From Pseudomonas frederiksbergensis (GTDB lineage Bacteria > Pseudomonadota > Gammaproteobacteria > Pseudomonadales > Pseudomonadaceae): DNA of 64,000 bases. The notes below the pieces were generated by a model, which was not told the origin of the DNA, searched no databases, and saw only the letters and a list, made by a program, of their open reading frames with translations. The position numbers and the translations under genes were made by a program. The stretch covers positions 620,001 through 684,000 of the forward strand of contig NZ_CP142104.1 of the NCBI RefSeq assembly GCF_035751725.1, read 5' to 3'. Positions 1-64,000 of this stretch are shown in pieces (within the stretch, counting starts at the first letter, position 1; every line of letters starts with the position of its first letter).

Positions 1-262
1 CTTGGTCGCCCGTCACCAGCGCCGGCAGGTTGGCGCGCAAGTGGCAGCGGAATACCTGGCCGGCCAGTTCGCCTTCCTGGGCCTCGACTTCGACCTGCAC
101 GCCAAAGTGAGCGATCACCAGGCCGGTCTGTTCAGGACCCAGGTCGCCCCCCTCCAGGGCTTCGACAGCACTGGATTCGCGTTTGGCGGCGCGGGCGGCG
201 CGCTCGCCCTGGATCTTTTCGATGCGCCAGTTTTGACGACGATTGAGTTGGCGTTTGGCCAT
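1..262 (-). CDS. rsgA: Small ribosomal subunit biogenesis GTPase RsgA (N-terminal part, cut by window edge)
   Basis: Partial gene read leftward; only the first 87 codons are inside the window. The protein begins [18 protein letters not shown], the basic N-terminus I recognise from pseudomonad RsgA, followed by the start of the OB-fold domain ([14 protein letters not shown], then [16 protein letters not shown]). RsgA is a circularly permuted GTPase that acts late in 30S subunit maturation. The GTPase and zinc domains lie outside the window. It is divergent from orn, with 109 bases between the two starts. Seen: the N-terminal sequence. Known: the family role and the rsgA-orn neighbourhood in Pseudomonas. 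Confidence 0.9.
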
Positions 263-371
263 GGGTGTTCCGTATGAAGAAATACAGCGAATAGGGTAAA
301 ACGGCGGCGAGTTTAGCACGCCCAAGGGGCTGCCTAAGCTAAACTGCGTGGCTACGCCGAGGAGCTTCCCT

Positions 372-914
372 ATGCAAAACCCGCAGAACCTGATCTGGAT
401 CGACCTGGAAATGACCGGTCTGAACCCGGATACCGACGTCATCATCGAAATGGCCACCATCGTCACCGACAGCGACCTCAACACCTTGGCCGAAGGCCCG
501 GTGATCGCGATCCACCACAGTGACGAGATACTGGCCGGCATGGACGAGTGGAACACCCGCCAGCATGGCGGCTCGGGCCTGACCCAACGGGTGCGCGAGA
601 GCACGATCAGCATGGCCGAGGCTGAAGCCCAGACCATCGCTTTCCTTGAGCAATGGGTGCCGAGGGGCAAGTCGCCGATCTGCGGCAACAGCATCTGCCA
701 GGACCGTCGCTTCCTGTACACCCACATGAAATCCCTGGAAAGCTACTTCCACTACCGCAACCTGGATGTCTCGACCCTCAAGGAGCTGGCGGCCCGCTGG
801 GCCCCTGAAGTTCGCGACAGTTTCCAGAAAGGCAGCACGCACCTGGCCCTGGACGACATCCGCGAGTCCATTGCCGAGCTGCAGCACTACCGCAAGCACT
901 TCATCAAGTTCTGA
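372..914 (+). CDS. orn: Oligoribonuclease Orn
   Basis: A 180-residue 3'-5' exoribonuclease of the DEDDh family that degrades short RNA oligonucleotides, including pGpG from cyclic-di-GMP turnover. The first acidic pair is visible as IDLEMTGL (D11, E13) and the final histidine and aspartate in [12 protein letters not shown] (H157, D162). Length is normal. I start at ATG 372 ([14 protein letters not shown]) because GAGGAG lies at about 358-363; the upstream in-frame start at 348 would add eight residues not typical of Orn. It is divergent from rsgA, and a palindromic repeat element follows the gene. Confidence 0.97.
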
Positions 915-927
915 TCGAAAGCGCTTC

Positions 928-1048
928 TGTGGCGAGGGAGCTTGCCCCCGCTCGGCGGCGCAGCCGTCGCAAACCGGACAACTCGGTCTGCCCCCGAGAC
1001 TGTTGGGGCCTGCTTCGCAGGCCAGCGGGAGCAAGCTCCCTCGCCACG
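928..1048. repeat. Paired REP element (BIME-like) between orn and the channel gene
   Basis: Two palindromic units in opposite orientation. The left arm starts TGTGGCGAGGGAGCTTGC and the right arm ends GCAAGCTCCCTCGCCACG. GC-rich shorter hairpins lie between them, for example GGCCTGC-TTC-GCAGGCC near 1007-1023. The same repeat family recurs at 37446, 45362 and 56339 in this window, always between genes. Such elements are abundant in fluorescent pseudomonads and are moved by REP-associated transposases encoded elsewhere. Confidence 0.85.
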
Positions 1049-1140
1049 GGGCGGTACCCAAGCAGAAGACGGGCCCTTGCCCTCTTTTGGTGCCCGCCCA
1101 AACTGGCTAGACTGCGCGCCTTCCCGCAAGGACCGCCACC

Positions 1141-1752
1141 ATGTTGCTGATGCTGTATCTGATCGCCATTACCGCCGAAGCCATGACCGGCGCGCTGTCT
1201 GCCGGGCGGCGCGGCATGGATTGGTTCGGCGTGGTGCTCATCGCCTGCGTCACGGCGCTGGGCGGCGGCTCGGTGCGGGACGTGCTGCTCGGCCATTACC
1301 CGCTCACGTGGGTCAAGCATCCCGAATATCTGGTGCTGACGACTGCGGCAGCCATGCTGACGGTATTCCTGGCGCGCTGGATGCGTCATCTGCGTTCGTT
1401 GTTCCTGGTGCTCGATGCCGTGGGCTTGGTGGCGTTCACGCTGATCGGCTGCATGACCGCGCTGGAAATGGGGCACGGCATGTTGGTGGCCTCGGTCAGC
1501 GGCGTGATTACCGGAGTGTTCGGCGGTATTCTGCGGGACATCTTCTGCAACGATATTCCATTGATCTTCCGTCGTGAGCTCTACGCCAGCGTCTCGTTCG
1601 CCGCAGCGTGGTGTTATCTGCTGTGTGTGTTCCTGCAACTGCCAAATGAACAGGCGATCCTCATCACCTTGTTCGGCGGTTTTCTGCTGCGACTCCTGGC
1701 AATCCGCTTTCACTGGGAAATGCCGAAGTTCGTCTACAACGACGAAGTCTGA
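1141..1752 (+). CDS. Trimeric intracellular cation channel family membrane protein (UPF0126/YicG-like)
   Basis: 203-residue inner-membrane protein with two copies of a three-helix glycine-rich unit, the architecture of the bacterial TRIC/UPF0126 family. The two glycine motifs are ALGGGSVRDVLLG at about residues 39-51 and GVFGGILRDIFCNDIP at about 128-143, each followed by hydrophobic helices. TRIC proteins conduct monovalent cations; the physiological role in bacteria is not settled. The ATG follows GCAAGGACCGCCACC, with AAGGA as the ribosome binding site. The 3' end overlaps the convergent queG 3' end by 19 bases. Confidence 0.88.
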   Translation: MLLMLYLIAITAEAMTGALSAGRRGMDWFGVVLIACVTALGGGSVRDVLLGHYPLTWVKHPEYLVLTTAAAMLTVFLARWMRHLRSLFLVLDAVGLVAFTLIGCMTALEMGHGMLVASVSGVITGVFGGILRDIFCNDIPLIFRRELYASVSFAAAWCYLLCVFLQLPNEQAILITLFGGFLLRLLAIRFHWEMPKFVYNDEV

Positions 1753-2813
1753 CGCTCGGCGTGCTGGCGCAGTGCCCACTCCACGTGTTCGCGCACCAGT
1801 TCCGACGGATAATCGCGCCGCGCCTCCAGCGCCTGCAGCACCGGAATCGTTGACGGCGCGTTGCCCAGGCCTACCGCGAGATTGCGTAGCCAGCGTTCAT
1901 AACCGGCACGACGCAAGGGCGAGCCTTCGGTACTGCTGAGGAATTTTTCCTCGTCCCACATGAACAGCTCCGCCAGCCCGGCGTTGTCCAGGTTGTGTCG
2001 CGGCTTGAAGTCGCTTTCTCCCGACGGTCGGGCGAAGCGGTTCCATGGGCAGACGATCTGGCAGTCGTCGCAGCCGAACACCCGGTTGCCGATCAGTGGC
2101 CGCAATTCTTCGGGAATGGCGCTTTTCAGTTCGATGGTCAGGTAGGAAATGCAGCGGCGGGCGTCGAGCACGTAGGGCCCGACGAAGGCATTCGTCGGGC
2201 ATATGTCCAGGCACGCGGTGCATTTTCCACAATGCTCGGTGCCGTGGGGTGGGTCTGTCGGCAACGGCAAGTCGACGAACAGCTCGCTCAGGAAGAAATA
2301 ACTGCCGGCCTTGCGATTCAGCACCAAGGTGTTTTTGCCGATCCAGCCCAGGCCGGCCTGCTCGGCAATGGCTTTTTCCAGCACCGGCGCGCTGTCGACG
2401 AAGGCGCGATAGCCAAAGGGGCCAATGGCCGCCTGGATTTTTTCCGCCAGTTGCTGCACGCGTTTACGGATCAATTTGTGGTAATCGCGGCCCAATGCAT
2501 AACGCGAAACGTAGGCTTGTTCCGGTTGGCCGAGCATGTGCGCCATTTGCGTGTCGCCTGGCAGGTAGTCCATGCGCAGGGACACCACCCTCAGCGTGCC
2601 CGGCACCAGTTCCTCCGGGTGCGAGCGCTTGCTGCCATGGGCGCCCATGTAGTCCATTTCGCCGTGGTAGCCAGCCTCCAGCCAACGTTGCAGGTGTTGT
2701 TCATGCTCGGCCAGGTCCAGCCCGCTGATGCCGACTTGCTGGAAACCCAGCTCGCGGCCCCATTCCTTGATGGATTGGGCGAGGGTGGCAAGGTCTGTGG
2801 AAATGGCAGGCAT
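1734..2813 (-). CDS. queG: Epoxyqueuosine reductase QueG
   Basis: 359-residue cobalamin- and Fe-S-dependent enzyme that reduces epoxyqueuosine to queuosine in the wobble position of tRNAs. Two 4Fe-4S ferredoxin-type motifs are visible: CGKCTACLDICPTNAF and, about 50 residues later, CDDCQIVCPWNRF. The N-terminal part contains the RYALGRDYHKLIRKRVQQL segment typical of the family. I start at ATG 2813 (MPAISTDLATLAQSIKEW); the frame stays open upstream but that extension is low-complexity and overlaps the divergent nnr gene. The starts of queG and nnr are only 63 bases apart. It is convergent with the TRIC-family gene and overlaps it at the 3' end. Confidence 0.95.
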   Translation of the reverse strand: MPAISTDLATLAQSIKEWGRELGFQQVGISGLDLAEHEQHLQRWLEAGYHGEMDYMGAHGSKRSHPEELVPGTLRVVSLRMDYLPGDTQMAHMLGQPEQAYVSRYALGRDYHKLIRKRVQQLAEKIQAAIGPFGYRAFVDSAPVLEKAIAEQAGLGWIGKNTLVLNRKAGSYFFLSELFVDLPLPTDPPHGTEHCGKCTACLDICPTNAFVGPYVLDARRCISYLTIELKSAIPEELRPLIGNRVFGCDDCQIVCPWNRFARPSGESDFKPRHNLDNAGLAELFMWDEEKFLSSTEGSPLRRAGYERWLRNLAVGLGNAPSTIPVLQALEARRDYPSELVREHVEWALRQHAERQTSSL

Positions 2814-2876
2814 GAGGCAAGAGAAACCGGAGCTGAGATGCGTATAATTCTGCCAGACATCGGAGCCCGAAGACGC

Positions 2877-4376
2877 ATGCCGCAGACTAAAGATGATTTT
2901 CCCGACGCGCTGTACAGTGCCGCGCAGGTCCGGGCCTTGGATGCACAACTGATCGCGGCAGGCACCAGCGGCTTCGAATTGATGCAGCGTGCCGCCCGCG
3001 CCACGTGGCGGGCAATCGTGCGTCGCTGGCCGCAGTGCACTGAATTGACCGTGCTGGCCGGTCATGGCAACAACGCTGGCGATGGCTACCTGGTCGCGGC
3101 CCTGGCCCGTCGTGCCGGTTGGTCGGTACGGGTCCTGGCCGTGGGCGAACCCCGGCGCCTGTTGGGTGACGCCGCCAACGCCCACGCAGAAGCCGTGGCC
3201 GTCGGTGTGCCGATAGAGCCTTGGTCAGACGACAGCGAATTGCGAGGAGTGCTGCTCGATGCGCTGCTCGGCACCGGGACGACTGGCGAAGTACGCGAGC
3301 CGTATGTAAGGGCCATCGATACGATCAATGTCAGCGGTTTACCGGTCGCGGCGGTGGATATACCGTCGGGACTGTGTGCGAACACCGGCCGAGTGCTCGG
3401 CACCGCCGTGGCGGCTGATTTGACCGTGACGTTCATCGGCTTGAAGCTGGGCTTGTTCACCGGCGATGCAGCGGATCGGGTGGGCGAATTGGTATTCAAC
3501 GACTTGCATGCGGACCCTGACATCGTTGAGTCGGCGCCTGCCAGTGCCCGATTGCTCCTGCCTGATAATCTGCCGCGCCTGACGCCTCGCGCGCCCACGT
3601 CCCACAAAGGAAGGTTTGGCCACGTGCTGTTGATCGGCGGCGACCGGGGGTTCGGCGGCGCGATCCAGATGAGCGCCGAAAGCACGCTGCGCTGCGGCGC
3701 GGGGATGGTTTCGATGGCTACGCGCAGCGAGCACGTCGCCTCGGCGCTGGTCCGTTTGCCGGAGGTGATGGTGCAGGGCACTCGCTCGGCCAATCAACTG
3801 ATGGGCTTGCTCAAGCAGGCCAGCGTCCTGGTGGTCGGGCCAGGCCTGGGCCAGGCTGCCTGGGGGCGTAGCCTGCTGTCGGCGGCAGCCAACGCTGCGC
3901 TGCCGCAGGTGTGGGATGCCGATGCCCTGAATCTGTTGAGCCTGGGCGTGGTCAGTCTGCCTGATCGTTGCGTCATCACTCCGCACCCGGGCGAGGCGGC
4001 GCGATTGCTGGGGATATCCACCGCCCAAGTGCAGGCCGACCGCCCGGCGGCGGCCCACGCCTTGAGCAAAAAATATACAGCCAGCGTAATTCTCAAGGGG
4101 GCCGGCAGTTTGATCGCCAGCCCCGACGGCCGTCTGGCGATTTGCGCCCAAGGTCACCCGGCCATGGCTACCGCCGGGCTTGGGGATGTGCTCGCCGGGG
4201 TGGTCGGCGCCTTGCTGGCCCAGGGGATGGAAACATTCGAAGCCGCATGCCTGGCTGTCTGGTTGCATGCCAGTGCGGGCGTTGAGTGCGGTCGCTCGGG
4301 GCGGGGATTGGCGGCGACCGATCTGATCCCGGCCATTCGTCAGTTATTGGAGGAGCATTCACCGTGTCTGAAGTAA
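2877..4376 (+). CDS. nnr: Bifunctional NAD(P)H-hydrate epimerase / ADP-dependent dehydratase Nnr
   Basis: 499-residue two-domain metabolite-repair enzyme. The N-terminal YjeF domain epimerises damaged NAD(P)HX (AGHGNNAGDGYLVA at about residues 61-74). The C-terminal ribokinase-like domain dehydrates it (GPGLGQ near 322, VWDADALN, ITPHPGEAARLLG, and ATAGLGDVLAGVVGALLA near 430-447). I start at ATG 2877 (MPQTKDDFPDALYS); an in-frame ATG at 2838 lies upstream of a TATAAT at 2843-2848, so it would be within the promoter. The 3' end overlaps tsaE by 13 bases, the usual Pseudomonas order. Confidence 0.94.
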   Translation: MPQTKDDFPDALYSAAQVRALDAQLIAAGTSGFELMQRAARATWRAIVRRWPQCTELTVLAGHGNNAGDGYLVAALARRAGWSVRVLAVGEPRRLLGDAANAHAEAVAVGVPIEPWSDDSELRGVLLDALLGTGTTGEVREPYVRAIDTINVSGLPVAAVDIPSGLCANTGRVLGTAVAADLTVTFIGLKLGLFTGDAADRVGELVFNDLHADPDIVESAPASARLLLPDNLPRLTPRAPTSHKGRFGHVLLIGGDRGFGGAIQMSAESTLRCGAGMVSMATRSEHVASALVRLPEVMVQGTRSANQLMGLLKQASVLVVGPGLGQAAWGRSLLSAAANAALPQVWDADALNLLSLGVVSLPDRCVITPHPGEAARLLGISTAQVQADRPAAAHALSKKYTASVILKGAGSLIASPDGRLAICAQGHPAMATAGLGDVLAGVVGALLAQGMETFEAACLAVWLHASAGVECGRSGRGLAATDLIPAIRQLLEEHSPCLK

Positions 4377-4831
4377 CCCTGTACGTGGCGGACGAACAAG
4401 CCATGACACAATTTGGCGCGCGCATCGCACAGATCACCGCAGGGCATGGCTTGATCTTTCTCGAGGGCGACCTCGGCGCGGGGAAAACTACCTTGTCCCG
4501 GGGCATCATTCGCGGCCTTGGGCACCTCGGCTCGGTCAAGAGTCCTACCTTTACCTTGGTCGAGCCTTACGAAATCGGCGACATCCGGGCGTTTCATTTT
4601 GATCTGTATCGACTGGTCGATCCCGAAGAGTTGGAATTCCTCGGTATCCGCGATTACTTCGAGGATGACGCCTTGTGCCTGATCGAGTGGCCCCAGAAAG
4701 GTGCAGGCTTTTTGCCAAAGCCCGACCTGACCATTACCATTGGCGCGCAGAACGGCGGGCGATCGCTGAAACTGACGCCGCAAGGCTCGCGTGGCGAGTC
4801 GTGGTGTGCCGCGTTGGCATTGGAAAACTAA
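4364..4831 (+). CDS. tsaE: tRNA threonylcarbamoyladenosine biosynthesis ATPase TsaE
   Basis: 155-residue P-loop ATPase that works with TsaB and TsaD to make t6A37 in ANN-decoding tRNAs. The Walker A motif is EGDLGAGKTTLSRG at about residues 33-46, followed by SPTFTLVEPY and FHFDLYRL, both typical of the family. I start at GTG 4364 (read as M, then SEVTLYVADEQAM), which follows TTGGAGGAGCATTCACC, a strong ribosome binding site; the start lies inside the end of nnr, so the two are translationally coupled. amiB follows within a few bases. Confidence 0.95.
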   Translation: MSEVTLYVADEQAMTQFGARIAQITAGHGLIFLEGDLGAGKTTLSRGIIRGLGHLGSVKSPTFTLVEPYEIGDIRAFHFDLYRLVDPEELEFLGIRDYFEDDALCLIEWPQKGAGFLPKPDLTITIGAQNGGRSLKLTPQGSRGESWCAALALEN

Positions 4832-4835
4832 TTAG

Positions 4836-6266
4836 ATGATGGGGTTTGGTATGCGCTTTCGCGCGGTGGTTGCTGTCGTAGGACTGTTGCTTACGGCACT
4901 GGCCGTCGATGCTGTGGCTGAGACAAAGGTCAACAGCGTTCGCCTGTGGCGGGCGCCGGACAATACCCGGCTGGTGTTCGATCTGACAGGCCCGGTGCAG
5001 CACAGCGTATTTACCCTGACCGCCCCGGATCGCCTGGTGATCGACATCAATGGCGCGTCCCTGGGTGCGCCGTTGAACGTGCCCACCGCCAATACGCCCA
5101 TCACCGCCATGCGTTCGGCCCAGCGGACGCCGACCGACCTGCGGGTGGTCATCGACCTGAAACAAGCGGTGACCCCGAAAAGCTTCACCCTGGCGCCCAA
5201 CGCCCAGTACGGCAACCGACTGGTGGTGGATCTGTTCGATAACCCGGCCGACGCCGCGCCGACACCACCGCCGCCGACCAAAGTCGCCACGGTGCCGGCC
5301 GTGCCGGTCACGCCTACCGAACCTGCGATCAAGCTGCCACCGGCCCCTGCCGGCAAACGCGACATCATCGTGGTCATCGATGCCGGCCACGGTGGCGAAG
5401 ACCCTGGTGCCTCGGGTTCGCGTGGGCAGCGTGAGAAAGATGTGGTGCTGGCCATCGCCCGCGAACTGCAACGCCAGGTCAATGGCATGAAAGGCTTTCG
5501 CGCTGAGCTGACCCGTACCGGCGATTATTTCATTCCTCTGCGCGGACGCACGGAAATCGCCCGCAAGAAAGGCGCGGACCTGTTCGTCTCGATCCATGCC
5601 GACGCCGCGCCGTCCAAGGCTGCGTTCGGCGCCTCGGTATTTGCCCTGTCCGATCGTGGCGCCACTTCCGAGACGGCGCGCTGGCTGGCCGACAGTGAAA
5701 ACCGTTCCGACCTGATCGGCGGTGCCGGCAACGTCAGCCTCGACGACAAGGACCGGATGCTCGCCGGTGTGTTGCTGGATTTGTCGATGACTGCCTCGTT
5801 GACTTCCAGCCTGAACGTCGGCCAAAAAGTCCTGAGCAACATCGGTCGTATCACGCCACTGCACAAGCAGCGCGTCGAACAGGCCGGGTTCATGGTGCTC
5901 AAGTCGCCGGACATCCCGTCGATCCTGGTGGAAACCGGGTTCATCTCCAACGCCAACGAAGCCTCGAAATTGTCATCGTCGAGCCACCAGCAGGCCTTGG
6001 CTCGCTCCATCAGCAGTGGCGTGCGGCAATTCTTCCAGCAGAATCCACCGCCGGGCACCTACATCGCCTGGCTCCGGGATTCGGGCAAGATCGCCCAGGG
6101 GCCTCGGGACCACCGGGTCAACCCGGGGGAAACCCTGGCGATGATTGCCGTACGCTACCAGGTGTCGCCCGCGACGTTGCGCAGCGCCAACAATTTGCAG
6201 AGTGACGAACTGAAGATCGGACAGACCCTGACCATTCCCGGCAATGACGTGGCGGCCAAGCAATGA
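4836..6266 (+). CDS. amiB: N-acetylmuramoyl-L-alanine amidase AmiB/AmiC type with AMIN and LysM domains
   Basis: 476-residue exported zinc amidase that cleaves septal peptidoglycan during cell separation. Order of parts: signal peptide (cut after about residue 29, DAVA-ET); AMIN domain (about 30-140); proline-rich linker (about 145-170); Amidase_3 domain with [15 protein letters not shown] (zinc histidine and glutamate), SIHADAAPS and [10 protein letters not shown]; then a C-terminal LysM ([24 protein letters not shown]). Three starts are possible in frame: 4836, 4839 and 4851. The GGGG at 4841-4844 favours 4851 (MRFRAVVAV), and 4836 is the longest. The 3' end overlaps mutL by four bases (ATGA). 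Confidence 0.93.
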
Positions 6267-8176
6267 GCGACGACGTGATCGACAGCAGCGCCCGCATCGA
6301 ACTGCTCAGCCCTCGGCTGGCCAACCAGATCGCCGCCGGCGAGGTGGTCGAGCGCCCGGCGTCGGTGATCAAGGAGTTGCTGGAAAACAGCCTCGACTCC
6401 GGTGCCAAGCGCATCGACGTCGATGTCGAGCAGGGCGGCGTCAAGCTGTTGCGGGTGCGTGACGACGGTCGCGGCATCCCCGCCGATGACTTGCCGCTGG
6501 CCCTGGCGCGTCACGCCACCAGCAAGATCCGCGATTTGGAAGACCTTGAGCGGGTCATGAGCCTGGGGTTTCGTGGCGAGGCGCTTGCGTCTATCAGTTC
6601 GGTGTCGCGCCTGACGCTCACGTCCCGTACCCGCAGCGCCGATCAGGCCTGGCAGGTGGAGACCGAAGGCCGCGACATGGCTTCGCACGTACAGCCCGCC
6701 GCCCATCCGGTGGGTACGTCGGTGGAAGTGCGCGATCTGTTCTTTAATACCCCGGCCCGCCGCAAGTTCCTCAAGGCCGAGAAAACCGAATTCGATCATC
6801 TGCAGGAAGTCATCAAGCGCCTGGCCCTGGCGCGTTTTGACGTGGCGTTTCACCTGCGGCACAACGGCAAGACCATCCTCAGTTTGCACGAGGCCAACGA
6901 TGATGCGGCTCGTGCACGGCGTGTGGGGGCGGTGTGTGGCGCGGGTTTCCTGGAGCAGGCCTTGCCCATCGAGGTGGAGCGCAACGGTTTGCACCTGTGG
7001 GGTTGGGTCGGTTTGCCGACGTTTTCCCGCAGCCAGGCGGACCTGCAGTATTTCTACGTGAACGGTCGTGCGGTGCGCGACAAGCTGGTGGCCCACGCGG
7101 TGCGCCAGGCTTATCGCGATGTGCTGTTCAACGGTCGGCATCCGACCTTCGTGCTGTTTTTTGAAGTTGATCCGGCGGTGGTGGACGTCAACGTGCACCC
7201 GACCAAGCATGAGGTGCGCTTCCGTGACGGGCGCATGGTCCACGATTTCCTCTACGGCACCTTGCACCGCGCCCTGGGCGATGTGCGTCCCGAAGACCAG
7301 TTGGCGGCCCCGGCGGCTGTGGCCGGCATGGTCCGGCCTACCGGGCTGGAGGCTGGCGAATTCGGTCCCCAGGGCGAAATGCGCCTGGCGGCCCATGCGT
7401 TGCTGGAGCAACCTCAGCCCCAGCCGAGCTACAACACCGTCGCAAGCGGCGCTGGCAGTGGCTACCAGTATCAATACACCCCGCGTCCGCAATCGAACGT
7501 GCCGGCAGCCGAGGCCCAGGCGGCGTATCGCGAATTCTTCAAGCCTTTGCCTGAAACCGCTGCAACGGCGTTGCCCGACGGCCAGGGTGATATCCCGCCG
7601 CTGGGTTATGCCCTGGCGCAACTCAAAGGCATCTACATTCTTTCCGAAAACGCCCAGGGCCTGGTGCTGGTGGACATGCATGCCGCCCACGAGCGGATCA
7701 TGTATGAGCGATTGAAGATCGCCATGGCCAGCGAAGGCTTGAGCGGCCAACCGCTGCTGGTCCCCGAATCCCTGGCCGTCAGCCAGCGCGAAGCCGATTG
7801 CGCCGAAGAGCACATGAGCTGGTTCCAGCGCCTGGGCTTCGAGCTGCAGCGCCTGGGCCCGGAAACCCTGGCGATTCGGCAGATCCCGGCGTTGTTGAAG
7901 CAGGCCGAGGCCAATCGCCTGGTCAGCGATGTGCTGGCTGACTTGATGGAATATGGCACCAGCGACCGGATCCAGGCGCACTTGAATGAACTGCTCGGCA
8001 CCATGGCCTGCCATGGCGCGATCCGTGCCAACCGACGCCTGGCCCTGCCGGAAATGAACGGCCTGCTGCGGGACATGGAAAACACCGAGCGCAGCGGTCA
8101 ATGCAACCATGGCCGGCCGACCTGGACCCAACTGGGCCTGGACGACCTGGACAAACTGTTCCTGCGCGGTCGTTGA
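6263..8176 (+). CDS. mutL: DNA mismatch repair protein MutL
   Basis: 637-residue GHKL ATPase that links MutS mismatch recognition to strand incision. ATPase motifs: [26 protein letters not shown] and [14 protein letters not shown] in the first 110 residues. A proline- and glutamine-rich linker (about 370-430) joins the dimerisation domain. That domain carries [12 protein letters not shown], which fits the metal-binding endonuclease pattern DxHAxxExxxxE seen in MutL proteins of bacteria lacking MutH, as in Pseudomonas. It overlaps amiB by four bases and miaA by one, so it is in the same operon. Confidence 0.96.
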
Positions 8177-9147
8177 TGAACCCGTTGCCACCTGCGATTT
8201 TCCTCATGGGGCCGACGGCCGCCGGCAAGACCGACCTGGCCATCGAACTGACCAAGGTCCTGCCCTGCGAGTTGATCAGCGTTGACTCGGCACTGGTCTA
8301 CCGGGGCATGGACATCGGCACCGCCAAGCCGTCGAAAGCCCTGCTGGCCGAATTTCCCCATCGCCTGATCGATATCCTGGACCCGACCGAAGCCTATTCG
8401 GCGGCTGATTTCCGGCGCGATGCGCTCCAGGCCATGGCCGAGATCACCGCGCGCGGCAAGATTCCGCTCCTGGTGGGCGGTACCATGCTGTATTACAAGG
8501 CCTTGGTGGACGGCTTGGCGGACATGCCGGCGGCCGACCCCGAGGTGCGTGCGCAGATCGAAGAAGAGGCTGCACGCCTTGGCTGGCAAGCACTTCACGA
8601 GCAATTGGCGGTGGTCGATCCCGTGTCGGCGGCGCGCATTCACCCCAACGACCCGCAGCGGCTCAGCCGGGCCCTGGAGGTTTACCGGGTCAGCGGCCAG
8701 AGCATGACGACCCTGCGGCAGCGACAATCTGCGCAAAGTACTGAAGCAGCCGCTTCGGGACTGCAACAATTGCCCTATACTGTCGCGAATCTGGCCATCG
8801 CTCCGGCGAACCGGCAAGTGCTGCATCGGCGGATTGAACAAAGATTCACATTAATGTTGGAACAGGGATTCATAGACGAGGTCGTAGCCCTGCGTGAGCG
8901 AAGTGACCTGCATGCCGGGTTGCCGTCTATACGTGCGGTGGGTTATCGACAAGTCTGGGACTACCTGGACGGCAAGCTGACGTCAGCCGAGATGCGCGAG
9001 CGTGGAATCATTGCCACGCGCCAATTGGCGAAACGCCAGTTCACCTGGCTGCGCAGCTGGACTGACTTGCATTGGCTTGACAGCCTTGATTGCGACAATC
9101 TGCCACGCGCCTTGAAATACCTCGGGACCATCTCCATATTGAGCTGA
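8176..9147 (+). CDS. miaA: tRNA dimethylallyltransferase MiaA
   Basis: 323-residue enzyme adding the isopentenyl group to A37 of UNN-decoding tRNAs. The P-loop is [14 protein letters not shown] at residues 12-25, followed by [16 protein letters not shown] and [14 protein letters not shown]; the tRNA-binding segment [14 protein letters not shown] and the C-terminal [14 protein letters not shown] are intact. The ATG (8176) shares one base with the mutL stop. Codons and context support that start rather than the upstream in-frame ATG at 8101. hfq follows after 92 bases, which is a good place for an hfq promoter. Confidence 0.96.
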
Positions 9148-9239
9148 GTCCTTGCAATTGCCGTCTATCCTTGGGGGTGTGACGGCCCAAGCCATCTGAA
9201 TTCCGATTTTTATAATTGATCCTTAAAGGAGTGCGGCAC

Positions 9240-9500
9240 ATGTCAAAAGGGCATTCGCTACAAGACCCTTACTTGAACACTTTACGTAAAGAGAAAGTTG
9301 GGGTGTCCATCTATCTGGTCAACGGGATCAAACTGCAAGGCACGATCGAGTCTTTCGACCAGTTCGTCATCCTGCTGAAGAACACCGTCAGCCAAATGGT
9401 CTACAAACACGCTATCTCGACAGTGGTGCCTGTTCGTCCAATTCGTCTGCCTAGCGCAACCGAATCCGAAGGCGGTGACGCTGAGCCGGGTAACGCTTGA
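9240..9500 (+). CDS. hfq: RNA chaperone Hfq
   Basis: 86-residue Sm-like hexameric chaperone pairing small RNAs with mRNAs; in Pseudomonas it also works with Crc in catabolite repression. Sm1 ([20 protein letters not shown]) and Sm2 ([10 protein letters not shown]) are both visible, and the N-terminal [17 protein letters not shown] is nearly universal. The tail is short and acidic ([11 protein letters not shown]). I start at ATG 9240 behind AAAGGAGTGCGGCAC. A TATAAT hexamer at 9211-9216 lies 24 bases upstream of the start, without a good -35 partner. Confidence 0.98.
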
Positions 9501-9512
9501 TAGGAGCCTCCT

Positions 9513-10814
9513 TTGTTCTTTGAGCGCCACGGTGGTGGTGAGCGGACTATTCTCGTTCACTTGGAAGGACAGGACCCTGAGGCGCGCGAAGATCCGCAGG
9601 AGTTTCAGGAATTGGCAATTTCGGCCGGCGCCGAGACCGTCGCGTTTTTCAACGTGCCGCGTCATCGGCCAACCGCCAAGTTCCTGATCGGCAGTGGCAA
9701 GGTCGAGGAGTTGCGCGACCTGGTCAAGGTCGAGCACATCGATCTGGTGATTTTCAATCACATCCTTACGCCCAGTCAGGAACGCAACCTCGAACGTGTC
9801 TTCGAGTGTCGCGTGATCGACCGCACCGGGCTGATTCTCGACATCTTCGCCCAGCGCGCGCGGACTCATGAAGGCAAGCTCCAGGTCGAACTGGCCCAGC
9901 TTGAGCACATGAGCACGCGACTGGTCCGCGGCTGGACTCACCTCGAGCGCCAGAAAGGCGGTATCGGCCTGCGCGGCCCGGGTGAAACCCAGCTGGAAAC
10001 CGACCGGCGCCTGCTGCGGGTTCGCCTGCGCCAGATCAAGGGGCGGCTGGAGAAGGTTCGCAGCCAGCGCGAGCAGTCGCGACGAGGCCGCAAGCGGGCC
10101 GACATCCCGACGGTTTCACTGGTGGGTTATACCAACGCGGGCAAATCGACCCTGTTCAACAACGTCACCCAGTCCGACGTCTATGCCGCCGACCAGTTGT
10201 TCGCCACGCTCGACCCGACCCTGCGCCGGCTCGACCTGAACGACCTCGGGCCGATCGTGCTGGCCGATACCGTGGGTTTCATCCGGCATTTGCCGCACAA
10301 GCTGGTCGAGGCTTTCCGAGCTACGCTCGAAGAGTCGAGCAACTCCGACCTGCTGCTGCATGTGATCGATGCCGCCGAACCGGATCGGATGCTGCAGATT
10401 GAACAGGTCATGGTGGTGCTGGGCGAGATCGGGGCCCAGGACTTGCCGATCCTCGAGGTATACAACAAACTCGATTTGCTCGAAGGGGTCGAGCCGCAGA
10501 TCCAGCGCGATGCCGATGGCAAGCCGCAACGGGTCTGGCTGTCGGCCCGTGATGGCAGCGGCCTGGACCTGCTCAAGCAGGCGGTGGCGGAGCTGCTGGG
10601 GGATGACTTGTTCGTCGGCACCTTGAAGCTGCCGCAGCGTTTTGCCCGGTTGCGTGCGCAGTTTTTCGAGTTGGGGGCGGTACAGAAAGAAGAACACGAC
10701 GAAGAAGGCATCTGCCTGCTGGCCGTTCGCCTGCCTCGATCGGAACTGAACCGATTGGTCAGTCGCGAAGGGCTGCAACCGATGGAATTCATCGAGCAAC
10801 ACACTTTGCAATAA
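9513..10814 (+). CDS. hflX: Ribosome-associated GTPase HflX
   Basis: 433-residue GTPase that binds 50S subunits and splits stalled ribosomes. The N-terminal HflX domain includes HVARG-like RARTHEGKLQVELAQLEHMSTRL and the GGIGLRGPGETQLETDRR loop. The G domain has G1 GYTNAGKSTLFN, G3 DTVGFI and G4 NKLD. The first codon is TTG at 9513 (FFERHGGGERTILVH follows), placed six bases after AGGAG; no ATG in frame fits better near the 5' end. It is 12 bases downstream of hfq in the same operon. Confidence 0.95.
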   Translation: MFFERHGGGERTILVHLEGQDPEAREDPQEFQELAISAGAETVAFFNVPRHRPTAKFLIGSGKVEELRDLVKVEHIDLVIFNHILTPSQERNLERVFECRVIDRTGLILDIFAQRARTHEGKLQVELAQLEHMSTRLVRGWTHLERQKGGIGLRGPGETQLETDRRLLRVRLRQIKGRLEKVRSQREQSRRGRKRADIPTVSLVGYTNAGKSTLFNNVTQSDVYAADQLFATLDPTLRRLDLNDLGPIVLADTVGFIRHLPHKLVEAFRATLEESSNSDLLLHVIDAAEPDRMLQIEQVMVVLGEIGAQDLPILEVYNKLDLLEGVEPQIQRDADGKPQRVWLSARDGSGLDLLKQAVAELLGDDLFVGTLKLPQRFARLRAQFFELGAVQKEEHDEEGICLLAVRLPRSELNRLVSREGLQPMEFIEQHTLQ

Positions 10815-10899
10815 AAGCCTGAGAAAGCTGTGTCAGGCATTCTGTAGCATTGGCCGGCGCGCCGTGGGTGCGTCTTTGCTTTATCAGATGGAGAGCGCT

Positions 10900-12075
10900 A
10901 TGGCTTGGAATGAGCCGGGTGGCAACTCGAATAACCAGGATCCCTGGGGCGGCAAGCGTCGTAACAACGGCGACCGCAAGGGACCACCGGATCTCGACGA
11001 GGCCTTCCGCAAGCTGCAGGAAAGCCTGAACGGTTTGTTCGGTGGTGGTAAGAAACGCGGTGACGATGGCGGCAGCCGTCCGGGCAAGGGCGGCGGTTTT
11101 GGCCTGCTCGGCATCGGTCTTGTCGTGCTCGCGGCTGTCTGGCTGTACAGCGCGGTTTATGTCGTGGACGAGCAGGAGCAGGCCGTGGTGCTGCGCTTCG
11201 GCAAGTACTACGAAACCGTCGGCCCGGGCCTGAACATCTATTTCCCGCCGATCGACCAGAAGTACATGGAGAACGTCACGCGTGAGCGTGCCTACACCAA
11301 GCAGGGCCAGATGCTGACCGAAGACGAGAACATCGTCGAAGTGCCGCTGACCGTGCAGTACAAGATCACCAACCTGCAGGACTTCGTGCTGAACGTCGAT
11401 CAGCCGGAAATCAGCCTGCAACATGCGACTGAAAGTGCGCTGCGCCATGTGGTGGGCTCCACCGCCATGGACCAGGTGCTGACTGAAGGTCGTGAGCTGA
11501 TGGCCAGCGAAATCAAGGAGCGCCTGCAACGGTTCCTCGATACCTATCGCACCGGTATCACCGTCACCCAGGTCAACGTCCAGAGCGCAGCGGCACCGCG
11601 CGAAGTACAGGAAGCCTTTGACGACGTGATCCGCGCCCGTGAAGACGAGCAGCGCTCGCGCAACCAGGCCGAAACCTACGCCAACGGCGTCGTGCCGGAA
11701 GCCCGTGGCCAGGCCCAGCGCATCATCGAGGATGCCAACGGCTACCGCGACGAAGTGGTTTCCCGTGCCAAGGGTGAGGCCGATCGCTTCACCAAGCTGG
11801 TCGCCGAGTATCGCAAGGCCCCTGAAGTGACCCGCCAGCGTCTGTACCTGGACACCATGCAGGAAGTCTTCAGCAACACCAGCAAGGTCCTCGTGACCGG
11901 GAACAAGAACGGCCAGAGCAATCTGCTGTACCTGCCCCTGGACAAGATGGTCGAAAGTGGTCGTAACACCGGCACGCCGCCAACCGGCGCGGCGGCGGCG
12001 GCCAGCAATGAAGCCAACGCCCGCGCGGCGGCGGACCTGCAGCAACAGCAAGCACGTACCAGGGAGAGTCGCTGA
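10900..12075 (+). CDS. hflK: FtsH protease modulator HflK
   Basis: 391-residue SPFH/prohibitin-family membrane protein that forms a large cage with HflC around the FtsH protease. It has a glycine-rich cytoplasmic N-terminus (MAWNEPGGNSNNQDPWGG and the following lysine/glycine stretch to about residue 65), one membrane segment at about 68-88, the SPFH domain (EQAVVLRFGKYYETVGPGLN), a long helical region and a Q/A-rich tail. I start at ATG 10900 behind GGAGAG; the ATG at 10888 would place the binding site inside the gene. Its stop overlaps the hflC start by one base. Confidence 0.95.
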   Translation: MAWNEPGGNSNNQDPWGGKRRNNGDRKGPPDLDEAFRKLQESLNGLFGGGKKRGDDGGSRPGKGGGFGLLGIGLVVLAAVWLYSAVYVVDEQEQAVVLRFGKYYETVGPGLNIYFPPIDQKYMENVTRERAYTKQGQMLTEDENIVEVPLTVQYKITNLQDFVLNVDQPEISLQHATESALRHVVGSTAMDQVLTEGRELMASEIKERLQRFLDTYRTGITVTQVNVQSAAAPREVQEAFDDVIRAREDEQRSRNQAETYANGVVPEARGQAQRIIEDANGYRDEVVSRAKGEADRFTKLVAEYRKAPEVTRQRLYLDTMQEVFSNTSKVLVTGNKNGQSNLLYLPLDKMVESGRNTGTPPTGAAAAASNEANARAAADLQQQQARTRESR

Positions 12076-12944
12076 TGAGCAATAAATCGCTGATCGCCCT
12101 TATTGTCGGTGTCGTCGTGGCGATCGCTGCCTGGAACTGTTTCTACATCGTGGCTCAGACCGAGCGCGCGGTGTTGCTGCAATTCGGTCGCGTGGTCCAG
12201 CCCGATGTCCAACCAGGGCTGCATGTGAAGGTGCCGTACGTTAACAAGGTGCGCAAGTTCGATGCCCGCCTGATGACGCTGGACGCACCGACGCAGCGCT
12301 TCCTGACGCTGGAAAAGAAAGCCGTGATGGTCGATGCCTACGCCAAGTGGCGCGTCAAGGATGCCGAGCGCTTCTACACCGCGACTTCCGGCCTCAAGCA
12401 GATCGCCGACGAGCGTCTGTCCCGTCGCCTGGAGTCGGGCCTGCGTGACCAGTTCGGTAAACGTACCCTGCATGAAGTGGTCTCCGGTGAGCGTGATGCG
12501 CTCATGGCCGATATCACTCGTTCGCTGAACGCGATGGCGGAAAAAGAGCTGGGTATCGAAGTGGTCGATGTCCGGGTCAAGGCCATCGACCTGCCGAAGG
12601 AAGTGAACCGCAGCGTGTTCGAGCGCATGAGCACCGAGCGTGAGCGTGAAGCTCGCGAGCACCGCGCCAAGGGTAACGAGCTGGCCGAAGGCATCCGTGC
12701 CGACGCCGATCGTCAACGCCGTGTGCTGCTGGCCGAGGCCTATCGTGAGTCGGAAGAGGTCCGCGGTGATGGTGATGCCCAGGCCGCTGCGATCTACGCC
12801 AAGGCCTACGGTCAGGATCAGGAGTTCTACGCGTTCTACCGTAGCCTGCGTGCCTACCGTGAAAGTTTCGCGAACAAATCCGACGTCCTGGTCCTCGACC
12901 CAAGCAGCGACTTTTTCCACTACCTGGAAAAGGCCAAGCCTTGA
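12075..12944 (+). CDS. hflC: FtsH protease modulator HflC
   Basis: 289-residue partner of HflK. One N-terminal membrane segment (about residues 5-25, LIALIVGVVVAIAAWNCFYIV), then the SPFH domain (TERAVLLQFGRVVQPDVQPGLHVKVPYVNKV) and a long helical region (about 160-250) rich in R and E. The start (ATG 12075) overlaps the hflK stop. A GC-rich inverted repeat at 12967-12993 and a T-tailed hairpin at 13030-13052 follow, closing the amiB-to-hflC transcription unit. Confidence 0.96.
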   Translation: MSNKSLIALIVGVVVAIAAWNCFYIVAQTERAVLLQFGRVVQPDVQPGLHVKVPYVNKVRKFDARLMTLDAPTQRFLTLEKKAVMVDAYAKWRVKDAERFYTATSGLKQIADERLSRRLESGLRDQFGKRTLHEVVSGERDALMADITRSLNAMAEKELGIEVVDVRVKAIDLPKEVNRSVFERMSTEREREAREHRAKGNELAEGIRADADRQRRVLLAEAYRESEEVRGDGDAQAAAIYAKAYGQDQEFYAFYRSLRAYRESFANKSDVLVLDPSSDFFHYLEKAKP

Positions 12945-12966
12945 TACATCGTTGACCTGAAGCACT

Positions 12967-12993
12967 CCGCCCGGCGGCTAAAACGTCGGGCGG
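12967..12993. other. GC-rich inverted repeat after hflC
   Basis: CCGCCCG at 12967-12973 pairs with CGGGCGG at 12987-12993 around a 13-base loop. There is no T run, so it may protect the 3' end of the hfl mRNA rather than terminate it. It lies 22 bases after the hflC stop. Confidence 0.45.
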
Positions 12994-13029
12994 GGTGATC
13001 CTTTGGGAAAACGTGTGTATGATGCGGCA

Positions 13030-13052
13030 GCCGGGAAATTCCCGGCTTTTTT
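13030..13052 (+). terminator. Rho-independent terminator downstream of hflC
   Basis: GCCGGG and CCCGGC pair around AAATT, with AA/TT able to extend the stem, followed by six T. It lies about 85 bases after hflC and about 215 bases before hisZ. It separates the hfl operon from hisZ-purA. Confidence 0.8.
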
Positions 13053-13266
13053 GCGTCTGCACGTTCGATTGTGGTTCATGCGTGCAGGCATCGGGTCGAA
13101 CGGCCCGACAGGTTTTTCGAGGAAAGTGCTTGGCGAGGCCGATCCAGGGCCATTCGTCACGTCGCCCTTGCGCGTTGTTTGCGGTTTTTCGCATGACGCG
13201 GGCATTTTCTGCTTCACTCAAGGCCAGCCCGAAAGCTGGCCGCCCGGACCATAGGGGAATGGCGTA
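13053..13266 (+). promoter_or_regulatory. hisZ leader region with a hairpin
   Basis: 214 bases without a recognisable gene. The clearest structure is GGCCAGC at 13222-13228 pairing with GCTGGCC at 13235-13241 around CCGAAA, 25 bases before the hisZ start. In many gamma-proteobacteria a small DUF2065 (YjeT) gene lies between hflC and hisZ/purA. The short open frames here (for example 13003-13254) do not look like it, having no N-terminal membrane helix of that type. I see no clear promoter. Confidence 0.5.
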
Positions 13267-15802
<2,536 letters not shown>

Positions 15803-15821
15803 TAAGTCATTGATGTAACAA

Positions 15822-15849
15822 ACAAAGGGCTCCTTAGGGAGCCCTTTGT
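15822..15849 (+). terminator. Terminator downstream of purA
   Basis: A 12-base stem, ACAAAGGGCTCC with GGAGCCCTTTGT, around TTAG, starting 20 bases after the purA stop. The tail is TTTGTCGTTTC, so the T run is interrupted, but the stem is strong. Confidence 0.8.
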
Positions 15850-15952
15850 CGTTTCTCCCTGGCGGACGGCATGACACTTGCTACGCATCTGCATTAAGGC
15901 ACCGCTTCTCCGAGTGCCATCAAATTAATGGCGTTTGGTAGAGGGATTTCAC

Positions 15953-17887
15953 GTGTCGGCCGTTCTCTCACTGTTACAAAGCCGTTTGTTGCGGCCTGTG
16001 TTCGTTACTCTCGGTATCGCCCTTTTGGTGCAGGTACTGGTCGCCGTTGCGCTGACCCGAAGCACGGTCACGGCGCTGGAGTCCGACCTGGGCTCGCGCC
16101 TGGGCGCCGACAGCCAGAAGTTGGCCGGTGAGTTGGAGCAGGCTGGTCGCGAAGTCACCTCCAGCCTTGACAGCTTGTCCGCCAGTACCCGCCAGCGCTT
16201 GACCGCAGGTTTGTCTTCGCGCCTGAAGGAGGAGCAGGCCCAGCTGCGTGCAACCCTGGAAAAAGACCTGAGGGATTCCGCCAATGATATGGCGCAGCTC
16301 CTGGCCTCCGTTGCGCCCCGCGCCATGTGGGACAGTGATGTACCGACCCTTTCCGAATTCGCCCGCCGGGCCCAGCGCAATCCCAATGTGCTGTTCGTCA
16401 TCTACGACGACGCCGCTGGAGAACACCTGACCCGCTACCTGAACCGGGAAAACCCGATCAACAAGGCCCTGCTGGAAAAAGGCAAGGGCGAGCGGGCCCT
16501 GGACAAAGTGTTGGATGCGGCGAAGAACGATCCATCGGTGTATTACCTCGAGGCCTCGATCAACCCCAACGGCGTGGAGATCGGCAAGGTGCTGATGGGC
16601 GTTTCCACCGCTTCAGTGGAGACCGACCTGAAGGCGCTTGACCAGCGCTTCTCCGCATTGATCGCCAGCAGCGATCAACTGGTGGGCGACAGCCTCAAGG
16701 GCGCGGCTGCCGACAGTGCCGCCGCGATGCGTGGCCGGCTGGGCTCGGCGCAGGCCACCGCCACCGAAATGCAGACCAATACCGCTGCGACCGTGCAGGA
16801 AGCTGCGGGGACGTTGCGCTGGCGCATCGGCCTGGGCCTGGCGTTGGTGGGGTTGGGCGTGTTGGTGTTGCTTGCCGTGGTGCTGGGGCGTCGGGTGGTC
16901 AATCGCCTGAAGCTGTTGATCGCGGCGATGAACGATCTGGCGGCGGGCGAGGGCGATTTGACCAAGCGCGTGCAGATCAACAGCAAGGACGAAATCGGCG
17001 ACATGGCCTCGGCGGTCAATCGCTTTGTGGATAAGTTGCAACCCATCGTGCGCGAGGCGGGGGACGTGGCTCAGCGTACCGGCCAGGAAATTGGCGCGAT
17101 GACGCTGCGCAACTCTGGTGCCGATGCGGCCGCCGGGATGCAGCGCGATGAAGTGGCGGAAAGCCTGCGTGCCCTGTCGCAGATGGCCGATGAGGCGCAG
17201 TCGGAAAGCCAGGCGATGCAGGCAGCCTTGCAGCAAGTGGTCGAGATTCGTCAGGCCACTGATGAAACCACCCGCACGTCGGCCAAGGTCGGCAGTTTGA
17301 TTGAGGCGTTGGCCGGGCAGGTCGACACGGGGGCGAAAGTCATCGAGCGACTGGCCCAGCAGAGCGAGCAGATCGAAGTGGTGTTGACGGTGATCCACGG
17401 CATTGCCGAGCAGACCAACCTATTGGCCTTGAACGCGGCCATCGAGGCGGCACGGGCCGGGGAGACCGGGCGTGGGTTTGCGGTGGTAGCGGATGAGGTG
17501 CGGGCGCTGGCGAGCAAGACCCAGAGCTCTACGGGCGACATCCAGGCGCATATCGTGGCGTTGCAGCAAGGGGCGCGTGAAGCGGTGGCTGCCATTGGCC
17601 AGGCCGGGCGGCAGGCCAGCGAAGGTCTGTCGGTATTGCGTGACAGTGCGCGGCTGCAGCAGTCGGTGCAGGCATCAGTCGAACAGGTTCATGCGGCCAT
17701 CGGTTTGGCGACCCAGGCAGCAGCGCATCAGGCCCAAGGCGCGCAAGCGGTGCGTGGTCGGGTCGAGACCATTCATGCCCAGGCCGAAAAAGCTGCCCAG
17801 GCGGTGGTCGAGACTACGGCCAGTGGCAAGGTGCTGGATAACCTGGCGGCACAGTTGAAGGCCAGCCTGGGGCAGTTCAGGGCCTGA
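15953..17887 (+). CDS. Methyl-accepting chemotaxis protein
   Basis: 644-residue chemoreceptor. N-terminal membrane helix at about residues 10-32, periplasmic sensor region to about 286 with a largely helical, coiled-coil-like composition, second membrane helix at about 290-312 ([18 protein letters not shown]), HAMP (about 313-365), and a signalling hairpin whose tip is [19 protein letters not shown] at about residues 486-504. I start at GTG 15953 behind GAGGGA with six-base spacing; a TTG at 15935 would add six residues. The ligand is unknown. It is a stand-alone gene between purA and the convergent iron permease gene. Confidence 0.9.
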
Positions 17888-17907
17888 TTCGAGATTCATG
17901 GCTGGCT

Positions 17908-17937
17908 CTTCGCGAGCTGGCTCGCTCCCACATTACT
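17908..17937. repeat. Degenerate REP element
   Basis: TCGCGAGC and GCTCGC with the terminal GCTCCCACA form an imperfect palindrome of the TGTGGGAGC repeat family. It sits between the convergent chemoreceptor and permease genes, followed by a second partial copy (GTGGGGGCGAG near 17943). Confidence 0.5.
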
Positions 17938-17973
17938 TTCCCCGTGGGGGCGAGTTGGCTCCCTGTAGCCCTC

Positions 17974-19539
17974 TCAGCGGCTCAGATACATCCGCGTCGT
18001 CAGCAAATAGACCGGCAACCCCGACACGACAATCAACAGCGCCGCATAAGGCGCTGCCGCCGCGAATTCCACATTCGAGGTATGTGCCCAAACCGCTGTC
18101 GCCAAGGTATTGAGTCCAGTCGGGCTCAGCAGCAGCGTGGCGGTCAACTCCTTCATCGCGTCCAGAAACACCAGGGCGAACGCGGCACCCAGCGCCGGGA
18201 AGATGATTGGCAGGGTCACCCGGCAAAACGCACTGAACGACGAAGCCCCCAGCGTCCGCGCCGCTTCTTCCAACTGCGGCGCGGCCTTGTTCAGCGCCGT
18301 ACGCACCGGGGCCTGGGCCAGTGGCAGGAACAGCAGCGCATAGGCAATCAGCAGCAGGCCGGAAGTCTGGTACAGCGCCGGCACATAGTGCAGGGCGAAA
18401 TACACCAGGCTCAGGGCAATCACCAATCCGGGAAGTGCGTGCAGCAAGTAGGGCAGGCGTTCGGCCCATGTCGCCAGCCGACCCTTGTGGCGCACCACCA
18501 GCAGTCCGACCGGCACTGCCAGCACGAGGCAGAGCGCGGCGCCGCCCAGCGAAAGTGCCAGGGATGACAGCAGCGCTTCGCCGATCTCACCCGCCGGGAA
18601 TGCCGCGGAAGTACCCACGGCCAGCCAATACGCCAGCATTCCCAGCGGGATGCCGCTGCCGATGATTGCCAGCGCCAGGCAATACAGTTGCCCCAGAAGC
18701 ATCCAGGCGCCGAGGTGTACGTGTTCGGCCTGGCGTGCTGCGCCTTGCCCGGTGCGAACATGACGGCCCTTGCCGCGTATTCGCAGTTCCAGCCACAACA
18801 GCGCCAGGCACAGCACCAGCAAGACCGCTGACAGCATGGCGGCGTTGGCATTGCTGAATTCCAGCTCGAACTGTTGATAGATCGCGGTGGTGAACGTCTG
18901 CAGGCCGATGATCGACAGTGCGCCGAACTCAACCAGCATGTGCAGGGCAATCAGCAGGGAACCGGCCAGGAGCGAAGGCCAGAGCAAGGGCAGGGTGACG
19001 CGAAAGAACACGCCCCAGCGGTTGTGCCCCAGGGTGCGGGCGGATTCTTCAAGGGATGGGTCGAGGTTGCGCAGCGTTGCGGCCACGGGGAGAAAGATCA
19101 GCGGGTATTTGGACAGGCTCATCACCAGGATTGCCCCGCCCAGCCCTTCGAACTGCGCGCTCAGGGATACCCAGGTGAAGCTGCTCACGAACGCCGGCAC
19201 TGCGAACGGCAAGCACAGAACAACGCCCCAGGCACGACGTCCCGGCAGATTGCTGCGCTCCAGCAGCCAGGCCAGTGACAGGCCGACGATGCCACAGGCC
19301 AGCGTGACGCCGGCCATCAGTGCCAACGTGTTGCGCAGCAAGCCAAATACATAAGGCCGCCACAACAAATGCAAGGCCTCCGCCCAGCCGGCCTGCCAAG
19401 CCTTTGTAGTCACGTAGAGCAGTGGCAGCAGGCTCAGCAGGACGAGCAGCAGCACTGGCAATATCAACCCGATCGACGGGCGCTTGCGCCGGGGAACGTA
19501 AGCCCCGGCTGCGGGAGAGGCGCTGAGCGACGGCGTCAT
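17974..19539 (-). CDS. Iron(III)-type ABC transporter permease (FbpB/HitB/SfuB family, fused two-domain)
   Basis: 521-residue permease with two tandem six-helix transport domains, the architecture of FbpB-type ferric permeases. Each half has an EAA loop: LEESARTLGHNRWGVFFRVTLP and LEEAARTLGASSFSAFCRVTLP, which contact the ATPase. The first helix begins at about residue 23 (SIGLILPVLLLVLLSLLPLLYV). The start overlaps the stop of the binding-protein gene by one base, so the two are co-transcribed. No ATPase gene follows; the next gene is the convergent chemoreceptor, so the ATPase must be encoded elsewhere. Confidence 0.9.
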   Translation of the reverse strand: MTPSLSASPAAGAYVPRRKRPSIGLILPVLLLVLLSLLPLLYVTTKAWQAGWAEALHLLWRPYVFGLLRNTLALMAGVTLACGIVGLSLAWLLERSNLPGRRAWGVVLCLPFAVPAFVSSFTWVSLSAQFEGLGGAILVMSLSKYPLIFLPVAATLRNLDPSLEESARTLGHNRWGVFFRVTLPLLWPSLLAGSLLIALHMLVEFGALSIIGLQTFTTAIYQQFELEFSNANAAMLSAVLLVLCLALLWLELRIRGKGRHVRTGQGAARQAEHVHLGAWMLLGQLYCLALAIIGSGIPLGMLAYWLAVGTSAAFPAGEIGEALLSSLALSLGGAALCLVLAVPVGLLVVRHKGRLATWAERLPYLLHALPGLVIALSLVYFALHYVPALYQTSGLLLIAYALLFLPLAQAPVRTALNKAAPQLEEAARTLGASSFSAFCRVTLPIIFPALGAAFALVFLDAMKELTATLLLSPTGLNTLATAVWAHTSNVEFAAAAPYAALLIVVSGLPVYLLTTRMYLSR

Positions 19540-20549
19540 CAGTTCAGGCCGACTTCGCGTTCCAGTTCCAAGGCTTCTTCGGCATTGCCGAGGTCGGCCG
19601 GAGTCACTTTGGGCGGCTCCAGTTCATTGAACGGCTTAAGGCCGCGATCCGAGGTCATGCCCTTGTGCAGCGGATACTCGGCGGACGTCTGGGTAATCAC
19701 CCGCTGGCCTTCTTCACTGGCCATGTAGGCAAGCAACTGTTGGGCTTCCTTGGGATGTTGACTGGATTTCAATGCGGCGGCGCTGGAGACGGTGACCAGA
19801 CCACCGGCATCGCCGCCGGTAAAGTAATGCAGTTTGGAATCGAGCTGTCCCTTCTCTCTCTGCAGGGCGAACCAGTAGTAATTGTTCACCAGGACTGTCG
19901 CCACTTCACCGTTCTCCACGGCTTTGAGGGCGACCATGTTGTTGCTGTAGACCTTGCCAAAGGCGCGCAGCCCGGTGAGCCATTCCTCGGCCGCTTCCTG
20001 ACCGTGCAATTTGATGATCGCCACCGCTTGTTCCTGGAACGCGCCGCTGGTCGGTACGAAGCCGACCTTGCCTTGCCATTGTGGCTGGGCGAAATCCAGG
20101 ACGGTTTTCGGCAGGTCCTTTTCATCGATCAGCTTGGGGTTGTAGGCGACCACGCGAACGCGAGCGGTCACGCCCATCCAGGTGCCGTTGTTGGCGACAT
20201 AGTCTTTGGGAAGCACGTTGAGGGTTGCATCGTCGATCTTCGCCAGCAGGCCTTGTTCGCCTAGCTTGTTCAGCGGCGGCGATTCCTCGGTGTAGATCAC
20301 ATCGGCGGGGGAGCGGTTGCCTTCTTCGACGACTTGGCTGGCGAGTTGGTTGCTGCTGCCCTTGCGCACATTGACGTGAATGCCGGTCTTGGCTTCGAAG
20401 GCCTTGGCCAATGCATCGCCGACTTCTTTGTGTTGGCCGTTGTAGAGGGTCAGTTCCACCTTGTCGGCGGCTTGGGTGAGGGGCGTTGCGAGGGTCAGGC
20501 CGAGCAGGGTGAAGGTCAGGGCGCGGCGCAGGGTGAATCGAAACATCAT
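19539..20549 (-). CDS. Iron(III) ABC transporter substrate-binding protein (FbpA/HitA family)
   Basis: 336-residue periplasmic binding protein. A signal peptide ends near residue 27 (PLTQA-ADK). It is followed by VELTLYNGQHKEVGDALAKAFE and a C-terminal lobe with the paired tyrosines NNYYWF that bind ferric iron in FbpA. Adjacent starts at 20549 and 20546 are equally good behind GAGGAA. An inverted repeat of Fur-box type (20593-20612) lies 44 bases upstream. It could also carry another trivalent or complexed metal; the iron assignment rests on the tyrosine pair and on the permease family. Confidence 0.9.
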   Translation of the reverse strand: MMFRFTLRRALTFTLLGLTLATPLTQAADKVELTLYNGQHKEVGDALAKAFEAKTGIHVNVRKGSSNQLASQVVEEGNRSPADVIYTEESPPLNKLGEQGLLAKIDDATLNVLPKDYVANNGTWMGVTARVRVVAYNPKLIDEKDLPKTVLDFAQPQWQGKVGFVPTSGAFQEQAVAIIKLHGQEAAEEWLTGLRAFGKVYSNNMVALKAVENGEVATVLVNNYYWFALQREKGQLDSKLHYFTGGDAGGLVTVSSAAALKSSQHPKEAQQLLAYMASEEGQRVITQTSAEYPLHKGMTSDRGLKPFNELEPPKVTPADLGNAEEALELEREVGLN

Positions 20550-20592
20550 TCGCGGGGTTCCTCACTGTCGTGTAGCAAAAACTTGTAACAAT

Positions 20593-20612
20593 GATAAACG
20601 ATATTGTTTCTC
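20593..20612 (-). promoter_or_regulatory. Fur-box-like palindrome upstream of the iron-binding-protein gene
   Basis: GATAAAC at 20593-20599 and GTTTCTC at 20606-20612 form an inverted repeat with one mismatch around GATATT. It is AT-rich in a GC-rich genome and starts 44 bases from the gene. It matches only about half of the 19-base Fur consensus by eye, so it is a candidate, not a certain site. Confidence 0.5.
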
Positions 20613-20666
20613 ATGTGCGTCCGAGTGTCTGACGCTTGTTGGGAGGGATTTCCGGATCCCGGAAAC

Positions 20667-20690
20667 GCAAAAACCCGCTTTCGCGGGTTT
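20667..20690 (-). terminator. Terminator of the left tRNA-Leu gene
   Basis: Read leftward: AAACCCGC-GAAA-GCGGGTTT followed by TTGCG. It lies about 38 bases past the tRNA 3' end. The same hairpin follows the second tRNA copy. Confidence 0.85.
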
Positions 20691-20727
20691 CTGTGAGGTT
20701 CAAGGCATATAACCTTGAAGCTTGAAT

Positions 20728-20814
20728 TGGTGCCCAGAAGAAGACTCGAACTTCCACGACCTTGCGGTCACCAGCACCTGAAGCTGGCGTGTCTACCAAT
20801 TTCACCATCTGGGC
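20728..20814 (-). tRNA. tRNA-Leu (anticodon CAG), copy 1
   Basis: 87 nucleotides with encoded CCA. Acceptor arms GCCCAGA and TTCTGGGC-type pair; D-loop region GGTGAAATTGGTAGACACGC; anticodon stem CCAGC/GCTGG with loop TTCAGGT, so the anticodon is CAG, reading CUG; long variable arm TGACCGCAAGGTCGT-type, class II; T-arm with GTTCGAGTC. It is identical over its whole length to the copy 264 bases to the right. Confidence 0.95.
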
Positions 20815-20848
20815 AGCATCTTCAGCGTTGCCGCTGTTGATGGGGCGC

Positions 20849-20877
20849 ACTATACGGAGCGCGTTTTGATCTGTAAA
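20849..20877 (-). promoter_or_regulatory. Sigma-70 promoter of tRNA-Leu copy 1
   Basis: Read leftward: TTTACA at 20877-20872, 17-base spacer, TATAGT at 20854-20849. It is located 35 bases before the mature 5' end, as expected for a short tRNA leader. The G+C-rich stretch after the -10 (GCGCCCC) resembles a stringent discriminator. Confidence 0.85.
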
Positions 20878-20929
20878 CCCCTGTTTTTATTTTGATAATT
20901 GCCAAACGCAATTACAGGGGTGCAAACGC

Positions 20930-20955
20930 AAAAAACCCGCTTTCGCGGGTTTTTT
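20930..20955 (-). terminator. Terminator of the right tRNA-Leu gene
   Basis: Read leftward: AAAAACCCGC-GAAA-GCGGGTTTTTTG, an eight-or-more-base stem with six T. It is the same hairpin sequence as after copy 1 but with a longer T run. Confidence 0.9.
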
Positions 20956-20991
20956 GTGAAGCTGGCAGGTTACTGACCTGCTGCTCGAAAT

Positions 20992-21078
20992 TGGTGCCCA
21001 GAAGAAGACTCGAACTTCCACGACCTTGCGGTCACCAGCACCTGAAGCTGGCGTGTCTACCAATTTCACCATCTGGGC
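20992..21078 (-). tRNA. tRNA-Leu (anticodon CAG), copy 2
   Basis: 87 nucleotides, base-for-base the same as copy 1, including the encoded CCA and the CAG anticodon. The flanks are similar but not identical, so this is an older duplication of promoter, gene and terminator, with the gene kept uniform by selection or conversion. Confidence 0.95.
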
Positions 21079-21114
21079 AACATCGGCAACGTGTGTACGT
21101 CGTCGATGGCGCGC

Positions 21115-21143
21115 ACTATACGGAGCGTGTTTTTAACTGTAAA
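21115..21143 (-). promoter_or_regulatory. Sigma-70 promoter of tRNA-Leu copy 2
   Basis: Read leftward: TTTACA at 21143-21138, 17-base spacer, TATAGT at 21120-21115. Spacer and flank (ACGCTCCG before the -10) match those of the first copy with a few changes. Confidence 0.85.
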
Positions 21144-21304
21144 CCCCTGGGCGCAAAAAAAACGCTAAATTTCACGAGCGGTGCAATCAGGGGCTTCAAA
21201 GGCCTGTCGAAAGACTTTAGAAAAGGCATCTGACGCTTGAAATTTCCCGTTTCATTACGCCTATGCCAAACTAACCCGCATATAGACAAGGTGAAAACTC
21301 TCTA

Positions 21305-23923
21305 ATGGCCGATTGGCAGTCCCTCGATCCCGAGGCCGCTCGTGAAGCGGAAAAATATGAAAACCCTATTCCTAGCCGCGAACTGATCCTGGCGCATCTC
21401 GCCGATCGGGGTTCGCCTGCTAGCCGTGAGCAGCTGGTCGAAGAATTCGGCCTGACCACCGAGGACCAGCTCGAAGCCCTGCGCCGCCGTCTGCGTGCCA
21501 TGGAGCGCGATGCTCAACTCATCTACACCCGGCGCGGCACCTATGCCCCGGTCGACAAGCTCGATCTGATCCTGGGCCGTATCGCCGGTCACCGCGACGG
21601 CTTCGGTTTCCTGATTCCCGACGATGGCAGCGATGACCTGTTCATGAGCCCGGCGCAGATGCGCCTGGTGTTCGATGGCGACCGTGCGCTTGCCCGGGTT
21701 TCCGGCCTGGACCGTCGCGGACGCCGCGAAGGCGTGATCGTCGAGGTGGTGTCCCGTGCACACGAAACCATCGTGGGCCGCTATTTCGAGGAAGGTGGCA
21801 TCGGTTTTGTCGTTGCCGACAACCCGAAGATCCAACAGGAAGTGCTGGTCACGCCAGGCCGCAATGCCAACGCGCAGATCGGCCAGTTCGTCGAGGTGAA
21901 AATCACCCACTGGCCAACCCCGCGCTTCCAGCCGCAAGGCGATGTGGTGGAGGTGGTCGGCAACTACATGGCGCCGGGGATGGAAATCGACGTCGCCCTG
22001 CGCACCTACGATATTCCTCACGTCTGGCCTGAAGCGGTCCTGAAAGAGGCCGCCAAGCTCAAGCCGGAAGTCGAAGAGAAAGACAAAGAGAAGCGCATCG
22101 ACCTGCGTCACCTGCCATTCGTCACCATCGACGGTGAAGATGCCCGGGACTTCGACGATGCTGTCTACTGCGAAGCCCGCCCTGGCAAGTTGCGCCTGTT
22201 CTCCGGTGGCTGGAAGTTGTACGTCGCCATTGCCGACGTTTCCAGCTATGTGAAGCTCGGCTCGGCGCTGGACGCCGAAGCCCAGGTGCGCGGCAACTCG
22301 GTGTATTTCCCCGAGCGCGTGGTGCCGATGCTGCCGGAGCAACTGTCCAACGGGCTGTGCTCGCTCAACCCCCACGTCGATCGCCTGGCCATGGTTTGCG
22401 AAATGACCATCTCCAAGGCCGGCGAGATGACGGACTACTGCTTCTATGAAGCCGTAATCCACTCCCACGCCCGCCTGACCTACAACAAGGTCAGCGCGAT
22501 GCTGGAAACGCCGAAGCTGGCCGAGTCGCGCAAGCTGCGTGGCGAATACACCGATGTCGTCCCGCACCTCAAGCAACTCTATTCGCTGTACAAGGTGTTG
22601 CTGGCGGCGCGTCACGTGCGCGGCGCGATCGATTTCGAAACCCAGGAAACCCGGATCATCTTCGGCACCGAGCGCAAGATCGCCGAAATCCGGCCGACCG
22701 TGCGCAACGATGCCCACAAGCTGATCGAGGAATGCATGCTGGCGGCCAACGTCGCCACGGCCGAATTCCTGAAAAAACATGAGATTCCCGCGCTGTATCG
22801 GGTCCACGACGGCCCGCCGCCCGAGCGCCTGGAAAAACTGCGAGCGTTTCTCGGCGAGCTTGGCTTGTCCCTGCACAAAGGCAAGGAAGGTCCGACACCC
22901 AAGGACTACCAGGCCCTGCTGGCTAGCATCAAGGACCGCCCGGATTTCCACCTGATCCAGACCGTGATGCTGCGCTCCTTGAGCCAGGCGGTGTACAGCG
23001 CCGACAACCAGGGCCACTTCGGCCTGAATTACGAAGCCTATACCCACTTCACCTCGCCGATCCGCCGCTACCCCGACCTGCTTACGCACCGGGCCATCCG
23101 CAGTGTTATCCATTCGAAGATGAACACCCCGCACGTCAAGCGTGCCGGTGCGATGACCATTCCGAAGGCACGTATCTACCCGTACGACGAAGCGGCCTTG
23201 GAGCAGCTTGGCGAACAGTGCTCGATGAGCGAGCGACGCGCCGACGAAGCGACTCGCGACGTCGTGAACTGGCTCAAGTGCGAGTACATGAAGGATCGCG
23301 TGGGTGAGTCGTTCCCGGGCGTGATCACTGCCGTGACCGGTTTTGGCCTGTTCGTCGAGCTGACCGACATCTACGTCGAAGGCTTGGTGCATGTCACCGC
23401 GCTGCCGGGCGATTACTACCACTTCGACCCTGTGCACCACCGCCTGGCGGGCGAGCGCACCGGTCGCAGCTTCCGTCTTGGCGATACGGTCGAAGTGCGG
23501 GTAATGCGCGTCGACCTCGACGAGCGCAAGATCGACTTCGAGATGGCGGAAAAAACCATCAACGCGCCGATCGGTCGCAAAAAACGTGGCACCGAGACCG
23601 CCGCGCCTGCGGCCAAGACCGCAGCCGAGCCGGCGTCGTCCAAGTCCGGGCGTCGCGGTTCGGCCAAGGAGAAGGCCGTCGAAGCCTATCGCCCGAGCGA
23701 TGCCGCGGCGAAAAACGCCGAACTGCGCAAAAGCCGAGAAATGAAACAGGCCTTGCTGGCCGAAGCCAAGAGCGGCGGTAAAGCGGCGTCTGGCGGCAAA
23801 ACTGGACGGTCGGCTCCGGACAAGGCGAGCAGCAAACCGAGCAAACACCGTAAAGGCCCGCCGAAAGCGGGCTCGGCCCCAGCCAAGAGTGGCGGGGCGC
23901 GTAAACCCAAGGCCAAGTCATGA
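21305..23923 (+). CDS. rnr: Ribonuclease R
   Basis: 872-residue processive 3'-5' exoribonuclease that degrades structured RNA. Parts in order: N-terminal winged-helix (about residues 20-90), cold-shock OB folds (about 85-240), RNB catalytic domain (from about 275, with the acidic cluster TIDGEDARDFDDAVYCE near 277), S1 domain (about 665-750, GESFPGVITAVTGFGLFVEL), and a lysine/alanine-rich basic tail (about 755-872) that in this family binds RNA and ribosomes. The first codon is ATG 21305. The stop overlaps the rlmB start by four bases. Confidence 0.97.
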   Translation: MADWQSLDPEAAREAEKYENPIPSRELILAHLADRGSPASREQLVEEFGLTTEDQLEALRRRLRAMERDAQLIYTRRGTYAPVDKLDLILGRIAGHRDGFGFLIPDDGSDDLFMSPAQMRLVFDGDRALARVSGLDRRGRREGVIVEVVSRAHETIVGRYFEEGGIGFVVADNPKIQQEVLVTPGRNANAQIGQFVEVKITHWPTPRFQPQGDVVEVVGNYMAPGMEIDVALRTYDIPHVWPEAVLKEAAKLKPEVEEKDKEKRIDLRHLPFVTIDGEDARDFDDAVYCEARPGKLRLFSGGWKLYVAIADVSSYVKLGSALDAEAQVRGNSVYFPERVVPMLPEQLSNGLCSLNPHVDRLAMVCEMTISKAGEMTDYCFYEAVIHSHARLTYNKVSAMLETPKLAESRKLRGEYTDVVPHLKQLYSLYKVLLAARHVRGAIDFETQETRIIFGTERKIAEIRPTVRNDAHKLIEECMLAANVATAEFLKKHEIPALYRVHDGPPPERLEKLRAFLGELGLSLHKGKEGPTPKDYQALLASIKDRPDFHLIQTVMLRSLSQAVYSADNQGHFGLNYEAYTHFTSPIRRYPDLLTHRAIRSVIHSKMNTPHVKRAGAMTIPKARIYPYDEAALEQLGEQCSMSERRADEATRDVVNWLKCEYMKDRVGESFPGVITAVTGFGLFVELTDIYVEGLVHVTALPGDYYHFDPVHHRLAGERTGRSFRLGDTVEVRVMRVDLDERKIDFEMAEKTINAPIGRKKRGTETAAPAAKTAAEPASSKSGRRGSAKEKAVEAYRPSDAAAKNAELRKSREMKQALLAEAKSGGKAASGGKTGRSAPDKASSKPSKHRKGPPKAGSAPAKSGGARKPKAKS

Positions 23924-24681
23924 GTCAACTGGAAAAAATCTACGGCGTGCATGCCGTGGAAGCGTTGCTGCGTCACCACCCCAAGCGGGTCAAGCAGATC
24001 TGGCTGGCGGAAGGGCGTAGCGATCCGCGCGTCCAGACCCTGGTTGAACTGGCCGGTGAAAACCGTGTTGCGGTCGGCCAGGCCGAGCGGCGCGAGATGG
24101 ACGCCTGGGTCGAGGGCGTGCACCAGGGGGTCGTGGCCGAGGTGAGCCCGAGCCAGGTGTGGGGCGAAGCGATGCTCGACGAACTCCTGGATCGCACCGA
24201 AGGCGCGCCCCTGCTGCTGGTGCTGGACGGCGTGACCGACCCGCACAACCTTGGCGCCTGCCTGCGTTCGGCGGATGCCGCCGGCGCGCTGGCGGTGATC
24301 GTGCCTAAAGACAAGTCGGCGACCTTGACGCCGGTAGTGCGCAAAGTCGCCTGTGGCGCGGCGGAAGTGATTCCGTTGGTGGCGGTGACCAATCTTGCGC
24401 GCACCCTGGAAAAACTCCAGCAGCGCGGCCTGTGGGTTGTCGGCACGGCGGGCGAGGCCGAGGTCAGCATTTATGACCAGGACCTGACCGGCCCAACCAT
24501 CCTGATCATGGGTGCCGAGGGCAAGGGTATGCGCCGCCTGACCCGCGAACACTGCGATTACCTGGTCAAGCTGCCGATGGCCGGCAGCGTGAGCAGCCTC
24601 AATGTCTCGGTCGCCACGGGTGTGTGTCTGTTCGAGGCCCAGCGTCAACGTGGTGCCAAGGCTGCCGGCAAGAAATCCTAA
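23920..24681 (+). CDS. rlmB: 23S rRNA (guanosine-2251-2'-O)-methyltransferase RlmB
   Basis: 253-residue SPOUT methyltransferase. The N-terminal substrate-binding domain starts EKIYGVHAVEALLRHHPKRVKQIWLAEG. The SPOUT motifs are LDGVTDPHNLGACLRSADAAG (motif 1), IMGAEGKGMRRLTREHCDYLVKLPM-type (motif 2) and GSVSSLNVSVATGVCLFEA (motif 3). The length is typical. It is translationally coupled to rnr through an ATGA overlap. Confidence 0.96.
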   Translation: MSQLEKIYGVHAVEALLRHHPKRVKQIWLAEGRSDPRVQTLVELAGENRVAVGQAERREMDAWVEGVHQGVVAEVSPSQVWGEAMLDELLDRTEGAPLLLVLDGVTDPHNLGACLRSADAAGALAVIVPKDKSATLTPVVRKVACGAAEVIPLVAVTNLARTLEKLQQRGLWVVGTAGEAEVSIYDQDLTGPTILIMGAEGKGMRRLTREHCDYLVKLPMAGSVSSLNVSVATGVCLFEAQRQRGAKAAGKKS

Positions 24682-24698
24682 GGCTGGCGCGATTCAAT

Positions 24699-24722
24699 TG
24701 TGGGAGCAAGCCCGCTCCCACA
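24699..24722. repeat. REP element after rlmB
   Basis: TGTGGGAGC and GCTCCCACA arms around AAGCCC, 18 bases after the rlmB stop. This is the shorter TGTGGGAGC repeat type of the window. Confidence 0.8.
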
Positions 24723-24774
24723 TTGGTCTGTACGTAACTGAAAGTGGTGGTTGTTCAAATAATCACCAATTGCC

Positions 24775-24803
24775 TTGCGCCGCCCTCGGCCCTTCTCTAC
24801 AAT
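24775..24803 (+). promoter_or_regulatory. Candidate sigma-70 promoter for rpsF-rpsR-rplI
   Basis: TTGCGC at 24775-24780, 17-base spacer, TACAAT at 24798-24803. Transcription would start near 24810, giving a leader of about 110 bases before rpsF. Confidence 0.6.
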
Positions 24804-24827
24804 TGCGCCCCTTGCTGTGATGGCAGG

Positions 24828-24921
24828 CACTTATGTGTCTAGCGTCCTCAAGTCCATAAGTGTCATTCACTCCTTGTCTGACCGTTTTTGAGCGGCAGGC
24901 TACAACCCGTAAGGAGCATTC
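24828..24921 (+). promoter_or_regulatory. Structured leader of rpsF, candidate S6:S18 autoregulatory site
   Basis: CACTTATG at 24828-24835 pairs with CATAAGTG at 24855-24862 around a 19-base loop. Downstream, ACCG and GCGG flank TTTTTGA near 24881-24894, followed by the binding site GTAAGGAG before the ATG. Leaders of rpsF operons in several bacteria bind the S6:S18 complex; whether this leader does is inference. Confidence 0.4.
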
Positions 24922-25350
24922 ATGCGTCATTACGAAATCATCTTTTTGGTCCACCCGGATCAAAGCGAGCAAGTCGGCGGCATGGTTGAGCGTTACACCA
25001 AGCTGATCGAAGAAGACGGCGGCAAAATCCACCGTCTGGAAGATTGGGGCCGTCGTCAACTGGCCTACGCAATCAACAATGTTCACAAGGCTCACTACGT
25101 GATGCTGAACGTTGAGTGCACTGGCAAGGCCCTGGCCGAGCTGGAAGACAACTTCCGCTACAACGATGCAGTGATCCGTAACCTGGTCATCCGTCGCGAA
25201 GAAGCCGTCACCGGCCAATCCGAGATGCTCAAGGCTGAAGAAAACCGCAGTGAGCGCCGTGAGCGTCGCGACCGTCCTGAGCACTCTGACAGCGCCGATG
25301 GCGATGACAGCGATAGCGACAGCGACAACAGCGATAACGCTGACGAGTAA
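24922..25350 (+). CDS. rpsF: 30S ribosomal protein S6
   Basis: 142-residue primary 16S-binding platform protein. The ferredoxin-like core ([18 protein letters not shown] to about residue 100) is standard. The tail (about 110-142) is basic, then a run of D, S and N ending in DE. In Pseudomonas the S6 C-terminus is extended with glutamates by RimK; the terminal glutamate here is compatible with that. The ribosome binding site is GTAAGGAG. First gene of the rpsF-rpsR-membrane protein-rplI block. Confidence 0.97.
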
Positions 25351-25378
25351 TCCACGGACCTTTTAAGGAGCCAATCAC

Positions 25379-25609
25379 ATGGCACGTTTCTTCCGTCGTC
25401 GTAAATTCTGCCGCTTCACCGCTGAAGACGTGAAAGAGATCGATTACAAAGATCTCAACACCCTGAAAGCCTACGTATCCGAGACCGGCAAAATCGTTCC
25501 AAGCCGTATCACCGGTACCAAAGCTCGTTATCAGCGTCAGCTGGCCACCGCTATCAAGCGCGCCCGCTTCCTGGCCCTGCTGGCCTACACCGACAGCCAC
25601 GGCCGCTGA
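25379..25609 (+). CDS. rpsR: 30S ribosomal protein S18
   Basis: 76-residue S18, binding next to S6 on the 30S platform. It begins [25 protein letters not shown] and contains the conserved [30 protein letters not shown] helix. Its AAGGAG ribosome binding site lies in a 28-base gap after rpsF. Confidence 0.98.
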
Positions 25610-25645
25610 GACCGGGCAGTCGACAAGTAGTAAGGGATTGAATGC

Positions 25646-26539
25646 ATGCGCGCCTTAGCTGAGTTCATCATGCGCGGTCGTATGCAGGCCACTCTGGTAG
25701 TGGCTGGATGCGCGGCATTGCCGTTGTTGTATTGGTTGGGTGCTGCCGCCGGGAGTCTTGTACTCCTGCGGCGCGGATTGAGGGACGCCTTGGGCGTTCT
25801 TGCTCTGGGACTGCTGCCGGCTTTGCTCTGGTGGCTGTATTCCGCGGACCCGCGTGCAGTCATGGTGCTGCTCGGGTCTTCGGCGCTGGCGTTGGTATTG
25901 CGCGCCAGTGAATCCTGGAACCGCGTGCTGCTGGTCAGCATAGCGATAGGCGTGGCGTTTTCAGTGGTGCTCGGGGTGGCTTTTGCGCCCCAGATCGAGA
26001 TGCTGTCGCAGGCTTTGGTAAAAATCCTGCCCGAGGCGCTCGGTGATCTCTACCAGCAGATGTCGGTAGAGGAGCAGGCGCGTTTCGCGTCCCTGATTGC
26101 CCCCGTCCTGACCGGACTGATTGCGGCCTTGTTGCAAATCGTCAGTGTGCTGAGCCTGGTTATCGGGCGCTACTGGCAGGCGTTGTTGTACAACCCGGGT
26201 GGTTTTGGTCGCGAGTTTCGCGCCATCCGCTTCCCGCTTGGGCTGGCGATGTTGCTGTTGGCGGGCATGCTACTGGGGCCGAACTTCGGTCCGCAGATGG
26301 CAATGCTCACGCCGCTGTGCAGCGTACCGCTGGTCTTTGCCGCCCTGGCCCTGATTCACGGGCTGGTGGCGCAAAAGCGACTGGCCAGGTTCTGGCTGGT
26401 GGGGTTGTACGTCACGTTGTTGCTGTTCATGCAGCTGATCTATCCGTTGCTGGTGGTCCTGGCCATCGTCGACAGCCTGATTGATTTTCGCGGTCGTATG
26501 GCGCCGAAAGACGCCGACAGCGCGAACGGTGAAGGTTAA
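25646..26539 (+). CDS. Multi-span membrane protein between rpsR and rplI (DUF2232/YybS-like)
   Basis: 297-residue hydrophobic protein with about eight predicted helices, for example LVVAGCAALPLLYWLGAAAG, AVMVLLGSSALALVLRA and LVGLYVTLLLFMQLIYPLLVVLAIVD, and a short charged C-terminus. The position between rpsR and rplI is fixed in pseudomonads, and this resembles the DUF2232 group, whose function I do not know. The ATG at 25646 follows AAGGGATTGAATGC, a modest binding site. Co-transcription with ribosomal genes suggests a growth-linked role, but this is inference. Confidence 0.8.
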   Translation: MRALAEFIMRGRMQATLVVAGCAALPLLYWLGAAAGSLVLLRRGLRDALGVLALGLLPALLWWLYSADPRAVMVLLGSSALALVLRASESWNRVLLVSIAIGVAFSVVLGVAFAPQIEMLSQALVKILPEALGDLYQQMSVEEQARFASLIAPVLTGLIAALLQIVSVLSLVIGRYWQALLYNPGGFGREFRAIRFPLGLAMLLLAGMLLGPNFGPQMAMLTPLCSVPLVFAALALIHGLVAQKRLARFWLVGLYVTLLLFMQLIYPLLVVLAIVDSLIDFRGRMAPKDADSANGEG

Positions 26540-26557
26540 AAGTTAGAGGATTTTCAC

Positions 26558-27004
26558 ATGCAACTGATCCTTCTGGAAAAAATCGCCAACCTGGGCAACC
26601 TGGGCGACAAAGTAAACGTTAAGGCCGGCTACGGTCGTAACTACCTGCTGCCTTTCGGCAAAGCCACCGCTGCGACCGCTGCCAACCTGGCTGCGTTCGA
26701 AGAGCGTCGCGCTGAGCTGGAAAAAGCCGCTGCAGACCGCAAGGCATCGGCTGAAAGCCGTGCTGCCCAACTGGCCGAGCTGGAAGTGACCATCACTGCC
26801 ACCGCTGGCGACGAAGGCAAGCTGTTCGGTTCGATCGGTACTCACGACATCGCTGACGCACTGACCGCCTCCGGCGTTGAAGTTGCGAAAAGCGAAGTTC
26901 GTCTGCCGAACGGCACCATCCGCAACGTAGGTGAATTCGACGTAGCCGTGCACCTGCACGCCGAAGTTGAAGCCACCGTACGCGTTGTCGTGGTAGCAGC
27001 CTAA
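26558..27004 (+). CDS. rplI: 50S ribosomal protein L9
   Basis: 148-residue two-domain L9: N-terminal domain [36 protein letters not shown] with the signature GRNYLLP, long connecting helix (about residues 40-75), and C-terminal domain ending [18 protein letters not shown]. The binding site is TTAGAGGATTTTCAC. dnaB follows after 117 bases and a hairpin. Confidence 0.98.
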
Positions 27005-27049
27005 GCAATACCTGTCGGTTGGCACCCTCGGGTGCTTGCCGGTAACATC

Positions 27050-27078
27050 GGGCACGATCCTGTCTACAGGTCGTGCCC
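27050..27078 (+). terminator. Long hairpin between rplI and dnaB
   Basis: GGGCACGA pairs with TCGTGCCC, and inside it CCTGT pairs with ACAGG around CT, with one bulged T. The tail TTTGTCTTT is only partly T-rich. It could terminate or attenuate transcription from the ribosomal block into dnaB. Confidence 0.6.
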
Positions 27079-27121
27079 TTTGTCTTTCTGCAATTCCTGA
27101 TTTTCATAACCAGACGTGGCC

Positions 27122-28519
27122 ATGAACGAAATCACCGCCCCCGAGCAATATGATCTGCAAACCGCTGCCCTGAAGGTGCCCCCGCATTCCATCGAGGCCG
27201 AACAGGCTGTACTCGGTGGCCTGATGCTGGACAACAACGCCTGGGAACGTGTGCTCGATCAAGTTTCCGACGGCGATTTCTACCGGCATGACCACCGCCT
27301 GATTTTCCGTGCGATCGCCCGTCTGGCCGATCAGAACATGCCGATCGACGTTGTCACCCTGGCCGAGCAATTGGACAAGGAAGGGCAGACGTCCCAGGTC
27401 GGCGGCCTCGGTTACCTCGGCGAACTGGCGAAAAACACGCCGTCCGTCGCCAACATCAAGGCTTATGCGCAGATCGTGCGCGAGCGGGCGACCTTGCGCC
27501 AGTTGATCGGCATCAGCACCGAGATCGCCGACAGCGCCTTCAATCCGGAAGGCCGCACCGCCGCCGAGATCCTTGACGAAGCCGAGCGGCAGATCTTCCA
27601 GATTGCCGAGGCCCGGCCAAAAACCGGCGGCCCGGTGAGCGTCAATGACCTGTTGACCAAGGCCATCGACCGCATCGACACCTTGTTCAACACCGACAAC
27701 GCCATTACCGGCCTGTCCACCGGCTACACCGACCTCGACGAGAAGACCAGCGGCTTGCAGCCGTCCGACCTGATCATCGTCGCTGGCCGTCCGTCCATGG
27801 GTAAGACCACGTTTGCGATGAACCTGGTGGAAAACGCCGTGCTGCGCAGCGACAAGGCAGTGCTGGTGTACTCCCTCGAGATGCCAGGCGAATCGCTGAT
27901 CATGCGTATGCTCTCGTCCCTGGGGCGTATCGACCAGACCAAGGTCCGTTCCGGCCAACTGGAAGACGACGACTGGCCGCGCCTGACCTCGGCGGTCAAC
28001 CTGCTCAATGATCGAAAGTTGTTCATCGACGATACGGCGGGCATCAGCCCATCGGAAATGCGCGCCCGGACCCGACGACTGGTGCGCGAGCACGGCGATA
28101 TCGCGCTGATCATGATCGACTACCTGCAATTGATGCAGATCCCCGGCTCCAGCGGTGATAACCGGACGAACGAGATTTCCGAGATCTCCCGTTCCCTCAA
28201 GGCCCTGGCCAAGGAATTCAACTGTCCGGTCGTGGCCCTGTCCCAGTTGAACCGCTCCCTGGAGCAGCGCCCCAACAAGCGTCCGGTGAACTCCGACTTG
28301 CGGGAATCCGGAGCGATCGAGCAGGACGCCGACGTGATCATGTTCGTCTACCGCGACGAGGTGTATCACCCCGAGACGGAGCACAAGGGCATTGCCGAGA
28401 TCATCATCGGCAAGCAGCGGAACGGCCCGATCGGCTTCATCCGCCTGGCGTTCATCGGTAAATACACGCGCTTCGAAAACCTGGCGCCGGGTAGCTACAA
28501 TTTTGATGACGACGAGTAA
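27122..28519 (+). CDS. dnaB: Replicative DNA helicase DnaB
   Basis: 465-residue hexameric helicase at the replication fork. The N-terminal primase-interacting domain begins EQYDLQTAALKVPPHSIEAEQAVLGGLM. The RecA-like domain holds the Walker A GRPSMGKTTFAMN near residues 222-234, Walker B LIMIDYLQLM near 329 and KQRNGPIGFIRLAF near the end. No intein is present. I start at ATG 27122 rather than the GTG at 27116. Confidence 0.97.
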   Translation: MNEITAPEQYDLQTAALKVPPHSIEAEQAVLGGLMLDNNAWERVLDQVSDGDFYRHDHRLIFRAIARLADQNMPIDVVTLAEQLDKEGQTSQVGGLGYLGELAKNTPSVANIKAYAQIVRERATLRQLIGISTEIADSAFNPEGRTAAEILDEAERQIFQIAEARPKTGGPVSVNDLLTKAIDRIDTLFNTDNAITGLSTGYTDLDEKTSGLQPSDLIIVAGRPSMGKTTFAMNLVENAVLRSDKAVLVYSLEMPGESLIMRMLSSLGRIDQTKVRSGQLEDDDWPRLTSAVNLLNDRKLFIDDTAGISPSEMRARTRRLVREHGDIALIMIDYLQLMQIPGSSGDNRTNEISEISRSLKALAKEFNCPVVALSQLNRSLEQRPNKRPVNSDLRESGAIEQDADVIMFVYRDEVYHPETEHKGIAEIIIGKQRNGPIGFIRLAFIGKYTRFENLAPGSYNFDDDE

Positions 28520-28629
28520 CCCGCTCCCACGGGGGTGCCACCAATTTCCGACCATAGCCGTCGGAATTGATCAAATTTTGTGCTATATTCCGCGCCCGCG
28601 ATTTTTCATCCTTTATACCGGTCATCGAC

Positions 28630-30930
28630 ATGCAAGCAGCCAAGCCGTTATTTGACTATCCCAAGTACTGGGCCGAATGTTTCGGCCCAGCGCCGTTCCT
28701 GCCCATGAGCAGGGAGGAGATGGATCAGCTCGGCTGGGATTCGTGCGACATCATCATCGTCACCGGTGATGCCTACGTCGATCACCCTTCGTTCGGCATG
28801 GCGATCATTGGCCGTCTGCTGGAAGCCCAGGGCTTTCGTGTCGGGATCATCGCCCAGCCGAACTGGCAGTCCAAAGACGACTTCATGAAGCTCGGCGAGC
28901 CCAACCTGTTCTTCGGTGTCGCGGCCGGCAACATGGACTCGATGATCAATCGCTACACCGCCGACAAGAAAATCCGCTCCGATGACGCCTACACCCCCGG
29001 TGGCCTGGCGGGCAAGCGGCCGGACCGTGCGAGCCTGGTCTATAGCCAGCGCTGCAAGGAAGCCTACAAGCACGTGCCGATCGTGCTCGGCGGTATCGAA
29101 GCTTCCCTGCGCCGCATCGCCCATTACGATTACTGGCAGGACCGGGTGCGCAACTCGATCCTGATCGACGCTTGCGCCGACATCCTGCTCTATGGCAACG
29201 CCGAGCGAGCGATTGTCGAAGTCGCGCAGCGCTTGTCCTATGGCCACAAGATCGAAGACATCACCGACGTGCGCGGCACCGCGTTCATCCGCCGTGACAC
29301 GCCGCAAGGCTGGTACGAAGTCGACTCCACGCGCATCGACCGTCCGGGCAAGATCGACAAGATCATCAACCCGTACGTGAATACCCAGGACACCGCAGCC
29401 TGCGCCATCGAGCAGGAAAAGGGTCCGGTTGAAGATCCGGGCGAAGCCAAGGTCGTGCAGATCCTGGCAAGCCCGAAGATGACCCGCGACAAGACCGTGA
29501 TCCGCCTGCCATCGGTAGAAAAGGTGCGCAACGACGCGGTGCTGTATGCCCACGCCAACCGCGTGTTGCACTTGGAAACCAACCCGGGCAACGCCCGTGC
29601 GCTGGTGCAGAAGCACGGTGAAGTCGACGTCTGGTTCAACCCGCCGCCCATTCCGATGACTACTGAAGAAATGGACTACGTGTTTGGCATGCCTTACGCA
29701 CGTGTTCCCCATCCGGCGTACGGCAAGGAGAAGATCCCGGCCTACGAGATGATCCGTTTCTCGGTAAACATCATGCGCGGCTGCTTCGGTGGCTGCACGT
29801 TCTGCTCGATCACCGAGCACGAAGGCCGGATCATCCAGAACCGTTCCGAAGAGTCGATCATTCGCGAGATCGAAGAGATCCGCGACAAGGTCCCGGGCTT
29901 CACCGGGGTCATTTCCGACCTGGGCGGCCCGACCGCGAACATGTATCGCATTGCCTGCAAGAGCCCGGAAATCGAATCCGCGTGCCGCAAGCCGTCCTGC
30001 GTGTTCCCCGGCATCTGCCCGAACCTGAACACCGACCATTCTTCGTTGATCCAGCTGTACCGCAGTGCCCGGGCCTTGCCTGGGGTGAAGAAGATTCTGA
30101 TCGCCTCCGGCCTGCGTTACGACCTGGCGGTCGAGTCGCCGGAATACGTCAAGGAACTGGTGACTCACCACGTCGGCGGTTACCTGAAGATCGCTCCGGA
30201 GCACACCGAGGAAGGCCCGCTCAACCAGATGATGAAGCCGGGCATCGGCAGCTATGACAAGTTCAAGCGGATGTTCGAGAAGTACACCAAGGAAGCCGGG
30301 AAAGAGCAGTACCTGATTCCATACTTCATCGCCGCCCACCCGGGCACCACCGACGAAGACATGATGAACCTGGCGCTGTGGCTCAAGGGCAACGGTTTCC
30401 GGGCCGATCAGGTGCAGGCGTTCTATCCGTCGCCGATGGCTACCGCCACTGCCATGTACCACTCGGGCAAGAACCCGCTGCGCAAGGTCACCTACAAGAG
30501 CGATGGGGTGACCATCGTCAAGAGCGAAGAGCAGCGCCGCCTGCACAAGGCCTTCCTGCGTTATCACGACCCGAAAGGCTGGCCGATGCTGCGCGAAGCG
30601 TTGACCCGCATGGGCCGTGCCGATCTGATCGGGCCGGGCAAGAACCAGTTGATTCCGTTGCACCAGCCTGCAACCGACAGCTACCAGAGCGCCCGTCGCA
30701 AGAACTCGACGCCGGCTGGCAGCCACAAGGTGGGCAAGGAAACCACCAAGATCCTGACCCAGCACACCGGCCTGCCGCCGCGCGCCAGCGACGGTGGCAA
30801 TGCCTGGGACAAGCGCGAGCAAGCCAAGGCTGCCGCGTTCGCCCGCAATCAGAAGGCTGCCAAGGAACGCAAGGACGCGGCGAAGGGCAAGGGGCCGAAG
30901 CCTGCGCGCAAGCCTGTCGTGCCGCGCTGA
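28630..30930 (+). CDS. YgiQ family radical SAM protein
   Basis: 766-residue protein. The N-terminal UPF0313/YgiQ domain begins with [20 protein letters not shown] and [17 protein letters not shown]. The radical SAM cluster motif is [18 protein letters not shown] (C-x3-C-x2-C). The C-terminal region has [21 protein letters not shown], then a lysine/alanine-rich tail (about 690-766). The biochemical role of YgiQ is not established. I start at ATG 28630 (MQAAKPLF). A TGTGCTATATT extended -10 element lies at about 28580-28590. Confidence 0.9.
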
Positions 30931-30945
30931 TTGTCCTGCCGCCTC

Positions 30946-30978
30946 GCAAAACGCCAGCCTTGAGTGCTGGCGTTTTGC
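30946..30978 (+). terminator. Terminator downstream of the YgiQ gene
   Basis: A 13-base perfect stem, GCAAAACGCCAGC with GCTGGCGTTTTGC, around a seven-base loop, 15 bases after the stop codon. The A and T sides make it usable in both directions. Confidence 0.85.
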
Positions 30979-31108
30979 TTTCTAGCGGCGGTGCTGGCCG
31001 TTTGTTATCGTGGCGCCCGCCCGACAGTGCTAGAGGTTATGGGGAGCCCTCGCCACAAGGGTTCAGTGCGGATAAAGATTCACCCTCCGATTCTCAAGGA
31101 CGATTCAT

Positions 31109-32029
31109 ATGAGCACTCCATTACCCGGCATCGGCATGGACTACAGCCCCTCCCAGTTCATGGCCCGCCAACGCATCGGAAGCCAGATCAACCTGCCGCG
31201 CCTGTTCGCTGCCATCGACGCCGATCCCAGTATCGTCGGCGCCGGTGTGGTGTACATCGATGCTGAATTCAATGTAGTGACCCTGCGTGAGTTCAAGCCG
31301 ATCTGCAGCATCAAGCCCAAGCGGATCATTTTGCGCGAGGCGCAGAAATATATTGCGCCGGCTCAGTTTGCTCAGCAGGTTCAGGACAATCCACGGGAAT
31401 CGCGATTGGTCGGCGAAGCGATCAATACTTCCTTGTCGTGTGCAGGGGCCGTTATCGGTTGGGTCGTGGTACTCAGCGGCTCTGTAGCTATCCCATTTTC
31501 AGCAGGGGCAAGCACCGCGATCGCCGTGTTGGGTTATACCGCCGCCGCAGCCAGCACAGCGCAATGTTTTGCGAGCGGTTATCGCATGCGTAATGAAATC
31601 AGTAACCCAGCCCGAAACGATCAGCTCGACAGTGAGGAGTGGTATCAGAACACCATGATTGTGCTGGATGCCGCGGCGTTGGTTGGGGTCGGGGCATCGT
31701 CGCTGACGACTCTCAAACTGGTCAGATTGAATAAAGCTGCCACGGGCAAAAGTGTGAGGGAGGTGCTCCGGGGCCTGAATCGACAGGAGCGAGCCAAACT
31801 GACCAAAGAGTTGCTGACTATCAATGACCCTCGCCTGACCTCCAAACTGCTCAAACTCAAGCAACTGTCTGGCGAGTTACCCAAGCGCTTTACGCCCACT
31901 CAAATCAAGCATGCCACCGTCACACAGATTCGGGATGCCCTGGGTGCCGCCATCGGCTTCACGGGAAGCGCGATTTCCGGGAACGTCCGGACCATTGCAG
32001 TGGGGTTGTACGAGGAGATCGAAGAATGA
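31109..32029 (+). CDS. Cassette protein A, copy 1: unknown protein with central hydrophobic segment
   Basis: 306 residues; no family recognised. Three parts: a soluble N-terminal domain (about 1-95: LPRLFAAIDADPSIVGAG, VVYIDAEFNVVTLREFK, RIILREAQKYIAP), a small-residue-rich hydrophobic stretch (about 105-160: AGAVIGWVVVLSGSVAIPF then GASTAIAVLGYTAAAAS), and a C-terminal part with DAAALVGVGASSLTTLKLV and a basic helical region (NRQERAKLTKELL). There is no signal peptide. It is paralogous to the protein at 32584, very closely in the first 90 residues. It overlaps the next gene by ATGA behind GAGGAG. The glycine-rich hydrophobic core followed by a membrane partner recalls pore-forming effector and immunity pairs, but that is conjecture. 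Confidence 0.85.
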   Translation: MSTPLPGIGMDYSPSQFMARQRIGSQINLPRLFAAIDADPSIVGAGVVYIDAEFNVVTLREFKPICSIKPKRIILREAQKYIAPAQFAQQVQDNPRESRLVGEAINTSLSCAGAVIGWVVVLSGSVAIPFSAGASTAIAVLGYTAAAASTAQCFASGYRMRNEISNPARNDQLDSEEWYQNTMIVLDAAALVGVGASSLTTLKLVRLNKAATGKSVREVLRGLNRQERAKLTKELLTINDPRLTSKLLKLKQLSGELPKRFTPTQIKHATVTQIRDALGAAIGFTGSAISGNVRTIAVGLYEEIEE

Positions 32030-32487
32030 ATGGACAGCCCGGTGTGCGCGTTTTTCTCATCCAATATTTTCCGGTCTTCATGGGCGCGATATTCGCGTCG
32101 GTCTTCGCTCTGGTTTTTGCTGTTCCCCTTTTTTTTGACAGCTATTTTCAAGCCCTTTCGTTGGCGGATAACGCCAAGTGGTCTTTTTTTGGAGGCGTCG
32201 CGCTTACGCTTGTCATCGTGCATTGCAACTTCATGATTGCCCGTGGGCGCCCCGTTTGGGTGTGGCCGATGGTTGCGGTGTTGGGGCTGTGTTTTTTTTG
32301 CGTCCTGCCCACGATCGCTTATCGGCCTGATAGGTTGATTTACAGTTTGAGTTTGCTGTTCCCGTTGCTGGGGTTGCTATTGCTCAACAGCAAACGCCAC
32401 CGCGAGATGCGCAGCAAGCTCGTCGAAATCCGCCACCAGCGCGAGCGTATCCTCCAGTCCGCAAAGACGTCGCGACCGCGCCGCTGA
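32026..32487 (+). CDS. Cassette protein B, copy 1: four-helix membrane protein
   Basis: 153 residues; no family recognised. Four predicted membrane helices (about 9-37, 51-72, 76-99, 104-122), then a basic cytoplasmic-type tail LLLLNSKRHREMRSKLVEI followed by RHQRERILQSAK. The tail is nearly identical in the second copy (33507-33968) while the helices differ much more. It is translationally coupled to protein A, sharing an ATGA overlap, so the two products are probably made in a fixed ratio and act together at the membrane. Confidence 0.85.
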   Translation: MNGQPGVRVFLIQYFPVFMGAIFASVFALVFAVPLFFDSYFQALSLADNAKWSFFGGVALTLVIVHCNFMIARGRPVWVWPMVAVLGLCFFCVLPTIAYRPDRLIYSLSLLFPLLGLLLLNSKRHREMRSKLVEIRHQRERILQSAKTSRPRR

Positions 32488-32583
32488 GTCGATGTAGTCA
32501 GGCTAGAAATCTGAGCTGGCGTAGATGCTTCAGGGCACGGCACAATAAAAAATCAACTCTCCAATTCTTCAAGGACGATTCAT

Positions 32584-33510
32584 ATGAGCAGCGCCGCAAC
32601 AGGCATCGGGATGGACCTGAGCTTTTCCCAGTTCATGGCCCGCAAACGCATCGAAAGCCAAGTCAACCTGCCGCGGCTGTTCGCTGCCATCGATGCCGAT
32701 CCCAACATCGCCGGTGCGGGCGTGGTGTACATCGATTCCGAGTACAACGTGGTGACGCTGCGCGAATTCAAGCCGATTTGCAGCATCGCACCCAAGCGAG
32801 TCATCTTGCGCGAGGCGAAGAAATACATCGCCCCACAGCAATTCATTGACCAGGTAAAAAGCAGTCCGCGTGAGTCAAAGCTCGGGACTGAGTCGATGAA
32901 TGCCGGTTTTTCCTGTGTCGCCGCGGTCATCGGTTGGGTGGTGGTATTCAGTGGGAGCGTCGCTGTGCCCTTTACGGCAGGCGCCAGTGCCTTTGTCGTT
33001 GCCTTGGGCGCCGCTGCCGCGACGGCCAGTACCGCGCAGTGCGTTATTGGTGGGATGCGGGTGGCGAATGAGCTGACCAATCCTACTGGCAACGATGAAA
33101 TGAACGACGCCGATTGGTACAACATCGTGAGCCCCATTCTTGACGGTGTTTCCCTTGTGGGCGTCGGTGGCTCGGCTCTCACGACTGTTCGGCTGCTGAA
33201 GGCCAGTAAGGCAGCGGGCACCGGGAAGAGCTGGTATCAGTTGCTCAAGGGCCTGAGTCGTCAGGAGCGCAGCAAACTGACCAAGGAATTGTTGACCCTG
33301 AAAGATCCGAGTCTTACCGCGAAGCTGCTTAAACTGCAGCAACGAGCGGGTGCCTTGCCCAAGCGTTATTCTTCCGCTGAAATCAGGCACGCTACGCTGA
33401 CTCAGATAAAGGATTCTCTCGGAGGCGCTTTGGGGATCATCGGCAGTTATACCGGCGATGGCGCCGTGAAGACTGTCGCCGTCGGACTGTATGAGGAGTT
33501 CACCGAATGA
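32584..33510 (+). CDS. Cassette protein A, copy 2
   Basis: 308 residues, paralogue of the protein at 31109. Shared blocks are SQFMARKRIESQVNLPRLFA, GAGVVYIDSEYNVVTLREFK, SRQERSKLTKELLTLKDPSL and AVGLYEEF. The hydrophobic core differs (AAVIGWVVVFSGSVAVPF then GASAFVVALGAAAATAS) but keeps its small-residue character. NDADWYNIVSPILDGVSLVG replaces the equivalent region of copy 1. Start ATG 32584 with CAAGGACGATTCAT in front, the same leader as copy 1. It overlaps copy 2 of gene B by ATGA. Confidence 0.85.
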   Translation: MSSAATGIGMDLSFSQFMARKRIESQVNLPRLFAAIDADPNIAGAGVVYIDSEYNVVTLREFKPICSIAPKRVILREAKKYIAPQQFIDQVKSSPRESKLGTESMNAGFSCVAAVIGWVVVFSGSVAVPFTAGASAFVVALGAAAATASTAQCVIGGMRVANELTNPTGNDEMNDADWYNIVSPILDGVSLVGVGGSALTTVRLLKASKAAGTGKSWYQLLKGLSRQERSKLTKELLTLKDPSLTAKLLKLQQRAGALPKRYSSAEIRHATLTQIKDSLGGALGIIGSYTGDGAVKTVAVGLYEEFTE

Positions 33511-33968
33511 TCGGCGGCGGATCAATGAAGCAGTTCCTCGCCCGTTATTTTCCGGTGTTCATGGGCACGATCTTCCTGGGTTGTTTTTCCGGGTCTGCGC
33601 TGCTCGTTTTGTCCGCAGGCACTTATTGGCGTGCCTTGGAGCCTTCCGTCAGGAGCAACTATGTTGGGCTCGGCACGTTGGCTCTGGTGAGTGTCCTGGT
33701 TCTGGGAAATCTCATGATCGCACGCGGACGCGTCTGGGCGATCTGGTGGGTGACGAGTTATTTCCTTGGCTGTCTGGCGGCGGTGTTGCCGACGTTTGCT
33801 TATGGACCGCATCAAGGTGTGTACGTGTTTGCGGTGCTGTTGCCGTTACTGGGACTACTACTGCTCAACAGCAAACGCCACCGGGAAATGCGCAGCAAGC
33901 TCATCGAAATCCGCCACCAACGCGAACGCATCATCCAATCCGCCAAGGCCCCGCGCCCGCGCCATTGA
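33507..33968 (+). CDS. Cassette protein B, copy 2: four-helix membrane protein
   Basis: 153 residues, paralogue of the protein at 32026. It begins in the ATGA overlap with the gene before it, the same arrangement behind GAGGAG as in copy 1; an internal ATG at 33525 (MKQFLARYFPVFMG) is an alternative. The PVFMG motif of helix 1 and the whole C-terminal tail (LLLLNSKRHREMRSKLIEI then RHQRERIIQSAK) are conserved; the loops and helices 2-3 are diverged. After both copies the DNA reads TGAGTCGAT, showing that the duplicated unit extends past the stop codon. Confidence 0.83.
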   Translation: MIGGGSMKQFLARYFPVFMGTIFLGCFSGSALLVLSAGTYWRALEPSVRSNYVGLGTLALVSVLVLGNLMIARGRVWAIWWVTSYFLGCLAAVLPTFAYGPHQGVYVFAVLLPLLGLLLLNSKRHREMRSKLIEIRHQRERIIQSAKAPRPRH

Positions 33969-34143
33969 GTCGATTTGCTACCGCCCGCGCCGCATTTATG
34001 TGCGGCCTTTGCAGATCAATACAGGCATCGCGCGGTTTTAGTGCTCTACTGCCCTGAGTAGATGTTGAAAGTGTCCGGCCTGCCTGCATGGCATAAGTCT
34101 TGCGCCGCTTTCGATAACGCCCAGGCTCCGCAGGAGGCACGCC

Positions 34144-37100
34144 GTGTCGATTCATGTCGCTTTGCACCATGTCACACACTATCGCTACGAGCGCGCTGTC
34201 GAACTCGGTCCGCAGATCGTTCGCCTGCGCCCGGCGCCCCACAGCCGCACGCGCATTCTGTCGTACGCGCTGAAGGTTTCGCCGGAGCAGCACTTCATCA
34301 ACTGGCAACAGGACCCCCAGGGCAATTACCTGGCGCGGTTGGTGTTCCCGGAGAAGACCGATGAGCTGCGGGTTGAGGTCGACTTGGTCGCAGAAATGGC
34401 GGTATTCAACCCGTTCGATTTTTTCCTCGAGCCTTACGCCGAGAAGATCCCGTTCACCTACGCGGCTGACGAAAAACACGAGCTGATGCCCTACCTGGAA
34501 AAGCTCCCGCTGACGCCGAAGTTCAAGGCTTATCTGGACGGCATCGACCGCACACCGTTGCCGGCGGTGGATTTTCTGGTGGCGCTCAACCAGCGCTTGA
34601 GCGAAGACATCAACTACCTGATCCGCATGGAGCCCGGCGTGCAAACGCCAGAGCACACGTTGGAGCACGCGTCCGGTTCCTGCCGCGACTCGGCCTGGCT
34701 GCTGGTGCAACTGTTGCGTCACTTGGGCCTGGCGGCGCGTTTTGTCTCGGGTTACTTGATCCAATTGACCGCTGACGTGAAAAGCCTCGACGGCCCGTCC
34801 GGTACGGAAGTGGATTTCACCGACCTGCATGCCTGGTGCGAAGTCTACTTGCCCGGCGCCGGCTGGATCGGCCTGGATGCGACGTCCGGATTGTTCGCTG
34901 GTGAAGGGCATATCCCCTTGGCGTGTAGTCCGGATCCGTCCTCGGCGGCGCCGATCAGTGGCCTGGTGGAGCCGTGCGAGTGTGAGTTCAGCCACGAAAT
35001 GTCCGTCGAGCGAATCTGGGAAGCGCCACGGGTCACCAAGCCTTACACCGAAGAACAATGGTTGGCGATCCAGGAATTGGGCCGGCAGATCGATGCTGAC
35101 CTGTTGGAAGGTGACGTGCGCCTGACCATGGGCGGTGAACCGACTTTCGTTTCCATTGATGACCCGGACGGCGCCGAGTGGAACACCGCGGCGCTTGGGC
35201 CGGACAAGCGTCGCCTTTCCGCCGAGCTGTTCCAGCGCATGCGCGAGCATTATGCGCCGCAAGGGCTGGTGCATTTCGGCCAGGGCAAGTGGTACCCCGG
35301 CGAGCAATTGCCGCGTTGGTCGCTCAACTGCTATTGGCGGCGAGACGGGGTGCCGATCTGGCAGGACAGCGCCTTGATTGCCGACGAGCAGAAAGACTAC
35401 GACGCCGATGGCGAGTTGGCGGGCCGTTTCCTGGCGAGTGTCGCCGAACGCTTGAAAATTCCCACGCGGTTTGTGTTTCCCGCCTACGAAGACAATTTCC
35501 ATTACCTGTGGCGCGAAGGCACGTTGCCTTCGAATGTGACGGCCGAAGATGCTCGGCTGGAAGAACCGTTGGAGCGGGCGCGGTTGCGCAAGGTTTTCAG
35601 CCAGGGCCTGGGCAAGGTAATCGGCCAGGTCCTGCCGCTGGCCCGGACCGCCAAGGGCGACCAATGGCAAAGCGGGCGCTGGTACTTGCGCGACGATCAC
35701 TGCCGGCTGGTGCCGGGGGATTCGCCCTTGGGCTATCGCTTGCCACTGGCGTCCCAACCGTGGGTGACGGCGGCCGAATATCCGTTCATCCATCCCACCG
35801 ACCCGAACCAGGACTTGCCCGAGTTGCCCGGTACCGAGCAATTGAACCATCACGGCGAGTCGGCGCCGGAGCAGGAACGCGTGCCGAAGATCGACGAATC
35901 GGCCGATTGGCTGACCCGCACCGCCTTCTGCGCCGAGGCCAGGGAAGGGCGGCTGTACCTGTTCATGCCGCCATTGGAGCGGGTCGAGGATTACTTGGAA
36001 CTGGTCAGCGCCATCGAAGCGACGGCGCAGGAACTGAGCTGCCCTGTGTTGTTGGAGGGCTACGAGCCGCCGAGCGACCCGCGCCTGAGCAATTTTCGTA
36101 TCACGCCTGACCCGGGTGTGATCGAGGTCAACGTACAGCCTTCGGCGAGCTGGGAGGAGTTGGTCGAGCGCACTGAATTTCTCTACGAGCAAGCGCGATT
36201 GAACCGGCTGACCACCGAGAAATTCCTGATCGACGGTCGGCACACCGGAACCGGTGGCGGTAACCATTTCGTACTTGGCGGCGCGACACCGGCTGACTCA
36301 CCGTTCCTGCGGCGTCCGGACTTGCTGCGCAGCCTGATCAGCTACTGGCATAACCACCCGTCGTTGTCGTACCTGTTTTCCGGATTGTTCATCGGCCCGA
36401 CCTCCCAGGCGCCGCGGGTGGACGAGGCGCGCAACGACGCGTTGTACGAACTGGAAATCGCCTTCGCGCAAATGCCACAGCCTGGCGAGGAGTGCCTGCC
36501 GTGGTTGGTGGATCGGCTGCTGCGCAACCTGTTGATCGACGTCACCGGCAATACCCATCGCGCCGAGTTCTGCATCGACAAGCTCTACTCGCCGGACGGC
36601 GCCACCGGCCGTCTCGGCTTGCTGGAGCTGCGCGCTTTCGAAATGCCACCCCATGCCCGCATGAGCCTGACCCAGCAATTGCTATTGCGGGCGCTGGTGG
36701 CGCGCTTCTGGCGCGAGCCCTATGCGCCGGCCAAGCTGGCACGCTGGGGCACCGAGCTGCATGATCGTTTCCTGTTGCCGCACTTCATCGAGCAGGATTT
36801 TGCCGAGGTCATCGAAGAGCTCAATGGCGCCGGTTATCCATTGCGTGCCGAGTGGTTCGCCGCGCACCTGGAGTTCCGCTTTCCCAAGGTGGGCGATTAC
36901 GCTGTCAACGGTATCGAGCTACAGCTGCGCCAGGCGCTGGAGCCTTGGCATGTGCTGGGGGAAGAGGGCTCGGCGGGCGGCACGGTGCGTTATGTGGACT
37001 CGTCCCTGGAGCGCTTGCAGATCAAGCTTACGGGGCTGGCGCCGCAACGTTATCTGCTGACCTGCAATGGCGTACCGGTGCCGTTGCAGCCTACCGGCCG

Positions 37101-37437
37101 GGTAGGCGAATTCGTCGCCGGGGTACGTTTCCGCGCCTGGCAACCGTTCAACTGCTTGCAGCCGACCATCCCGGTCCATGCGCCGCTGGTCTTCGATGTG
37201 CTCGATACCTGGATGCAGCGCTCCCTGGGCGGCTGCCAATACCACGTGGCGCATCCGGGCGGGCGCAACTATGACAGCCTGCCGGTGAATGCCAACGAAG
37301 CGGAGAGCCGCCGGATGGCGCGTTTTTTCCGAATTGGGCACACGCCTGGAAAACTGCCGATACCGAGTCTGGCAAGGGATGAAGAGTTTCCGTTCACGCT
37401 CGATCTGCGCCGCTTCCACGGGACATCAAAAAGCTAG
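34144..37437 (+). CDS. Transglutaminase-like / DUF2126 two-domain protein
   Basis: 1097 residues. The N-terminal part has the bacterial transglutaminase N region (HVTHYRYERAVELGPQIVRLRP) and a cysteine-protease-like transglutaminase core with all three catalytic residues: GSCRDSAW (C about 180), DLHAWCEVY (H about 229) and GLDATSG (D about 245). The C-terminal part from about 320 (LTMGGEPTFVSIDDPDG) is DUF2126, a COOH-NH2 ligase-like family. GTG start at 34144 behind CAGGAGGCACGCC. It is followed by an ATP-grasp/alpha-E gene and a second transglutaminase, a cluster predicted to make or modify peptides; the product is unknown. Confidence 0.92.
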   Translation: MSIHVALHHVTHYRYERAVELGPQIVRLRPAPHSRTRILSYALKVSPEQHFINWQQDPQGNYLARLVFPEKTDELRVEVDLVAEMAVFNPFDFFLEPYAEKIPFTYAADEKHELMPYLEKLPLTPKFKAYLDGIDRTPLPAVDFLVALNQRLSEDINYLIRMEPGVQTPEHTLEHASGSCRDSAWLLVQLLRHLGLAARFVSGYLIQLTADVKSLDGPSGTEVDFTDLHAWCEVYLPGAGWIGLDATSGLFAGEGHIPLACSPDPSSAAPISGLVEPCECEFSHEMSVERIWEAPRVTKPYTEEQWLAIQELGRQIDADLLEGDVRLTMGGEPTFVSIDDPDGAEWNTAALGPDKRRLSAELFQRMREHYAPQGLVHFGQGKWYPGEQLPRWSLNCYWRRDGVPIWQDSALIADEQKDYDADGELAGRFLASVAERLKIPTRFVFPAYEDNFHYLWREGTLPSNVTAEDARLEEPLERARLRKVFSQGLGKVIGQVLPLARTAKGDQWQSGRWYLRDDHCRLVPGDSPLGYRLPLASQPWVTAAEYPFIHPTDPNQDLPELPGTEQLNHHGESAPEQERVPKIDESADWLTRTAFCAEAREGRLYLFMPPLERVEDYLELVSAIEATAQELSCPVLLEGYEPPSDPRLSNFRITPDPGVIEVNVQPSASWEELVERTEFLYEQARLNRLTTEKFLIDGRHTGTGGGNHFVLGGATPADSPFLRRPDLLRSLISYWHNHPSLSYLFSGLFIGPTSQAPRVDEARNDALYELEIAFAQMPQPGEECLPWLVDRLLRNLLIDVTGNTHRAEFCIDKLYSPDGATGRLGLLELRAFEMPPHARMSLTQQLLLRALVARFWREPYAPAKLARWGTELHDRFLLPHFIEQDFAEVIEELNGAGYPLRAEWFAAHLEFRFPKVGDYAVNGIELQLRQALEPWHVLGEEGSAGGTVRYVDSSLERLQIKLTGLAPQRYLLTCNGVPVPLQPTGRVGEFVAGVRFRAWQPFNCLQPTIPVHAPLVFDVLDTWMQRSLGGCQYHVAHPGGRNYDSLPVNANEAESRRMARFFRIGHTPGKLPIPSLARDEEFPFTLDLRRFHGTSKS

Positions 37438-37445
37438 CTGGACGC

Positions 37446-37475
37446 TGTGGCGAGGGGATAGAACCCCGCGCCACG
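37446..37475. repeat. REP element
   Basis: TGTGGCGAGGGG and CCCCGCGCCACG arms around ATAGAA, eight bases after the stop of the 1097-residue gene. Same family as 45362 and 56339. Confidence 0.75.
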
Positions 37476-37579
37476 ATCGCAGTGTGCAAACCCAGGCTTG
37501 ATCCAAAACAAACACACCTATCCGGGCGTCATGCGCTTGCGCTAGTCTCATCTTTCATTGCCGTCCTGCCGAGCTTTCC

Positions 37580-40066
37580 ATGCCTGACCTGCTTGACCGT
37601 TACCCGCTGACGACGGGTACTTATCACGAACTGCTGGACGACAGCGGCGCCGTGCGCGCGCACTGGCAGAGGCTGTTCGACCAATTGCAGCGCAGCACAC
37701 CGGCCCAGTTGGTCCAGCGCCAGGCACTGTTGGCACGGCAGATCCAGGAAAACGGCGTTACGTATAACGTCTATGCCGACCCGAAGGGCGCCGACCGGCC
37801 TTGGGAGCTGGATCTGCTGCCCCACGTCATCGATGCCCAGGAATGGAAGCTGCTTTCGGCCGGCATTGCCCAGCGCGCGCGTCTGCTCAATGCGGTATTG
37901 GCCGACCTGTACGGGCCGCAGCGGCTGATCAGCGAAGGGTTGCTGCCGGCGGAGCTGGTCTTTGGCCACAACAATTTCCTCTGGCCCTGCCAGGGCATCA
38001 CGCCGCCGGATGGCAACTTCCTGCATCTGTATGCCGTGGATCTGGCGCGTACGCCCGATGGTCGCTGGTGGGTCACCGCGGATCGGACCCAGGCGCCTTC
38101 CGGGGCCGGTTATGCGTTGGAAAATCGTACGATCGTGTCCCGGGCGTTCCCGGATCTTTATCGCGACCTGAAGGTGCAGCACCTGTCGGGTTTCTTCCGG
38201 ACCTTGCAAGAGACGCTGGCACGACAGGCGCCCAGCGACGGCGAGCCGCCGCTGGTGGTGTTGCTGACACCCGGGCGGTTCAACGAAAGTTATTTCGAGC
38301 ATCTATACCTGGCGCGCCAACTCGGTTATCCGCTGGTGGAAGGCGGCGACCTGACCGTGAGGGACGCCACGGTGTACCTCAAGACCCTCAGCGGCCTGCG
38401 CCGGGTCCACGCGATCATGCGACGGCTCGACGATGATTTCTGCGACCCGCTGGAGCTGCGCACCGATTCGGCCCTGGGCGTGCCGGGGTTGTTGGAAGCG
38501 GTGCGCCAGGGCCGCGTGCTGGTGGCCAATGCCCTGGGCAGCGGCGTGCTGGAATCGCCGGGCCTCCTGGGATTCTTGCCGAAGATCAACCAGTATCTGT
38601 TCGGCGAAGAGCTGATGCTGCCTTCCATCGCCACCTGGTGGTGCGGTGAGCCGCCAGTGCTCGCCCAAGCCCTGGAAAAATTACCCCAGCTGTTGATCAA
38701 GCCGGCATTTCCTTCCCAGAGTTTCACGCCCGTGTTCGGCCGCGACCTGGACGAGAAACAGCGCGCCCAACTGGCGGCACGCATGCAGGCGCGGCCATAT
38801 GCCTACGTCGCCCAGGAGCTGGCGCAACTGTCCCAGGCGCCGGTGTGGCAGGCCGAGGACGGCCAGATCCAGCCCCGGGCCATCGGCATGCGCGTATATG
38901 CCGTGTCCGGGAAAAATGCTTATCGGGTGCTGCCCGGTGGCCTGACCCGGGTAGCCGCAGAGGCCGACGCCGAGGTGGTGTCGATGCAGCGCGGCGGTGC
39001 CAGCAAGGACACTTGGGTGCTCGGCGAGCAAGCACCCGCTGGCGAGCAATGGAAGGCCCAGCGCACCGTCGGCGTTCACGACCTGGTGCGGCGTGATCCG
39101 TACCTGCCTTCCCGAGTGGTGGAAAACCTTTTCTGGTTTGGTCGCTATTGCGAGCGCTGCGACGACAGCGCTCGTCTCCTGCGGATCATGTTGGCGCGTT
39201 ATGTCGATGGTGATGACCCGCAAGCGCTGCAATCGGCGGTTTCCCTGGGCGAAAGCCTGATGCTGTTGCCCGAAGAGGGCGAGCTGCCCGAACGCCTGAT
39301 GGCGGCGATGCTCGGGGATGACTGGTCTTTCAGCCTGCGCTCCAACCTGCAGCGCTTGCAGTGGGCGGCCTCGCAGGTTCGCGGCAAGCTGTCCAGGGAG
39401 AACTGGCAGGCGCTTGTGGAGTTGCAGCGCGAAGCCGTTGAGCTGGAAACCAGTGAGCCGGATTTCGGTGAGTTGCTGGATTTCCTTAACCGCCTGGTGA
39501 TGTCCCTGGCGGCGTTGTCCGGGTTCGCCTTGGACGACATGACCCGCGACGAGGGCTGGCGCTTCCTGATGATCGGGCGGCGCCTGGAGCGCCTGCAGTT
39601 TCTCAGCAGCAGCCTGGCGGCGTTCCTGCGGGGCGAGGCGGTGTTCGATCAGGCCGGGTTGGAGTGGTTGTTGGAACTGGGCAACAGCAGCATCACCTAC
39701 CGCTCGCGTTACCTGGCGGTGGCGCAGTTGATCCCGGTGCTCGACCTTTTGTTGCTGGACGAACAGAACCCCCACGCGGTGCTCTTCCAATTGAAGCTGG
39801 TGGCACGCACCCTCAAGCGCCTGAACGATGATTTTGCTGCACCGAGGGAAACCGCCCTGCCGGCGTTGGTGACGCGCCTGTCACGCTTCGACCTGCGCTG
39901 CCTGGAGAATCCGTTGTTTGGTGAGGCCAGCCTGCGGGCGGCGCTCGATGGCTTGGCTGATCTGCTGCAGGAAGTGGCCGACGTCAGCGCCCAGGTCTCC
40001 GATCGCCTGGCCTTGCGTCATTTCGCCCACGTTGACGATGTCAGCCAACGCACGGTATCCGTCTGA
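37580..40066 (+). CDS. Circularly permuted ATP-grasp protein fused to an alpha-E domain
   Basis: 828 residues. The N-terminal half is the circularly permuted ATP-grasp family (DUF404/DUF407): GVTYNVYADPKGADRPWELD, FGHNNFLWPCQG, GRWWVTADRTQAPSGAGYALENR and LLIKPAFPSQSF (nucleotide binding). The C-terminal part from about 505 (LPSRVVENLFWFGRYCERCDDSARLLRIML) is the all-helical alpha-E domain. Known from comparative genomics: these two occur with transglutaminases in predicted amidoligase systems. The stop overlaps the next ATG, so the two are coupled. Function is inferred as ATP-dependent peptide-bond formation; substrate unknown. Confidence 0.92.
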   Translation: MPDLLDRYPLTTGTYHELLDDSGAVRAHWQRLFDQLQRSTPAQLVQRQALLARQIQENGVTYNVYADPKGADRPWELDLLPHVIDAQEWKLLSAGIAQRARLLNAVLADLYGPQRLISEGLLPAELVFGHNNFLWPCQGITPPDGNFLHLYAVDLARTPDGRWWVTADRTQAPSGAGYALENRTIVSRAFPDLYRDLKVQHLSGFFRTLQETLARQAPSDGEPPLVVLLTPGRFNESYFEHLYLARQLGYPLVEGGDLTVRDATVYLKTLSGLRRVHAIMRRLDDDFCDPLELRTDSALGVPGLLEAVRQGRVLVANALGSGVLESPGLLGFLPKINQYLFGEELMLPSIATWWCGEPPVLAQALEKLPQLLIKPAFPSQSFTPVFGRDLDEKQRAQLAARMQARPYAYVAQELAQLSQAPVWQAEDGQIQPRAIGMRVYAVSGKNAYRVLPGGLTRVAAEADAEVVSMQRGGASKDTWVLGEQAPAGEQWKAQRTVGVHDLVRRDPYLPSRVVENLFWFGRYCERCDDSARLLRIMLARYVDGDDPQALQSAVSLGESLMLLPEEGELPERLMAAMLGDDWSFSLRSNLQRLQWAASQVRGKLSRENWQALVELQREAVELETSEPDFGELLDFLNRLVMSLAALSGFALDDMTRDEGWRFLMIGRRLERLQFLSSSLAAFLRGEAVFDQAGLEWLLELGNSSITYRSRYLAVAQLIPVLDLLLLDEQNPHAVLFQLKLVARTLKRLNDDFAAPRETALPALVTRLSRFDLRCLENPLFGEASLRAALDGLADLLQEVADVSAQVSDRLALRHFAHVDDVSQRTVSV

Positions 40067-40959
40067 TGAGCGCCCGTTACCAGATTCTCCACGACACCCA
40101 CTATCACTACGACAGCCCGGTATCCCTTGCGCAGCAACTGGCTCATCTGTGGCCGAGACATTGCGAATGGCAGCGCTGTACTGAACAACAGTTATCCATC
40201 AGCCCGGAGCCGACCACCCGTCGGGATGAGCAGGACGTATTCGGCAATCCGCTGACCCGCCTGGCCTTCGAGCGGCCTCACGATGAGCTGCTGGTCAACG
40301 CCCGTCTGAGCGTCGAAGTGCTGGCGCGCCCAGTGTTGGATTTCAATCTGTCGCCGGCCTGGGAGTCCACCGCAAATGCCCTGACCTACAGCGGCCGGCC
40401 GTTGACGGCGCAGTTGCTGGACGCGTGCCGCTACCGTTTCGAATCACCCTACGTGCACCTCAAGCGCAGCTTCGTCGAGTTCTCCGAAAGCTGTTTTCCG
40501 GCGGGCCGACCATTGATGATCGGGGTCCAGGCGCTGATGGAAAAGATCTTCGAGGAGTTCACCTTCGACGCCGAGGCGACCCAGGTCGCGACACCGCTGG
40601 TGGAAGTGCTGGAGCGGCGCCGAGGTGTCTGCCAGGACTTTGCCCACCTGATGTTGGCGTGTGTGCGTTCCCGCGGATTGGCGGCGCGTTACGTCAGCGG
40701 TTATCTGCTGACCCAGCCACCCCCCGGCCAGGCCCGTCTGATCGGAGCAGATGCCTCCCATGCCTGGGTCTCGGTGTTCTGTCCGGTACTGGGTTGGGTG
40801 GACTTCGACCCGACCAACAACGTGCAGCCGGCCCTGGAGCACATCACCCTGGCCTGGGGGCGGGATTTTTCCGATGTGTCGCCGCTGCGCGGGGTGATCC
40901 TGGGCGGCGGCACCCATGATCCGGACGTGCGGGTGACGGTGATGCCGTTGGAGTCGTAA
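40066..40959 (+). CDS. Transglutaminase family protein (third gene of the cluster)
   Basis: 297 residues. N-terminal transglutaminase N region (YQILHDTHYHYDSPVSLAQQ), then the catalytic core with RRGVCQDFAHL (C about 189), DASHAWVSVF (H about 231) and GWVDFDPTNN (D about 247). It lacks the DUF2126 part of the 1097-residue protein. It shares one base with the ATP-grasp gene stop, so the last two genes form an operon. Bacterial members of this family are usually peptidases rather than cross-linkers; here it may process the ligase product. Confidence 0.92.
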   Translation: MSARYQILHDTHYHYDSPVSLAQQLAHLWPRHCEWQRCTEQQLSISPEPTTRRDEQDVFGNPLTRLAFERPHDELLVNARLSVEVLARPVLDFNLSPAWESTANALTYSGRPLTAQLLDACRYRFESPYVHLKRSFVEFSESCFPAGRPLMIGVQALMEKIFEEFTFDAEATQVATPLVEVLERRRGVCQDFAHLMLACVRSRGLAARYVSGYLLTQPPPGQARLIGADASHAWVSVFCPVLGWVDFDPTNNVQPALEHITLAWGRDFSDVSPLRGVILGGGTHDPDVRVTVMPLES

Positions 40960-41003
40960 GGCGATCTACCAGGGGTATGTATTTGAACAGGCGAGGAAGT
41001 GTC

Positions 41004-41381
41004 ATGTTCCCGGTTTCGATCAAAGGTGTGCTGCAATCCCCCGAAGGCCGGGTAGTACTGATGCTCAACGAGCGGGATGAGTGGGAATTGCCCGGTGGGC
41101 GGATCGAGTTGGGCGAAACGGCGCCGCAATGCCTGGCGCGGGAAATCGTCGAGGAGCTGGCCGTCGAGGTCAGTGTCGGCGAGCCGCTGGATTCGTACTT
41201 GTTCGAGGTGATTCCCGGCAAGCACGTTTTCATTTCCACCTATCGCTGCCAATTGCTGGGCGGTTTTGTACCGGCGGTCAGTCACGAGCACAAGGAGATC
41301 GGGTTGTTCGAGCCGGGACAATTGCCGGCCAACCTGCCAGAGGGTTATCGCCTCTCAATTGCCAAGGCGCTGGGCGCGTAA
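41004..41381 (+). CDS. Nudix hydrolase
   Basis: 125 residues. The Nudix box reads GGRIELGETAPQCLAREI followed by VEELAVEV: the G-x5-E-x7-REUxEE pattern is present but the glycine after EE is replaced (EELAV). ATG 41004 sits behind GCGAGGAAGTGTC; an upstream ATG at 40977 would add nine residues. It is 44 bases after the transglutaminase gene and may be co-transcribed. Substrate not predictable from the sequence. Confidence 0.88.
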   Translation: MFPVSIKGVLQSPEGRVVLMLNERDEWELPGGRIELGETAPQCLAREIVEELAVEVSVGEPLDSYLFEVIPGKHVFISTYRCQLLGGFVPAVSHEHKEIGLFEPGQLPANLPEGYRLSIAKALGA

Positions 41382-41444
41382 GGACCGGTAGCGAGGCCAC
41401 CAGCCCAACGAAGGGCCGGATCTGATCATCGGACCCTGGGGTTA

Positions 41445-41630
41445 TCAGGCGTCGGTGGCTTGATCTTTCGACGCATCCACATCCTGTTCTGCCGCCACGT
41501 CGCCTTCGGTATCCGGGTTCAGTGCCGCTTCGTCTGCGGAGGCTTTCTTGCGCTGGAGCTTTTCCTCTTTCTTCTGCTCCTTGGCCAAGTCTCTCTGACG
41601 TTTGGCGAAGGAATAATTGGGTTTGGCCAT
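41445..41630 (-). CDS. Small basic/acidic conserved pseudomonad protein
   Basis: 61 residues: an N-terminal basic half (KPNYSFAKRQRDLAKEQKKE) and an acidic C-terminal half (DEAALNPDTEGDVAAEQDVD). Predicted helical, soluble, no signal. I start at ATG 41630 behind AGAGGAT. I recognise this type of protein as common in Pseudomonas but know no function. It is convergent with the Nudix gene and downstream of the LOG-family gene, with a 68-base gap. Confidence 0.75.
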   Translation of the reverse strand: MAKPNYSFAKRQRDLAKEQKKEEKLQRKKASADEAALNPDTEGDVAAEQDVDASKDQATDA

Positions 41631-41698
41631 GGGCGATCCTCTGGGGTCGAAGGTGAGGTTGAGCGGCGCATATTCTGCCCTGTATCGGGGCCGAGCCG

Positions 41699-42286
41699 TT
41701 AGCTGGGTTTTTGTTCGGCCCACTTTGGCTGCACTGACGGTTGCCACTCGTCCAGTGCATCGAGCAGGTTGTGCGCTGATTCGCTCACTTGCAGCATGTC
41801 ACGATGCGGTGCGCGGACGAAGCCTTCACCGACGATATGATCCAGAAAACCGGTGAGCTTGCTGTAGAAACCGTTCACCTCCAGCAGCCCCAGCGGCTTG
41901 CCGTGGTAGCCGAGCTGGCCCCAGGTCCAGACCTCGAACAACTCTTCCAGGGTGCCGAGGCCGCCGGGCAGGGCGATGAAGGCGTCGCTGAGTTCAGCCA
42001 TGCGCGCTTTGCGTGCATGCATGCCGTCGACCACTTCCAGGCGGGTCAGGCCGCTGTGGCCGATTTCCTTGTCCTTGAGGCTTTGCGGGATGATGCCGAT
42101 GACTTCGCCGCCGGCCGCCAGGGCCGCATCGGCGACGATCCCCATCAGGCCGACTGCGCCTCCGCCGTAGACCAGGGTCAGCTTTCGTTCTGCCAACGCT
42201 TGCCCCAAGGCCTGGGCTGCCTCGCGATAGGCTGGGTGGCTGCCGGTGCTGGCGCCGCAAAATACACAAACAGACGCTATGGACAT
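41699..42286 (-). CDS. LOG family protein (cytokinin-type nucleoside monophosphate phosphoribohydrolase)
   Basis: 195 residues, Rossmann-like lysine-decarboxylase-like fold. It begins [23 protein letters not shown]; the family motif is [18 protein letters not shown] at about residues 106-123, preceded by [12 protein letters not shown] proteins cleave N6-modified or plain purine nucleoside 5'-monophosphates to the base and ribose 5-phosphate. They are often annotated as TIGR00730 Rossmann fold proteins. It is divergent from azurin, with a possible 29-codon gene between them. Confidence 0.9.
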
Positions 42287-42348
42287 GCTTCACTCCGTGG
42301 TTCGGTAACCGGACCAGAGTAAAGCTTGCCCTTTATTGCGCAAGAAGA

Positions 42349-42438
42349 TTAAACCTCTCGCCGAGGTTTTTCGTAGGTGCCGCTGGCACCACAGGCGTAG
42401 GCGGCGAGCAAGCTGCACAACAGGCTGTTGAAGTTCAT
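42349..42438 (-). CDS. Possible 29-residue hydrophobic peptide
   Basis: ATG 42438 to TAA 42349, reading MNFNSLLCSLLAAYACGASG then TYEKPRREV. GGAG lies eight bases before the ATG. The hydrophobic stretch (residues 5-15) and charged C-terminus could make a small membrane peptide; LLAAYAC is a poor lipobox. It has the same direction as, and is 62 bases upstream of, the LOG gene. Supported only by the start, binding site and amino-acid pattern; conservation is untested. Confidence 0.4.
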   Translation of the reverse strand: MNFNSLLCSLLAAYACGASGTYEKPRREV

Positions 42439-42543
42439 GAGGGTCGCTCCAGAGAGTTGATGGGGCTGATCATAGGGGGCCGTCATACTTCTGGCTGGTT
42501 GATTCTGTCCATCAGGCTGATAGTCTCAAGTTGTATACAATCT

Positions 42544-42557
42544 TTGACTCAGGTCAT
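42544..42557 (+). promoter_or_regulatory. Candidate ANR (FNR-type) site upstream of azurin
   Basis: TTGAC-TCAG-GTCAT compares with the ANR consensus TTGAT-N4-ATCAA: the half-sites are mutually symmetric but with C/G at the inner position. Azurin genes of P. aeruginosa are activated by ANR, which supports the reading. A perfect palindrome TTGTATACAA lies just upstream at 42531-42540. Confidence 0.5.
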
Positions 42558-42629
42558 AGGAACTTGCCGGAAAATCAGGCAGTCTTTCCCTTTGACGGAT
42601 TTTTGTTAACCATGCCTTGGAGATTCATG

Positions 42630-43076
42630 ATGTTCGCCAAACTTGTAGCAGTATCCCTGTTGACGCTGGCCAGCAGCCAGCTGATGGCAGCGGAGTGCAA
42701 GACCACCATCGATTCGACCGACCAGATGTCCTTCAGCACCAAGGCCATCGATATCGACAAGAGCTGCAAGACGTTCACCGTTGAGCTGACTCACTCCGGC
42801 AGCTTGCCGAAGAACGTCATGGGCCATAACTGGGTGCTGAGCAAAGAAGCCGACATGCAGCCGATTGCCACCGATGGCCTGAGCGCCGGTATCGATAAGA
42901 ACTACCTCAAGGACGGTGACGCTCGCATCATCGCGCATACCAAGCTGATCGGCGCCAAGGAGAAAGACTCGGTGACCTTTGATGTGTCGAAACTGGCTGC
43001 CGGCGAGAAGTACGGCTTCTTCTGCTCGTTCCCAGGCCACATCTCGATGATGAAAGGCACGGTTACCCTGAAGTAA
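42630..43076 (+). CDS. azu: Azurin (periplasmic blue copper protein)
   Basis: 148-residue precursor, 128 mature residues as in classical azurins. Signal peptide [20 protein letters not shown], mature start [13 protein letters not shown]. All type-1 copper ligands are present: GHNW (Gly45, His46), and [10 protein letters not shown] (Cys112, His117, Met121, mature numbering); the Cys3-Cys26 disulfide is also kept. It carries electrons in the periplasm between cytochromes and terminal reductases. Two adjacent starts (42627, 42630) follow GGAG; I take the second for spacing. A strong bidirectional terminator follows. Confidence 0.97.
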
Positions 43077-43090
43077 TCGCCGAGGCATAA

Positions 43091-43118
43091 AAAAAGCGCC
43101 CTCATTAGGGCGCTTTTT
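43091..43118. terminator. Bidirectional terminator between azurin and nadE
   Basis: AAAAAGCGCCCT and AGGGCGCTTTTT pair around CATT, 14 bases past the azurin stop and 45 bases past the nadE stop on the other strand. Both sides carry a T run when read in their own direction. Confidence 0.9.
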
Positions 43119-43163
43119 CATGCCTGGCAAATTCCCCTTGTGGGAGCGTCCACCTAATGGCGA

Positions 43164-43991
43164 TCAAGGAGCGTACGGCATCACTCGCTTGTGTTCGGTC
43201 TTGCGATAGGTATCGCAAATGATCCTGGCCGCTTCTTCGCGGATCGGTTGGCCGTGCAGGAATGCGTCGATCTCGGCGTACGTGACACCATGGGCCGCTT
43301 CGTCCGGCTTGCCGGGCGACAGGTCTTCCAGGTCGGCGGTGGGGACTTTTTCCACCAGGGATTCCGGCGCACCAAAGTCACGGGCAATGGCCCGGACCTG
43401 GTTTTTCACCAGCCCGCTCAGGGGGGCCAGGTCGCAGGCGCCGTCACCGAACTTGGTGAAGAAACCCATGACCGCTTCGGCCGCATGATCGGTGCCGATC
43501 ACCAAGCCCTGTTCGGCGCCGGCGATGGTGTACTGCGCCACCATGCGCATGCGCGCCTTGGTATTGCCCAGTACGAAATCCCGCGAGCCTGGCCCCTTGC
43601 CCTCGAACGCGAGGACTTCCTTGGCTAGGGCCTTGACCGCCGGACCGATATTGACCGTGTGGCGCTCATCCGGCTCGATGAAGTCAACGCAAGCCTGGGC
43701 TTCGTGCTCGTCGAACTGGGTTTCGTACGGCAAGCGCACGGCAACGAACTTGTATGCCGCGTTGCCGGTTTTTTCCCGTAGCTCGCGTACGGCACGCTGG
43801 GCCAACAGGCCGGCGGTCAACGAATCGACCCCGCCGCTGATACCCAACACCAGGCTCTTGAGCCCGGAGTTGACGAGGCAGTCCTGAATGAAGCTCACCC
43901 GGCGGGCGATTTCGGCCTTGAGAGCGGCGTCATCGGCGAACGGCGGCTGGACGTTGAGCTGTTCAGCTATCTCACGCTGTGCGGCTTGCAT
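43164..43991 (-). CDS. nadE: Ammonia-dependent NAD(+) synthetase NadE
   Basis: 275 residues, short NH3-dependent form without a glutaminase domain. The PP-loop is [19 protein letters not shown] at about residues 46-64; [26 protein letters not shown] and [15 protein letters not shown] are the NaAD-binding segments. It converts nicotinate adenine dinucleotide to NAD. I start at ATG 43991 ([13 protein letters not shown]). It lies four bases downstream of pncB, making a two-gene NAD salvage operon. Confidence 0.96.
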
Positions 43992-43995
43992 GAAT

Positions 43996-45222
43996 TCACT
44001 CCTTGCTTGATGTGCCAGAAAGGGTGGCAGGTACTTGGAAAACATGTCGCATATAGGCGACGAAATTCGGGTCCTTGCAGTGGGTCTTGCCGGGCTCGTC
44101 TGAAATCTTGGCCACGGGTTGCCCGTCACAGCTGATCATTTTAAGCACGATGCTCATGGGCTCCACGCCTGGAATGTCACAGGTCAGGTTGGTCCCGATA
44201 CCGAAGCTCACATTAATGCGACCACGCAGGGCCCGGAAAATCTCCAGGCATTTTGGCAACGTCAGGCTGTCGGAAAACACCAGGGTCTTGCTCATCGGGT
44301 CGATGCCCAGCTTGTGATAGTGGGCGATGGCTTTCTCCGCCCAGATCACCGGGTCGCCCGAGTCATGGCGCAAGCCGTCGAACAGCTTGGCGAAGAACAG
44401 ATCGAAGTCTTTGAGGAAAGCGTCCATGGTGATGCAGTCGGTCAGCGCGATGCCCAGCAGGCCTCGGTATTCGCGAACCCAGCAGTCGAGCGCGGCGATC
44501 TGGCTGTCGATCAGCCGTGGGCCCAGTTGCTGGTGAGCCATGATCCACTCGTGGGCCATGGTACCCAAGGGTTTCATGTCCAACTCTCGGGACAAATGCA
44601 CATTGCTGGTGCCGACGAAGCGTCCGGGGAAGTCGTGCTTGAGCACGTTGACCACTTCCTCCTGGACGCGGTAGGAAAACCGACGACGGGTGCCGAAATC
44701 GGCCACTTGCAGTTCGGACAGTTCGTCGGCGCTGGCATTGGCGCTCAGCCAGTCGAACTTGCGATAAAGCTGTTCGCGCGCCTGCTCCAGCACAATTTCA
44801 CGGTAGCGATAGCGGTTGCGCACCTCGCTCACGATGGACAGCAGCGGCACTTCGAACAGGATCACATGCAACCACGGCCCGCGCAGGCGGATGAACAGCT
44901 CGCCATCGTCGATGCCGGTGTGCACGTAGCGCAGGTTGAAACGAAAAAGGCCCAGGAAGCGCAGGAAGTCCGGCTTCAGAAAGCTGATGCGTTCGAGGAA
45001 ACCCAACTGGTCGGCGCTCAGGCTCAGCTCGGCCAGGCGTTCGATCTGGAAGCGGATCTCCGCCAGATACGGACGCAGGTCTTCGCTGTTCCGGCAGCGA
45101 AACTCCCACTCCACCTCGACGTTGGGGTAGTTATGCAGCACCGCCTGCATCATCGTCAGCTTGTAGAAGTCGGTGTCGAGCAGGTTCTGCACGATGCGAT
45201 CGGCAAATACACTCTCGCTCAT
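43996..45222 (-). CDS. pncB: Nicotinate phosphoribosyltransferase PncB
   Basis: 408 residues. It begins [25 protein letters not shown], the standard N-terminus, and includes [41 protein letters not shown] and [20 protein letters not shown], the phosphoribosyl-pyrophosphate and nicotinate binding segments. It makes nicotinate mononucleotide from nicotinate. First gene of the pncB-nadE operon. A REP element lies 139 bases upstream. Confidence 0.96.
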
Positions 45223-45361
45223 AACGTGAATCTCCAGACAGGTGGCTGCGGCGGGCAGCGGCGTACGGCGGTTCGTAGTGAAAGGGCTAGTGGCGCATAA
45301 CCGCGATGGTTATTGCCAGTGTTTTTTGGTTGCGGCGCTCTCTGTTGTGAGGAGCGTTATT

Positions 45362-45391
45362 TGTGGCGAGGGGATAAATCCCCTCGCCACA
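45362..45391. repeat. REP element, perfect 14-base arms
   Basis: TGTGGCGAGGGGAT and ATCCCCTCGCCACA around AA. It lies between pncB and the LysR gene, four bases from the end of the latter, and could act as a transcription barrier. Confidence 0.85.
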
Positions 45392-45394
45392 GCT

Positions 45395-46306
45395 TTATTG
45401 CTGCGGTGTCTGCTGGCTATCGATCTGCTCCAGCATCCATTCCACGAATAGCCGCACCTTGGGCACCTCTGCCGAGTGTTCCGGGTAAGCCAGGTAATAG
45501 GCGTTGGTGCTGGGCATCGCATGCTGCCAGGGGATGACCAGCTTACCGTCGGCCAGTTCCTCTTCCACCAGGAACCTGGGCAGCAGGGCTACGCCGCAAC
45601 CGACCTGGGCCGCACGGATACACATGTAGAAGGTTTCGAAGCGTGGCCCGTGGTAGCTGTGTTCGGTGTGATAACCCTGATGATCGAACCAGTCGTGCCA
45701 TGCCTGGGGACGCGAGGCATTCTGCAGCAGCACCAGCCCGGTCAGTTGCGTGGGATCGCTGAACGGTTCGTCCGGCAGGCTGCCCGGCGCACAGACCGGC
45801 ACCAATTCCTCGCCGAACAACTTCAAGGACTCGGTCCCCGGCCTGGATCCCTGGCCAAAATAGAACGCCAGGTCACTGCGACCTTGCTGGAGGTCATCGG
45901 CCTCTTGCTCGCTGCAGAGATCCAGGTGAATGGTGGGGTGGCGAAGACGCCAACCCTTGAGCCGTGGAACCAGCCAGCGCGCGCCAAACGTCGGGGGCGT
46001 GGAAACGCGCAGTACTTCGGTATCACCACCGTAGGAGCGCAGGTAATGAGTCGACATCTCAACTTGGGTGAGGATTTTTCGCACTTCTCCAAGGTATAAG
46101 TCGCCGGCGGGCGTCAGTTGCAAGCGTCGACGCACGCGGCGGAACAGCAGATGCTGCAGCAACTCTTCCAACTGCGCGACCTGTTTGCTGACGGCGCTCT
46201 GGGTCAGGTTCAGTTCTTCAGCTGCACGGGTGAAGCTCAGGTGACGAGTCACCGCTTCGAAGCACTGCAGCGCGGTGATCGACGGCAAATAGCGTTTATT
46301 GAGCAT
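45395..46306 (-). CDS. LysR family regulator, probably of the amaB-amaA pipecolate pathway
   Basis: 303 residues. HTH domain at about residues 9-66 (ALQCFEAVTRHLSFTRAAEE then LNLTQSAVSKQVAQLE), GcvA-like; effector domain from about 95. It is divergent from amaB, with 190 bases between starts, the common layout for a LysR activator and its target. The same regulator-amaB-amaA order occurs in P. putida. The inducer would be a lysine-derived intermediate; this is inferred from the neighbourhood. Confidence 0.88.
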   Translation of the reverse strand: MLNKRYLPSITALQCFEAVTRHLSFTRAAEELNLTQSAVSKQVAQLEELLQHLLFRRVRRRLQLTPAGDLYLGEVRKILTQVEMSTHYLRSYGGDTEVLRVSTPPTFGARWLVPRLKGWRLRHPTIHLDLCSEQEADDLQQGRSDLAFYFGQGSRPGTESLKLFGEELVPVCAPGSLPDEPFSDPTQLTGLVLLQNASRPQAWHDWFDHQGYHTEHSYHGPRFETFYMCIRAAQVGCGVALLPRFLVEEELADGKLVIPWQHAMPSTNAYYLAYPEHSAEVPKVRLFVEWMLEQIDSQQTPQQ

Positions 46307-46496
46307 GATGGAGCCTTATTTTTTGTCGCTCTGCTTTTGTGCTTAACAGTCTGCTTCAGTGGCAGCATGAATAAACGGAATGATATCTCGCTTAAAGGTC
46401 GTTTGTTGGCAAGTCTCGGGCCAGCTACAACTACAGGTCTGATCAGCCGCGTTCGCCTGGCTGCCAATCCTTTGTCTTTGCTTGAGGAATTTACCC

Positions 46497-47987
46497 ATGG
46501 TTGCTGCATTGCTTGATCGTCTGGGCGTGAACCCGGCCTTGTACCAGAACGGCACACAGCCTGTGCATTCGCCCATTGATGGCAGTCGCATCGGCGCGGT
46601 GAACTGGGAAGGCGCCGCCGAGGTCGAGCAGCAGGTCAGCCGGGCCGAGCATGCGTTCGACCTCTGGCGCAAGGTGCCGGCGCCCCGGCGTGGTGAGTTG
46701 GTGCGCCAGTTCGGCGATCTGTTGCGTGAATACAAGGCCGACCTCGGCGAACTGGTGTCGTGGGAAGCGGGCAAGATCACCCAGGAAGGCCTCGGGGAAG
46801 TGCAGGAGATGATCGACATCTGCGATTTCGCCGTCGGCCTGTCCCGCCAGTTGTACGGCTTGACCATCGCCTCCGAGCGTCCGGGCCATCACATGCGTGA
46901 AACCTGGCACCCGCTGGGCGTGGTCGGTGTCATCAGCGCTTTCAACTTCCCCGTGGCGGTCTGGGCCTGGAACACCACGCTGGCCTTGGTCTGCGGCAAC
47001 TCGGTGATCTGGAAACCTTCGGAAAAGACGCCGCTGACCGCCCTGGCGTGCCAGGCACTGTTCGAGCGTGTGCTGAGCAACTTCAGCGATGCGCCGCCGT
47101 ACCTGAGCCAAGTGATCATCGGTGGTCGCGATGCCGGCGAAGCCCTTGTGGATGACCCTCGCGTGGCGTTGATCAGCGCCACGGGCAGCACCCGCATGGG
47201 GCGCGAGGTGGCGCCGAAAGTTGCGGCGCGGTTTGCCCGCAGCATTCTCGAGCTGGGCGGCAACAACGCCATGATCCTGGCCCCGAGCGCCGACCTGGAC
47301 ATGGCCGTGCGCGCCATTCTGTTCAGCGCCGTTGGTACCGCCGGCCAGCGCTGCACCACTTTGCGCCGGCTGATCGCCCATGAGTCGGTGAAGGAAGAAA
47401 TCGTCACCCGTCTCAAGGCTGCCTATTCGAAAGTGCGCATCGGCCATCCACTGGAAGGCAACCTGGTAGGGCCGCTGATCGACAAGCAAAGCTTCGACAA
47501 CATGCAGGACGCCCTGGAGCAGGCCTTGAGCGAAGGCGGGCGGGTGTTTGGTGGCAAGCGCCAGCTCGAAGACCAGTTCCCGAATGCCTATTACGTCTCT
47601 CCCGCCATCGTCGAGATGCCGGAGCAGAGCGACGTGGTACGCCACGAAACTTTCGCGCCGATCCTCTATGTGGTCGGCTACAAGGATTTCGCCGAAGCGC
47701 TGCACCTGAACAATTCCGTGCCACAAGGCCTGTCGTCGTGCATCTTCACCACCGACGTGCGTGAAGCCGAGCAGTTCATGTCCGCGGTGGGCAGCGATTG
47801 CGGCATCGCCAACGTCAACATCGGCCCGAGCGGTGCGGAAATCGGCGGTGCATTCGGTGGCGAAAAAGAAACCGGCGGCGGTCGCGAATCCGGCTCCGAC
47901 GCCTGGCGCGGCTACATGCGCCGCCAGACCAACACCGTGAACTACTCGTTAGAGTTGCCATTGGCGCAGGGGATTACTTTCGACTGA
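46497..47987 (+). CDS. amaB: L-piperidine-6-carboxylate / 2-aminoadipate semialdehyde dehydrogenase AmaB
   Basis: 496-residue aldehyde dehydrogenase of the ALDH7 type. Cofactor-binding and catalytic motifs: AFNFPVAVWAWN, KPSEKTPLTALA, ATGSTRMGREVAPKVA, ELGGNNAMIL (general base E about 251) and GQRCTTLRR (catalytic C about 285). It oxidises 2-aminoadipate 6-semialdehyde to 2-aminoadipate in D-lysine/pipecolate breakdown. Start ATG 46497 behind TTGAGGAATTTACCC; an earlier ATG at 46482 would put the binding site inside the gene. amaA follows 92 bases downstream after a REP element. Confidence 0.93.
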   Translation: MVAALLDRLGVNPALYQNGTQPVHSPIDGSRIGAVNWEGAAEVEQQVSRAEHAFDLWRKVPAPRRGELVRQFGDLLREYKADLGELVSWEAGKITQEGLGEVQEMIDICDFAVGLSRQLYGLTIASERPGHHMRETWHPLGVVGVISAFNFPVAVWAWNTTLALVCGNSVIWKPSEKTPLTALACQALFERVLSNFSDAPPYLSQVIIGGRDAGEALVDDPRVALISATGSTRMGREVAPKVAARFARSILELGGNNAMILAPSADLDMAVRAILFSAVGTAGQRCTTLRRLIAHESVKEEIVTRLKAAYSKVRIGHPLEGNLVGPLIDKQSFDNMQDALEQALSEGGRVFGGKRQLEDQFPNAYYVSPAIVEMPEQSDVVRHETFAPILYVVGYKDFAEALHLNNSVPQGLSSCIFTTDVREAEQFMSAVGSDCGIANVNIGPSGAEIGGAFGGEKETGGGRESGSDAWRGYMRRQTNTVNYSLELPLAQGITFD

Positions 47988-48007
47988 GGTTTGAGCCAGG
48001 CGGTGAT

Positions 48008-48041
48008 CCCGTTGTGGGAGCAAGTCCGCTCCCACAACGGG
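48008..48041. repeat. REP element between amaB and amaA
   Basis: CCCGTTGTGGGAGC and GCTCCCACAACGGG, 14-base perfect arms around AAGTCC. It lies inside a putative operon and may reduce amaA expression relative to amaB. Confidence 0.85.
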
Positions 48042-48079
48042 AATGTGCAGCGGTTGGGTTTCTTTTTCGGAGTCTGGCA

Positions 48080-49363
48080 ATGCCGTTACGCGAAGAATGT
48101 CTGTGGGAAAAACTGACGCCACAAAGACCAGAAAACACTGCGCTCACCGGTGAGGTCACGGTCGATGTCTGCATTATCGGCGCGGGCTTTACCGGGCTGT
48201 CGGCGGCGGTGCATTTGCTGGAGCAAGGCAAGCGCGTCGCGGTGGTGGAGGCGCATCGGGCCGGGCATGGGGGCTCGGGGCGCAACGTCGGGTTGGTAAA
48301 TGCTGGCCTGTGGATCCCGCCGGACGAGATCGAGGCCGGGTTCGGCGAGGCGGTGGGCAGCCAGCTCAACCGTATGCTGGGCGCCGCGCCGGCGTTGGTA
48401 TTCAGTCTCGTCGACAAATACGCCATCGATTGCCAACTGCGCCGCGAAGGTACCTTGCACATGGCCCATAACGCCCGGGGCGAGGCCGACCTGCGCAGCC
48501 GCGAAGAACAATGGAAGCGCCGCGGCGCGCCGGTTGAGCTACTCACCGGCCAAGCCTGTGCCGATGCCACCGGCACCGATAAGATTGCCGCGGCGCTGCT
48601 CGACCGTCGCGCCGGCACGCTCAATCCAATGGCCTACGCCAGCGGGTTGGCCAAGGCTGCCCAGGACCTTGGTGCGCTGATGTTCGATCATTCGCCGGTG
48701 ACGCGCTTGGAGCGCCAGGGCCAACGCTGGTCGGTGCAGACCGCCCAGGGTTCGGTAACGGCCGAGCAAGTCGTGATCGCCTCCAACGCCTATACCGAGG
48801 GCGACTGGACCGAACTGCGGCGTAATTTCTTCCCCGGTTATTACTATCAGGTCGCCTCGGTCCCACTGGACGGCGAGGCCGCCCGCCGCATTCTTCCCGG
48901 CGGGCAGGGCTCCTGGGATACCCGCCAAGTGTTGAGCAGCATCCGCCGGGACAAGGACGGGCGCCTGTTGCTGGGCAGCCTGGGCAATGGCAATCGCAAG
49001 CCGACCTGGTTTCTCAAGGCCTGGGCCGATCGGGTGCAGCAGCACTATTTCCCTTATCTCAAGGCGGTGGAGTGGGAATGCACCTGGACTGGTTGCATTG
49101 CTTTCACGCCTGATCACCTGATGCGCCTTTTCGAACCGGCCCCCGGCCTGGTGGCAGTGACCGGTTACAACGGTCGCGGCGTGACCACTGGCACTGTGGT
49201 AGGCAAGGCATTCGCCGATTACCTGTGCCACGGTGATGCCAGTGCCTTGCCGATACCCTTCGCGCCGATGCAGCCCCTGGCGGGTGTCGGCCTGCGCAGT
49301 TGTCTGTATGAAGCGGGTTTTTCGCTGTATCACGCGGGCCAGTGCTTGCGGATCGTCATCTGA
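48080..49363 (+). CDS. amaA: L-pipecolate oxidase AmaA (FAD-dependent)
   Basis: 427-residue DAO/glycine-oxidase-type flavoprotein. The dinucleotide motif is CIIGAGFTGLSAAVHLLEQG at about residues 30-49, ending in VVEA. The GSGRNVGLVNAGLW segment and the C-terminal TGYNGRGVTTGTVVGKAFAD are typical of the family. It oxidises L-pipecolate to piperideine-6-carboxylate, supplying AmaB's substrate. ATG 48080 with GGAG upstream. The assignment rests on the family and the amaB neighbour. Confidence 0.9.
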   Translation: MPLREECLWEKLTPQRPENTALTGEVTVDVCIIGAGFTGLSAAVHLLEQGKRVAVVEAHRAGHGGSGRNVGLVNAGLWIPPDEIEAGFGEAVGSQLNRMLGAAPALVFSLVDKYAIDCQLRREGTLHMAHNARGEADLRSREEQWKRRGAPVELLTGQACADATGTDKIAAALLDRRAGTLNPMAYASGLAKAAQDLGALMFDHSPVTRLERQGQRWSVQTAQGSVTAEQVVIASNAYTEGDWTELRRNFFPGYYYQVASVPLDGEAARRILPGGQGSWDTRQVLSSIRRDKDGRLLLGSLGNGNRKPTWFLKAWADRVQQHYFPYLKAVEWECTWTGCIAFTPDHLMRLFEPAPGLVAVTGYNGRGVTTGTVVGKAFADYLCHGDASALPIPFAPMQPLAGVGLRSCLYEAGFSLYHAGQCLRIVI

Positions 49364-49483
49364 TTGTTGAAAAGTGTTACGGATGGCGGTTTTTCTCGGC
49401 TTAACGTCTAGCCTGTTATGGTGCGGGGTGTAGCAGCCGCGCACCGACAGTGTGCACTTCGGTGACGCAGGTTGTTACACAGT

Positions 49484-49582
49484 GGTTGCACGCCGTTTCG
49501 CGCGGCGGTTGCAATGATGGCTCATGGAGGGTTTTACCTACTTGTAAATAAGGTTGCACCTCGTGCGGATTAGACGGTTGCA
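49484..49582 (+). promoter_or_regulatory. Four GGTTGCA repeats upstream of the sigma-54 promoter (candidate activator sites)
   Basis: GGTTGCA at 49484-49490, 49507-49513, 49552-49558 and 49576-49582, all in the same direction, at spacings of 23, 45 and 24 bases (about two, four and two helical turns). The first and last extend to GGTTGCACGCC. The array ends 74 bases before the -24 element, the range used by enhancer-binding proteins. The activator is not identified. Confidence 0.6.
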
Positions 49583-49655
49583 CGCCCTGTGAAAAAGGGC
49601 CCGAAACAGTCGAAATAACAATAAAGCAGCGACTTTTTTAAGAATAAAAAACCGA

Positions 49656-49671
49656 TGGCACGGCCCTTGCT
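49656..49671 (+). promoter_or_regulatory. Sigma-54 (RpoN) promoter of the branched-chain transporter operon
   Basis: TGGCACG-GCCC-TTGCT matches the -24/-12 consensus TGGCACG-N4-TTGCW at every defined position. Transcription would start near 49683, about 50 bases before the ATG. Confidence 0.85.
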
Positions 49672-49733
49672 CTGAGCTTTTCAGTGAAGTGAAGTCGCAG
49701 TGCCAACTAAAAAAAACCTTGGAGCACCACCTC

Positions 49734-50870
49734 ATGTCCCAGACGTTTTACAAGAAAGGCTTTCTGGCCCTCGCAGTGGCAACTGCGCTGGGTGTTTCTG
49801 CGTTTGCTCAAGCTGATGTGAAATTTGGTGTGGCGGGGCCGATGACCGGTGCCAACGCTGCATTTGGCGAGCAGTACATGAAGGGGGCGCAGGCGGCGGC
49901 CGATGTGATCAACAAAGCGGGTGGCGTCAACGGCGAGAAGATCGTGCTGGTTGCCGGCGACGATGCCTGCGAACCCAAGCAGGCCGTGGCCGTGGCCAAC
50001 CGCCTGGTTGACCAGGACAAAGTGATCGGCGTGGTCGGGCACTTCTGCTCGTCCAACACCATCCCGGCCTCCGAGGTCTATGACGAAGCTGGCATCATCG
50101 CGATGACGCCTGGCTCGACCAACCCGGCCGTGACCGAGCGCGGCCTGAGCGCGATGTTCCGCATGTGCGGTCGTGACGACCAGCAGGGCATCGTGGCCGG
50201 CGACTACATCGTCGACGTGCTCAAGGGCAAGAAAGTCGTCGTGCTGCACGACAAGGACACCTACGGCCAAGGCCTGGCGGATGCCACCAAGGCACAACTG
50301 GCCAAGCGTGGCGTAACTCCAGTGTTGTACGAAGGCCTGACCCGTGGCGAGAAAGATTTCAGCGCCGTGGTCACCAAGATCCGTTCCGCCGGTGCCGATG
50401 TTGTCTACTTCGGCGGTCTGCACCCGGAAGCCGGCCCGCTGGTTCGCCAATTGCGCGAACAAGGCCTCAAGGACGTGAAGTTCATGTCCGATGACGGCAT
50501 CGTCACCGACGAACTGGTCACCACCGCCGGCGGCGCGCAATACGTCGATGGCGTGTACATGACCTTCGGCGCCGACCCACGCCTGCTGCCGGACAGCAAG
50601 GCCGTCGTGGACGCTTTCCGCGCCCAGGGCGTCGAGCCTGAAGGCTACACCCTGTACGCCTATGCGTCGGTCCAGGCCCTGGCGGCCGGCTTCAACGGCG
50701 CCAAGTCCAACAAGGGTGAAGACGCTGCCAAGTGGCTGAAAGCCAACCCGGTGAAAACCGTCATGGGTGAAAAAACCTGGGATTCCAAGGGCGACCTGAA
50801 GGTCTCCGACTACGTGGTCTACCAGTGGGACAAGGATGGCAAGTATCACCAGCTGGAAAAACAGAAGTAA
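49734..50870 (+). CDS. braC: Branched-chain amino acid ABC transporter, periplasmic binding protein (BraC/LivK type)
   Basis: 378 residues with a signal peptide (MSQTFYKKGFLALAVATALG, cut after AQA near residue 28). Mature protein begins DVKFGVAGPMTGANAAFGEQ, the Leu/Ile/Val-binding protein signature; GHFCSSNTIPASEVYDEAGI and MTPGSTNPAVTERG line the ligand site. ATG 49734 follows TTGGAGCACCACCTC. First gene of a five-gene LIV-type transporter and expressed from the sigma-54 promoter at 49656. Substrate range within branched-chain and neutral amino acids is not determined by the sequence. Confidence 0.95.
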   Translation: MSQTFYKKGFLALAVATALGVSAFAQADVKFGVAGPMTGANAAFGEQYMKGAQAAADVINKAGGVNGEKIVLVAGDDACEPKQAVAVANRLVDQDKVIGVVGHFCSSNTIPASEVYDEAGIIAMTPGSTNPAVTERGLSAMFRMCGRDDQQGIVAGDYIVDVLKGKKVVVLHDKDTYGQGLADATKAQLAKRGVTPVLYEGLTRGEKDFSAVVTKIRSAGADVVYFGGLHPEAGPLVRQLREQGLKDVKFMSDDGIVTDELVTTAGGAQYVDGVYMTFGADPRLLPDSKAVVDAFRAQGVEPEGYTLYAYASVQALAAGFNGAKSNKGEDAAKWLKANPVKTVMGEKTWDSKGDLKVSDYVVYQWDKDGKYHQLEKQK

Positions 50871-51006
50871 GGGCTGAAGCGACCGTCCAGGCTCCGACAG
50901 GGAGCGGGACGGTCGCGCCTGACATTGCTCCGACGTAAATCTGTATTTTCCTTAGAAGAACCGCACGCCCCAGGGTGTGCAGGTTCTCACTGCGTGAGAT
51001 TGCGTT

Positions 51007-51921
<915 letters not shown>

Positions 51922-51923
51922 GT

Positions 51924-53204
51924 ATGTCTGCTGCCAATAAACCGCTTGATATCAAACAAAGCGTCATCGACGCGATCCTGGCCGGCCTGATCTCGCTGAT
52001 CGTGTTCGGGCCGATCGTCGGCGTGGTGCTCGACGGCTACAGCTTCAACCTGCAACCGGCCCGCGTTGGCTGGCTGGTGGCGATCGTGATGGTCGGGCGC
52101 TTCGCCCTGAGCCTGTTCCTGCAAACCCCCAAGGGACTGAAGATTCTCCAGGGTTTCGAGAGCACCGGCTCCGGCGTGCACGTGTTGCCGCCGGACTACA
52201 AATCGCGGCTGCGCTGGATCATTCCGGCTCTGATCGTGATTGCCATCGTGTTTCCGTTCTTCGCCAACAAGTACGTGCTCACGGTGGTCATCCTCGGACT
52301 GATCTATGTGTTGCTCGGCTTGGGCCTCAATATCGTGGTCGGCCTGGCCGGGCTGCTCGACCTGGGTTACGTGGCGTTCTACGCCATCGGCGCCTACGGC
52401 CTGGCGCTGGGCTATCAGTACCTGGGCCTGGGTTTCTGGACGGTGTTGCCACTGGCGGCCATTGCGGCAGCGATGGCGGGGTGCATATTGGGCTTCCCGG
52501 TGTTACGAATGCACGGTGACTACCTGGCCATCGTGACCCTGGGGTTCGGTGAGATCATCCGGCTGGTGCTGAACAACTGGCTGTCGTTCACCGGCGGGCC
52601 GAATGGCATGCCGGTTCCGGCACCGACTTTCCTGGGCTTGGAATTCGGCAGGCGAGCGAAGGACGGCGGGGTGCCGTTCCACGAGTTCTTCGGTATCGAT
52701 TACAACCCCAACATCAAATTCCTGTTTATCTACATCGTGCTGTTCATCACCGTCTTGTTGGTGTTGTACATCAAGCATCGCCTGACGCGAATGCCGGTCG
52801 GTCGCGCCTGGGAAGCTTTGCGCGAAGACGAGATCGCTTGCCGCTCCATGGGCCTGAACCATGTGCTGGTCAAGCTCTCGGCCTTCACTATCGGTGCATC
52901 CACCGCTGGCCTGGCCGGGGTGTTTTTCGCCAGTTACCAAGGCTTCGTCAACCCGTCGTCGTTCACCTTCTTCGAGTCGGCGCTGATCCTGGCGATCGTG
53001 GTGCTGGGTGGCATGGGTTCGACGGTCGGTGTGGTGATCGCGGCATTCGTGCTCACCGTGGCCCCGGAACTGCTGCGCAGCTTCTCTGAATACCGAGTGC
53101 TGCTGTTCGGCGTGTTGATGGTGTTGATGATGATCTGGCGCCCACGCGGCCTGATCCGTATCAGCCGTACCGGTGTGACGCCGCGCAAGGGGGTAGCGCC
53201 ATGA
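51924..53204 (+). CDS. braE: Branched-chain amino acid ABC transporter permease LivM/BraE
   Basis: 426-residue second permease. The first about 90 residues hold extra hydrophobic segments, as in the long LivM form; the core begins VLLGLGLNIVVGLAGLLDLG. The ATPase-contact loop is GRAWEALREDEIACRSMGLN, followed by SAFTIGASTAGLAGVFFASY. The stop overlaps braF by four bases. Confidence 0.95.
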   Translation: MSAANKPLDIKQSVIDAILAGLISLIVFGPIVGVVLDGYSFNLQPARVGWLVAIVMVGRFALSLFLQTPKGLKILQGFESTGSGVHVLPPDYKSRLRWIIPALIVIAIVFPFFANKYVLTVVILGLIYVLLGLGLNIVVGLAGLLDLGYVAFYAIGAYGLALGYQYLGLGFWTVLPLAAIAAAMAGCILGFPVLRMHGDYLAIVTLGFGEIIRLVLNNWLSFTGGPNGMPVPAPTFLGLEFGRRAKDGGVPFHEFFGIDYNPNIKFLFIYIVLFITVLLVLYIKHRLTRMPVGRAWEALREDEIACRSMGLNHVLVKLSAFTIGASTAGLAGVFFASYQGFVNPSSFTFFESALILAIVVLGGMGSTVGVVIAAFVLTVAPELLRSFSEYRVLLFGVLMVLMMIWRPRGLIRISRTGVTPRKGVAP

Positions 53205-54073
53205 GCGAAGTCGTACTCAAAGTTGAAAACCTTATGATGCAGTTCGGCGGCATCAAGGCCCTCAGCGACGTCAGCCTGCAGGTCAAGCGCAACTCTATCT
53301 TCGCCCTGATCGGCCCCAACGGTGCGGGCAAGACCACGGTGTTCAACTGCTTGACCGGTTTCTACAAGGCTTCGGGCGGCAAGATCGAACTCAACGTGCG
53401 TGGCGAGCAGACCGACGTCATCAAGCTGTTGGGCGAAGCGTTTCGCCCGACCGACTTCGTCTCGCCAAAATCTTTTGCCAGCCGGCTGTACTACAAGATG
53501 TTCGGCGGCACCCACTTGGTGAACCGTGCCGGCCTGGCGCGCACCTTCCAGAACATTCGCCTGTTCAAGGAAATGTCGGTGCTGGAAAACCTGCTGGTGG
53601 CCCAGCACATGTGGGTCAACCGCAGCCTGGTGGCGGGCATCCTCAATACCAAGGGCTACCGCAAGGCGGAAAGCGATGCCTTGGACCACGCCTTCTACTG
53701 GCTGGAAGTGGTCGACCTGGTGGACTGCGCCAACCGCCTGGCCGGGGAGCTTTCCTACGGTCAGCAACGCCGTCTGGAAATCGCCCGGGCCATGTGCACC
53801 CGTCCGCAGATCATCTGCCTCGACGAACCAGCGGCGGGCCTCAACCCTCAGGAAACCGAAGCGCTGAGCGCGATGATCCGGCTGCTGCGCGACGAGCACG
53901 ATCTGACCGTGGTGCTGATCGAACACGACATGGGCATGGTGATGAGCATTTCCGACCACATCGTGGTGCTGGACCACGGCAACGTGATCGCCGAGGGCGG
54001 TCCCGAGGCGATTCGCAACGATCCGAAGGTGATCGCGGCTTACCTGGGTGCCGATGAAGAGGAACTGGTATGA
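53201..54073 (+). CDS. braF: Branched-chain amino acid ABC transporter ATPase LivG/BraF
   Basis: 290-residue ATPase. Walker A GPNGAGKTTVFN at about residues 39-50, Q-loop FQNIRLF, signature LSYGQQRRLEIARAM, Walker B IICLDEPAAGLN and the H-loop in LIEHDMGMVM. LivG proteins are usually about 255-260 residues; this one has about 30 extra residues between Walker A and the Q-loop (around 65-105, RGEQTDVIKLLGEAFRPTDF and on). It overlaps braE and braG by four bases each. Confidence 0.95.
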   Translation: MSEVVLKVENLMMQFGGIKALSDVSLQVKRNSIFALIGPNGAGKTTVFNCLTGFYKASGGKIELNVRGEQTDVIKLLGEAFRPTDFVSPKSFASRLYYKMFGGTHLVNRAGLARTFQNIRLFKEMSVLENLLVAQHMWVNRSLVAGILNTKGYRKAESDALDHAFYWLEVVDLVDCANRLAGELSYGQQRRLEIARAMCTRPQIICLDEPAAGLNPQETEALSAMIRLLRDEHDLTVVLIEHDMGMVMSISDHIVVLDHGNVIAEGGPEAIRNDPKVIAAYLGADEEELV

Positions 54074-54786
54074 GTGGACCTATCCTCGAACTCAAGGAGC
54101 TGGACGTGTTCTACGGACCGATCCAGGCCCTGAAGAAAGTATCGATGTACATTGGCGAAGGCGAGACCGTGAGCCTGATCGGCTCCAACGGCGCCGGCAA
54201 ATCCACGCTGCTGATGTCGATTTTCGGCCAGCCGCGTGCGGCGGGCGGGCAGATCATCTACCAGGGCGTGGATATTACCCACAAGTCGTCGCACTACATT
54301 GCTTCCAACGGCATCGCGCAGTCGCCGGAAGGACGCCGGGTCTTCCCCGACATGACCGTCGAGGAGAACCTGCTGATGGGCACCATCCCTATCGGTGACA
54401 AATACGCCAGCGAGGACATGCAGCGCATGTTCGAGCTGTTCCCGCGGCTCAAAGAGCGCCGCAACCAGCGGGCCATGACCATGTCCGGCGGCGAACAGCA
54501 AATGCTCGCCATTGCCCGGGCATTGATGAGCCGGCCCAAGTTGTTGTTGCTCGATGAACCAAGCCTGGGGCTGGCGCCGATCGTGGTGAAACAGATCTTC
54601 GCGACCCTGCGTGAACTGGCCTCCACCGGGATGACCATCTTTCTGGTGGAACAGAACGCCAACCATGCCCTCAAGCTGTCGGACCGGGCGTATGTGATGG
54701 TCAACGGCGAAATTCGCCTGACCGGCACGGGCAAGGAACTGCTCGCCAACGAAGAGGTGCGCAACGCGTATCTGGGCGGGCATTGA
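54070..54786 (+). CDS. braG: Branched-chain amino acid ABC transporter ATPase LivF/BraG
   Basis: 238-residue second ATPase. Walker A GSNGAGKSTLLM at about residues 38-49, Q-loop near QSPEGRRVFPDMTVEENLLMG, signature MSGGEQQMLAIARALM, Walker B LLLLDEPSLGLAP and LVEQNANHAL. Last gene of the operon; a strong terminator follows 22 bases after the stop. Confidence 0.96.
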   Translation: MSGPILELKELDVFYGPIQALKKVSMYIGEGETVSLIGSNGAGKSTLLMSIFGQPRAAGGQIIYQGVDITHKSSHYIASNGIAQSPEGRRVFPDMTVEENLLMGTIPIGDKYASEDMQRMFELFPRLKERRNQRAMTMSGGEQQMLAIARALMSRPKLLLLDEPSLGLAPIVVKQIFATLRELASTGMTIFLVEQNANHALKLSDRAYVMVNGEIRLTGTGKELLANEEVRNAYLGGH

Positions 54787-54808
54787 CGCTGGTTGTGCAA
54801 TGAAAAAA

Positions 54809-54837
54809 AAACCGGCGAATGATCGCCGGTTTTTTTA
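54809..54837 (+). terminator. Terminator of the branched-chain transporter operon
   Basis: AAACCGGCGA and TCGCCGGTTT pair around ATGA, followed by more T up to 54836. An A run precedes the stem. Confidence 0.92.
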
Positions 54838-55042
54838 TCTTTTGGATTACACCACAAGGGATTCGTATGGTTGTCCCCAATTGTGGACAACAATCCTGAG
54901 CCCCTGCGAAACCGCGACATAAAGTCGCCGCAAATAGTTGTTTTGTCACAGTTTTGACTTGTCCCCGTTTGCTGTGGAACTGGCTGTGGGTAACGTGGGA
55001 GTAGCTGGCTGCAAGCCTTTGAATACGTGGCCTACAGGGCTG

Positions 55043-55059
55043 TGATCGTTTTTTGATCA
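55043..55059. repeat. Small inverted repeat, hairpin 1 of the DnaA-box region
   Basis: TGATC and GATCA around GTTTTTT. It begins 50 bases after the end of the 9-mer at 54985-54993, the same distance as the second hairpin from its 9-mer. Confidence 0.6.
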
Positions 55060-55418
55060 GTCATTTCCAGTCAGGGGAGAGCGGCTGTTGTCAACAGTTT
55101 TATAAGCACGGAAATGGGCTCGAAAGTCTGTGGGCAAGCCTGTGGATAAGTCTGTGACTAAACTCTGGAAAGACCGCGCTGAGCGTTGTAGTTGCTGGCT
55201 TGGAGCCATCGCGTCCTCAAGCTCTCGCTTATAGCAGATAAGTTGATCTGCACAACCCGACTTGCGAGGTCAAGCGAAAAAAATTTCCAAAACCCTCGCA
55301 AAGCCTTATGCACGAAGGCTTTCAGGTTTTTTACTTGCCCCCGATTACTGTGGACGTGCCTGTGGATAAGGTGCGTGCAACCCGCTGCGGCCCTTGCTGG
55401 GCAAGGCCTGGCCCTGAT

Positions 55419-55435
55419 TGTTCGTTTTTTGAACA
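55419..55435. repeat. Small inverted repeat, hairpin 2 of the DnaA-box region
   Basis: TGTTC and GAACA around the same loop GTTTTTT. Relative to hairpin 1 one base pair is swapped (A-T to T-A) on both arms, a compensatory change. It begins 50 bases after the end of the 9-mer at 55361-55369. Confidence 0.6.
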
Positions 55436-55543
55436 GCACGCCGTGAAGTGATTGATCAGCCTTGCCCCTGGCGTGCCAGGCCGGGCATGCTGTTGGCCAA
55501 TTTCCGTTCAATGGTTGTTTGAAGCCTAAGCAAGGAGAACACG

Positions 55544-56308
55544 ATGTCTGACACCCTGTTTATCACTGGCGCGACGTCCGGTTTTGGCGAAGCCTGTGCC
55601 CGTCGTTTTGCCGAGGCCGGTTGGAAACTGGTGCTGACCGGTCGTCGTGAAGAACGCCTCGATGCCCTTTGTGCCGAGCTGTCCAAGCAGACCGAGGTCC
55701 ACGGCCTGGTATTGGACGTGCGTGATCGCAAGGCCATGGAAGAAGCCATTGCCAACCTGCCGCCGTCCTTCGCCAAGTTGCGCGGGCTGATCAACAACGC
55801 CGGCCTGGCCCTGGGCGTCGATCCAGCACCCAAGTGCGATCTCGATGATTGGGACACCATGGTCGATACCAACGTGAAAGGCCTGATCTACAGCACCCGC
55901 CTGCTGCTGCCGCGCCTGATCGCCCATGGCCGTGGCGCCGGGATCGTCAACCTGGGGTCCATCGCCGGTAACTATCCGTATCCGGGTAGCCACGTGTATG
56001 GCGCGAGCAAGGCCTTCGTCAAACAGTTCTCCCTGAACCTGCGTTGCGACCTGCAAGGCACGGGCGTGCGGGTGAGCAATATCGAGCCAGGCCTGTGCGA
56101 AAGCGAGTTCTCCCTGGTGCGCTTTGGTGGCGACCAGGAGCGCTACAACGCGACCTACGCCGGTGCCGAGCCGATTCAGCCGCAGGACATTGCCGATACG
56201 ATTTTCTGGGTACTCAACACGCCGGCGCACATCAACATCAACAGCCTGGAGCTGATGCCGGTGAGCCAGACCTGGGCTGGGTTTGCCATCGAGCGCAATA
56301 AGGCCTGA
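55544..56308 (+). CDS. Short-chain dehydrogenase/reductase (YdfG-like)
   Basis: 254 residues, classical SDR. NADP-binding motif TGATSGFGEACARRFAEAG at residues 8-26, with arginines after strand 2 (TGRREERL) that favour NADP; NNAGLALG; catalytic Ser-Tyr-Lys in GSIAGNYPYPGSHVYGASKA. It resembles the YdfG group that oxidises L-serine, L-allo-threonine or 3-hydroxy acids; the substrate is not certain. The binding site is AAGCAAGGAGAACACG. Confidence 0.88.
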   Translation: MSDTLFITGATSGFGEACARRFAEAGWKLVLTGRREERLDALCAELSKQTEVHGLVLDVRDRKAMEEAIANLPPSFAKLRGLINNAGLALGVDPAPKCDLDDWDTMVDTNVKGLIYSTRLLLPRLIAHGRGAGIVNLGSIAGNYPYPGSHVYGASKAFVKQFSLNLRCDLQGTGVRVSNIEPGLCESEFSLVRFGGDQERYNATYAGAEPIQPQDIADTIFWVLNTPAHININSLELMPVSQTWAGFAIERNKA

Positions 56309-56338
56309 CCGCTGACGTACTTGAGCTGGAGATGGTGT

Positions 56339-56368
56339 TGTGGCGAGGGAGCAAGCTCCTTCGCCACG
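56339..56368. repeat. REP element between the SDR and epimerase genes
   Basis: TGTGGCGAGGGAGC and GCTCCTTCGCCACG with AA between, one mismatch in the arms. Located between convergent genes. Confidence 0.8.
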
Positions 56369-56374
56369 GAAGTG

Positions 56375-57508
56375 TTACGCCAGGTAGTCGGCCAGACCGC
56401 GGTAGCAGGTCAGAAGATGATAAGGGGTGGTCGAAGGCATGTCCCGGCGACTGACGTTGCCATCGGCGTCAAGGCATTCGTTCCAACCCTGGGCGTGCAG
56501 GAAGTGCTGCTCAAGAGCCCGCAGTTGACGCAGCAGGACTGTTTCGCTTCCAGGCCGCAAGGTCAGTGCCCGCAGGTACTCCGCTTGAGCCCAGATACGT
56601 TGTGTCGCGTCACGCGCAGATGCATGTGGCTCCAGGCTCAGCATCGCGCAAACTGCGCCGCAATCCGGATCGACACCTTGTTGTTCCGTAAGGCCGAAGC
56701 TGTGCTCCAGGGCCGTGTGCAGTTTGCCGCCGCGCAACAAGGGCGATGAAGCCAGCAGGAAATACCATTCGAACTGATGGCCTGGCTCGAACCAGTTATC
56801 CACAGCCTTGAGCGGTTTTTCCATCATGACCCTTGGCCCGGGATCCACGAAGCACTGGAACATCCCCTCGCACAGGCCCAGCAACGCCTGGCGCACGTTG
56901 GCGTCGTCGCGAACCGAAAGGGCCGCCAGGAACGCTTCGGCCAGGTGCATCAGCGGATTCTGCAGCGGGCCGGATTGGCGGGTCGACCAGTCACGCCCCA
57001 GGCTGGCTTCGTAGAGGCCATCGCCAGTGGCGAAACGTCGCGTGATCACTTCCAGCGCCGCATTCAGCGTTGATTCCACCAGCGGCTCGCGAACCTTGCC
57101 CCAGTAATGAGCGCAAGCGAACAGGATGAACGCGTGTGTGTAGAGGTCTTTGCTGGAATCCAGCGGCGCGCCCTGTGGATTGATGCTGTAGAACCAGCCG
57201 CCATGCTCGGCATCGTGGAAATGCCGTTGCAGCGAGCGGAACAGCGCAGCGGCGCGCTCCTCGGCCTGGGGTACTTCGCCGATCAGGCTGGCAAACACAT
57301 ACAACTGCCGCGCACACGCCATCGCCCGGTAGCGCTGGGGCGGCAGCGGCTGGTGCTGGCTATCGAGGGATTCATAGGGCAACGCCAATTCGGCATTCCA
57401 ACCCGGGCCCTGCCACATAGGCACGATCACGTCGTGAAAATGCTGGCGCACCGTGGCGAACAGGGCGGTCAGTTCAGGCAAAGGGGCGGAGCGGGAAGCA
57501 TCGGGCAT
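56375..57508 (-). CDS. AGE family epimerase/isomerase
   Basis: 377 residues, (alpha/alpha)6-barrel sugar epimerase family (N-acylglucosamine 2-epimerase type). Recognisable segments are RYRAMACARQLYVFA, HGGWFYSI, KDLYTHAFILFA, NPLMHLAEAFLAAL and EPGHQFEWYFLL, with histidines in positions typical of AGE/YihS/mannose isomerases. Sugar substrate unknown; mannose-fructose isomerisation is a common role in pseudomonads. It is convergent with the SDR gene and upstream of nothing obvious in the same direction except the urease group 107 bases away. Confidence 0.85.
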   Translation of the reverse strand: MPDASRSAPLPELTALFATVRQHFHDVIVPMWQGPGWNAELALPYESLDSQHQPLPPQRYRAMACARQLYVFASLIGEVPQAEERAAALFRSLQRHFHDAEHGGWFYSINPQGAPLDSSKDLYTHAFILFACAHYWGKVREPLVESTLNAALEVITRRFATGDGLYEASLGRDWSTRQSGPLQNPLMHLAEAFLAALSVRDDANVRQALLGLCEGMFQCFVDPGPRVMMEKPLKAVDNWFEPGHQFEWYFLLASSPLLRGGKLHTALEHSFGLTEQQGVDPDCGAVCAMLSLEPHASARDATQRIWAQAEYLRALTLRPGSETVLLRQLRALEQHFLHAQGWNECLDADGNVSRRDMPSTTPYHLLTCYRGLADYLA

Positions 57509-57615
57509 TGGCGGACGTCGTCACGGCGGGGGGATCGATTGCGCGACATGGTAGCAGAGTGGCCGGCCTGGGGAGATGGGGTGGCTGTCAGGCCACCCTT
57601 GCCGGCGCTGGAGAA

Positions 57616-58188
57616 TCAACCCGCCAGCAACCAAACTCCAGTCGCCGCCGAAGCCGCCCCCGCCAACCGCACCAACGGCGCCGCCGCTCGCGGCAACACC
57701 CGCACCAGCGCAAAACCTGCGCCATGCAGCGCCGCTGTCGCTGCGACAAAGCCTGCGGCGTAGGCCCAAGGGCTGGACATGCCCGGCAGCTCCAAGCCAT
57801 GGGCCACGCCATGGAACAGCGCAAACATCGCCGTCGCAGCAACTGCCAGGCCCAGCGGCGGACGCACGGCCAACGCCACGGCCAGGCCCAAGGCACATAC
57901 GGAGGCGGCGATCCCGTTTTCCAGTGCCGGCAGCTCCAGGCCTTCAAAACCCAACAGGCCGCCAAGCAGCATCGTGCCGACGAAAGTGCACGGCAGCGCC
58001 CAGCGTGCGGCGCCTTGTTGTTGCGCGGCCCATAAACCGACCGCGAGCATCGCCAGCAAATGATCGAGCCCACCGATGGGGTGGCCGAGTCCGGCGATCA
58101 GGCCGTTATCGCCATGGCCCGGGTGGGCGAAGGCCAGCGCCGGGGTCAATAGCAGGGCGAGGGCACTGAAGATGCGTCTGAGAGTCAT
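57616..58188 (-). CDS. ureJ: HupE/UreJ family membrane protein
   Basis: 190 residues with a signal-like first helix (IFSALALLLTPALAFAHPGH) and about six further helices. Conserved histidine motifs HPGHGDN, GHPIGGLDHLLAMLAVG and FHGVAHGLELPG suggest nickel binding or transport. Neighbours ureG-ureF-ureE place it in urease nickel metallation, perhaps as a nickel permease. It lies 30 bases downstream of ureG and is last in the operon. Confidence 0.88.
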   Translation of the reverse strand: MTLRRIFSALALLLTPALAFAHPGHGDNGLIAGLGHPIGGLDHLLAMLAVGLWAAQQQGAARWALPCTFVGTMLLGGLLGFEGLELPALENGIAASVCALGLAVALAVRPPLGLAVAATAMFALFHGVAHGLELPGMSSPWAYAAGFVAATAALHGAGFALVRVLPRAAAPLVRLAGAASAATGVWLLAG

Positions 58189-58218
58189 GAAAAGCTTCCT
58201 TGTGATCAGTTGGGAGAA

Positions 58219-58833
58219 TCAGGCAGCGGTCAGCAAGCCCTGGCGTTCGATGAAGGCAATGATCTCGTCCAGGCCCTGGCCGGTCTTCTGGTTGCTGAAG
58301 ACGAAGGGCTTGCCGTTGCGCATCCGCTGGGTGTCGCTGTTCATCATGTCCAGGGAGGCACCCACCAATGGCGCCAAGTCGATCTTGTTGATCACCAGCA
58401 AATCGGATTTGCAGATACCCGGCCCGCCCTTGCGCGGCAGTTTGTCGCCCGCCGAGACGTCGATGACATAAATGGTCAGGTCCGACAGCTCGGGGCTGAA
58501 CGTTGCCGACAGGTTGTCGCCGCCGGACTCCACCAGGATCAGGTCCAGGCCCGGGAAGCGCCGGTTCAACTGATCGACCGCTTCCAGATTGATCGAGGCG
58601 TCTTCGCGGATCGCGGTGTGCGGGCAGCCGCCGGTCTCCACGCCGATGATCCGTTCCGGCGCCAGGGCTTCGTTGCGCACCAGGAAGTCGGCGTCCTCGC
58701 GGGTATAGATGTCGTTGGTGACCACCGCCAGGTTGTAGCGCTCACGCAGGGCCAGGCACAGGGCGAGCGTCAGGGCGGTCTTGCCGGAGCCCACCGGGCC
58801 GCCGATACCCACGCGCAGAGGTTGTGTATTCAT
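58219..58833 (-). CDS. ureG: Urease accessory GTPase UreG
   Basis: 204 residues. P-loop [18 protein letters not shown] at residues 10-27, metal-binding Cys-Pro-His motif in [39 protein letters not shown], and the nucleotide motif NKIDLA. UreG delivers nickel to the urease active site with UreE, UreF and UreD. It follows ureF by nine bases. Confidence 0.97.
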
Positions 58834-58842
58834 GTGTGTCTC

Positions 58843-59517
58843 CTAGGAACGGAACAGGCGGCTGTACTGGCGCTCATGGGCCATGCACGCCAGGGACAGG
58901 CCAAACGCGGCGCTGCCGTAATGGTCGGGATCGATGTTCGAGGCGTCTTGCTGGGCCTGTTGCAACAGCGGCAGCAGTTCGCTGGTCAGGCGCTGGGCGG
59001 CTTGCTGGCCCAGGGGCAGGGTTTTCATCAGCACCGCCAGTTGGTTTTCCAGCCAGCTCCACAACCAGGCGGCGAGGGCGTCCTGCGGGCCGATGTTCCA
59101 GGCGCGGGCCGCCAGGGCCCAGCCCAGCGCCAGGTGGGGTTCGCTGCGCTGTTGAAGAAAGGCGCGGGCCGCGCTGTCGAGTTCCGGCAGCCCGGCGAGC
59201 AGCTGTTGCAACGAATAGCCCATCTGCCGGCTTTCCTGGTGCAGCTCGCGGGTTTCCCGGCTGGCACGGTGTTGTTCGCAAAGTTGTTGCAGCGCGTCCC
59301 AATCGTTAGCCGCAGCGGCTGTGCAGTGGGTTAGCAGCAGAGGCGCTTCGAACCGTGCGAGGTTCAGCAGCAGTTGATCGCCGATCCAGCGACGTGCCTC
59401 ATCCGCCGTTTTGACCCGACCGTTATCCACTGCCATTTCCAACCCCTGGGAATAGCTATAGCCGCCAATCGGCAGTTGTGGACTGGCCAGACGCAGCAGC
59501 GCCCAGGCCGGGTTCAT
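58843..59517 (-). CDS. ureF: Urease accessory protein UreF
   Basis: 224-residue all-helical protein that acts with UreD and UreG on apo-urease. It begins ALLRLASPQLPIGGYSYSQGLE, the conserved UreF N-terminus, with RETRELHQESRQMGYSL and QDALAAWLWSWLENQLAV inside. The start overlaps the ureE stop by four bases. Confidence 0.95.
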   Translation of the reverse strand: MNPAWALLRLASPQLPIGGYSYSQGLEMAVDNGRVKTADEARRWIGDQLLLNLARFEAPLLLTHCTAAAANDWDALQQLCEQHRASRETRELHQESRQMGYSLQQLLAGLPELDSAARAFLQQRSEPHLALGWALAARAWNIGPQDALAAWLWSWLENQLAVLMKTLPLGQQAAQRLTSELLPLLQQAQQDASNIDPDHYGSAAFGLSLACMAHERQYSRLFRS

Positions 59518-60014
59518 GTACGCACGCCAAACTGATGCAGGCGCGGCGCGTAATTGAAATCTTCATCGCCATGCCGGGAATGATGATGGCCGCCACCATA
59601 GGCGCCATGTTCCGGCTGGAAGGGGGCTTCGATGGCTTCGGCCGTGGCGCCCAGTTGTTCGAGCATTGCCTTGAGCACGTAGTCGTCCAGCAAGCGCAGC
59701 CAGCCATTGCCCACTTGCAGGGCCACGTGTCGATTACCCAAGTGGTAGGCCGCGCGGGTCAGTTCGAACGCATTGGCACAGGTGACATGCAGCAATTGCT
59801 CAGGACGCGCGCAGACCCGCACGATGCGGCCGTCCTCGGCCTGTAGGCATTCGCCGTCGTACAACGGCGGCTGGCCTCGCTCGAGGAACAGCCCAACGTC
59901 TTCACCTTCGGCACTGAAACAGCGCAGGCGGCTTTTGCTGCGTGCATCGAAGGTCAAGTGCAACTCGGCGTCCCAGCCAGGCTGAGTGTCGATTCTGCGG
60001 TGAATCACCAGCAT
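59514..60014 (-). CDS. ureE: Urease nickel metallochaperone UreE
   Basis: 166 residues. N-terminal peptide-binding domain (MLVIHRRIDTQPGWDAELHL), metal domain with NAFELTRAAYHLGNRHVAL (the conserved HLGNRH histidine) and a histidine-rich tail GGGHHHSRHGDED at about 141-153. I start at ATG 60014 behind GGAAGCACTCCG on the coding strand. First gene of ureE-ureF-ureG-ureJ. The structural genes ureABC and ureD are not in the window, as in P. aeruginosa where ureEFG lies apart from them. Confidence 0.95.
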   Translation of the reverse strand: MLVIHRRIDTQPGWDAELHLTFDARSKSRLRCFSAEGEDVGLFLERGQPPLYDGECLQAEDGRIVRVCARPEQLLHVTCANAFELTRAAYHLGNRHVALQVGNGWLRLLDDYVLKAMLEQLGATAEAIEAPFQPEHGAYGGGHHHSRHGDEDFNYAPRLHQFGVRT

Positions 60015-60188
60015 CGGAGTGCTTCCAGCAATGAACAATGCTGTGTTTAGAGCAAGGGGCTTGCCAAAGGAAGGGGATGTAGGAAATGGCGGGGGATGGC
60101 TTTTGCGATGGGAGTGAATTGCGTTCCATATTGGTGCGCTGCGGGATATCTGGCACCATTTTGCGGCGAGCAGAATATCCCCATTCGG

Positions 60189-60821
60189 TTATTCGGTGCT
60201 GCCCAATCCGCGCCAATGCTTGAGTCCAATGAAGATGAATCGCAACTGCTGGGTGATCTTTGCCTGGGGCGTGAGGTGTTCGGGCAGGGCTTCGGCGGGT
60301 GGATCGATGATGTCCGGCAGGGTGGCGAACACGCTCTTGACGATGAGGTCGGCCATCACGTTGAGCCCGGCAAGGTCCAGGTGCTGGAGTTTCGGCATCA
60401 GCGCCAGGTCGGCCGCCAGGTCCGAGCTGATGTCTTCGCGCAGCCTTGCGATGGCTTGACGGACCGGTTGCGAACCGCCGTATTGCTCGCGGGCCAGGAA
60501 CAGGAACTGCGATCGATTGGCGTGGACCACGTCGAGAAAGATCCGCACCGACGCATCGATAATGCCGCCCATGACGAACTCGTTGTGACGCACCAGTCGA
60601 ATCGTTTCGCGAAAGGTCTGGCCGACTTCGCTGACGAGCGCCAGGCCTAGTTGGTCCATGTCCTGGAAATGCCGGTAGAACCCGGTGGGAACTATGCCTG
60701 CCGTCTTGGCAACTTCGCGAAGGCTCAGGCTGCCGAACCCCCTGCCGCATTCCATCAAATGGCGGGCTGCGTCCATCAGGGCATTTCGGGTCTGTTGTTT
60801 CTGTTCGGCGCGGGGCAGCAT
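60189..60821 (-). CDS. desT: TetR family regulator, DesT-like (fatty-acid desaturation)
   Basis: 210 residues. HTH at about residues 8-55 (TRNALMDAARHLMECGRGF then SLREVAKTAGIVPTGFYRHF). The C-terminal domain ends LTPQAKITQQLRFIFIGLKHWRGLG. I recognise this as the DesT type that senses acyl-CoA saturation and represses desaturase genes desCB in P. aeruginosa, where desT also neighbours ureE. Here desC and desB are not on the other side. Start at ATG 60821; an in-frame GTG at 60857 would add twelve residues but has no clear binding site. Confidence 0.78.
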   Translation of the reverse strand: MLPRAEQKQQTRNALMDAARHLMECGRGFGSLSLREVAKTAGIVPTGFYRHFQDMDQLGLALVSEVGQTFRETIRLVRHNEFVMGGIIDASVRIFLDVVHANRSQFLFLAREQYGGSQPVRQAIARLREDISSDLAADLALMPKLQHLDLAGLNVMADLIVKSVFATLPDIIDPPAEALPEHLTPQAKITQQLRFIFIGLKHWRGLGSTE

Positions 60822-60928
60822 CGCAGGACTGACTTCCGAGTCTTGGGAGCGACGCACTCTAGCAAATCGGCTTTGCCGTCGTCGAACGGTAGGAGGTCAT
60901 CGAGGGGAAACGAGGCGCTGGAAAAATC

Positions 60929-60957
60929 AAAAGCCCGATTCGAGGAATCGGGCTTTT
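60929..60957. terminator. Terminator between desT and the repeat-protein gene
   Basis: AAAAGCCCGATTC and GAATCGGGCTTTT pair around GAG, with T continuing to 60959. It is 18 bases beyond the stop of the repeat-protein gene and serves that gene on the minus strand; it may also work on the plus strand. Confidence 0.85.
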
Positions 60958-60975
60958 TTATTGACCACCATGGGC

Positions 60976-61470
60976 TCAGCTCACTGTGCTGTTGCGTTCG
61001 ATTACACGATCACCACCGCCTTCGGCCAGGGTTTGACCTTGTGGGGTGCGATCGGAGCCGTCAGCAGCCAGGGTTTGACCCGGAGTGCGATCGGAGCCGT
61101 CAGCAGCCAGGGTCTGGCCCGGAGTGCGGTCGGAGCCGTCAGCAGCCAGGGTTTGACCCGGAGTGCGGTCGGAGCCGTCAGCAGCCAGGGTTTGACCCGG
61201 AGTGCGATCGGAGCCGTCAGCAGCCAGGGTCTGGCCCGGAGTGCGGTCGGAGCCGTCAGCAGCAAAGGTCTGGCCCTGTGGGGTGCGGTCGGAACCGTCT
61301 TCGACCAGACCTTTTTGCTCCAGGCGGTCACGACCACCTTCGGCTACGGTTTGGCTGTAGACAGGCTGACTGTCCTTGACCTGCGGTGTGGCTTGTTCGG
61401 AAGCTGGCAGGGCAAAAGCGGTCGAGGCCAGCAGTGAAAGGGAAAGGCTCATCAGTAGTTGGCGTTTCAT
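60976..61470 (-). CDS. Exported protein with 13-residue tandem repeats
   Basis: 164 residues. Signal peptide MKRQLLMSLSLSLLASTAFA cut before LPAS; then a spacer (21-41), two degenerate repeat units (42-55 AEGGRDRLEQKGL, 56-69 VEDGSDRTPQGQTF), five identical units AADGSDRTPGQTL (70-134), one 14-residue variant (135-148) and a closing AEGGGDRVIERNSTVS. The repeat is acidic, glycine-rich and probably disordered; DGSD could bind calcium, but that is a guess. No recognised domain. Small proteins with DGSDR repeats occur in other pseudomonads, as far as I recall, without a proven function. Confidence 0.8.
   Translation of the reverse strand: MKRQLLMSLSLSLLASTAFALPASEQATPQVKDSQPVYSQTVAEGGRDRLEQKGLVEDGSDRTPQGQTFAADGSDRTPGQTLAADGSDRTPGQTLAADGSDRTPGQTLAADGSDRTPGQTLAADGSDRTPGQTLAADGSDRTPQGQTLAEGGGDRVIERNSTVS
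61069..61263 (-). repeat. 39-base tandem repeat array inside the exported-protein gene
   Basis: Five head-to-tail 39-base units encoding AADGSDRTPGQTL. Units differ only at synonymous positions (for example GTTTG/GTCTG and CGATC/CGGTC), in a pattern that itself partly repeats, so groups of units were probably duplicated together. Copy number is likely variable between strains. Confidence 0.9.
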
Positions 61471-61858
61471 GATCGTTGCTCCTTGGGAGGGCTAAAAAGT
61501 GGGTACGAGGGCAATGCTACTCTCGATAAGTCGATATAAAAGTTCATAAACACAATGGTAATAATCAACGGAATTGATTGTTCGGCGGAAAGGCTCTAGA
61601 ACGCGGCTTTCAGCGGAGCGTTTTCGCCCCGGAGTGGGTAGTTTGTACTCACTCGCGCCCCGCAAATGTGCGGCGGCGGTAACAGGTAGCTGTCGAGTCG
61701 GTCAGGTTCCCGTGTGTTTTTTAGTGCCGTTCGTCACCCTTGGTGGTAAACCTGTCGGCCGTTTTGCCTGTCCAACGATCATCGACAACGAGCCGGCTAC
61801 AGGTTCGATTGCCCAGGCGTCGTAGTCCGGACGCCCATTTGCCTCAGGAGCCTTGTGC
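61471..61858. other. Intergenic region upstream of the repeat-protein and AsmA genes
   Basis: 388 bases between divergent genes. AT-rich from about 61525 to 61580, where an inverted repeat AATCAA-CGGAA-TTGATT lies at 61563-61579. The frame ending at 61825 (VTLGGKPVGRFACPTIID) has no binding site or clear start and I do not call it a gene. No terminator or promoter is certain. Confidence 0.4.
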
Positions 61859-63934
61859 ATGACGCGCACCTCAAAAATCTTCGCCTGGGGCTTTGCCTGC
61901 CTCATTGTCCTGCTGGCTGTGCTGGTGCTGGTCATCGCGTTTTTCGATTGGAACCGCATCAAGCCGGCGCTCAACGCCAAGGTTTCCGAGGAGTTGCATC
62001 GCTCGTTCGCCATCAATGGCAACCTGGCGGTGATTTGGCGCCGCGAGCTCGACGAAGGTGGCTGGCGGGCATGGTTGCCATGGCCGCACGTGGTGGCCGA
62101 GGACCTGACCCTGGGAAACCCGGAATGGTCGAAGACCCCACAGATGGTCACGCTCAAGCGCGTTGAGTTGCGCGTTTCACCCTTGGCATTGCTGGCCCGG
62201 CGGGTGGCCATCCCGCGTATCGACCTGACAGGGCCCGACGCCAGCCTGCAGCGCCTGGCCGATGGTCGCGCCAACTGGATCTTCCAGTTCGATCCGAAGG
62301 ACCCGGACGCCGAACCGTCCAGCTGGGTCGTGGACATCGGCGCCATTGGTTTTGACAAGGGGCACGTCACGCTGGATGACCAGACGCTCAAGACCCGGCT
62401 CGACGTGTTGGTCGACCCGTTGGGCAAGCCGATTCCCTTCAGCGATATCGTCGGCGAAACAACCGCGAAAAGAACCCGCGAGCAGGGTTCGTCTCCCCAG
62501 GACTATGCCTTTGCCTTCAAGGTCGACGGGCAATATCACGGGCAGAGTCTCAGCGGATCCGGCAAGGTCGGTGGCCTGCTGGCGTTGCAGGATGCGGCGC
62601 AACCTTTCCCGCTACAGGCCCAGGCGAAGATCGCCGATACCCGCGTCGAACTGGCCGGTACCCTGACCGACCCGAAAAACCTCGGCGCCCTGGATCTGCG
62701 TTTGAAACTGGCCGGCAACAGCCTGGCCAATCTTTATCCGCTGACGGGTGTGACCCTGCCGGATTCGCCCCCTTATTCCACGGATGGTCGATTGATCGCC
62801 AAGCTCCGTGAGCCGGACGGCGCCCAGTTTCGCTATGAGGCGTTCAACGGCAAGATCGGCGACAGCGACATTCACGGCAACCTGGCCTATGTCGCCAGCC
62901 AGCCCCGGCCCAAACTCAGCGGCGCGCTGGTCTCCGATCAGTTGTTGTTCAGCGATTTGGCGCCGCTGATCGGCGCAGACTCCAACGCAGAACAAAAAGC
63001 CCGTGGGGGCGCCAGCAAACAGCCGTCCGACAAGGTACTGCCGGTGGAAGAATTCCGCACCGAACGCTGGAGCGTGATGGATGCCGACGTGGAGTTCACC
63101 GGCAAGCGTATCGTCCACAGCGAGCAGTTGCCGTTTACCGACCTCTACACGCATTTGGTGCTCAACGATGGCCAACTTAGCCTGGAACCCCTGCGCTTTG
63201 GCGTGGCCGGCGGCCGGCTCGATGCGCAGATCCGCCTCAACGGCCACACCCAGCCTCTCGAAGGCCAAGCTAAATTGACCGCGCGAGGCTTCAAGCTCAA
63301 GCAGCTGTTCCCGGGGTTCGAACCGATGAAGACCAGTTTCGGTGAACTCAACGGCGACGCGGATATTTCCGGGCGCGGCAACTCGGTGGCGGCGTTGCTG
63401 GGCACGTCCAACGGCACCCTGAAGATGCTCATCAACGACGGCGCCATCAGCCGCGAGCTGATGGAGCTGGCGGGGCTAAACGTGGGCAACTACGTGGTGG
63501 GGAAAATCTTTGGCGACAAGGAAGTGAAGATCAACTGCGCAGCGGCTGATTTCGATATCAAGACCGGCCTGGCAACCACGCGCCTGTTCGTATTCGATAC
63601 CGAGAACGCGATTATCTATATCGACGGCACGGCGAACATGGCCACCGAACAACTGGACCTGACCGTCACGCCCGAGTCCAAGGGCTGGCGGTTGATTTCC
63701 CTGCGCTCGCCGCTATACGTGCGAGGTCCCTTTGGAAAGCCTGCCGCAGGGGTCAAGGCCGTACCGCTGATGCTGCGCGGTGCCGGCATGGTTGCCCTGG
63801 GTGTCATCGCCGCGCCGGCGGCGGGGCTGTTGGCCCTGGTGGCACCCAGCGGCGGCGAGCCGAACCAGTGCGCGCCGTTGCTGGAGCAGATGAAGGCGGG
63901 CAAGGCGCCGGTGACCGTCAAGCCCACCCGATAG
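61859..63934 (+). CDS. AsmA family protein
   Basis: 691 residues. N-terminal membrane anchor (about 8-30, FAWGFACLIVLLAVLVLVIA), followed by the AsmA N region (FDWNRIKPALNAKVSEELHRSF, with AINGNLAVIW), a long beta-rich periplasmic part, and the conserved C-terminal AsmA domain with GNGTL-like TSNGTLKMLINDGAI, CAAADFDIKTGLATTRLFVFDT and LDLTVTPESKGWRLISLRSP. AsmA-like proteins are bridge-like lipid carriers linked to outer-membrane lipid supply. I start at ATG 61859 behind CAGGAG. Confidence 0.9.
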   Translation: MTRTSKIFAWGFACLIVLLAVLVLVIAFFDWNRIKPALNAKVSEELHRSFAINGNLAVIWRRELDEGGWRAWLPWPHVVAEDLTLGNPEWSKTPQMVTLKRVELRVSPLALLARRVAIPRIDLTGPDASLQRLADGRANWIFQFDPKDPDAEPSSWVVDIGAIGFDKGHVTLDDQTLKTRLDVLVDPLGKPIPFSDIVGETTAKRTREQGSSPQDYAFAFKVDGQYHGQSLSGSGKVGGLLALQDAAQPFPLQAQAKIADTRVELAGTLTDPKNLGALDLRLKLAGNSLANLYPLTGVTLPDSPPYSTDGRLIAKLREPDGAQFRYEAFNGKIGDSDIHGNLAYVASQPRPKLSGALVSDQLLFSDLAPLIGADSNAEQKARGGASKQPSDKVLPVEEFRTERWSVMDADVEFTGKRIVHSEQLPFTDLYTHLVLNDGQLSLEPLRFGVAGGRLDAQIRLNGHTQPLEGQAKLTARGFKLKQLFPGFEPMKTSFGELNGDADISGRGNSVAALLGTSNGTLKMLINDGAISRELMELAGLNVGNYVVGKIFGDKEVKINCAAADFDIKTGLATTRLFVFDTENAIIYIDGTANMATEQLDLTVTPESKGWRLISLRSPLYVRGPFGKPAAGVKAVPLMLRGAGMVALGVIAAPAAGLLALVAPSGGEPNQCAPLLEQMKAGKAPVTVKPTR

Positions 63935-63974
63935 CCAGACTTGCAGTCGGTCGGCGATGACGCCCTGGGGCGAA

Positions 63975-64000
63975 TCAGAGATCGGCCAGGATATCGGCCA
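63975..64000 (-). CDS. Possible 3' end of a leftward gene (cut by window edge)
   Basis: Read leftward, the last bases give ADILADL and a TGA stop at 63977-63975. Only seven codons are visible, so this is a guess based on an open frame convergent with the AsmA gene. Confidence 0.2.

Follow-up and report, generated by a model that had tools for sequence, protein, structure and literature searches.

Two alleles of a predicted pore-forming T6SS effector, each with a putative immunity gene, at a probable exchange site in Pseudomonas frederiksbergensis

Results

Two gene pairs between ygiQ and an amidoligase gene

The window analysed here is a stretch of 64,000 nucleotides from Pseudomonas frederiksbergensis (contig NZ_CP142104.1). 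It contains four genes in the order A1-B1-A2-B2, all on the + strand and with every frame open. The upstream pair consists of A1 (31109..32029, 306 aa) and B1 (32026..32487, 153 aa), and the downstream pair of A2 (32584..33510, 308 aa) and B2 (33507..33968, 153 aa). A is joined to B by a 4-base ATGA overlap in both pairs, and the period from A1 start to A2 start is 1,475 bp, bearing out the repeat of about 1.48 kb with ATGA overlaps that was described in the initial annotation. B2 has a second in-frame ATG at 33525. No orphan B, that is, a B gene without its A, accompanies the two complete pairs.

The left boundary is a gene for a YgiQ-type radical SAM protein (28567..30930, + strand; Pfam PF08497, PF04055, PF11842), and the right boundary is one for a DUF2126 amidoligase/transglutaminase-like protein (34144..37437, + strand; PF09899, PF08379, PF01841).

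The initial annotation recognised no family for A, but the profile search that it proposed places both copies in a named one. Against NCBIfam NF053808 (Ssp4), A1 and A2 score 393.8 and 363.5 bits, respectively, each over model positions 1-280 of 280 and above the curated cut-off of 300. By this profile, A1 and A2 are members of the Ssp4 family of pore-forming T6SS effectors, and these copies would presumably be toxic as well. Their mutual likeness is far beyond chance because both exceed the same curated family cut-off. The family was published in 2025 with Pseudomonas members reported, and for the Serratia pair Ssp4/Sip4, T6SS dependence, pore formation and neutralisation by Sip4 were demonstrated, the pores being cation-selective and the toxicity periplasmic without lysis (PMC12669606). 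The fold predicted there has 13 helices and one beta-sheet. Our AlphaFold2 model of A (36 sequences) has helices, plus strands at 45-51 and 56-61, at low confidence (mean pLDDT 44.1).

Structure prediction for B2 gave a mean pLDDT of 88.2, with helices at 6-39, 46-72, 78-99, 103-120 and 123-147. This is four long helices with a basic C-terminal helix, as had been proposed from the sequence; hydrophobicity was read from the alignment, which includes B1. No family match above cut-off was obtained for B in the searched profile libraries, a fold search of the B model in the PDB returned 0 matches at E 0.001 or less, and a solved-structure sequence search with A and B returned chance-level rows only. 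B is predicted to be of membrane type and takes the position that Sip4, the immunity protein, has in the Serratia pair, the likeness lying in gene position and helices, and B1 and B2 are the likely cognates of A1 and A2, respectively. Sip4 itself inserts in the inner membrane with N and C termini inside, according to cysteine labelling (PMC12669606). The arrangement of B next to an Ssp4-family gene also recurs in one genome from a different bacterial family (L219; E 6e-20 to the B profile).

The two pairs are not recent copies of each other

A1 and A2 share 194 of 306 aligned residues (63%), and B1 and B2 share 77 of 153 (50%). The unequal divergence noticed initially is real, and it is patterned. 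Codons for the same amino acid are identical between A1 and A2 in 16 of 18 cases within A 1-30 but in 21 of 61 within A 91-210, and between B1 and B2 in 19 of 27 cases within B 121-153 but in 5 of 16 within B 31-90. The A 5′ end and the B 3′ end are therefore alike, whereas A 91-210 and B 31-90 are unlike.

It is very unlikely that one A-B pair was copied in tandem in this lineage and that the copies then diverged fast. Order, overlap and spacing are equal in both pairs, and the A 5′ ends and B 3′ ends are similar, as duplication would predict. The B tails in the window are also more alike than those between loci (19 of 27 same-amino-acid codons identical versus 46% in divergent pairs from different loci, 1,500 of 5,052 such pairs being sampled), so some within-locus homogenisation is possible. 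However, the 63% identity of A1 to A2 is exceeded by that of the A1 core to the single-pair loci L040 and L125 (92%) and that of the A2 core to the single-pair loci L118 and L128 (96-97%). The tree places A1 and A2 in different supported clades, with single-pair loci as the nearest other kin of each. Thus, A1-B1 and A2-B2 are not recent copies of each other by sequence, and recent tandem duplication was ruled out. The paired repeat layout of the initial annotation stands but its co-duplication does not, as two alleles, each with closer kin standing alone at the same site elsewhere, appear to have accumulated side by side.

A and B occur together and covary

All of 137 A genes, from two overlapping sets and the window, adjoin a B (A with at least 270 profile columns, B with at least 120), with a 4-base overlap in 100 of them. 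No A lacked an adjacent B, as pairing held in 39/39 occupied survey loci and 80/80 named loci of the overlapping sets described below. For A genes away from the ygiQ-amidoligase site, pairing was examined in G189, G024, G072 and L219. In one locus (L039), B1 is frame-shifted relative to the window B1.

Removal of identical pairs left 118 distinct ones. Among these, the A core distance correlates with the B 1-105 distance (r 0.85), which 0 of 300 permutations reach, as is true of each of the six correlations computed between parts of A and B, the permutations ignoring relatedness. Given ygiQ distance, the A-B correlation is 0.87, and A and B distances are hardly related to ygiQ distance (r from −0.03 to 0.16). 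A and B thus vary together, independent of species, at the sequence level.

The toxin-immunity pair suggested initially, in which A forms pores and B sits in the membrane, is well supported by the Ssp4 family match, the known Ssp4/Sip4 pair, the constant presence of B with A and the covariation. Single occurrence in many genomes, which the initial annotation took as counting against such a pair, was found for B (43 B rows without cognate A) but not for A (0 without B), and B without A but never A without B is the pattern expected of an immunity gene.

Occupancy of the site and orphan B genes

The site was surveyed in the 100 genomes with the best ygiQ matches among 168 (the window's own excluded), a sample that leans to near kin. 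A with B was present in 39, neither in 60 and a weak B alone in 1. Both boundaries are visible in 50 of the 60 sites without A and B; the amidoligase gene is missing from the fetched stretch in 10 of the 100, all within the 60 empty sites, one of these stretches (L186) being ended by the contig end. Some other empty sites are filled with up to 5.3 kb of different DNA. Extra B genes without A were found in 10 of the 39 occupied sites. The named set, picked by A similarity (80 loci kept of 123 found), has both boundaries in 74 of 80 loci; it overlaps the survey set, and the two were not summed. Given this occupancy, an exchange site for A-B alleles seems to lie between ygiQ and the amidoligase gene.

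When survey and named sets are pooled, there are 43 orphan B rows, and relative to the first intact A, 41 orphan B genes lie downstream and 1 upstream. For 34 of the 43 rows a comparison with the resident cognate was made, the other 9 being excluded with the resident pair absent or removed as identical. The median identity of orphan B is 85% to a cognate B elsewhere versus 43.5% to the resident cognate, and 33 of the 34 are closer to a foreign cognate B than to the resident one. A cognate relative above 55% is absent for 6 of the 43 rows. From nearest-cognate pairs with 75-98% DNA identity and dS of 0.02-2, others being dropped, dN/dS is 0.14 for orphan B (n = 28) and 0.15 for cognate B (n = 107). 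Judged by these comparisons, orphan B genes are under purifying selection and are, for the most part, similar to the immunity genes that go with toxins of other strains.

A conserved 5′ end of A with candidate Rsm sites

At codons 1-85 of A (31109..31363 in A1 and 32584-32838 in A2, + strand), synonymous identity is raised between alleles that otherwise diverge. Of 5,680 pairs with divergent A cores, 273 have A heads that are alike, and the reverse pattern was found in 0. The A 5′ end therefore behaves like a conserved anchor. Exchange at the B tail was also considered, as the B proteins of L094 and L058 have identical tails with unlike fronts. A symmetric exchange at both A head and B tail was rejected, because the B tail pattern was found in 5 of 9,834 pairs genus-wide at the DNA level; the A head was kept.

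Candidate RsmA/RsmE sites lie over the ribosome-binding sites of A1 (31094..31103, + strand) and A2 (32569..32578, + strand), following the consensus A/U-CANGGANG-U/A quoted from PMC4353343. The core motif is present in 89 of 106 distinct A leaders, and in none of the leaders of 34 orphan B, 139 B and 86 amidoligase genes. In the window, it is found at 2 of 51 ORFs, which are A1 and A2, and around the H1-like cluster of the window genome it is found at 1 of 28 ORFs. It is missing from 17 distinct A leaders. Sorted by position in the locus, 11 first A genes and 10 later ones lack it; of the 11, 10 have a candidate motif no more than 60 bases upstream or downstream of the start taken by the script, and one is masked. 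Sorted by kinship, the motif was not found at 10 A genes of a divergent clade or at the T6SS-linked A genes of three fetched relatives. Among the predicted Rsm targets in PMC4353343 is PflSS101_0554, whose function is unknown and which, going by its number, could be an A gene.

Association with T6SS

The genome to which the window belongs carries 3 TssC and 4 Hcp genes. Across the genus, with this genome counted, TssC is found more often where there is any match to Ssp4 (87 of 89 genomes) than where there is none (135 of 160; Fisher p 0.0006), and it occurs in 81 of the 82 genomes above the Ssp4 cut-off. The two TssC-less genomes with a match are G091 (above cut-off) and G193 (below). Seven genus genomes fall below the cut-off, among them three (G026, G221, G227) whose matches, located in long frames, are very weak. 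Among 369 genomes of the class, the window's own counted, two others have Ssp4 matches, one above the cut-off (G320) and one below (G434).

In at least 20 of the 89 genomes with an Ssp4 match, A lies about 20-21 kb from tssC. As the initial annotation had suggested looking for, A-B pairs near secretion genes were found in the three fetched relatives, where A-B stands at the edge of a gene cluster that includes TssM, TssK, TagH, a PpkA-like kinase and ABC genes. TssC of these clusters shares 93-94% identity with the TssC that the window genome encodes at 5.846 Mb, in its cluster at 5.83-5.85 Mb. We infer that A is probably delivered by the genome's H1-like T6SS.

Could A and B instead form a non-toxic membrane complex that serves some function in the cell, sharing the Ssp4 name by homology only? 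No T6SS gene was seen by Pfam among the seven neighbouring proteins of the site, and most genomes of the genus have a T6SS in any case (222 of 249), both of which would suit such a complex. Its patchy presence with alleles unrelated to species, the occurrence of A always with B but of many B without A, the purifying selection on orphan B and the location of other members of the family next to a T6SS cluster make it a remote prospect. Kinship of A with type III translocators (SipB/SseC) rather than Ssp4 is scarcely credible and was dropped, as the matches of A2 to Pfam SseC (E 0.0055) and of A1 to PRK15374 (E 0.015) are weak, the latter's 14.1 bits compare with 393.8 for Ssp4, and low-scoring SipB matches are false positives according to the Ssp4 paper (PMC12669606).

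Discussion

The two pairs are very probably two alleles of one antibacterial T6SS pore effector with their immunity genes, located at an exchange site, probably Rsm-repressed and probably delivered by an H1-like T6SS. This reading is built on sequence comparison, namely on the A family, pairing, covariation, orphan B, site occupancy, allele origin, the conserved 5′ end and the motif. A would enter the inner membrane of a rival cell from the periplasmic side and make ion-selective pores there, and B would be a membrane immunity protein that blocks its own A in the producer, with immunity presumably allele-specific. Production of A would probably be held back by RsmA/RsmE over the A ribosome-binding site. 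New A-B alleles may enter the site by recombination anchored in the conserved leader and A 5′ end. Older toxins would later be lost, while their B genes would be retained against kin still holding the old toxin. The window would represent a state with both toxins still intact.

The nearest known system is Ssp4-Sip4 of Serratia marcescens Db10, as far as described in PMC12669606, with which the pairs share the NCBIfam family, a small downstream gene and four predicted long helices in B as in Sip4. That paper also reports a Pseudomonas group of Ssp4 that is often distant from T6SS genes. What differs here is that two complete alleles stand next to each other, that other genomes have arrays of orphan B, that the ygiQ-amidoligase site is fixed and that there is a candidate Rsm site; the words 'tandem' and 'orphan' are absent from the main text of PMC12669606.

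In Vibrio cholerae T6SS clusters, an active effector-immunity pair is reported to be followed by downstream immunity genes resembling those of other strains, and a conserved upstream anchor has been proposed for insertion (Kirchberger 2017, PMC5361080). As in those arrays, going by that account, orphan immunity genes at the site in other genomes lie downstream of an intact pair and are nearer to other strains' cognates, and a conserved anchor is proposed for insertion. Unlike those arrays, which are inside T6SS clusters, the effector here is small and stand-alone, away from T6SS genes as far as the seven searched neighbours go, and the conserved stretch is A's own leader and 5′ end. The site may thus work like an effector-displacement immunity array without being one in the strict sense. 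For exchangeable Rhs NADase effectors of Serratia, it is reported that orphan immunity proteins may protect against non-self effectors (PMC10539506); those effectors are enzymes, whereas the ones here are predicted small pore formers.

Because the Ssp4 family is already known, the genes themselves are no discovery, and what would matter is the site. We lean, by a little, towards regarding the interval as a dedicated exchange site for stand-alone Rsm-gated pore effectors, with a portable leader and 5′ end as the handle and alleles crossing species at one address. The kept B genes would then be a heritable record of toxins met, and the window a stage at which two toxins are still live, prior to the loss of one. 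The covariation of A 136-210 with B 37-96 suggests which regions may encode the specificity of immunity against a pore former. The site offers a ready series of 118 distinct allele pairs, empty sites, single pairs, double pairs and orphan B genes, which could be used to test how effector alleles swap and whether kept immunity genes protect.

Two Ssp4-family pairs at one site

Four open frames lie on the plus strand, with a YgiQ-type radical SAM gene on one side and a DUF2126 amidoligase gene on the other: A1 (31109-32029), B1 (32026-32487), A2 (32584-33510) and B2 (33507-33968). In each pair a 4-base ATGA overlap joins A to B, and the pairs repeat with a period of 1,475 bases. A1 and A2 are identical at 194 of 306 aligned residues, and B1 and B2 at 77 of 153. 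The third-position G+C of A1, A2 and B2 (0.67-0.69) is below that of the flanking genes (0.78-0.82). Elsewhere in the window, a 297-residue ORF (25646-26539) has no Pfam match at E of 0.001 or less.

The initial annotation recognised no family for A, but both copies exceed the 300-bit cut-off of NCBIfam NF053808 (Ssp4 family T6SS effector) with the whole model covered, A1 at 393.8 bits and A2 at 363.5 bits. A Pfam search with A returned no model at its own cut-off. A 2025 study characterised the Ssp4 of Serratia marcescens: this effector is delivered by the T6SS, is toxic from the periplasm without lysis and forms cation-selective pores, and it is neutralised by Sip4, which sits in the inner membrane and is predicted to have four helices (PMC12669606). 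The same source describes many Ssp4 homologues in Pseudomonas, with a small gene downstream and at loci often distant from T6SS genes. As to the kind of system, the earlier toxin-immunity reading appears to be borne out.

B matches no Pfam or NCBIfam model at its cut-off and no solved structure by sequence or by fold. A confident AlphaFold2 model of B2, made with 58 aligned B proteins (mean pLDDT 88.2), has helices at residues 6-39, 46-72, 78-99 and 103-120. This predicted layout fits the four-helix Sip4 type, with a basic helix (123-147) in addition. In a genome of another bacterial family (L219), the B profile finds a B adjoining an Ssp4-family gene (E 6e-20).

Pairing and covariation of A and B

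Pairing was examined in a survey set, the best 100 ygiQ loci from 168 genomes of the genus besides the window's own, and in a named set of 80 loci chosen by A similarity, counting A at profile matches of at least 270 columns and B at 120 or more. Every A has an adjacent B, in 39/39 occupied survey loci and 80/80 named loci (the sets overlap and are not summed). By contrast, 43 B rows have no A of their own (orphan B). The 4-base overlap is found in 100 of the 137 A-B pairs from both sets and the window. Among the paired loci is L039 of Pseudomonas frederiksbergensis SI8, whose B1 carries a frameshift compared with the window gene, as a run of 8 T (window 32129-32136) is 7 T there (L039 6021-6027); the difference is either an error of the draft sequence or a sign that the immunity gene contains a slippery tract.

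Distances among A cores correlate with those of B 1-105 (r 0.85), a value reached in 0/300 permutations made with no correction for relatedness. The correlation is 0.87 with ygiQ distance held constant, and ygiQ distance barely tracks A or B (r -0.03 to 0.16). The link is strongest between A 136-210 and B 37-96; other part-by-part correlations are 0.41-0.59, likewise with 0/300 permutations.

Origin of the two alleles

The pairs had been annotated as a tandem duplication. As a recent event this origin was ruled out, because A1 and A2 fall in separate supported clades when 118 A proteins are placed in a maximum-likelihood tree, and each has closer kin in loci of a single type. When L039, identical to the window in arrangement, is set aside, the A1 core is closest to L040 and L125 (92%), which hold an A1-type pair only, and the A2 core to L128 (97%) and L118 (96%), which hold an A2-type pair only. 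These clades and kin argue that two alleles met at one site. L111, a locus with a 98% identical amidoligase, contains a different A-B pair and then a B 82-88% identical to B2, with no A2, as would be expected once the old toxin is lost.

The A head is common to different alleles. Among 1,500 pairs sampled from 5,052 core-divergent A pairs from different loci, same-amino-acid codons are identical at 55-71% in A 1-90 versus 35-44% in A 91-306, and at 82% in ygiQ (those sampled pairs whose ygiQ stretch was readable). DNA identity of at least 0.90 over A 1-80 accompanies a core below 0.70 in 273 of 5,680 core-divergent pairs, and the reverse (head below 0.70, core at least 0.90) in none of 6,903 pairs. 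We infer that the A head may serve recombination. For the B tail, alike in window B1 and B2, the equivalent count is 5 of 9,834 pairs versus 0 in reverse, so the B end would be a minor anchor at best.

Likely T6SS carrier

The window genome has three TssC and four Hcp genes. TssC is present in 87/89 genus genomes with an Ssp4 match versus 135/160 without (Fisher p 0.0006), and in 81/82 above the Ssp4 cut-off. Because T6SS is common in the genus, this co-occurrence is by itself a weak link. Two genomes with an Ssp4 match and no TssC match (G091, G193) have possibly lost the T6SS, or the gene was missed.

For at least 20 of these 89 genomes, the distance between A and tssC is about 20-21 kb. In genome G189, an A-B pair sits on the margin of a gene cluster. 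TssM, TssK and TagH in that cluster score above cut-off; a PpkA-like Ser/Thr kinase, an ABC ATPase and a protein here termed TagR-like are matched there below cut-off. Relatives of these genes keep that order in G024, in G072 and, in the window genome, at a cluster spanning 5.83-5.85 Mb. The F1-T6SS of P. fluorescens F113 has ppkA and tagRSTQ, and is compared with P. aeruginosa H1 in its description (PMC7970981). The window genome's TssC at 5.846 Mb is 93-94% identical to TssC of G189, G024 and G072, versus 51% and 42-43% for its other two. Neither A nor B was found in the 40 kb examined at the 5.83-5.85 Mb cluster. From the T6SS-linked pairs and TssC identity in these three genomes, we infer that an H1-like system would be the likeliest carrier of window A.

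A candidate Rsm site

A match to the RsmA/RsmE site, quoted as A/U-CANGGANG-U/A (PMC4353343), overlies the ribosome-binding sites of both A1 and A2. Of 106 distinct A leaders (40 bases each), 89 contain the core CANGGANG, against 0.69/106 on average after shuffling; it occurs in the leaders of 0/34 orphan B, 0/139 of all B and 0/86 amidoligase genes. Of 51 non-overlapping window ORFs, A1 and A2 alone have it at 5-20 bases ahead of an ATG in frame; for three stretches surrounding the TssC genes of this genome the same test gives 1/28, 1/14 and 1/12 ORFs. Among first-in-locus A genes (n=100), it lies within 40 bases in 89, one further gene is masked, and in ten further genes it lies up to 60 bases before or after the start used. 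It is absent from T6SS-linked A genes in the 3 relatives examined and from ten divergent-clade A genes. Since the Shine-Dalgarno sequence shares GGA with the Rsm motif, the site can be called a candidate but is not proven. In P. fluorescens SS101, an rsmYZ mutant down-regulates an HSI-I-like T6SS (PMC4353343), and T6SS activity of strain MFE01 requires GacS (PMC11841057).

The divergent A clade (10 tree rows, about 50% identical to A1) has a different leader, of GGAGTAAAGGG type. Its members are the second or third A in L049, L082, L096, L099, L100, L102, L104, L106 and L159, always with another pair upstream. Ssp4-family copies next to one another are found outside the ygiQ site too (G024:C23, G101:C56 and G171:C1 near 4.25 Mb), those of G024 close to a T6SS cluster.

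Site occupancy and orphan immunity genes

The interval between ygiQ and the amidoligase gene appears to be an exchange site for A-B pairs. It holds at least one A with B in 39/100 survey loci and neither in 60, both boundary genes being seen in 50 of these. One locus (L144, 815-1276) has a lone, weak B-like gene without A, 23% identical to its best cognate B. Two complete A genes occur in 1/100 survey loci, and two or more in 13/80 named loci.

Orphan B genes occur in 10/39 occupied survey loci and 26/80 named loci; relative to the first intact A, 41 lie downstream and 1 upstream (sets pooled). Their median identity is 85% to the best cognate B elsewhere versus 43.5% to the resident one, the foreign cognate being closer for 33/34; no cognate relative above 55% exists for 6/43 rows. 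Median dN/dS is 0.14 for orphan B (n=28) versus 0.15 for cognate B (n=107), and purifying selection acts on both alike. The pattern resembles the Vibrio cholerae immunity arrays of Kirchberger and colleagues, where a conserved upstream anchor is proposed as the means of insertion (PMC5361080). Among the papers listed, searched mostly by titles and abstract openings, we came across no account of the ygiQ-amidoligase site, no orphan array of Sip4 type and no Ssp4 gene bearing an Rsm site.

A remnants precede orphan B in L103, L105, L158 and L159. A pieces with orphan B are seen at several stages of decay in L041/L123, L105, L158 and L159, which would constitute a natural series of toxin loss. 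By sequence, the window A genes belong to an already described toxin family, and their arrangement is instructive.
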